A stretch of 33,816 bases of DNA from Treponema sp. (GTDB lineage: Bacteria > Spirochaetota > Spirochaetia > Treponematales > Breznakiellaceae): the NCBI GenBank assembly GCA_031280125.1, contig JAITHE010000094.1, positions 1-33,816 of the forward strand, in the 5' to 3' direction. Under the pieces are notes generated by a model that saw nothing but the letters and a program-made list of their open reading frames with translations, was not told the origin of the DNA and made no database searches. Made by a program: the position numbers and the translations under genes. This document shows positions 1 to 33,816 of the stretch, piece by piece. Within the stretch, counting starts at the first letter, position 1; every line of letters begins with the position of its first letter.

Positions 1-10
1 GAAAAAAAGG

Positions 11-184
11 ATGGAAAAAATAAAAAACAAAGAGATAAAACTTGATTTATTTAAATTCACGGCTGAAATAAAGGAATGTTTAATAAAACATATAATAACA
101 TATGATAAAGAAACGGAAAAATATTTTAAAGAAGGGAAGGAGAAGAAAAAGAGGAAATGGACAGCCCAGCCCCGCAGCACATAA
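11..184 (+). CDS. Small AT-rich hypothetical ORF, possibly 5' truncated by the window edge (MEKIKNKEIKLDLFKFTAEIKECLIKHIITYDKETEKYFKEGKEKKKRKWTAQPRST)
   Basis: Read by eye in the frame starting at 11; open to TAA at 182-184. Not in the ORF track because it is shorter than 60 aa. Its stop lies inside the structured element that follows. Confidence 0.4.
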   Translation: MEKIKNKEIKLDLFKFTAEIKECLIKHIITYDKETEKYFKEGKEKKKRKWTAQPRST

Positions 185-334
185 CATACGGTACACGCTT
201 CGGCGGGGATAGGCCCCGCCTTCGGGGTTCACTGCGCCTAGGTCATGGCCTGCGGCCATTCCCACGGCTTCGTTCACCCACATTGCGGGCCGCCCGGTTA
301 GCGGCCCGCAACGTCGTATACCTAAAACGTTATG
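180..334 (+). repeat. attC-like / multi-hairpin imperfect inverted-repeat element
   Basis: Outer arms CATAAC (180-185)/GTTATG (329-334). Inner arms GGTACACG (190-197)/CGTATACC (315-322) pair at 7 of 8 positions, separated from the outer arms by short unpaired spacers. Internal hairpins include TTGCGGGCCGC(283-293)/GCGGCCCGCAA(301-311). Confidence 0.4.
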
Positions 335-389
335 CGAAATAAAAACCCAAATTTACGGAAAATATAAACGCCGCCATCCGTGGCGGCGT
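329..389 (+). repeat. Left arm of an inverted repeat bracketing the 452-1024 gene: GTTATGCGAAATAAAAACCC plus hairpin ACGCCGCCA-tccg-TGGCGGCGT
   Basis: 329-348 matches the reverse complement of 1066-1085 at 19 of 20 positions; hairpin at 368-389. Confidence 0.7.
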
Positions 390-451
390 AAAAACCATTG
401 ACTTAAATAAAACATTAGTTTATAATAACCATATTTATTGGGGGAAATACA

Positions 452-1024
452 TTGGACAATAAATGGTTTTCATATAAAAATATCCCAAATTCTCTGTTCT
501 TATTAAGGATGCTGCTTGTTTTGCCGTTTATACTAATAATTTATGATATTTTTGTTTATGAATGTACAAAAAACTTAGGTTTAGTGATTATTTTCTTCAC
601 GATAATAGTATCTGATATTGCCGATGGTTATTTGGCAAGAAAATTAAAATGTACATCAAAAGCGGGAGCAAAATTGGATGTAATTTCAGACACGGTATAT
701 ACAATTTTATCATTAACGGCTTTCGCGTATTTTAAAATTATTCCCGCATGGTTTATTTTTGTTATGATATTAAAGTTAATTGAATTTATTGTAACATCAA
801 AATTAATGAAAGAAAAACAAAATTCTGAAAAAGAAATGATTTTTGACAAAATGGGCAAAATGTCAGTTTGTATTGTGATGTTATTGCCGGGAATATTTGT
901 ATTTAGGTGTATAATAATAGATTATAAAATGGTAATGAATGTAACAATATACATTATAACAACAATGCTAATAATATCGTTTATAAATAGAATAAAAACA
1001 ACAATAGAATATATAAAAATATAA
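452..1024 (+). CDS. CDP-alcohol phosphatidyltransferase family membrane protein
   Basis: Contains the full motif D-x2-DG-x2-AR-x8-G-x3-D-x3-D (DIADGYLARKLKCTSKAGAKLDVISD); hydrophobic segments; TTG start preceded by GGGGGAAA. Confidence 0.85.
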   Translation: MDNKWFSYKNIPNSLFLLRMLLVLPFILIIYDIFVYECTKNLGLVIIFFTIIVSDIADGYLARKLKCTSKAGAKLDVISDTVYTILSLTAFAYFKIIPAWFIFVMILKLIEFIVTSKLMKEKQNSEKEMIFDKMGKMSVCIVMLLPGIFVFRCIIIDYKMVMNVTIYIITTMLIISFINRIKTTIEYIKI

Positions 1025-1034
1025 ATGAAGAGAA

Positions 1035-1085
1035 CGCCCGCCGTCCATGGCGGGCGCTTCGTAAGGGGTTTTTACTTCGCATAAC
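1035..1085 (-). repeat. Right arm of the inverted repeat: hairpin CGCCCGCC-gtccat-GGCGGGCG plus GGGTTTTTACTTCGCATAAC
   Basis: 1066-1085 is the reverse complement of 329-348 (19/20), and a similar GC-rich hairpin lies on the gene-proximal side. Confidence 0.7.
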
Positions 1086-1147
1086 AGGTCTGTTTACGCT
1101 GCGCCCGCAGTAGGCGGCTTGGTCTTTGCTGCGCAAAGCCCTCTACC

Positions 1148-1672
1148 TTGAAGGCGCACGGGGCGCGGCAGCTTATCGGGTTCGACATGAAGCACGTGTA
1201 CCTTTTAGGGCAAAAACACTACGCCTTGTGCGCCGTAGACCCCTACAACAAAGAGGCGGCGATACACGCCGCCGCCTCCCCCTCAAGCCGGAACGCCAAA
1301 ACCGCCTTGAAAAAGGCGGCTGCCCGCTTCGGAAAGGACATTACCGTGGTCAATGACAACGGCAGTGAGAACATGAAGGACGCCGAGAGCTATCTCGCCT
1401 CCCTGGACAGTACCCGGTACTGGACGCAGCCCACATCCCCCAAGGAAAAACCCTTTGTGGAGCGGCTCATCGGTACGCTTCAGCGGGAATGCCTTGATTA
1501 TCATTATGAACCGATGAACGTTGGGGAACTGACGGTAGACGTTGACGCGTGGCTGGATACATATCATTTTTACCGCCCCCATGAATCCCTGAACTTCTTG
1601 ACTCCGGCGGAGTTTTCCGCCACAGTGGGGCTATCCATTCCCAGAGCGCCGCCATATGGCGCAGTGTCCTAA
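1148..1672 (+). pseudogene. Truncated IS transposase, rve/DDE integrase core (IS481/IS3-like), N-terminal HTH region missing
   Basis: Motifs VDPYNKEAA, VNDNGSEN, PFVERLIGTLQREC and HESLNFLTPAEF typical of a DDE integrase core; no upstream HTH-encoding ORF in frame. Confidence 0.75.
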
Positions 1673-1738
1673 AGGTAGTGAGTACGGACATGGCGGTTGA
1701 CGCTTCCCGGCACGTGTGGCAGGATGTAAAAAATCCCC

Positions 1739-2659
1739 ATGAAACAAACCCTGGTCATAGGTTCATCGGTGATGGACGTTATCCTTAACATTTCCCATCT
1801 TCCCCGGCGGGGCGAGGACATCAACCTTGTTTCGTCGGCCTACCGTCTGGGGGGCTGCGCCTACAATGTCTACAAAACCCTGGGCCGTTTTGAAAGTTCA
1901 GCCCGGCTTTGTTCCCCTGTGGGTTCCGGCGTTTATGGCCGCATGGTCCGGGAATGTTTTGCCCAGGAAGGGATCGTCCCCCTGGTGGAACTGGACGAAG
2001 AAAACGGCTGCTGTTACTGCCTGGTGGAGCTGGACGGGGAGCGGACTTTTTTGTCCCACCACGGGGCGGAATACCGTTTTTCCCGTTCCTGGATGAACGG
2101 TGTTGATCATGCCGGGGTGGACAGCATCTTTATCTGCGGCATTGACGTGGAAGATCCCACAGGAAACGAAATAGTCTCTTATGTCTGTGAACATCCTGAA
2201 CTGGAACTCTACTTTGCCCCCGGTCCCCGGATCATGTACATTGCCCCGGACCGCATGGAAGCCATTCTGGATCGCCGCCCGGTCCTGCACCTCAACGAAG
2301 CGGAGGCCCGCTCCTATGCGGGGTACATCACCGCCATCGCCGGAAAAGCGGGCGCGCCGCCGGCGGCCGGACCCGTGCCGGATGTGGAAGAAGCGGCGGC
2401 TATCCTCTCGGAACAGACCGGCAACACGGTGGTGATTACCCTGGGGAAACAGGGCTGTTATTACCATGGCGGCCCGCACAATCCGGGCCCGGACCGGGGA
2501 TTGGTTCCCGGTTTTCCCGCCACCGTCATTAATACTATTGGCGCCGGGGATGCCCATTGCGGCGCCCTCATGGCATCACTTAAAGAGGGAAAGGATCTTC
2601 GTAAAGCCTGCGAGACGGCCAACCGGACAGGGGCCGCCGTGGTGAGCCGAGAAGCCTGA
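1739..2659 (+). CDS. PfkB-family carbohydrate kinase
   Basis: N-terminal VIGSSVMDVILNISHLPRRGEDI and C-terminal signature TIGAGDAHCGALMASLKEG. Confidence 0.88.
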   Translation: MKQTLVIGSSVMDVILNISHLPRRGEDINLVSSAYRLGGCAYNVYKTLGRFESSARLCSPVGSGVYGRMVRECFAQEGIVPLVELDEENGCCYCLVELDGERTFLSHHGAEYRFSRSWMNGVDHAGVDSIFICGIDVEDPTGNEIVSYVCEHPELELYFAPGPRIMYIAPDRMEAILDRRPVLHLNEAEARSYAGYITAIAGKAGAPPAAGPVPDVEEAAAILSEQTGNTVVITLGKQGCYYHGGPHNPGPDRGLVPGFPATVINTIGAGDAHCGALMASLKEGKDLRKACETANRTGAAVVSREA

Positions 2660-2797
2660 CCAAGCCTGTTAGTTTTTGAACAACTTAGACCCGGGCAGGG
2701 CTATCCTGGGTTTTGGCGAAACGTAACAGGTTATACCCTGTCAGGAACTGTAGAAAACCGGTGACGCTGAATTTTCAACCTACAGTCCGTCTGGCCC

Positions 2798-2827
2798 TTG
2801 ACATCTGTTCATTTTCTATACTAGAAT
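2798..2827 (+). promoter_or_regulatory. Putative sigma70 promoter TTGACA-N18-TAGAAT upstream of the SBP operon
   Basis: TTGACA at 2798-2803 and TAGAAT at 2822-2827, just before the ATG at 2836. Confidence 0.5.
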
Positions 2828-2835
2828 TATAAAAA

Positions 2836-3876
2836 ATGAACAGGGGCATTACCATGTTTCCACAAAAAGGCGCGCCCCGGAGGGGTGCGATTCCTATGGG
2901 CCTTGCAGCAACAGTGGTCCTGGCATTGATTGCTTCCTGCGGAAAAGGGACTCCCGGTAACTCCGGCAGTACACGGATTATCATCTATACCAGTACCGAA
3001 GATTTCAGGACCGAACACATGCAGGGACTCTTGAAAGAAAAGTTTCCCGGTTACGATATTGTCTTGGAAATACTTTCCACGGGGAACCATGCCGCCAAGA
3101 TCAAGGCCGAGGGAACCGCCACCGAGGCCGATATCCTCCTGAACCTGGAAACAGGTTATATGGAAACCCTCCAGGACTTCTTCGCGGACCTTTCGTCTTT
3201 CGACACATCTCCGTTCCTCCCCGGTACGGTTCTCCCATCAAAAAAGTTCCTGCCCTGGGACAAATCATCCGGGGCCATTGTTATTAACCGGCAAAAGCTG
3301 GCCGATCTGGGCCTTCCTGTTCCCGGTTCCTACCGGGACCTGCTCAACCCTGCTTACAGAGGGCTTATCTCCATGCCCAACCCTAAAAGTTCCGGTACAG
3401 GGTATATGTTTCTGGTCAGCCTGGTCAACGCCTGGGGTGAAGATGCCGCCTTTGACTACTTTGACGGATTGGCAGAAAATATCCTCCAGTTTACTACCTC
3501 CGGTTCCGGCCCGGTGAACGCTCTCATCCAGGGCGAAGTGGTCATTGGCCTGGGAATGACCCTAACGGCCACCCAGGCAATCAACAGCCGGAATATCCCC
3601 CTGGGGATGATCTTTTTTAAAGAGGGAGCGCCCAGCATTACCACTGGCATGGCGATCATTAAAGGCAAAGAAACCCGGCCCGCCGTCCGGGAAGTGTTTG
3701 AATTTGCCATGACCACCCTGCTCAGGGAAGATAAGGAACTTTTCTGCCCGGAACCAATCTTCAAAAACCAGCCCAACAATATTCCCAACTACCCCAAGGA
3801 TATTCCCTATGCGGACATGGCTGGGGTTTATGATCAAGAACGAAAGGCCCGGCTGCTGGAACGGTGGAAGTATTAG
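2836..3876 (+). CDS. ABC transporter extracellular substrate-binding lipoprotein (Fe3+/phosphonate-type class)
   Basis: Lipobox-like ALIASC; SBP fold cues (IIIYTSTEDFR, ADILLNLETGYMETL, GAIVINRQKLADLGLPVPGSYRDL); adjacent ABC ATPase and permease. Confidence 0.85.
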   Translation: MNRGITMFPQKGAPRRGAIPMGLAATVVLALIASCGKGTPGNSGSTRIIIYTSTEDFRTEHMQGLLKEKFPGYDIVLEILSTGNHAAKIKAEGTATEADILLNLETGYMETLQDFFADLSSFDTSPFLPGTVLPSKKFLPWDKSSGAIVINRQKLADLGLPVPGSYRDLLNPAYRGLISMPNPKSSGTGYMFLVSLVNAWGEDAAFDYFDGLAENILQFTTSGSGPVNALIQGEVVIGLGMTLTATQAINSRNIPLGMIFFKEGAPSITTGMAIIKGKETRPAVREVFEFAMTTLLREDKELFCPEPIFKNQPNNIPNYPKDIPYADMAGVYDQERKARLLERWKY

Positions 3877-3909
3877 TACCCTGGGCAGCCAAATTGGAGC
3901 AGACAGGCA

Positions 3910-4722
3910 ATGTCCAGCAAACTTGAAGTTAAAAACCTGGTCCAGGTTTTTAACAAACAGGAAATTCTCCACGGCCTTACTTTTACCGTAAAAGACGGGG
4001 AATTCCTTTCCATTTTGGGGCCTTCGGGCTGCGGTAAGACAACGATCCTCCGTATCCTTGTGGGACTGCTCCGCCCAAGCGGGGGAGCCATCCTGAAAGA
4101 CGGGAAAGATATTACGGCCCTTCCCGCTTCCCGGCGTAACATGGGTATTGTCTTCCAAAACTACGCCTTGTTCCAGAACATGACAGTTCTGGGTAATGTG
4201 GAATACGCCCTTAAGTTCCACCGGGAACTTAAGGGTTCTTCCCGGTCCAGGGCGGAAAGTATTATTGAGCAGGTGGGCCTTACGGAACATATCCGTAAAA
4301 AGCCCCACAGACTTTCCGGCGGGCAGCAGCAACGGGTGGCCATTGCCCGGACCCTGGCGATGAACCCGGAAATAATACTTTTTGATGAACCCATGTCTGC
4401 CCTGGATGCCGCCACCCGGCTTTTGCTCCGGGATGAAATCAAGGAAATTCAGAAAAAATTTCACTCCACCATGATCTACATTACCCACGATCAGGAAGAG
4501 GCATTTACCCTTTCGGACAGGATCATGGTGATGGACCATGGGCTTATCCATCAGATCGATACCCCGGAGAATATCGTAAAAAATCCCGCCAATGATTTTG
4601 TTCAGGACTTTGTGATCAACAATCTGCGGCGAAAAATCGGCTTTCTGGCAAAGTACATCAATGCCTCGGGGCAGACCATAACGGGGCGGCACACTCCAGA
4701 ACCAGGTCCATGGAACGGCTAA
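3910..4722 (+). CDS. ABC transporter ATP-binding protein
   Basis: Walker A GPSGCGKTT, signature LSGGQQQRVAIAR, Walker B EIILFDEPMSALD, H-loop ITHDQEEA. Confidence 0.95.
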   Translation: MSSKLEVKNLVQVFNKQEILHGLTFTVKDGEFLSILGPSGCGKTTILRILVGLLRPSGGAILKDGKDITALPASRRNMGIVFQNYALFQNMTVLGNVEYALKFHRELKGSSRSRAESIIEQVGLTEHIRKKPHRLSGGQQQRVAIARTLAMNPEIILFDEPMSALDAATRLLLRDEIKEIQKKFHSTMIYITHDQEEAFTLSDRIMVMDHGLIHQIDTPENIVKNPANDFVQDFVINNLRRKIGFLAKYINASGQTITGRHTPEPGPWNG

Positions 4723-6290
4723 ATTCTGCCCCGCTGTACAAGCTTCTTCTGGGGGCTTTTCTCATAGTTTCCCTGATCTTTCCCTTGGGAAGCATGATCT
4801 TTAACATAGCCGGAACAGACATTAGGGCGGTGGTTTCCCTGCCCCAGTTTAGGGATGCCCTTAACCACTCGATCATGGCTACCGTTACCGGGACGATCAT
4901 CTCTATTATTTTTGCATGGTTTTTTGCCATGGCGGTGATCCGCAGCCGCATGCCCTTCCGCAGTGTTTTTGCCGTCCTGGGAACGGCGCCCATGCTGATC
5001 CCTTCAATCTCCCATGGTATGGGGCTGGTCCTCCTGCTCGGTTCCAATGGCATCCTTACCCGTCTTTTTAACCTGTCCCGGCCCATCTACGGTTTCTGGG
5101 GTATCGTGGCAGGCTCGGTACTTTACGCCTTTCCCGTGGCTTTTCTTATGCTGGCGGATATTCTGGCTTATGAAGACGGCTCTCCCTACGAGGCCGCCAC
5201 GGTACTGGGGATCCCAAAAAACAGACAGTTTCTGGCCATCACCTTTCCCTATCTGCGAAAGCCGCTGGTTTCGGTAATTTTTGCCGTCTTTACCCTCATT
5301 TTTACCGATTACGGCGTTCCCCTGATGATCGGCGGCAGGTACAGCACACTGCCGGTACTGATGTATCAAGAGGTGATCGGCCTCCTCAATTTCAGCCGGG
5401 GCAGCGTGATTGGTTCCTTCCTCCTTATTCCCGCCCTGGCGGCTTTTCTTTTTGATTTATTAAACAGGGACCGGGGAAACCAAAACTTTACCTTCCAGAG
5501 AAAAAGCGTCTCCGGCAGGGTTTTAAGGGATATGGCGGCTATGATATACGCCGCAGTAATCTGCATCATCATCGCCCTGCCCCTGGGGATGTTCGCCGTG
5601 TTGACCTTTATCAACAATTATCCCACAGATATGGCCTTTTCCTTGGCCAATATTGCTCGGACCATGAACCTGGGGGCGGGACGCTATCTGGTCAATTCGG
5701 TTATCATCGCCCTGGCCGTTTCTGTACTGGGAACGGTCCTATCTTACGCCATTGCCTATTTTACTGCCCGAAGCCCCGGCCATATCTCTTCCAGGATACT
5801 CCATCTGGTCTCCATCACATCCCTGGCAGTACCAGGATTGGTGCTGGGTATTTCCTATGTGTTTTTTTTCAAGGGTTCCCTTCTTTATGGCTCCCTGGCT
5901 ATGTTAGTTTTGGTTAATATTATCCACTTCATGGCCTCCCCTTACCTTATGGCTTACAACTCCCTGGGCAAGCTTAATGCCAACCTGGAGGATGTGGGCC
6001 TAACATTGGGGGTGGGACGTTTTTTTATTCTCCGGGATGTGATTATCCCCCAGACCCGGATTACTATTCTGGAAATGGCCTCTTATTTCTTTGTCAATTC
6101 CATGATGACGATCTCCGCGGTATCCTTCCTTGGTACGATACGAAACAAACCTGTATCCTTGCTGATAACCCAGTTTGAAGCCCAGCTTTTTCTGGAAGGG
6201 GCTGCCTTTGTCTCCACCCTGATCCTTGGCTGTAATTTAACGGTAAAACTGGCAGTATATTTCCTTAAAAAGAGGCTCGCCGCTGAATGA
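4710..6290 (+). CDS. ABC transporter permease, duplicated (FbpB/ThiP-like fused) inner-membrane protein
   Basis: 526 aa, two hydrophobic permease halves with EAA-like loops (EAATVLGIPKNRQFLAITFPYLRK; EDVGLTLGVGRFFILRDVIIPQ); overlaps the ATPase ORF. Confidence 0.9.
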   Translation: MERLNSAPLYKLLLGAFLIVSLIFPLGSMIFNIAGTDIRAVVSLPQFRDALNHSIMATVTGTIISIIFAWFFAMAVIRSRMPFRSVFAVLGTAPMLIPSISHGMGLVLLLGSNGILTRLFNLSRPIYGFWGIVAGSVLYAFPVAFLMLADILAYEDGSPYEAATVLGIPKNRQFLAITFPYLRKPLVSVIFAVFTLIFTDYGVPLMIGGRYSTLPVLMYQEVIGLLNFSRGSVIGSFLLIPALAAFLFDLLNRDRGNQNFTFQRKSVSGRVLRDMAAMIYAAVICIIIALPLGMFAVLTFINNYPTDMAFSLANIARTMNLGAGRYLVNSVIIALAVSVLGTVLSYAIAYFTARSPGHISSRILHLVSITSLAVPGLVLGISYVFFFKGSLLYGSLAMLVLVNIIHFMASPYLMAYNSLGKLNANLEDVGLTLGVGRFFILRDVIIPQTRITILEMASYFFVNSMMTISAVSFLGTIRNKPVSLLITQFEAQLFLEGAAFVSTLILGCNLTVKLAVYFLKKRLAAE

Positions 6291-7258
6291 CGCTAACAAG
6301 ACCTCATTTTGAACTGCTTGCCCTGCTGGAATCGATTCACCGCGGAAATGGGGAAATGAAAATGACCCAGCGGGCCATGGCAAAACAGACCGGCCTTTCC
6401 GTGGGAACCATTAATAAAGCCTTGACCCAACTGGACGAAGAGGGGTGTACGAAAAAAAGCCGCATCACTCCCGGGGGCATCAAAGCCCTGGAACCCTACC
6501 GGGTCAAACGGGCGGTTTTTATCGCCGCGGGATTCGGATCCCGGCTGGCACCCATCACCCTGGATACCCCCAAACCGCTGATCAAAGTCAAGGGAAAGCG
6601 AATCATTGACACCCTGTTGGATGCGGCCGCCGCCGCGGAAATTGAAGAGACAGTTATTGTCCGGGGCTATTTAGGAGAACAGTTTGATCAGCTCCTCCAC
6701 AAGTACCCGGGCATCAAATTTCTGGAAAATCCTTTTTATAATGAGTCCAACAATATTTCCTCCGTCATGTGCGTCCGAGGCATTCTTAAAAACGCCTATG
6801 TACTGGAGTCGGATCTATACCTGAATAACCCGGCGCTGATCGCCAAATACCAGTACGCCAGCAATTACCTGGGGGTTCCGGCAGCGCTTACCGACGACTG
6901 GTGTTTTGAAACCAGAAACGGCTGTATTTCCCGGCTTAAGGTGGGAGGGGAAAACTGCCATCATATGTTCGGTATTTCCTATTGGAATGAAAAGGACGGC
7001 GGCAAGCTGGCGGAACATATCAAAGCGGTGTATGAAATGCCCGGCGGCAAGGACCGTTACTGGGATCAGGTGGCGCTGGAACACTTCATCAAAGAGTACA
7101 ACATAGAAGTGCGAGAATGCGATTTTGCAGACATCATCGAAATCGATACATTCAGCGACCTAAAAAAAATCGATCCCTCCTATCAGCATGAGGGCGTTTC
7201 ACGTGAAACACTCTCCCCCCGGCAACGGCGTTTTGCAGCGCTGCCTAATACTCAATAA
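6287..7258 (+). CDS. Winged-HTH / nucleotidyltransferase (LicC/PntC-like sugar or headgroup cytidylyltransferase)
   Basis: N-terminal wHTH (TQRAMAKQTGLSVGTINKALTQLDEEG) followed by NTP_transferase motif AVFIAAGFGSRLAPITLDTPKPLIKVKG; overlaps the permease stop. Confidence 0.85.
   Translation: MTLTRPHFELLALLESIHRGNGEMKMTQRAMAKQTGLSVGTINKALTQLDEEGCTKKSRITPGGIKALEPYRVKRAVFIAAGFGSRLAPITLDTPKPLIKVKGKRIIDTLLDAAAAAEIEETVIVRGYLGEQFDQLLHKYPGIKFLENPFYNESNNISSVMCVRGILKNAYVLESDLYLNNPALIAKYQYASNYLGVPAALTDDWCFETRNGCISRLKVGGENCHHMFGISYWNEKDGGKLAEHIKAVYEMPGGKDRYWDQVALEHFIKEYNIEVRECDFADIIEIDTFSDLKKIDPSYQHEGVSRETLSPRQRRFAALPNTQ
7195..7210. promoter_or_regulatory. parS-like site cGTTTCACGTGAAACa (15/16 match to TGTTTCACGTGAAACA)
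   Basis: 14-bp perfect palindrome GTTTCACGTGAAAC at 7196-7209, inside the 3' end of the nucleotidyltransferase CDS. Confidence 0.75.
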
Positions 7259-7646
7259 TTAGCCGGCGCCGGACCCGTTCTGTTTTTGTATCGCAGAGGT
7301 CTACCCGGATCTTGTTGCCTTCAAAGGCAGGCATATAGGCAAAAAGGCCCCCGCCGGAAGTTCCCGCTGTTTCCTGAATGATAATGCTCCTAAACACTCC
7401 GTTCTTACCCAGATCATCAAAACTTTCCAGTTTGATCCGCTCGGCGGCACCGCTTTTTCTGTAGAGGGTGATCTCCCAGGATTGGGTTTCATCATTCACC
7501 ACAAGTTCCGCCCGCGCATACTGACTGGAGGTCTGCTTACCACTGACCAGGTACGAGGACACCCTAAATTGTATGGGAGCAGGCTGGGCAAACAGCAGCC
7601 CTCCGCAGATCCAGAGGATCATGGTAAAAACGGGTTTTTTCCTCAT
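7245..7646 (-). CDS. Small secreted hypothetical protein
   Basis: Signal-peptide-like N-terminus MRKKPVFTMILWICGGLLFAQ; convergent with the upstream operon. Confidence 0.6.
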   Translation of the reverse strand: MRKKPVFTMILWICGGLLFAQPAPIQFRVSSYLVSGKQTSSQYARAELVVNDETQSWEITLYRKSGAAERIKLESFDDLGKNGVFRSIIIQETAGTSGGGLFAYMPAFEGNKIRVDLCDTKTERVRRRLIIEY

Positions 7647-7730
7647 AATAAACTAAACCTCCTTTACTTTTTTCGGCATATCATAAAGAAACATTACCCG
7701 CCATACCCGCCGGCAGACCGGACCGGCTGT

Positions 7731-7746
7731 TGTTTCACGTGAAACA
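7731..7746. promoter_or_regulatory. parS-like site TGTTTCACGTGAAACA (16/16), within the 24-bp perfect palindrome CTGTTGTTTCACGTGAAACAACAG (7727-7750)
   Basis: Read directly; matches the conserved bacterial ParB-binding consensus TGTTNCACGTGAAACA. Confidence 0.85.
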
Positions 7747-7878
7747 ACAGGGCCACCCAGCAAGCAGGGTTGTCTGAAAGCCCTGGTTTTGGGACAACTT
7801 CCTTATTGCCCTAAAGTGTCCTTGCTTTTTTCCGGCGTTTCAATCATAGTATTCCTAATACAATAATATTATGGAGGA

Positions 7879-8343
7879 ATGATCATGAAAAGAGTTTCTG
7901 TTCGGCTGATTATCCCGCTTGTCTTTGGTCTTGCCGCCTGCGGCGGTACACCGGCTCCCGCGCCGGTTGCCGATCTTCCAGAGCCTCCCGCACAGCCTGC
8001 ACCTGAGGCGCCCAGGGAGGGAATTATTCTTGACGGAGCCGATCGTTACACGGTAGTTAGGGGTGATACCCTGGCTGAAATAGCCGCCGGAAAGTACGGC
8101 AGACCCAACATGTATTACTTTCCGCTTATCCATCTGGGAAACACCGAAATTATACAAGACCCCGACGTGATTGAAGTTGGATCGGTCCTTACCATCCCCA
8201 ATCTTCAGCGGAACCTGGATAACCCCGGTGCAACGCGGACCCTTAAAACGGGGATGCTTAATACTTCGTCCCAGTACGAAAGGCAAAGCAAACCCAAGGC
8301 GGCGGCAACCCTCAGGCAGTTGGCCGACAAACTGCCCAAATAA
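7879..8343 (+). CDS. LysM-domain lipoprotein
   Basis: Lipobox-like GLAAC; LysM motif DRYTVVRGDTLAEIAAGKYG...DPDVIEVGSVLTIP. Confidence 0.85.
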   Translation: MIMKRVSVRLIIPLVFGLAACGGTPAPAPVADLPEPPAQPAPEAPREGIILDGADRYTVVRGDTLAEIAAGKYGRPNMYYFPLIHLGNTEIIQDPDVIEVGSVLTIPNLQRNLDNPGATRTLKTGMLNTSSQYERQSKPKAAATLRQLADKLPK

Positions 8344-8380
8344 TCGCCCCGCCTTGAAGGGCGAGGGATCATCAAATGTC

Positions 8381-8419
8381 CAGAAAATAAGCCCCCCTTG
8401 TGGCGGGGCTTATTTTCTG
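8381..8419. terminator. Bidirectional-type terminator hairpin, 15-bp stem
   Basis: CAGAAAATAAGCCCC / GGGGCTTATTTTCTG with a 9-nt loop between the LysM gene and metK. Confidence 0.85.
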
Positions 8420-8531
8420 ATATATTTGGACCTATCCTAGAAACCAGGCTGGTTCCTGGAACGAGGATGTTATACTAATTGGACCGGAATACTGGTATTT
8501 ATAGACCTCCGGTTTTTGGAGTTGCTTTTTT

Positions 8532-9701
8532 ATGGAAAACCGCCGCTATTTTTTTACCTCCGAATCCGTAGGAGAAGGACATCCGGATAAACTCTGCGAT
8601 CAGGTTTCGGACGCCATCCTGGACGCATGCCTTAATGATGATTCGGAAAGCCGGGTTGCCTGCGAAACCTTCGCTTCCACTTCCATGATCCTTGTGGGGG
8701 GGGAAATAACCACCAAAACCTTTGTGGATTTTCAGGAAGTTGTCCGTACAATAACGGAGGAAATCGGCTACACCCATCCCGACTATGGCCTGGACTATCA
8801 TTCCATGGCAGTACTGGACATGATCCACAACCAGTCTCCGGACATCAGCCAGGGCGTTTCCGGCGCTGGCCTTAAAAAATACAAGGGTCAGCAGGGGGCG
8901 GGGGATCAAGGCATGATGTTTGGTTTTGCCTGCAATGAGACAAAGGAACTGATGCCCCTGCCCATCACCCTGGCCCACAAAATCCTCCTCCAGGCCGCAA
9001 AGCTGCGAAAAAATAAAACAATCCGGTGGCTGCGGCCCGATTCAAAAAGCCAAATTACGGTGGAATACGAAGGCCGCAAACCCATCCGTGTGGATGCGGT
9101 GGTGGTTTCCCACCAGCACGATCCTGATATATCTTATCAAGAGATCGAGTCGGAGATCATTGAAAAAATCATCAAACCGGTGCTGGAGCCCACGGATCTG
9201 TTGGACAAAAAAACCAACTACTACATCAACCCCACCGGCCGTTTTGTGGTGGGAGGACCCTTTGGGGACACGGGCCTTACGGGCCGGAAAATTATAGTGG
9301 ATACCTATGGAGGCATGGGCCGTCATGGGGGCGGCGCCTTTTCCGGCAAGGATCCTACCAAAGTGGATCGGTCCGCCGCCTACGCCGCCCGGTATGTGGC
9401 CAAAAATGTGGTATCCGCCGGGCTGGCGGAACGCTGTGAGATAGAGCTGGCCTACGCCATAGGCGTTCCCTTTCCGGTCTCGGTAATGGTAGACACTTTT
9501 GGTACTGCCTTGGTTGACGAACGGCAGATTGAGGATGCGGTAAAACAGGTCTTTGATCTTTCCCCGGCGGGGATCATCAAGACCCTGGACCTCCGGCGGC
9601 CCATTTACCGGAAAACCGCCTCCTATGGTCATTTTGGCCGGGGAGAATTCCCTTGGGAAAAAACCGACAAGGCCGAAGCGCTCAAGAAAGCGCTCCGGTA
9701 G
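8532..9701 (+). CDS. metK: S-adenosylmethionine synthetase
   Basis: [76 protein letters not shown]. Confidence 0.98.
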
Positions 9702-9769
9702 CTTTCACTAAAATGTCCGGCGATCTATACTGGAATTCCCGGCAGATTCCCGGATAGAATTGTTTACAT

Positions 9770-9856
9770 GGAGCGGTGTCCGAGCGGTTGAAGGAGACGG
9801 TTTCGAAAACCGTTGAACTCGCAAGGGTTCCGGGGGTTCGAATCCCCCCTGCTCCG
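9770..9856 (+). tRNA. tRNA-Ser (CGA anticodon)
   Basis: GGAGCGG...CTGCTCC acceptor stem, T-loop GGTTCGAATCC, anticodon loop tttCGAaaa, long variable arm. Confidence 0.95.
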
Positions 9857-9908
9857 TTAAAAATCTTTTAAGGAGATTTTTATGTTGGAGTGTTGTAAAA
9901 CAAATCTT
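9857..9908 (+). repeat. tRNA-trailer repeat copy 1 containing a terminator-like hairpin
   Basis: ttaaaaatcttttaaggagatttttatgttggagtgttgtaaaacaaatct is identical to the sequence at 10064-10114. Confidence 0.85.
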
Positions 9909-9978
9909 TAGGTAACTTAAGGCTCCCTGCGGATTCTAACGGGGACCAGATTTCGGGACAACCCGCAGGTTGCCCTTT

Positions 9979-10063
9979 GGAGCGGTGTCCGAGTGGTTGA
10001 AGGAGGCGGTCTTGAAAACCGTTGAACCGCAAGGTTCCGGGGGTTCGAATCCCCCCTGCTCCG
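9979..10063 (+). tRNA. tRNA-Ser (TGA anticodon)
   Basis: Same acceptor and T-arm architecture; anticodon loop tcTTGAaaa read as TGA; long variable arm. Confidence 0.95.
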
Positions 10064-10114
10064 TTAAAAATCTTTTAAGGAGATTTTTATGTTGGAGTGT
10101 TGTAAAACAAATCT
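10064..10114 (+). repeat. tRNA-trailer repeat copy 2
   Basis: Identical to copy 1 over about 51 nt. Confidence 0.85.
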
Positions 10115-10196
10115 ATCCGTCAGGAACGGGCTTGCATCCGGGTACAAATTTCTGTACTATAGCATCTGACAGAGCAGTCTTGCCGGCTGGTTTTTT

Positions 10197-10284
10197 GGAG
10201 CGGTGACCGAGTGGCCGAAGGTGGCTCCCTGCTAAGGAGTTGTGCCCCTAAAGGGTACCGGGGGTTCGAATCCCCCCTGCTCCG
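10197..10284 (+). tRNA. tRNA-Ser (GCT anticodon)
   Basis: GGAGCGG/CTGCTCC acceptor; anticodon loop ctGCTaa; long variable arm. Confidence 0.95.
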
Positions 10285-10334
10285 CTAAAAATCTTTTAAG
10301 GGGATTTTTATGTTGGAGTTTTACATCACAAAGC
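10285..10334 (+). repeat. tRNA-trailer repeat copy 3 (diverged)
   Basis: ctaaaaatcttttaaggggatttttatgttggagttttacatcacaaag resembles copies 1 and 2. Confidence 0.7.
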
Positions 10335-10410
10335 TCAAGACAACGGGGCAATTCAACGGACCGGCTTGATCATGGAGTCGGGCAGGTTGATCATGGGGTT
10401 GTACCCCTTT

Positions 10411-10497
10411 GGAGAGATGACCGAGCGGCCGAAGGTGCACGATTGGAAGTCGTGTGTACCCGGAAGGGTACCGAGGGTTCAAATCCCTCTCTCTCCG
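10411..10497 (+). tRNA. tRNA-Ser (GGA anticodon)
   Basis: GGAGAGA/CTCTCTCC acceptor; anticodon loop ttGGAag; GGTTCAAATCC T-loop; long variable arm. Confidence 0.95.
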
Positions 10498-10631
10498 AAC
10501 AAGCAGCGGTCATTGACGCGCTTATCCTTTTTGTTATAGACTGACACATCCAGTCAGGATCCCAGTGGATGCGTAATGAACCGTTGATACCGTTCATTGC
10601 GCTTTCCTGAAAGTATAGAGGAGTTGATTCC

Positions 10632-10787
10632 ATGAAGCGGACATATCAACCCAGCAAGGTCAAGAGAAACCGTAAATTTGGTTTCCGGGCGCGGATGAAA
10701 ACCAGGGGAGGGCGGCTTGTATTAAAACGCCGCCGGGCCAAGGGGCGGTACAAACTTACCGTTGCGGACGAAAAGAAGCCCTATTAG
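10632..10787 (+). CDS. rpmH: 50S ribosomal protein L34
   Basis: [51 protein letters not shown]; missing from the ORF track because it is 51 aa. Confidence 0.98.
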
Positions 10788-11235
10788 CAAGCCCCGCCTG
10801 ACATCCGGTGAAACCCGGCGGCCACAAGAAAACACCGCCTCTGATCAGCGGTTCAGGCCAAGGGAACGCATAAAGAGAAGGGCTGAAATATCCAGGGTTT
10901 TTAAAAAAGGCCGGTCTGTAAGCTGTTTCGGCGCACGGTTGTTTTTTCTGTCCAATGGGTTGGCCTATAACCGCATAGTAATTACCTTTGCGCGGAAGTA
11001 TGGAAATGCGGTAAAACGGAACCGGGCCAGGAGGCTTAGCCGGGAGGCGTACCGGTTTATGAAGGACACCCTTAAAACCGGCTATGATCTGGTATTGCTG
11101 GTTTATCCCCGGTCAGAATGTCCTCCGCGGCAAGAAAACCTTCTCCAGGGAGAAGCCCTGGGGAAACCCGGGCTGGATTTTGCCGGTAGCGCCCGGCGGC
11201 TTAAAACCCTTTTTGTCAGGGCTGGTATACAATGA
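10762..11235 (+). CDS. rnpA: Ribonuclease P protein component
   Basis: [18 protein letters not shown]...[29 protein letters not shown] at 10762 is the only ATG/GTG/TTG in frame between TAA at 10723 and the conserved core. Confidence 0.92.
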
Positions 11236-11465
11236 TGCAGAATGTGGCTTTGTTTTTAATTTGGCTGTACCAAAAAGCTGTTTCCCCCTATCTTCGCCCT
11301 AGCTGCCGTTACTACCCAAGCTGTTCCACCTACGCCTACGGGGCAGTACAGAAACACGGTGTTTTAACGGGTTCTTTTCTGGCTTTTAAGAGAATCTTGC
11401 GGTGTCATCCCTTGCACAGGGGCGGTTACGATCCGGTACCTGATGCCATAAAAAAGGATTTTTGA
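11232..11465 (+). CDS. yidD: Membrane protein insertion efficiency factor
   Basis: LIWLYQKAVSPYLRPSCRYYPSCSTYAYGAVQKHGVLTGSFLAFKRILRCHPLHRGGYDPVP; classic YidD signature and synteny. Confidence 0.97.
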   Translation: MMQNVALFLIWLYQKAVSPYLRPSCRYYPSCSTYAYGAVQKHGVLTGSFLAFKRILRCHPLHRGGYDPVPDAIKKDF

Positions 11466-13321
11466 TGGAAAAACGAACGGTAATAGCGATTGTCCTGTCT
11501 TCACTCATCTTTCTGGGCTGGATTTTTATCCAGTATTATATGCTTCCGCCAGAACGGACCCAGGAAACAGAACAAAACTCCAGCGGACAGGCGGCTCCCC
11601 AAATTGCTCCGGCCCCTGTTCCGGTTCCCGCCGGCGATTCCGGCGAAACCGGGATTGCCGCAGCGGGTCCGGTTAATGAAACCGGAATTGCCGGTTCCGG
11701 TTTAACAGAACCGGTGGAAGAAACCGCTGGAGCCGGAGCCGAAACCGCGGAACCCATGGATCAGGAAGAACGGATCGCCATTGAAACAGACCTAATCCAG
11801 GTAGTGCTGTCCAGCGCTGGAGGAGATATGGTTTCCTACCGGCTTAAAAAACATAACGACAAGGGCGAACCGGTGGAGATGATCCTTCCCGCCGCCGGTG
11901 AAAACGGAGCCCTTCGGGAATCCCGGGCTTTTACCCTGGCCTTTGGCAGTCTGGAGGCTCAGCCGGTTCAATCGGTTTTCCGGGTTTCAAAGCCATCTCC
12001 GCTTTCGGTAGAATTTTCCCGGGATTTTTCCCTTGCCGGTTCGGGAACCTTTACCTTAACCAAGCGGTACGAATTTCTCCCCGGCGAATACATGTTCCGG
12101 CTGGACGTTTCGGTGGACAGCAATTCCCCCGTATCCTTAAGTTTTAACAATGCCGCCTATACCTTGGCGTTTGGTCCGCAAATTGGTCCCAGCTTCCAAA
12201 AACTCGATCAGCGTTACGAATACCGCCACTACTACACCCTGATCAACGGCAAACGCCGCTCGGAACGGGTGGGCGAAGGAAACCCCGCCATTATTGACTC
12301 CCGTTTCACCTGGGCGGGTATAGCGGGCAAATATTTTACCGCCATCGTGGTGCCTGACAACACCCTCTATGAACTGGTCTTTTCCGCCAGGCCCGAACCG
12401 GGACTTTCCGCCGCATCGCGGATGTACCTGGTCCGTCCCGGCCTGGACAAAGCCCGGGCAAATGACGTATTTCACTTTTATCTTGGTCCGAAAAACCAGG
12501 ATAATATGGGACGTTACGATACTGGAGACAACGGTTTTAAGCTGCGGGATCAGGAATTTTCCAAGGCCGCCAGCACCAGCGGCATTCTGAGCCCGTTGGA
12601 ATCGCTGTTCAAGCTGCTGCTCCAGTTTTTTTACCGGCTTATCCCCAACTACGGGGTGGCGATCATCTTTCTTACCCTGCTGGTAAAGATTCTGCTCTTT
12701 CCGCTAACCAAAAAAAGTTCAGAGATGAGCATCAAAATGCAGATCCTGGCGCCGAAGATCAAGGAACTACAGGAAAAATACAGGGATAATCCGGCCAAAC
12801 TTAACGCCGAAATGGGAGCGCTCTACAAAAAAGAAGGCCATAACCCCCTGTCGGGCTGCCTGCCCATGTTGATCCAGATGCCTATCCTTTTTGCCATGTA
12901 CAACCTGTTTAATACCCACTTCGATCTGCGGGGAGCCATGTTTCTGCCCGGCTGGATACCGGATCTTTCGCTCCCCGAATCGGTCTGGGATTTTGGTTTT
13001 CCCCTGCCCCTGCTGGGCTGGGAAAGCCTGCGGCTTCTGCCTTTTATTTACGTGGGTTCCCAGATGCTCTACGGGCTTGTTACCCAAACTCCGGATCAGC
13101 AGGGAAATCCTTCCATGAAGATCATGATGTACCTTATGCCGGTGGCTTTTTTCTTCATTTTGTATAACGTTCCTTCGGGCCTCTTGGTATTCTGGATTGT
13201 CTCCAACCTGTTGACGCTGGTTCAACAATTGGCGCTGAACAAATACCTGGCCAAGCATAGGCCCGCGCCGGCAGTCGAAGCGCCGCCGGTTATTGCCCCC
13301 AGGAGAAAAAAGAAACGCTGA
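11465..13321 (+). CDS. yidC: Membrane protein insertase YidC/Oxa1
   Basis: Long periplasmic domain then PNYGVAIIFLTLLVKILLFPLTKKSSEMSIKMQILAPKIKELQEKY; synteny. ATG at 11465 preferred over the ORF-track TTG at 11462. Confidence 0.97.
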   Translation: MEKRTVIAIVLSSLIFLGWIFIQYYMLPPERTQETEQNSSGQAAPQIAPAPVPVPAGDSGETGIAAAGPVNETGIAGSGLTEPVEETAGAGAETAEPMDQEERIAIETDLIQVVLSSAGGDMVSYRLKKHNDKGEPVEMILPAAGENGALRESRAFTLAFGSLEAQPVQSVFRVSKPSPLSVEFSRDFSLAGSGTFTLTKRYEFLPGEYMFRLDVSVDSNSPVSLSFNNAAYTLAFGPQIGPSFQKLDQRYEYRHYYTLINGKRRSERVGEGNPAIIDSRFTWAGIAGKYFTAIVVPDNTLYELVFSARPEPGLSAASRMYLVRPGLDKARANDVFHFYLGPKNQDNMGRYDTGDNGFKLRDQEFSKAASTSGILSPLESLFKLLLQFFYRLIPNYGVAIIFLTLLVKILLFPLTKKSSEMSIKMQILAPKIKELQEKYRDNPAKLNAEMGALYKKEGHNPLSGCLPMLIQMPILFAMYNLFNTHFDLRGAMFLPGWIPDLSLPESVWDFGFPLPLLGWESLRLLPFIYVGSQMLYGLVTQTPDQQGNPSMKIMMYLMPVAFFFILYNVPSGLLVFWIVSNLLTLVQQLALNKYLAKHRPAPAVEAPPVIAPRRKKKR

Positions 13322-13398
13322 CCCGTGGACTTGTTTAGCGGTCCGTCTGGCGGTTAAACAAATCTTATCTAAAAACAAGCTGCTGACAAGGAGTTGGT

Positions 13399-14094
13399 AT
13401 GATATATGAATTTGAAGGCCGTACCGAAAAGGAGGCCATTGACAGGGCCGCTGCGGAACTGGGAATTGAAAAAAATGAATTTGATGTGGAAATTCTGGAA
13501 ACCCAGCGTTCCGGGCTGTTTAAAAAGGGCTATGTAAAAATACAGGTTCATACTGATGAACCGGCGGAGGGAAACGTCAAACCTGCCCCTAAACAGACGG
13601 TGAATCCCCGCCAGGCGGAACTTTCTGCCGGTACGGAAAACTTTGAAAAAAACCTGACGGCCTTTGTGGAAGGGATGATTGAACGCATGGGCTATGCGGG
13701 AAAAGTCTCGATCCTGTACCGGGAAGAACGTAAACTGGGACTAAAAATCGACTCGGAACATTCTTCCATTCTGATTGGAAAAAAGGGGAAAAACCTTGAC
13801 GCCCTGCAGTTGCTCGCCAATATCTATGCGGGCAGACAGGGCCGGGAGGATATACGGATCATCCTGGACAGCGAAAATTACCGCATCCGCCGGGAAGAAT
13901 CGCTGGTCCGCCTAGCCTATACTGTGGCTGACCGGGTTAGGGAAGGCAAAAATTCGGTTTTGCTGGAGCCTATGAATCCCTTTGATCGCAGGCTGATCCA
14001 CACTACCCTAAACGACATTGCCGATATTGAAACCAAAAGCGAGGGGGAAGGCTTATACAAGCAGGTACGAATTTATTACCGGGGGTTCCGGTAA
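13399..14094 (+). CDS. jag: Jag/KhpB family RNA-binding protein (Jag-N, KH, R3H)
   Basis: IYEFEGRTEKEAIDRAAAELGI, IGKKGKNLDALQLLANIYAG, LEPMNPFDRRLIHTTLND; directly downstream of yidC. Confidence 0.93.
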   Translation: MIYEFEGRTEKEAIDRAAAELGIEKNEFDVEILETQRSGLFKKGYVKIQVHTDEPAEGNVKPAPKQTVNPRQAELSAGTENFEKNLTAFVEGMIERMGYAGKVSILYREERKLGLKIDSEHSSILIGKKGKNLDALQLLANIYAGRQGREDIRIILDSENYRIRREESLVRLAYTVADRVREGKNSVLLEPMNPFDRRLIHTTLNDIADIETKSEGEGLYKQVRIYYRGFR

Positions 14095-14144
14095 GAACAG
14101 CGGGACAAAATCCCCGCGGGTCCCGCGAAGATAAGGAGTGAACC

Positions 14145-14942
14145 ATGCAGTCCCGTTTCTTTTTGTTTGGGGTACTGTTCGTTGCGCTTGCCCAGGCAGG
14201 TTGGGGACAGCCCGTTTCCCTTACAAGCCTGATTGGAGCAGAATATGAAGCAAGCCTTAGACGGGGAGATCTACTAACCCATGTCCAGGATAAAACTCCT
14301 TTGGCAAATCTTATCCCCAGGGATGGACAGGTTAAGGCCCTGGTGGATCGCAGCATCCGGGAAATGGAACCGGGTTTTCTTGTAGAAACCCTGGGCTTGT
14401 ACCGCAAGGCCTCGGGAACCGCCTGGACCGAGGCGGAGCGGGCCGGCCTGTACAACCAAACCCTGGCCTTGAGCAGCCTGGCGGGGCTTCAATACTATTC
14501 TTCAAGCCGGAAACAGATGCGCACTTTTTATGAAACATCCGCCGTGGTAAGCGGCCCAGAGGGCGCTACCCCCCTGCCGGATCCCCGCTATGTCAATCCT
14601 CCAGTGGACCTAACCATCTATGCCCGGCAAAGGGATCTGTCCTTTGGGGATAACGTGTACCGTTACAACTACCACGCCTGGCCGAATACTCTTGCTTTTG
14701 TCCAGGAAAATCTTACCGCTATGCATTACGGCCCTATTCCGGCGATAGGCAAGAATCAGCTCCGTTCCATTGTGGCAATCTGCGATGCCGGGGAATTCCT
14801 TGTGGTTTATGCCATATCCATGGCCAAGGCTGCTCCCATCCCGGGCATGCAGGGCAGAATTGGCCGGTCCTTCATTACCCGGGCCGAGGCAATTTTTAAG
14901 TGGTTTTCGGACCGGGCGGACAGGGTTTTTAGTAAAAAGTAA
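14145..14942 (+). CDS. Secreted hypothetical protein with N-terminal signal peptide
   Basis: MQSRFFLFGVLFVALAQAGWGQ signal; ATG with upstream AAGGAG. Confidence 0.7.
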   Translation: MQSRFFLFGVLFVALAQAGWGQPVSLTSLIGAEYEASLRRGDLLTHVQDKTPLANLIPRDGQVKALVDRSIREMEPGFLVETLGLYRKASGTAWTEAERAGLYNQTLALSSLAGLQYYSSSRKQMRTFYETSAVVSGPEGATPLPDPRYVNPPVDLTIYARQRDLSFGDNVYRYNYHAWPNTLAFVQENLTAMHYGPIPAIGKNQLRSIVAICDAGEFLVVYAISMAKAAPIPGMQGRIGRSFITRAEAIFKWFSDRADRVFSKK

Positions 14943-15031
14943 GGTCTAAACTCAGCAAAAAACAGGATACCCGGCCTAATATGCTTATGGTGAAAAAAAT
15001 TAAAACATTTACAAAAAATTTGAAAAAAGTA

Positions 15032-15060
15032 TTGACAAAAAGTAAACATAGTTATATATT
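15032..15060 (+). promoter_or_regulatory. Sigma70-type promoter TTGACA-N17-TATATT
   Basis: TTGACA 15032-15037, TATATT 15055-15060, immediately upstream of the Fur-family gene. Confidence 0.75.
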
Positions 15061-15082
15061 CATAATAGTTCTTATTATGAAT
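15058..15082. promoter_or_regulatory. 25-bp inverted-repeat operator ATTCATAATA-gttct-TATTATGAAT, copy A
   Basis: Perfect 10-bp arms; overlaps the -10 end and the candidate start codon; same architecture as 15510-15534. Confidence 0.8.
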
Positions 15083-15490
15083 AAGGAAATGGGAAAGATT
15101 ACAAGGCGGCCAACGAGCCAGCGGGAAATGGTACTCAATTCAGTATGCCAGGGCAACCACCTTTCGGCCCGGGATATTTTTGAAACCATTACCCATAAAA
15201 CCAGGATGAGTTTTGGAACTGTTTACCGGAATTTACAAATTCTGGAGGAAGAAAAGGAGATTGTTTCTGTACAGGCAGACCCAAAAGCGGTACGATATGA
15301 CCGGCGCAGAGATCCGCATTACCATTTTCATTGCAGAAAGTGCGGCGGCGTATTCGACGCTCCCTGCCAGTACCATGAGGATATTGATGATATGGACAGG
15401 AAAGTAGCAAAAACCAGCGGCTTTATCGTAGAGTCCCATACCATTGTATTTGAAGGACTGTGCCAGGAGTGTGCAAATAGTCAGATGTGA
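15077..15490 (+). CDS. Fur-family transcriptional regulator (Fur/PerR-like)
   Basis: HLSARDIFETITHKTRMSFGTVYRNLQILEEE, HYHFHCRKCGGVFD, C-terminal CQEC. Start at 15077 preferred (ORF-track start 14981 lies upstream of the promoter); 15089 is an alternative. Confidence 0.9.
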   Translation: MNKEMGKITRRPTSQREMVLNSVCQGNHLSARDIFETITHKTRMSFGTVYRNLQILEEEKEIVSVQADPKAVRYDRRRDPHYHFHCRKCGGVFDAPCQYHEDIDDMDRKVAKTSGFIVESHTIVFEGLCQECANSQM

Positions 15491-15509
15491 AGCTTATATT
15501 TTGTCTTAT

Positions 15510-15534
15510 ATTCATAATCATTCTGATTATGAAT
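15510..15534. promoter_or_regulatory. 25-bp inverted-repeat operator ATTCATAATC-attct-GATTATGAAT, copy B
   Basis: Perfect 10-bp arms, same 5-nt spacer length as copy A, same flanking AAGGA. Confidence 0.8.
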
Positions 15535-15597
15535 AAGGACATCCGTTGGATGCATATAAACAGTTGGCGAACTTTAAACGCAATGGAGAGAGATAAG

Positions 15598-16206
15598 ATG
15601 AAACAATGGCTTTGTAAAAAATGCGGGTATGTTCATACAGGAGACAGTGCACCGGCTCAGTGTCCGGTATGCCACGTTCAGGCTTCGGCATTTAAGGAAA
15701 AAACGGCGGATGGGGAAAAAAGAGTACTGCGGTCGATTACCACCCTCGACATCCAGTACGCACACCGGTTTTTGGGATATATTGGCGAGGCGCAGTATCT
15801 GCACGGACATACCGGAACCTTAACCATTGAAGTGGAAGGCGAGGTAAACAACACCAATGGTTTCGTTGTGGCCTGCAACGATATCAAGAGGCATACCTGG
15901 GAATATTTGGTAAACTTTGACCACGCGATTATTTTGCAGCAAGAAGACCCCATTCTTCCTGAACTTCTAAAGGTATATGAAGCACAAGGAATTAAGGGAG
16001 GCTCAACATGGAATATCAGCACCGGTCCGGCCTTTGAGAACGAGCTTGCAAAGGCCTATCCTGAATGCCGCCTGGTAGTTGTCAAGAAGGTCGCCACCGT
16101 TGAAAACTTGATTGAGGTTTTCTATTCCCTGTTAAAGGGTACCCTCAATATCAAAAAATTGACATTTAAATCCGGCGATAATACCGCTACATTTAAGGTC
16201 AAATAA
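15598..16206 (+). CDS. Rubredoxin-like domain fused to a 6-pyruvoyl-tetrahydropterin synthase/QueD-like domain
   Basis: N-terminal CKKCGYVHTGDSAPAQCPVC (two CxxC knuckles); then AHRFLGYIGEAQYLHGHTG and VATVENLIEVFYSLL. GGAGAG RBS before ATG 15598. Confidence 0.85.
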   Translation: MKQWLCKKCGYVHTGDSAPAQCPVCHVQASAFKEKTADGEKRVLRSITTLDIQYAHRFLGYIGEAQYLHGHTGTLTIEVEGEVNNTNGFVVACNDIKRHTWEYLVNFDHAIILQQEDPILPELLKVYEAQGIKGGSTWNISTGPAFENELAKAYPECRLVVVKKVATVENLIEVFYSLLKGTLNIKKLTFKSGDNTATFKVK

Positions 16207-16250
16207 CGGAGGGTTTCGCACAATGAAGTTTTGAGAAAGGCGTAACCATC

Positions 16251-16280
16251 ACATACCCCGCCCCTCAGGGCGGGGTATGT
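16251..16280 (+). terminator. Terminator hairpin ACATACCCCGCCC-ctca-GGGCGGGGTATGT
   Basis: Perfect long stem with tetraloop downstream of the rubredoxin-PTPS gene. Confidence 0.8.
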
Positions 16281-16348
16281 TGTTCTCCCGATTCGGCTCT
16301 ACCCGGCGGGGACATGCCTGCTTTGCCCTGTAAAAGTAAAAAAATTGC

Positions 16349-16378
16349 TTGACAGCGTTTTACAAGAGGGTGTACCAT
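16349..16378 (+). promoter_or_regulatory. Putative promoter TTGACA-N18-TACCAT for the sugar ABC operon
   Basis: TTGACA 16349-16354, TACCAT 16373-16378; upstream of the operator. Confidence 0.55.
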
Positions 16379-16414
16379 AAACTTGTCTAATTTTAGGATT
16401 TAAAAGCAGTAACG

Positions 16415-16444
16415 CCAAAAAATGAAACCGGTTTCATTTTTTGG
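16415..16444. promoter_or_regulatory. 30-bp perfect palindrome CCAAAAAATGAAACCGGTTTCATTTTTTGG, LacI-family-type operator
   Basis: 15-bp perfect arms, central CG, core TGAAACCGGTTTCA; located between the promoter and the RbsA-like start. Confidence 0.85.
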
Positions 16445-16457
16445 TAAAGGATGCGGT

Positions 16458-17954
16458 ATGGCGGAAGCATTGTTACAGGCGGAACATATTAACAAGGCCT
16501 TTTCCGGAGTTGCGGCCCTCCAGGATGTCCAGTTTGACCTTAAACCCGGCGAAGTTCACGCCCTTTTGGGGGAAAACGGCGCAGGAAAATCAACCCTGAT
16601 GAAGATAATTTCCGGGGTCTATACCAGGGATTCGGGGAATCTTACCGTCAACGGCAGCAAAATCACCCACGACCTGACCCCTGTTTCTGCCCAGCACCTG
16701 GGGATAGGCATTATCCACCAGGAATTGAACCTGTGCCCCCACCTGACGGTGGCGGAAAACATCTTTTTGAACCGGGAATTTTCCTATACCGCCGGGGTGC
16801 TGAACAAAAAAAAGCAGAACGAAGAGGCCAAACGGTACCTTAAACAGCTTAACCTTGATATTGATCCCGCCACTCCCACCAACAAACTGCCGGTGTCCAA
16901 ACAGCAGATGGTGGAAATCTGTAAAACCCTGTCCATGAACGCCAGCATCGTGATCATGGACGAGCCCACTTCGGCACTGACGGAAAAGGAAATCGAAGAC
17001 CTTTTTTCCGTTATTGCCCTGCTTAAAGAAAAAGGCAAGGGGATTGTGTACATTTCCCACCGGCTGGAAGAACTGTCCCGGATTGTGGACCGGGTTACGA
17101 TCCTCCGGGACGGCAAGTATGTGCGGACCCTCCACTTTGCGGAAACCAATCTGCCGGAAATTATCAGCCTTATGGTGGGCCGGACCTTGACGGAAAAATT
17201 CCCCCGGATCGAGGTAAGCCGGGGCGAAAAAGTCCTGGAAGTCCGGGGCATTTCTTCCTCCCACGGGGTGGGGGTCAAGGATGTTTCCTTTGACCTCTAC
17301 AAGGGCGAAATTTTGGCCTTTGCGGGACTCATGGGGGCGGGCCGGACCGAAACGGTGCGGGCCATTTCCGGGGCCGACAAGATGAACGCCGGGGAAGTGA
17401 TCCTTGGCGGCAAACCGGTAAAAGTCAAATCCCCCAGGGACGCCATTGCCCAGGGCCTTTTCTGCGCCCCGGAGGACCGCAAACGGGACGGCCTCTGCGT
17501 ACGGATGACCCTGGCGGAAAACATCACCCTGCCCAGCCTGGACGTTATTTCCCGGTTTGGGGTGATCATGAACCAAATGGAACGGGACAAGTCTGCCGAA
17601 ATGGTAAAGAGCCTTAGAATCAAAACCCCCGGCATTACCCAGTATGTACGGAATCTGTCCGGGGGCAACCAGCAAAAGGTGGTGGTGGGCAAGTGGCTTA
17701 TGCGGAACGCCCAGGTGGTTATTTTTGACGAACCCACCAGGGGCATCGACGTGGCGTCCAAAATAGAAATTTATAACATCATCAACGATCTTAAAAAGAG
17801 CGGCATTGGGGTGATGTTTGTTTCATCGGAACTGCCGGAAGTGCTGGGAATGTCGGACCGGATCATCGTTATGTGCAACGGACGGATCACCAAAGAACTG
17901 GTTACCAAAGACACGGATCAGGAAGAAATACTGCACTACGCGACTCAATATTAA
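16458..17954 (+). CDS. Sugar ABC transporter ATP-binding protein (RbsA/MglA-like, two ABC domains)
   Basis: GENGAGKSTLMKIISG, IIHQELNL, EPTSALTEKE, LSGGNQQKVVVGKWL, FDEPTRGIDV. ATG 16458 preferred; the ORF-track start lies within the palindrome. Confidence 0.95.
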   Translation: MAEALLQAEHINKAFSGVAALQDVQFDLKPGEVHALLGENGAGKSTLMKIISGVYTRDSGNLTVNGSKITHDLTPVSAQHLGIGIIHQELNLCPHLTVAENIFLNREFSYTAGVLNKKKQNEEAKRYLKQLNLDIDPATPTNKLPVSKQQMVEICKTLSMNASIVIMDEPTSALTEKEIEDLFSVIALLKEKGKGIVYISHRLEELSRIVDRVTILRDGKYVRTLHFAETNLPEIISLMVGRTLTEKFPRIEVSRGEKVLEVRGISSSHGVGVKDVSFDLYKGEILAFAGLMGAGRTETVRAISGADKMNAGEVILGGKPVKVKSPRDAIAQGLFCAPEDRKRDGLCVRMTLAENITLPSLDVISRFGVIMNQMERDKSAEMVKSLRIKTPGITQYVRNLSGGNQQKVVVGKWLMRNAQVVIFDEPTRGIDVASKIEIYNIINDLKKSGIGVMFVSSELPEVLGMSDRIIVMCNGRITKELVTKDTDQEEILHYATQY

Positions 17955-17970
17955 GCATGGGGGTTTATGG

Positions 17971-19038
17971 ATGGCCGGATTACAGATTGGAGGTTTAAGG
18001 TTAAAAAACCTCTCGCGGGCGCAGCAGCAAATTTTGTCGTGTATTTTTGCACTCATACTGCTGGGTCTCTTTTTTACCGTTTTTCCGCTGCTTTTGAGCG
18101 GGGAACAGTATTTTTTTAACACCGGGAACCTTTCCAGCGTAGCCCAGCAGACCGCGGTGATCGCCATTATCGCCCTGGGACAGACCTACGTACTTATCAC
18201 CGGGGGAATCGACCTTTCCATCGGTTCCAATATGGCCCTCTGCGCCATGGTGGCGTCCATGATGATGGTCCACGATCCCAACTTGGGGGTTCACCCGGAC
18301 CTGCCCATGTTCCTCGGCCTTCTTTTGGGGCTTTTAACCGGCGTGGCAGCGGGAGCGGCCAGCGGGGCCATGATCGCCTTTGGGAACATTCCCCCTTTTA
18401 TTGCCACCCTGGGAACCATGACCATTGTCCGGGGTTTCGCCCTGGTAATGACTAAGGGTTACCCCATCAGCATGATGCCTGAATCTTTTACGGCCCTGGG
18501 AACGGGGTATAATTTTGGCATTGGGAATTTGTACGATCTGGACCGGGGAGGCTACTATGTGCCCGAAGGAATGCTTAGGATTCCCAATATTGTGATGATC
18601 ATGGTGATCACAATTTTTATCTTTGGCTTTGTTCTGCAAAAAACCAAGTGGGGCCGCCACGTCTACGCTGCGGGAAGCAACTTTGAAGCCGCCCGGCTGT
18701 CCGGGGTCAACACCAAACGGACCATTTTAATGGTGTACATGTTCTCCGGGTTTCTCGCCGCCCTGGCAGGATGCCTTATGGCGGCCCGGATCTACTCCGC
18801 CGCCCCCACCGCGGGGGACGGCTACGAGCTGGATGCGGTGGCTTCTTCCGTTATCGGCGGAACCAGTACCATGGGCGGCGAAGGCACAGCTATAGGTACG
18901 TTTATTGGGGCCTTTATCATCGGGGTTCTGCGGAACGGGCTTAACCTGATCGGGGTAAACCCCTTTGTGCAAAAAATCGTGATTGGGCTGGTTATTTTGG
19001 CTTCCGTGTTCCTTGACCGGGTACGAAACCGGAATTAA
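17971..19038 (+). CDS. Sugar ABC transporter permease (RbsC-like)
   Basis: ALGQTYVLITGGIDLSIGSNMAL, GRHVYAAGSNFEAARLSGVN, ASSVIGGTSTMGGEGTAIGTFIGAFIIGVLRNGLNL; start ATG 17971. Confidence 0.95.
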   Translation: MAGLQIGGLRLKNLSRAQQQILSCIFALILLGLFFTVFPLLLSGEQYFFNTGNLSSVAQQTAVIAIIALGQTYVLITGGIDLSIGSNMALCAMVASMMMVHDPNLGVHPDLPMFLGLLLGLLTGVAAGAASGAMIAFGNIPPFIATLGTMTIVRGFALVMTKGYPISMMPESFTALGTGYNFGIGNLYDLDRGGYYVPEGMLRIPNIVMIMVITIFIFGFVLQKTKWGRHVYAAGSNFEAARLSGVNTKRTILMVYMFSGFLAALAGCLMAARIYSAAPTAGDGYELDAVASSVIGGTSTMGGEGTAIGTFIGAFIIGVLRNGLNLIGVNPFVQKIVIGLVILASVFLDRVRNRN

Positions 19039-19097
19039 CGGGTATTTGGGCGTCCGTTGCGGCGCTTTAAAAACAATATATTGGAGGAGAGAAAGTG

Positions 19098-20048
19098 ATG
19101 AAGAAAAACGTACTTTTATTTGCGGCGCTTTGTCTTATGCTGCTGGCGGCCCTGCCCGTATTCGGCCAGGTACGAAGCACCATCAGGCCCGGACAGCCGG
19201 CAAAGGCAATTTTTATTGCCATGGACTCCATGGATCAACATTGGCTTAAACTGACCCAGGGCTGTATGCAGCAGGCTACCAAACTCAAAATCCAGTTTTC
19301 CAATAACGCTCCGGCGGGCAAGACCGATGCCAGTCAGCAGGTGGCGCTGGTGGAAGATGCCATTACCGCCAAGTATGATGTAATCCTGCTGGCCCCCCTG
19401 AATGCACAAGCCCTGATCCCTGTGGTGAACAAAGCCAAAGCCGCCGGCATCAAGGTGGTGCTGGTTGATACCGGCCTTGGTACGGGCGCTAACTATGACA
19501 CCCTGATCGCCACCGATAACGCCGCCGCGGCCCGCATGGCCGCCGACGCCCTGGCCAAGGAAATTGGCGGATCCGGCAAGATCGCCATCGTCAACGCCCA
19601 GGCCGGCGCAGGCACCACCATGACACGGGAAAATGCCTTTAAGGAACAAATCCAGAGCAAATACCCCGGCATCACCATTGTGGGAACCCAGTACAGCGAC
19701 GGCGATCCCACCAAAGCCTTAAACATTGCCACCGACTTTATGCGGGCCAATCCCGATCTTAAGGGCATTTATGCCTGTAACGAAGGGGCCAGCAAGGGCG
19801 TAGGCCAGGCGGTAAAGCAGGCTGGAAAAGCCGGTGCGGTAAAGGTGATTGGTTTTGACCTGAGCGCCGAAATCACCGCCCTTATCAAAGACGGCACCAT
19901 GCAGGGAACCATGGTTCAGAACCCCGCCGCCATGGGCACCAAGGGAATCCAGGCCGGCGTGGACCTCTTGGCGGGCAAGAGCGTGCAAAAGCTCGTGGAC
20001 TCAGGCGTTACCCTGGGAACCAAAGCCAACATCGACAAGCTTCAGTAG
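19098..20048 (+). CDS. Sugar ABC transporter substrate-binding protein (RbsB-like)
   Basis: Signal peptide; DVILLAPLNAQALIPVVNKAKAAGIKVVLVDTG; GGAGG RBS; same operon as the ATPase and permease. Confidence 0.93.
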   Translation: MKKNVLLFAALCLMLLAALPVFGQVRSTIRPGQPAKAIFIAMDSMDQHWLKLTQGCMQQATKLKIQFSNNAPAGKTDASQQVALVEDAITAKYDVILLAPLNAQALIPVVNKAKAAGIKVVLVDTGLGTGANYDTLIATDNAAAARMAADALAKEIGGSGKIAIVNAQAGAGTTMTRENAFKEQIQSKYPGITIVGTQYSDGDPTKALNIATDFMRANPDLKGIYACNEGASKGVGQAVKQAGKAGAVKVIGFDLSAEITALIKDGTMQGTMVQNPAAMGTKGIQAGVDLLAGKSVQKLVDSGVTLGTKANIDKLQ

Positions 20049-20062
20049 TCTAAAAATCCGGT

Positions 20063-20090
20063 GAATTTCCCGCCCCGAGGCGGGAAATTC
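20063..20090 (+). terminator. Hairpin GAATTTCCCGCC-ccga-GGCGGGAAATTC
   Basis: 12-bp perfect stem 15 bp after the SBP stop. Confidence 0.75.
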
Positions 20091-20299
20091 AATCTGCCCG
20101 TCTTTCTTCAGCAAAAACAAAAACCCACAGTTTGTATCAGGATGACCCATTTTAACAGTTTTTTTAACGTTTCTTTGATTTTCTTGCAGGTCTTTCTTGC
20201 CGGGTCTTCGTAAACCGGAAATAATAATTATTTTTTATTATTATAAAATTTTATTTGACAACATTCTGATTCCATGATAAGGTTTTTTGAGGAGTTGCT

Positions 20300-20680
20300 A
20301 TGAAAGAAATAGTTTCGACGGCCAATGCTCCTGCCGCCATCGGTCCCTACTCACAGGGAGTAAAAAATGGAGCTTTCCTTTTTGTGTCCGGCCAACTGCC
20401 GGTGGATCCCGTTTCGGGGGAGATTGCTGCCGGAGATATAGCCGCCCAGACGGATCAATCGTTAAAGAACCTCCAGGCGATAGTGAATGAATCCGGCGGG
20501 GAACTTAAAGATGTGGTCAAAACCACCGTGTTCTTGGCCCAGATTTCCGATTTTGCCGCCATGAACGAAGTGTACAAGCGTTATTTTTCATCCGGCTGTC
20601 CCGCTAGATCCGCATTCCAGGTTGCCGCCCTTCCCAAGGCGGCACTGGTAGAGATAGAGGCAATTGCCATTCTTCCATGA
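20300..20680 (+). CDS. RidA/YjgF family 2-iminobutanoate/2-iminopropanoate deaminase
   Basis: ANAPAAIGPYSQGVKNGAFLFVSGQLPVDP...RSAFQVAALPKAALVEIEAIA. Confidence 0.95.
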   Translation: MKEIVSTANAPAAIGPYSQGVKNGAFLFVSGQLPVDPVSGEIAAGDIAAQTDQSLKNLQAIVNESGGELKDVVKTTVFLAQISDFAAMNEVYKRYFSSGCPARSAFQVAALPKAALVEIEAIAILP

Positions 20681-20693
20681 CGGCGGTTAAACG

Positions 20694-21896
20694 ATGAAAT
20701 ATGATTTTACAACCCTGGCAGACCGGAACGGAACCGGATCGGTCAAATGGATCGAGATGATGGCGGCAAATCCCAACACTCCCGGTGATGTGGTTCCGTT
20801 CTCTGTGGCGGACATGGAATTCAAACAAGCGCCGGAGCTTACCGCGGCTCTTTTGGAATTTACCAAAGATCTCATTATTGGGTATACCATCCCCACTGGC
20901 GCTTATTTTGACGCTGTCCGCCTCTGGATGAAAAAAAGACATTCATGGAATGTGGAGGAAGACTGGATTATCTGTTCCGAAGGGGTGATTCCGGGTTTTT
21001 ATAATGCCATAGCGGCCTGTACCCGTCCGGGGGATGCCGTCATTATCATGCCGCCGGTGTATCCTCCCTTTTTTCAGGCCGTGGAAGCGAACAAATGCCG
21101 GATTGAAGCAAACACCCTGATTGTAAAAAACGGCCGTTACGAGATTAATTTTGAAGATCTGGCAAAGAAGGCAAAAAAGCCGGAAACCAGGGCCCTGCTC
21201 TTTTGCAGTCCCCATAATCCGGTAGGCCGGGTATGGACAAAGGAAGAACTGGAGCGGGTAGCGGAGATCTGCCTCGAAAATGAACTAGTCTTAATTTCTG
21301 ACGAAATTCACTTTGATCTTGTTATGCCTGGGTTTCACCATCAGATAGCGGCGGCCATGGGCGAAGACATTGCCAATAACGCCATTACCCTGACCGCCCC
21401 CAGTAAAACATTTAATATTGCCGGACTGCACGGAGCCAACGTGATCATAAAAAATGAAGGGCTGCGAAAACGATACCTGGACGCTTTGAGTACAAAAAAC
21501 GCCCATCCAGGGCTTAATATTTTTGCTTACCACGCCTGCGAAACCGCCTATACCCGCTGTGAAGCCTGGCTGGATGAGCTTTTAAAAATCCTGGATAACA
21601 ACAAAAAACTTGCCGAAGCATTTATGCAAAACCGTATCCCGGCCATCAAGGTGTTTCCGCTGGAAGGAACCTACCTGCAATGGTGGGACTGCCGTGCCCT
21701 GGGCATGAACAACAAGGAGCTTGAACATTTTATGACCCATGAGGCTTTTTTGTTTCTTGATGAAGGCTACATCTTTGGCGAATGCGGCGGGGGCTTTGAG
21801 CGAATTAATCTGGCTTGTCCAGCTCAGATCCTCGAAAAGGCCCTGGAACGCCTGGAGATGGCACTGAGAAAGGGGGGAATCCACCCAGGGGTTTAA
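20694..21896 (+). CDS. MalY/PatB-family PLP-dependent aminotransferase / C-S beta-lyase
   Basis: DFTTLADRNGTGSVKW, VPFSVADMEFKQAPEL, CSPHNPVGRVWTKEEL, ISDEIHFDLVMPG, TAPSKTFNIAGLHGANVII. Confidence 0.93.
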   Translation: MKYDFTTLADRNGTGSVKWIEMMAANPNTPGDVVPFSVADMEFKQAPELTAALLEFTKDLIIGYTIPTGAYFDAVRLWMKKRHSWNVEEDWIICSEGVIPGFYNAIAACTRPGDAVIIMPPVYPPFFQAVEANKCRIEANTLIVKNGRYEINFEDLAKKAKKPETRALLFCSPHNPVGRVWTKEELERVAEICLENELVLISDEIHFDLVMPGFHHQIAAAMGEDIANNAITLTAPSKTFNIAGLHGANVIIKNEGLRKRYLDALSTKNAHPGLNIFAYHACETAYTRCEAWLDELLKILDNNKKLAEAFMQNRIPAIKVFPLEGTYLQWWDCRALGMNNKELEHFMTHEAFLFLDEGYIFGECGGGFERINLACPAQILEKALERLEMALRKGGIHPGV

Positions 21897-21936
21897 TCTC
21901 CCGGGTATAAATCAGGAATACACTGAGGAGGAACTT

Positions 21937-23289
21937 ATGCCGGAAGCTGCGGTAAAAACAGTAAGCACAAAAGAATTAAAAAGATGCCTTGGGTTTTGGG
22001 ATCTTATGTCTACATCGGTGGGTCAAATTATTGGCGCGGGGATCATGTCTCTGATGGGTATCGGTATCGGCATGACAGGCCGGTCAGTGGTTGTGGCTTT
22101 TATAATCGCCGCAATCTTTTCGATCCTCAGTATTATTCCCCTTATTATTACTGCGGGAACAGTGAGGGTCCGGGGCGGTCAGTATACCATCACCGCCCTT
22201 TTGGCGGGAAAGCGTTTTGCCGGGGTGTATATTATCCTGTCCATCGCTTCCAATATTACCATTGCCATGTTTGCCCTTTCGTTCACCGAATACTTCCTCG
22301 CTCTTTTTATGCCCCATGGCCCGGGGAAGCTCATCGCCATTATTGTCATTACCGTATTCTATGTGATTAACTTCTTCGGTATTGATAAGATGGCAAAGGT
22401 GCAGAATGTGATCGTACTTATCATGTGTATCGCCCTGGGATTACTGGCCGCTTTTGGCATAGGCAAGGTAAGTCCCGGTTTTGTCAGCAAAGATTTCTTT
22501 ACCCACGGTTTTCGCGGGCTCATGACCGCCGCTGCTCTTTTGAGTTTTGCCACATCAGGGGCTTTTGCCATTGTAAATTTGAGCGGCGAAGCAAAAAATC
22601 CTACCAGGGATATACCCCTGGCGGCAATTTGTTCAACCCTCCTGGTGGCGGTACTTTACGGATTTCTTGCGGTGGTGGCTGCCGGGGTTCTACCCATAGA
22701 TCAGGTGGCATACAAGCCCCTGGCAGGAGTAGCGGAGGCGGTACTTCCCCGTCCGGTGTATTACTTCTTTATGGTAGGGGGCGCCATGTTTGCCCTTATC
22801 ACCACCCTTAATGCCCAGCTCGGCTGGGCAACCAAACCGGTACTCCAGGCCTGTGTGGACGGCTGGTTTCCCCAAAAACTTGCCTATTTGCACCCCAAAT
22901 ACAAAAGTCCGGTGATCCTTTTGACAATTTTCTATTTCTTTGGGATTATCCCCATCATTATCGGTTTTAACGTGGGTATCATCGGAAGCCTTGCCACGAT
23001 AGTATCCCAAATCACCTTTGTGATTATCGCCGCCGCCCTTTTCAGGCTGCCCAAGGTGGTACCCGAAGAATGGAACAAATCAAAATTCAAAATGCCCCCG
23101 GGCGCCCTCAACATCATTGTGGTTATGGGGGCCATTGGGGCATCTATCCCCATTTACTTCCTGGTTACCGATGTATCCCCTGCCATCCTTACCGGCAACT
23201 TTATCCTGGTACTGGCGGGGATCCTTTATTCAACCTGGCGGTTCAATACCAAAAAGGTTAAATTTGAAATAAGCTACGAAGCCAACTAA
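21937..23289 (+). CDS. APC-superfamily amino acid permease
   Basis: FWDLMSTSVGQIIGAGIMSLMGIGIGMTGRSVVVAFII and about 12 hydrophobic segments; LSGEAKNPTRDIPLA. Confidence 0.9.
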   Translation: MPEAAVKTVSTKELKRCLGFWDLMSTSVGQIIGAGIMSLMGIGIGMTGRSVVVAFIIAAIFSILSIIPLIITAGTVRVRGGQYTITALLAGKRFAGVYIILSIASNITIAMFALSFTEYFLALFMPHGPGKLIAIIVITVFYVINFFGIDKMAKVQNVIVLIMCIALGLLAAFGIGKVSPGFVSKDFFTHGFRGLMTAAALLSFATSGAFAIVNLSGEAKNPTRDIPLAAICSTLLVAVLYGFLAVVAAGVLPIDQVAYKPLAGVAEAVLPRPVYYFFMVGGAMFALITTLNAQLGWATKPVLQACVDGWFPQKLAYLHPKYKSPVILLTIFYFFGIIPIIIGFNVGIIGSLATIVSQITFVIIAAALFRLPKVVPEEWNKSKFKMPPGALNIIVVMGAIGASIPIYFLVTDVSPAILTGNFILVLAGILYSTWRFNTKKVKFEISYEAN

Positions 23290-23304
23290 AAACCAGCCTG
23301 ACCA

Positions 23305-23340
23305 CTACCCCGCCTTCTGTTTTAGGGCGGGGTATTTTTT
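23305..23340 (+). terminator. Terminator CTACCCCGCC...GGCGGGGTATTTTTT
   Basis: GC stem followed by a T-run, between convergent genes. Confidence 0.8.
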
Positions 23341-23373
23341 AAGGGACGGCAAAACACCTGGCCGCAAGGCTGT

Positions 23374-24042
23374 TCAACTCTTGTGTTTTTTTCGTTTGTT
23401 TATCATGGCGATATAGCGGTAGAGGCTTGCTTCGGAGCAGCGCAGCTTTTCCGCCACGCTGCTTACGGATCCCCGGAGCAGAAAAATGCCGTGTTCCATG
23501 AGCCGTTCAATAATGGCAAGCCGTTCTTCCTGGGAAAGCTGATGATGGGTTGAACCACCGCCTATGCCCATTTCCTGCAGAACCGATTTGATAATCTCTT
23601 CCATGTTTTCATAAAAATTTTCCGCCTGGGATTCTTCTGAATGTTGGATGTCTTTTATGGGGCCCAATCCGGCAAGTCCGAGGACCGCCTCGCTTAACCG
23701 GGTGTATTTGCTGGTATCAATGTTGACACAGAGCATCCCCAGAAGCTTATCTTTTTTTTCATTTTTAAGAAAAAAGGTGGATGAGTGGAGCAGCCGGTTA
23801 TCCCTGGTTTTTCCCTCATAATTACAAATATAGTCCCGGATCCTCCATTCTTCCTGGGCCATCATACGGAGGGCAAGATCCGTGGGCGGCCCCCCAAGGG
23901 TGCGTCCGCTGATGTGGCCGTTGGCGATGGCCACAATCTCCCTTTTCCCTTCCCGCAGATCCTGAAGGACAATCTCGCAGTTTTTCCCGCAGGCTTCACC
24001 CAAAAATTCTACTATGCCTTTGGCTACTTCCATAGGATCCAT
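23374..24042 (-). CDS. YheO-like PAS/HTH transcriptional regulator (DauR-type)
   Basis: IVEFLGEACGKNCEIVLQDL, IANGHISGRTLGGPPTDLAL, C-terminal HTH GSVSSVAEKLRCSEASLYRYI. Start at MDPME preferred over the ORF-track upstream start. Confidence 0.85.
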   Translation of the reverse strand: MDPMEVAKGIVEFLGEACGKNCEIVLQDLREGKREIVAIANGHISGRTLGGPPTDLALRMMAQEEWRIRDYICNYEGKTRDNRLLHSSTFFLKNEKKDKLLGMLCVNIDTSKYTRLSEAVLGLAGLGPIKDIQHSEESQAENFYENMEEIIKSVLQEMGIGGGSTHHQLSQEERLAIIERLMEHGIFLLRGSVSSVAEKLRCSEASLYRYIAMINKRKKHKS

Positions 24043-24100
24043 TTTTGCATTATAATGGCCGTACAGGGTATTGCACAAGGAGCCGTGCCGCACGGACCGG

Positions 24101-25093
24101 CTAGGCCGATTCCCGAATAACCAGGCGGGGTTCAATCAGGTGCTTAACCGGAGCCGTTTTATTCTGCATAATCCGGTCCAAAAGAATTTCCGCCGCTATT
24201 CGGCCCATGTCGCAGACCGATTGGGAAACGGTGGTCAGGGGAATCCGGCACATGGCGGAAATCCGTATATCGTCAAATCCCGCCACAGCAACCTGGCTGG
24301 GAATGGCAATGCCCAGTTCCAGTAGTTTGGCAATAACGCCCACAGCCACATAGTCGTTGGCGACGAACATACAGGTTTTCTTTTCTGCCAGATGATAGGT
24401 TTCCGCAATAAACTGGGCAATGCGGTACCCATCCTGGTAGGTCTTGGCGCTGGAAGACAAGATGGGTTTAACCGCCTTTATGTTAATATGATCTTCAAAT
24501 CCTGCGATCCGGTCCAGTACGGTTTGATGATCCGCCACCGGCAGAATAACCATCTGTTCAAAAGCAAGTTTTTTAACATACTCTGCCATAAGGGCGCCGC
24601 CCTGGTAATTGTCACAGCTGACACAGGAAATGTCCGGATCACCGGTACGGCAGTTCAGCAGCACAAAGGGAATCTTTGACCGTTTAAGCAAATCTACCGC
24701 TTCACAATCCGGCGAACTGGGGGCCAGCAGGACTCCCGCGGCACGGTTGATGATCATGGAACGGATACCCTGTAATTCCCTTTCGGGATCCCAAAGAGAA
24801 CTCATCACCTGCAAAGTATATTTTCTTGCTGTGATAATACCATCAATGCCATCAGCCAGATCAATATAAAAATTGTTGGGAAATTCATCCACCACAAAGC
24901 CGATGTTTTTTGTGGGCAGGCCCGCCAGGGCCTGGGCAAATACATTGGGTATATACGAATATTTTTGGATAACGGAAAGTATCTGTTCCCGGGTCTGCTC
25001 TTTAACAAGATTGGGCCTGGAAAGAACCCTGGATACCGTAGCCTTGGATACCCCCGCCTCTTTTGCTATATCGTCTATGGTGATGTGTTTCAT
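24101..25093 (-). CDS. LacI-family transcriptional regulator
   Basis: MKHITIDDIAKEAGVSKATVSRVLSRPNLVKEQTREQI HTH; periplasmic-binding-like C-terminal domain. Confidence 0.95.
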   Translation of the reverse strand: MKHITIDDIAKEAGVSKATVSRVLSRPNLVKEQTREQILSVIQKYSYIPNVFAQALAGLPTKNIGFVVDEFPNNFYIDLADGIDGIITARKYTLQVMSSLWDPERELQGIRSMIINRAAGVLLAPSSPDCEAVDLLKRSKIPFVLLNCRTGDPDISCVSCDNYQGGALMAEYVKKLAFEQMVILPVADHQTVLDRIAGFEDHINIKAVKPILSSSAKTYQDGYRIAQFIAETYHLAEKKTCMFVANDYVAVGVIAKLLELGIAIPSQVAVAGFDDIRISAMCRIPLTTVSQSVCDMGRIAAEILLDRIMQNKTAPVKHLIEPRLVIRESA

Positions 25094-25136
25094 TTGCCTA
25101 AAGTATACTCCAATCTTAAAAAAATACGCAAAACCC

Positions 25137-25165
25137 TTGATTCCGCCCGGTACAGAAACTATATT
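25137..25165 (+). promoter_or_regulatory. Putative promoter TTGATT-N17-TATATT for the orphan SBP
   Basis: Motifs read directly at 25137-25142 and 25160-25165. Confidence 0.6.
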
Positions 25166-25183
25166 TTTTAATTATGGAAGGAT

Positions 25184-25203
25184 CGCAAAACCGGGATTTT
25201 GCG
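25184..25203. promoter_or_regulatory. Inverted repeat CGCAAAA-ccggga-TTTTGCG, candidate operator
   Basis: Perfect 7-bp arms in the lacI/SBP intergenic region; a further CGCAAAACC half-site at 25127-25135. Confidence 0.5.
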
Positions 25204-25238
25204 GCCCCGTTTTATGTAAAAACAGCAAGGAGAAAAAA

Positions 25239-26177
25239 ATGAAAAAAATTGTTTTGTTTGCTGCGGCATGTTTTGTCCTGTCCGGATCTGTTTTCTGCCA
25301 GATAAAAAGCACGCTGCGGCCCGGGGAAAATGTTAAAGCCATTTTCATCGCCATGGATGACGCCGACATACATTGGCAGACCCTGATGAGGGGCGCACAG
25401 CAGGAAGCTGCCCGGTCCAAGATTGAATTTACCAACAACGCCCCCACAAGCAAAACCGATCCGGCCCAGCAGATCACCCTGGTAGAAAATGCCATTACCG
25501 CCAAGTATGACATTATCATGCTGGCCCCCCAGAATGCCGACCGGCTTGTTCCGGTGGTAAACAAAGCCAAAGCGGCGGGTATCAAAATGATCATCCTGGA
25601 TTCCCCTATTGGCAATGGCGCCAACTTTGATACTTTTGTCGGTACCGACAATGCTGCCGCCGCCCGCACGGCTGCCGATACCCTGGCAAAAGCCATAGGC
25701 GGAAAGGGCAAGATCGCCGTGATCAACTCCCGATCCGGCGTTCCTGCCGCCGTAACCCGGGAACAGGAATTCAAAGACCGCATCACAAAAAACTACCCCA
25801 ACATTACCATTGTGGGCAGCCAGTATTCAGACGGGGACAAGACCAAGGCCCAAAGCATCGCCGGTTCCTTTATCCAGGCCAACTCCGATCTGGCCGGTAT
25901 TTACGCCTGTAACGACGCCGCCACCATTGGCGCCGCCAATGCGGTAAAGCAGGCCGGAAAGGCCGGGAAAATTATCGTGGTGGGCTGGGAGAAAAACAAG
26001 GAACTGGAAAACCTTGTCAAGGACGGTACTATCCATTCCGTTATGGTGCAGAATTCCTCCGTTATGGGAGCCAGGGCTATCCAGGCGGGCATAAACCTGA
26101 TCCAGGGAAAACCGGTGGGCAAATCCGTTGATTCGGGAATAACAGTGGGGAACAAGGCCAACATCGGAAAACTGTAG
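25239..26177 (+). CDS. Orphan sugar ABC substrate-binding protein, paralogue of the 19098-20048 protein
   Basis: MKKIVLFAAACFVLSGSVFCQIKSTLRPGENVKAIFIAMDDADIHWQ aligns throughout with the first SBP; AAGGAG RBS. Confidence 0.92.
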   Translation: MKKIVLFAAACFVLSGSVFCQIKSTLRPGENVKAIFIAMDDADIHWQTLMRGAQQEAARSKIEFTNNAPTSKTDPAQQITLVENAITAKYDIIMLAPQNADRLVPVVNKAKAAGIKMIILDSPIGNGANFDTFVGTDNAAAARTAADTLAKAIGGKGKIAVINSRSGVPAAVTREQEFKDRITKNYPNITIVGSQYSDGDKTKAQSIAGSFIQANSDLAGIYACNDAATIGAANAVKQAGKAGKIIVVGWEKNKELENLVKDGTIHSVMVQNSSVMGARAIQAGINLIQGKPVGKSVDSGITVGNKANIGKL

Positions 26178-26198
26178 CAGCGGGTATAATTCCGGCGG

Positions 26199-26229
26199 AT
26201 GATCCCGCTGCAATCCGCGGCGGGATCAT
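26199..26229. terminator. Hairpin ATGATCCCGC...GCGGGATCAT
   Basis: 10-bp perfect stem, 11-nt loop, downstream of the SBP stop. Confidence 0.6.
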
Positions 26230-26266
26230 TCTTGAAGAATTTAACCCCTCCCGGTACACTGGGATT

Positions 26267-27619
26267 ATGGATTTCTGTTCTACGGTTTATACCAATTCCC
26301 CGGAGGGAACACCCCGGCTGCAAAATCCGGAGGACCGGGTTTTGGTCCCCTTTAAAGAAGCGGTTCTTCGCTGCCTGCCGAAAGAGGGAGGCCTCTATGT
26401 TCCTGAATCGCCGGTGGATTTAAGGCCCTTTTTTCTCCACATGGGGGAGGAAACCAGCTACCCCGAACTGGCGGCGGCGGTAACAAGCCAGCTTTTTGGG
26501 GGTGATTTAAATCCCCTTTCGGCTTCCCGGATCGCGGAAAGCGCCTTTACCTTTGAACCGGAACTGGTACAACTGGACGAAACTTTTTCGGTGCTGAAAC
26601 TTTACAAAGGTCCTACGGGGGTTTTTAAGGATTTCGGCATTACCTTTTTGGCTGCCCTGCTGGAAGAACTTCTCCAGGGAGAACAGGCCATGGTTATTTC
26701 CGCCGCCAGGGGGAATACCGGGGCAAGCATTGCCGGGGCCTTTAAGGGGCGGCGGGGTATTATCACTACCTTGCTTTATCCGGATGAACCCATAGAGGGC
26801 CTGGAAAGTTCTTCCTATGTACCCCGGGGGGGAAACTTGATTCCCATCAGGGTTAAGGGAAACCTGGACGACTGCCAGCGGCTTATAGGAGAAGTGATCC
26901 GGGACCGGTCCTTTGCGGAACGCTACAGGGTAAGCAGCGCCAACGCCATTAATCCGGGCCGCCTCCTGCCCCAGTCATTTTATTTTCTGTACAGTTTTAT
27001 TAAGCTAAAAAAGCGTATTTCCGGGGAGTTGATCTTCAGTATCCCATCGGGTAATTTTGGCAACCTTATCGCGGCCCTCTATGCATGGGAATTCGGCATG
27101 CCCGTAAATGGGTACATTGCGGCGATGAACCTGAACAACCCCTTTGGCGAATTTATTTCAGGCCGCCTGGTTCCCAGCCGCCTGGAAAAACCAGTCATCC
27201 CAACACTTTCCCCCGCCCTTGACGTAAGCCGCCCGTCCAACCATGAACGGCTTGTAGCGTTCTACCAAAGCGCACCGGCGGTTATGCGGAACATGGTGTT
27301 TCCTGAAAGCATTGATGATGCCGCCATGCTCCAGGCCATGGAACGGGCCTGGAAAAAATACCGTATCCACCTTGATCCCCAGGGAGCGGTTGCCTTTGCA
27401 GCGGCGGAACGGCTGGCGGCCAGCCGTGATTTTAACGGCCACATTGTTGTCCTTGCCACGGGGCATCCGGCAAAATATGCGGACACTGTTTTCAGGGCTT
27501 CCGGAAAACGGCTTGTGCTGCCGGAAAAACTTGCTTCCCTTGCCAGCCCGGCAGAACCGGTGGCGGAAATAGAGCCGGACCTTGAAGGACTTGAAAACGC
27601 CATCGCCGGCTGTTTCTAG
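26267..27619 (+). CDS. thrC: Threonine synthase
   Basis: LYKGPTGVFKDFGITFLAALLEELL (PLP Lys), SAARGNTGASIAGAFKGRRGI, IPSGNFGNLIAALYAWEFGMPV. Confidence 0.93.
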   Translation: MDFCSTVYTNSPEGTPRLQNPEDRVLVPFKEAVLRCLPKEGGLYVPESPVDLRPFFLHMGEETSYPELAAAVTSQLFGGDLNPLSASRIAESAFTFEPELVQLDETFSVLKLYKGPTGVFKDFGITFLAALLEELLQGEQAMVISAARGNTGASIAGAFKGRRGIITTLLYPDEPIEGLESSSYVPRGGNLIPIRVKGNLDDCQRLIGEVIRDRSFAERYRVSSANAINPGRLLPQSFYFLYSFIKLKKRISGELIFSIPSGNFGNLIAALYAWEFGMPVNGYIAAMNLNNPFGEFISGRLVPSRLEKPVIPTLSPALDVSRPSNHERLVAFYQSAPAVMRNMVFPESIDDAAMLQAMERAWKKYRIHLDPQGAVAFAAAERLAASRDFNGHIVVLATGHPAKYADTVFRASGKRLVLPEKLASLASPAEPVAEIEPDLEGLENAIAGCF

Positions 27620-27678
27620 CAGCCTGGCCGGGACGTAGGACGCTGTTATAAACAGGCCGCGGGGCGTATTATAACGTT

Positions 27679-28914
27679 ATGAAATACTGGAACAATCTTG
27701 CGGCCTTGATTTCCGGAGACGCGGCCATATTCAGCCTAACCCTGCGGTTTGGGATTGCCGCAGTTTTTACCGTTCTCCAATGCATCCTTATCTGGCTTAC
27801 GGTGGTTTTTTTCCGCTGGACCCGCCTGAAACTTACGTTTCTGGTAAATAAATACATCCCTTCATTGACCATAAAAAAATTCCGTATCCTGGAAAGTACC
27901 CAAATTCTGGGGGTTCTGTACCTTGTTCTCAAGGGTTTCACGTATGCCATAATCCTGCTACAGCTTTTTTTAATTATTCCCCTGATATTCAGTCTTTTTG
28001 AACCCACCCAGGATTTGGCGGTAAGTCTTTTGGGGCATATTCTTAACCCCCTCAAACAGGCGTTTACCGGCATGGTAAATTATATTCCCAACATGATTAC
28101 CATTGCCGTGTTTGTTCTTATCACAAGGTACACAATCCGATCCCTTAAATTTTTTGCCGTCCGGATTGAAAAAGAAAAATTGATTATCCCCGGCTTTTAC
28201 CCTGACTGGGCCCAGCCTACGTTTAACATACTTCGTTTTTTAATTTACGCCTTTACCGTGGCGGTAATATATCCATACCTCCCTGGAGCGGATTCAAGGA
28301 TCTTCCAGGGGGTTTCGGTATTTGTGGGCATCATTATTTCATTTGGATCCGGATCGGCCATAAGTAATCTGGTGGCAGGGATGGTGCTTACCTACATGCG
28401 GCCCTTCAAGCCCGGCGATCGGATTCAAATTCAGAATGTAACAGGTTTTGTGGTGGAAAAATCGCCGGTTATTGTCAGGTTGCGGACACACAAAAACGAA
28501 TATGTTACCTTTCCCAACAGCATGGTACTGACTTCGAGCATTATCAATTACCATACTTCCACTGCCGAAGATGACGGGCTGATCCTTAACGCTGAAATAA
28601 CCTTTGGTTACGCTACCCCATGGGAGAAGGTACACGAAATTCTTACCTCGGCGGCGCTTAAAACAAAACATATTCTGGCAAAACCATGCCCATTTGTGCT
28701 ACAAACCTCATTGGATGATTTTTACGCCCACTACCAGATAAACGCCTATACAAAAAATGTCGGCCATGTTCCGTCGATTTATTCGGAACTGTTCGCCAAT
28801 ATCCAGAATGGGTTTCGGGAAGCAGGGCTTGATCTTACCGCCTCCCACTTCAGGATCAATCTGGTAGAAGGACGATCCACAGTACCGCCGGATAAAAAGA
28901 AGCCCGTGCCATGA
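27679..28914 (+). CDS. MscS-family mechanosensitive channel-like protein
   Basis: GSGSAISNLVAGMVLTYMRPFKPGDRIQIQNVTGFVVEKSPVIVRLRTHKNEYVTFPNSMVLTSSIINYHT. Confidence 0.92.
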   Translation: MKYWNNLAALISGDAAIFSLTLRFGIAAVFTVLQCILIWLTVVFFRWTRLKLTFLVNKYIPSLTIKKFRILESTQILGVLYLVLKGFTYAIILLQLFLIIPLIFSLFEPTQDLAVSLLGHILNPLKQAFTGMVNYIPNMITIAVFVLITRYTIRSLKFFAVRIEKEKLIIPGFYPDWAQPTFNILRFLIYAFTVAVIYPYLPGADSRIFQGVSVFVGIIISFGSGSAISNLVAGMVLTYMRPFKPGDRIQIQNVTGFVVEKSPVIVRLRTHKNEYVTFPNSMVLTSSIINYHTSTAEDDGLILNAEITFGYATPWEKVHEILTSAALKTKHILAKPCPFVLQTSLDDFYAHYQINAYTKNVGHVPSIYSELFANIQNGFREAGLDLTASHFRINLVEGRSTVPPDKKKPVP

Positions 28915-29120
28915 TAAATAATCCGCCCATCAAGCCCTGCCTAAAATGGGCAGGAGGAAAAAGGCGGCTTCTGGACCACGTCGAAGGCTATACCTATTAT
29001 GAACCCTTTGCCGGATCGGGGGCACTTTTCTTTGAATTGCAGTCCAAAAAGGCCGTTATCAATGACCGCAATTCTCAGCTGCCGATTCTTCCGGCAGAAA
29101 CGGCGCAAAAGAAGTATTAA
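28911..29120 (+). pseudogene. N-terminal remnant of a D12-class DNA adenine methylase (Dam/DpnM-like)
   Basis: KPCLKWAGGKRRLLDHV...YYEPFAGSGALFFELQSKKAVINDRN, then truncated; catalytic DPPY motif absent. Confidence 0.8.
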
Positions 29121-29170
29121 TCAGAAATTACGGATAAAGAAGGAACGCCGGGACCGGGATATTTCACCCG

Positions 29171-29194
29171 CGGCGGGAATTAATCAACCCGCCG
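29171..29194 (-). terminator. Hairpin CGGCGGG-aattaatcaa-CCCGCCG
   Basis: 7-bp GC stem downstream of the minus-strand GH13 gene. Confidence 0.45.
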
Positions 29195-29228
29195 GACCGG
29201 TAATGTGCTGAACTGGCAGCAGCGCTGT

Positions 29229-32200
29229 TTAGGGTTCCGTACCTGTTTTTGAAACGCCCAGAGCTTCTATAAGCGCCGTTAACTGGTAACCCGACTTTGA
29301 TCCAGCTTTTTTAAATTCTTTCACTGTTTTCTGTACCAGGGTAAAATCGCCGTATTCCATGGCCGCAAAAACCGGCGCATAGCGAAGAATCCGGCCAAAG
29401 GCCTCTTTGTTAAACCAGGTAATATCGTCAAAAACATTGATCCCCAAAATACGGCGGAAGTCATCATCTCCATAGTTGTTCAGGACCACAGCCTGAGCCA
29501 GCGCCCGGGGAGATTTTTTCGCCGCCGGTTTTTTCGTTCCCGGGATTTTTGCTTTTGCAGTTTTTAGGTATGACGGTACAGATTCCACGCAGCCAGAACC
29601 AGTCCGGGCCAATACAGCCTTCATGATCTCTACCCCATGCCAGGCAGCTTCCGTATCCGCTCCCAGACGGGCCAGAATTTCCCGAAGCTTTCGGTCGAGC
29701 TGCCAGTGGCCCGCCAGAGAAAGAGCCTCCGCGCCGGTTCCTCCACAGACCGATCTGAGCAGGGCCAGGGATGCGTAGGCATAGGCAAAACTTGCCAGGC
29801 GGCTTTCTGTAAGAGAAGGAGCATCGCCGTCTGCGCCAGTTTCAAAGGCCGCAGGGACAGCTATCATCCGCTCCAAATACACGGCAAAGGCGTCCCAGGC
29901 TTCTTCCGCCGGGGGAAGCGGGACGGCCTCCGGCACAGTTGGCAGTATGGCGGCAGTTCCAGCGGAACTTACCGCATTTGCACCTCCAGCCGCGGCGGTA
30001 TCCTCCTCAGCCTGTAACCGGATCCAGGGTTCGTAGACCCCGCCACCGTCCAAAAATGTACGGGCAGTTTCTACAAAGGAGATCAGGAGGGGTTTTAACA
30101 CGTCCGGTTCTATACCGGGCTTAAAGAGTTCACCATAGCGGTAATAGAGATCACCCAGAACAATGTCCATTTTGGCGGCGTTGATATCCGGCACACCCCG
30201 TCCGCCCAGCTCATGATTCAGCCGGGCCCAGGAACCCCGCTCATCGTCCAGCACCCCGCGGATGTCCAGGAAGATCTGGGCCTCGTAACCGTCCAGGGCC
30301 GCAAAGAGTCCCCGTTCAGCAAGATCTTTGGAAGAACGGATAAACCAGAGACCGCTCCGCTGTTCCTGGAAAATCACAAAACGGTTTTCCTCCCCTCGAA
30401 GATTCAAGGCAGAACAAAGACTGCCCCGGCGGCGGCTTCCGTCTTTTTGGGGGGTCGCCACGGCCCCTTCTTTGATCCAGCCGGAACTCTGGCAGTAACT
30501 GTTGTTGTAGAGTACCAGGGCATATTCGCTTCCCGCCCGGTTGGAATAGGCAAAAACATTTTCGTTTACCGCCCCATTACCCCCGTTGATGTAAAAATCG
30601 TAGAGGCAAAAATCAGCGCTGCCGGAAAAAAGGTAACGCCTCTTCATGAGGGGGAAAATTTCCCGCTCGTGGCGGTCCACCAGGCCGCCGTCGGGCGCTT
30701 CGTCCCGGTAAGCCCGGCGGTATTCCATGCCGTATTTTTCTTCAAAGCCTTCGATCTGGCCATGACCGAACATGGGAAGCCCCGGCATGGTTACAAGGAG
30801 CGTACAGATCCCAAAGTACTTATCCCCCTTGCCAAACTGGGCCACGGCGGTTTCTTCGTCGGGGTTGTTCATAAAGTTAACAAACCGTTTGAGGATCTCC
30901 GGATCAAACTCCAGGGTATTTTTTATGGTAGCCCGGTACTTGGCATTGTCTTCATTCTTGAGCATGTTCATAAAGGCCGAATTGTAGACCCGGTGCATCC
31001 CCAGGGTACGGACGAAGTAACCTTCCATCATCCAGAAAGCCTCCGCTAAAAGCAGGGTATGGGGCGCTTCGGCGGCGCAGCGATCTACCACTTCCCGCCA
31101 AAATTCATTGGGGATCCGGCGGTTGAATTCTTCGGTACTGATGGCGTGTTCCGCCCGGCTGGCGATGTCGCCACCCCGGCCCGGTTCGGGATACCAGAGC
31201 CGCTGGATGTGGCGTTTGGCCAATGTCATGGCGGCATCGAAGCGGACAATGGGGAACTGCTGGCAAACCCCAATGATTGTACGAATCACGGCCTCCCTGG
31301 CTTCGGGGTTGAGAAAATCGATCTGAGCGGTGTCGTTCCAGGGCATGGAAGTGCCGTCGTTGCCGTGATAGATAAAGCGGGTTTCCCCGGTACGGTTGTC
31401 GATGCGGCGAAACACCACCGCGGCGTCGCTGCGGGTAAAGTAATGTTCTTCGATCTGAACGGTGATGTCGTTCCGGCCCGAAAGGTTTCCGCAGTTAAAG
31501 TTATAGAGCGGAAAAGGCGAATAGGGGAGCTGTAAAAAACGATCCGGGTGTTCGATCATCCAGCGGCTGTCGATTCCTGTATGGTTGGGAACCATGTCAG
31601 AACCAAGCCGGATCCCCCGGCGGAAGGCCCGCTCCCGCAGGTTTGCCAGGGCCCCCCAGCCCCCCAGCTCACCGGCAATGTCGTAGTCGTAGAGGGAATA
31701 GGCGCTGGCCGCCGCCTCGGGGTTCCCCGTCCACTGCTTGATTGTTTTGCTGGCGGCGCTCCGTTCCCACAGGCCGATAAGCCAGAGGCCGGTAAAACCC
31801 CGGCGGGCCAGTTTATCCAGTTCTTCATCGGGGATCTGATCGAGCCGGGTGATCTCCCGGCCATACTTTTGGGAAAGCTGAAAAAGCCACACCAGGGTAC
31901 TCTTGGCAATAAGTACCGTCCGGGGCATCCACTCCTGATCAGGGCTGAACCGCTCATACTCGTTTTCCAAATAACCGTAGGTGTAGGCTTCGCTGGGACC
32001 GGGTCCAAAGAAACTGGGCTTGTCTTCTTCTTTGATAACGTCCAGGCCCATGAGAAGCCGGGCCATATATTTGCCCAAAAGGAGGCCCCAGTGCTTCCGC
32101 ATAAATTCCAGCTGCCCCCCCAGGGAATCCGGCGATGCCAGAGCCGGGGCCCGCAGGAGATCCCAGAGGCTTTGGCCGTCTGGACCAAAGGGGGGAAGCT

Positions 32201-32888
32201 CGGCAAAGAAGCTTTGCAGTTCCCGGATCGCCGCGGGGTACACTGTTTCCCGGGCCAGATCTTTGTCGTCGAATAAAAATAGAAAAGGCCGAAAGGCGGG
32301 GTTAAGATTGGCCAGGGCCAAAAGGAGCATTTCTTCCAGTGCCAGGGCCCGGCAGCTTTCTCCTCCTTCGCTGGAAGCGAGGTATGCCTCCACGGAAGTC
32401 CGCCCGGCGTAAACCGCCTGGGGGGGGAACTGGCTCCCAAAATTCTGAAAAAGGTCTCCGGTTCTGCCGGACCCAAGCCGTCCTTCCAGCCGGGCGGCGG
32501 CCAGTTCAAAGGCATCGCTCTGAACCTGCTCCCGGTAAAGGGATACCATGTAATGAAGGATTTCATCGATAAGCCCCATGGCGTTAAGCTGCCCCGCCTT
32601 GACGATCCTATCGGGTTTCTTTACCGGGTCCACTCCGGTGTTGAGCTTGGCTGTAAGGGCCCGGACCTGCCGCAGATCGGTGAGGATCACGTTCCCTGTA
32701 AGGGAAAAAAGGGCCTCTTCCAGACCGTGCTGTTCCCGCACTTCCCGGCGGATGTGAAATTCCCGTGCCGCGGAAGGTTGAGCAGTGAAAAACCCGGATT
32801 CATGAACAGTTTCGAAAATTTGACGGCCAGGCCGCAATTCGCCCTGGGGAGGTTCAAACCTGCTCAACCTGACCGTTATTCTTTTCAT
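29229..32888 (-). CDS. Large (1219 aa) GH13 alpha-amylase-family-like protein with long N- and C-terminal extensions
   Basis: GIRLGSDMVPNHTG (region I), FPIVRFDAAMTLAKRH (region II), TLLLAEAFW (region III), FVNFMNNPDEE at the region IV position. Confidence 0.88.
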   Translation of the reverse strand: MKRITVRLSRFEPPQGELRPGRQIFETVHESGFFTAQPSAAREFHIRREVREQHGLEEALFSLTGNVILTDLRQVRALTAKLNTGVDPVKKPDRIVKAGQLNAMGLIDEILHYMVSLYREQVQSDAFELAAARLEGRLGSGRTGDLFQNFGSQFPPQAVYAGRTSVEAYLASSEGGESCRALALEEMLLLALANLNPAFRPFLFLFDDKDLARETVYPAAIRELQSFFAELPPFGPDGQSLWDLLRAPALASPDSLGGQLEFMRKHWGLLLGKYMARLLMGLDVIKEEDKPSFFGPGPSEAYTYGYLENEYERFSPDQEWMPRTVLIAKSTLVWLFQLSQKYGREITRLDQIPDEELDKLARRGFTGLWLIGLWERSAASKTIKQWTGNPEAAASAYSLYDYDIAGELGGWGALANLRERAFRRGIRLGSDMVPNHTGIDSRWMIEHPDRFLQLPYSPFPLYNFNCGNLSGRNDITVQIEEHYFTRSDAAVVFRRIDNRTGETRFIYHGNDGTSMPWNDTAQIDFLNPEAREAVIRTIIGVCQQFPIVRFDAAMTLAKRHIQRLWYPEPGRGGDIASRAEHAISTEEFNRRIPNEFWREVVDRCAAEAPHTLLLAEAFWMMEGYFVRTLGMHRVYNSAFMNMLKNEDNAKYRATIKNTLEFDPEILKRFVNFMNNPDEETAVAQFGKGDKYFGICTLLVTMPGLPMFGHGQIEGFEEKYGMEYRRAYRDEAPDGGLVDRHEREIFPLMKRRYLFSGSADFCLYDFYINGGNGAVNENVFAYSNRAGSEYALVLYNNSYCQSSGWIKEGAVATPQKDGSRRRGSLCSALNLRGEENRFVIFQEQRSGLWFIRSSKDLAERGLFAALDGYEAQIFLDIRGVLDDERGSWARLNHELGGRGVPDINAAKMDIVLGDLYYRYGELFKPGIEPDVLKPLLISFVETARTFLDGGGVYEPWIRLQAEEDTAAAGGANAVSSAGTAAILPTVPEAVPLPPAEEAWDAFAVYLERMIAVPAAFETGADGDAPSLTESRLASFAYAYASLALLRSVCGGTGAEALSLAGHWQLDRKLREILARLGADTEAAWHGVEIMKAVLARTGSGCVESVPSYLKTAKAKIPGTKKPAAKKSPRALAQAVVLNNYGDDDFRRILGINVFDDITWFNKEAFGRILRYAPVFAAMEYGDFTLVQKTVKEFKKAGSKSGYQLTALIEALGVSKTGTEP

Positions 32889-33020
32889 GAAATTTATTAT
32901 ACCACAAAAAAAGCATTATACATGAAAATTCCGTTAAATTATAATTTCTGGGGATCCCCATTTTCGCCGTTCCGCTCCGCAGGGATCACTGGACTGGTTC
33001 AGAACCAGAGGGTTCTAAAC

Positions 33021-33042
33021 ACATTTTTATACCCAAAAATGT
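33021..33042 (-). terminator. Hairpin ACATTTTT-ataccc-AAAAATGT
   Basis: 8-bp stem downstream of the minus-strand DUF917-like gene. Confidence 0.4.
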
Positions 33043-33115
33043 TTCCCAAAACACGGTGGTACTTTTACATAAAAAACCCAGATTGAAGGACCCACAGGCT
33101 GTTGTATTCGGCATT

Positions 33116-33816
33116 TTATGGTTTAATGAGCGGCTTGAAATCCACATCATAGCCAAAGTGCCGGGGGCCAAACACTTCCAGCCCTCGGGGAGTGGTCCAT
33201 TCGGCGGGGGCAGGGAGGACAAAGACGCTGAGTTCCGCTCCCTTTGCCACATGGGGGGTAAGAACCGAATTGCCCCCGCCGTCCATGAGGCAGATAAGTT
33301 CCGGTACCGTGGCGTGGACGGCGCCGTCCAGCCAGCTAATAATGAATTCATTCTTGAACCAGATTTTATAGCGGTGTCCCAGGGAAGTTCCGGTTCCTTC
33401 CAGTTCTACGGTTCCCACGGTAAAGCCCCCGGAAAATTCCCAGTTAAAGCCGCTGACCGTTCCGGTAAAGATCCGCCTTCCCCCTCCGGCGGCGGCCACG
33501 GCGGCCACGATGTCAATCGAACCGGCGCCGCCTTCCCTGGCCGCGCGCAGGGCCTTGCCTATGCTCTGGGCATAGGTGATGGCCCCTTCAATCACCTTGC
33601 CCCGCATATCCAGAGCCCTGGCGGGGTGATCCAAAACACCCACGGCGTTTCCCGACGCCACCGCCAGGGCCCGGGCCCAGGCTTCGGCCCGCTCGTCGCT
33701 GGCGGCGGCGGTAAAGATCGCCGTGTTGCCCCAGGCGTCCGCCACGGCCATGGGGGTAATGGGGAGGCCGTGAAGAAAAAACGTTGAGTGCTGCAGTTCC
33801 GGCACCGACCGGCCCG
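33116..33816 (-). CDS. DUF917-family protein (S-methyl thiohydantoin desulfurase-like C-terminus), partial, 5' end beyond the window
   Basis: YKIWFKNEFIISWLDGAVHATVPELICLMD...TTPRGLEVFGPRHFGYDVDFKPL; reading frame remains open to the window edge. Confidence 0.8.
   Translation of the reverse strand, partial: GRSVPELQHSTFFLHGLPITPMAVADAWGNTAIFTAAASDERAEAWARALAVASGNAVGVLDHPARALDMRGKVIEGAITYAQSIGKALRAAREGGAGSIDIVAAVAAAGGGRRIFTGTVSGFNWEFSGGFTVGTVELEGTGTSLGHRYKIWFKNEFIISWLDGAVHATVPELICLMDGGGNSVLTPHVAKGAELSVFVLPAPAEWTTPRGLEVFGPRHFGYDVDFKPLIKP

Follow-up and report, generated by a model that had tools for sequence, protein, structure and literature searches.

Integron integrases are described as needing an additional I2 domain that is exclusive to them (PMC4792948, PMC7790495), and the acquisition of this domain has been called a chicken-and-egg paradox for which intermediates are lacking (PMC7790495, PMC4792948). 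Surveys have taken the additional domain as the mark of an integron integrase (PMC2426708, PMC9668308), and in one of them only genes with the IntI-specific domain were selected (PMC2426708). Termite-gut treponemes have been reported without integrons (PMC3607928), and in Bacteroidota only one complete integron has been reported (PMC9024848). In searches of openly available papers, we found no description of integrons lacking I2. The closest described systems are the chromosomal integrons of T. denticola (PMC3607928), clusters of attC sites without intI, or CALIN (PMC9024848), the Xer/XerA recombinases (PDB 5hxy, 4a8e), and the integration of CTX-phi by XerC at a folded single-stranded dif site (PMC7790495, PMC4792948).

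The window analysed here, a 33,816-nt stretch of DNA from a Treponema sp., holds in positions 11-1142 two attC-like sites, a complete cassette and the end of a further one, with the features given below (all on the + strand).

11..184, +, 3' part of the first AT-rich cassette gene (60 codons visible, stop codon within R'')
179..335, +, first attC-like site (from motifs, folding and the relatives' sites)
179-185, +, R'' of the first site, ACATAAC
186-189, +, spacer of the first site, ATAC
190-197, +, L'' of the first site, GGTACACG
198-314, +, branched variable part of the first site
315-322, +, L' of the first site, CGTATACC
323-328, +, spacer of the first site, TAAAAC
329-335, +, R' of the first site, GTTATGC
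329..1085, +, complete gene cassette (complementary ends of ~20 nt, A/C at position 11)
452..1024, +, CDP-alcohol phosphatidyltransferase family gene, 190 aa (Pfam PF01066, E 1.3e-18)
1079..1142, +, second attC-like site, left part only, resembling the relatives' complete sites (R'' GCATAAC at 1079-1085, spacer AGGT, L'' CTGTTTAC at 1090-1097, part of the variable region)
1148..1672, +, IS transposase fragment (ORF with rve / rve_3 integrase core) cutting the second site short

The earlier note on this DNA had described arms, spacers and a stop codon lying inside a structured site, and every motif was found where it had been placed, with the stop TAA (182-184) inside R'' of the first site; the ORF that it ends (11..184) was assigned to no known family. 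The R''-L''-L'-R' layout with AAC/GTT cores and a folding bottom strand is that of attC, and crossover in the first site would lie between G329 and T330. In single-stranded DNA folding, the segment 178-338 reached -45.7 kcal/mol on its bottom strand, much better than its shuffles (-30.0 +/- 2.95 kcal/mol in 200 shuffles; z -5.3, no shuffle as low), and the top strand of the site reached -39.2 kcal/mol (z -3.6). An Rfam scan of the window returned tRNAs only and nothing in the attC-like region; a four-tRNA gene cluster lies at 9770-10497.

Save for position 11 (A vs G), the first 20 nt of the next unit (329-348) and the last 20 nt before 1086 are reverse complements, so that the start from 329, GTTATGCGAAATAAAAACCC, pairs with the end at 1085 (GTTATGCGAAGTAAAAACCCC read backwards) with this sole mismatch. 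This complementarity, which had been overlooked, shows that both ends belong to one cassette, and the matching ends around 329..1085 mark it, on the sequence, as one unit that had been joined at G^TT as a cassette. The AT-rich CDP-alcohol phosphatidyltransferase gene that had been proposed as its cargo is a real ORF with a clear family match, and the GC content is 28% in 336-1078 compared with 52% in the window from 1701 on. Over 50-70 nt the second site is 80-94% identical to the relatives' complete sites, and the match stops at ~1142; the right part is missing and the rve fragment then begins. In this way, the complementary ends and the sites shared with relatives bear out the earlier note's view of a mobile cassette with an attC-like site at each end and an IS remnant interrupting the second.

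The source assembly of the window (2.43 Mb, 77% complete, the window being contig 76) matches the earlier impression of cassettes without a visible integrase, since the genome-wide search of this 77% complete assembly gave no integron integrase reaching the family cut-off. No close relative of the array recombinase described below was found in this genome either, the best matches being Xer-like. As a DNA query against its own genome the first site matched only itself, and the second site matched a few scattered sites, partial or complete: contig C47 has a complete site and a truncated left half, C35 a complete site and C31 a right part. Two of the scattered sites have altered right cores (GAAC|AATAG and GAAC|GATAT), perhaps marking joins to non-cassette DNA, and the scattered sites have the look of remnants or off-target insertions. 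A left half-site of this genome (L211, G000:C47:4234-4259), 26 nt identical to the second site of the window, likewise ends right after L'' and sits behind a 197-aa ORF. Attachment sites in a genome without a detected integrase resemble CALIN (PMC9024848), but the relatives' arrays come with an integrase, one that would escape searches requiring the IntI-specific domain.

Single copies scattered through the window's own genome and GC-rich hairpins at gene ends would also be given by a structured intergenic repeat or terminator family with no cassette function. We regard this reading as hardly credible, because whole units match from start to end, the sites form arrays and are linked to one recombinase group, and the cassette-identity test contradicts it. 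Two of the findings that the earlier note would have held against its own proposal thus diverge: the genome indeed yields no intI, while the strict placement at cassette ends in relatives shows that the element is no scattered repeat unrelated to cassettes.

An array was found in the closed 4.65-Mb genome of a relative in the same family (G033), in which 40 sites and 40 cassettes extend over 39 kb, all on the same strand, with a gene for a 417-residue tyrosine recombinase directly upstream and in the same direction. The cassettes carry one gene each, nearly all in the direction of the array, and their cargo (GNAT acetyltransferases, PIN, HicB, NUDIX, peptidase S51, AAA and AbiC-like proteins) is the mix typical of sedentary integrons. 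An attI-like junction lies directly behind the recombinase gene, and the cassette start there fits the end of the first cassette; similar attI-like junctions or the start motif were detected behind recombinases in ~9 other spirochaete genomes. An attI beside the integrase with the first cassette at G^TT is therefore found in relatives, in full in G033, and is absent from the window itself. The recombinase gene directed toward the array, the order of attI and cassettes, the AAC/GTT cores, the G^TT boundary and the single forward gene per cassette are all shared with the chromosomal integrons of T. denticola (PMC3607928).

The first 21 nt of each unit were compared with the reverse complement of its last 21 nt for 38 units of G033. 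Start and end agreed in 84-100% of units at positions 1-16 and in 71-74% at positions 17-18, with agreement falling to chance by position 21, and position 11 was a fixed exception, a start A facing an end C (A/G mismatch) in 36 of the 38 units. By comparison, the two arms of one site, which derive from neighbouring units, agree in the fixed positions only and are at chance beyond the core. The first bases of a cassette are thus complementary to its own R'' both in the window and in G033. In a canonical control of two T. denticola-like arrays, agreement was 95-100% up to position 7 and 71% at position 8, and then at chance; as the control recovers the known 7-nt R box, the arm of the new class (~16-18 nt against ~7 nt) is more than twice as long. 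Most canonical cassettes are reported to pair over 9-11 nt (PMC2727003), so the arm length sets the class apart by degree, while the fixed position 11, the missing I2 and the missing bulges do so in kind.

Inverted ends of 16-20 nt and a recombinase related to XerA/XerC might also be expected of a transposon, a MITE or a dif module, the ~18-nt ends then being transposon terminal repeats or Xer/dif sites. This is very unlikely, because past GTTAnnnGnnAT the ends differ from cassette to cassette and match only their own partner, which speaks against a shared transposase or dif site; terminal repeats common to all copies were not found, and the units follow one another head to tail, each with one forward gene and separated from the next by a 150-nt hairpin.

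Against the integron-integrase profile the G033 recombinase scored 209.6 bits (cut-off 265), about equal to its score for XerA, and the low score is explained by a short IntI-specific insertion region in the alignment. This region has 56-62 residues in 18 of 18 related spirochaete proteins and 98 in 12 of 12 canonical spirochaete IntI, and its length is bimodal overall (55-67 residues in the array group and Xer, 98-99 in all IntI). The integrase with an additional I2 helix that marks canonical integrons was thus not found at the relatives' arrays. An AlphaFold model of the G033 recombinase was only middling (pLDDT 76, pTM 0.47), for which reason the absence of I2 rests on the alignment; the nearest structures are XerA and IntI4. 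Like Xer/XerA (PDB 5hxy, 4a8e), the array recombinases have the same fold and no I2 helix and are similar in sequence, but they keep an IntI-like SPLD tail, lie at cassette arrays, in many spirochaetes have a small N-terminal extension, and are separate from XerC/XerD on the tree. The extension, in the N-terminal ~100-145 residues ahead of the core-binding domain and containing a W-x-P/D motif, seems common to the I2-less array recombinases and canonical spirochaete IntI. In the phylogeny the IntI sequences all group in a single, fully supported clade, with I2-less proteins around it; the tree did not recover a monophyletic clade of array-bearing recombinases, as loci with the cassette signature are spread over the I2-less branches around the IntI clade.

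The sites themselves also differ from the attC of T. denticola. In spirochaetes they are ~100-190 nt long (55-68 nt is typical of the T. denticola type), with spacers of 4/6 or 3/7 and terminal pairing of ~16-18 nt as opposed to ~7 nt, and without extrahelical G/T. A single-base bulge on the R''-L'' arm, where canonical attC have extrahelical bases, was seen in none of the 40 G033 sites and in 31 of 32 canonical sites, the latter folded on the opposite strand and compared on the same arm. The lack of bulged bases fits the lack of the helix that docks them. The bottom strand was the more stable in all new-type sites tested (40/40, 26/26 and 9/9), and the pair at position 11 is A.C when the top strand folds and G.T when the bottom strand does; the G.T bias as such was dropped as a unique mark of the class, because an excess in the bottom strand is also present in canonical attC. 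The circle form, in which a G033 site is joined to the start of its own cassette, was more stable than the array form in 35 of 35 cases, by a mean of 11.9 kcal/mol. The link to T. denticola-type chromosomal integrons implied by the earlier note therefore could not be upheld, since the arrays of relatives adjoin a recombinase without the IntI-specific insertion and their sites depart from that type in arm length, spacers and extrahelical bases.

Relatives vary in what they retain. Some carry a canonical intI, none of which was found above E 1e-40 in closed G033, and one genome that is 98% complete (G009) has the sites and no such recombinase. Closed G028 has the array recombinase in broken pieces (L108, G028:C1:1987508-1988542, and G028:C1:3779645-3780242), with no site called by the site detector in the L108 region, and is probably a decayed system. 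At L107 (G029:C136) the array is on the strand opposite to the neighbouring I2-less recombinase, and the last site faces the end of the gene. At L110 (G056:C12:218000-227932), several near-identical sites with repeated junctions GTTATGTCGCTGATTTTTCTT stand behind an I2-less recombinase, in what looks like the same site duplicated repeatedly.

A genome scan with array recombinase proteins gave 80 named loci, 75 of them usable (59 without and 16 with the insertion), around which we searched within 1.5 kb of the recombinase for signature cassettes, that is, long arms with A/C at position 11. Since a loose scan (14 of 18 matches) let through many chance hits, we tightened the thresholds, required the position-11 signature and ran reversed and shuffled controls. 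Under these strict settings the real sequence gave 16 matches, the reversed sequence 1 and three shuffles together 3. At strict settings signature cassettes were found at 13 of the 59 I2-less loci and 0 of the 16 with the insertion (P-value only 0.058 for the 75 named loci alone), and at looser settings at 24 I2-less loci, some chance hits included, and none with the insertion. The strict 13 comprise L127, L133, L135, L151, L156 and L165 in Bacteroidota, L125 and L138 in Bacillota, L126 in Spirochaetota, L139 in Magasanikbacteria, L142 in Peregrinibacteria, L183 in a proteobacterium and L128 in a further bacterium. Signature cassettes beside I2-less recombinases are thereby found in several phyla, Patescibacteria and other spirochaetes among them. 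With seven spirochaete loci added, the counts are at least 20 of 77 I2-less loci and 0 of 28 true IntI loci (P-value = 0.0014, Fisher test). The signature is seen at only about a quarter of the I2-less loci, and contigs often stop just behind the gene. At L138, L139, L142 and L183 the array is placed as in classical integrons, upstream of the gene and pointing away from it.

Positions 11-1142 of the window are very probably a stranded piece of an integron-like cassette system of this I2-less class. Counting against this explanation are the lack of a detected recombinase of this kind in the window's own genome (77% complete) and in G009, the signature's presence at only about a quarter of the I2-less loci, and the sense of the G029 array, opposite to that of its own recombinase. 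The explanation was weighed against a remnant of a canonical integron (CALIN), with an I2-bearing IntI elsewhere or lost and the adjacent I2-less recombinases as bystanders; the R''-L''-L'-R' layout, the AAC/GTT cores, the crossover, the cargo and the bottom-strand bias are all integron-like, and canonical intI is present in some relatives. We consider such a remnant unlikely, though less so than the other alternatives, because closed G033 has 40 sites and no canonical intI but an I2-less gene exactly at the attI end, the long-arm signature occurs at no true IntI locus, and the sites lack the extrahelical bases that I2 docks. The cassette units, the G^TT boundary, the order at attI and the linkage to an I2-less recombinase can be read directly from the DNA, from which we infer recombination by the I2-less system. 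The system works like an integron and is a new variant, not classed as a canonical integron because a defining feature, the I2 insertion, is lacking.

In the relatives, a tyrosine recombinase of the I2-less class would insert cassettes successively at an attI-like site just behind its gene, exchanging one attI strand with the folded bottom strand of the cassette site, as IntI does. The bottom strand would be recognised by the asymmetric spacers (4/6 or 3/7) and G.T pairs and not by I2 docking of flipped bases. Because the two arms of a site in the array come from different cassettes, the long arms pair fully only in the excised circle, so the circle site would fold better than the array site and integration would be favoured over excision. 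A folded single strand acted on by an I2-less Xer-type enzyme is also known from CTX-phi (PMC7790495, PMC4792948), which has no array or dedicated integrase with attI; the present system, in contrast, unites the enzyme gene with many cassettes at a single locus.

The broader proposal is, in our judgement, evenly balanced: that these loci form a widespread integron class without I2, sister or ancestral to IntI (in Spirochaetota, Bacteroidota, Bacillota, Patescibacteria and others), in which spacer asymmetry and G.T pairs determine strand choice and long cassette-specific arms make the free circle the preferred substrate, and which would supply the intermediate so far lacking from the origin of integrons. 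Arrays of hairpin cassettes beside I2-less integrases are directly testable candidates for the missing intermediates. Surveys picking integrases by the I2 domain are suggested to have missed a class of gene-capture systems, which would include relatives of the termite-gut treponemes (PMC3607928) and Bacteroidota (PMC9024848). The system may show how integrons work without I2, or how integrons arose.
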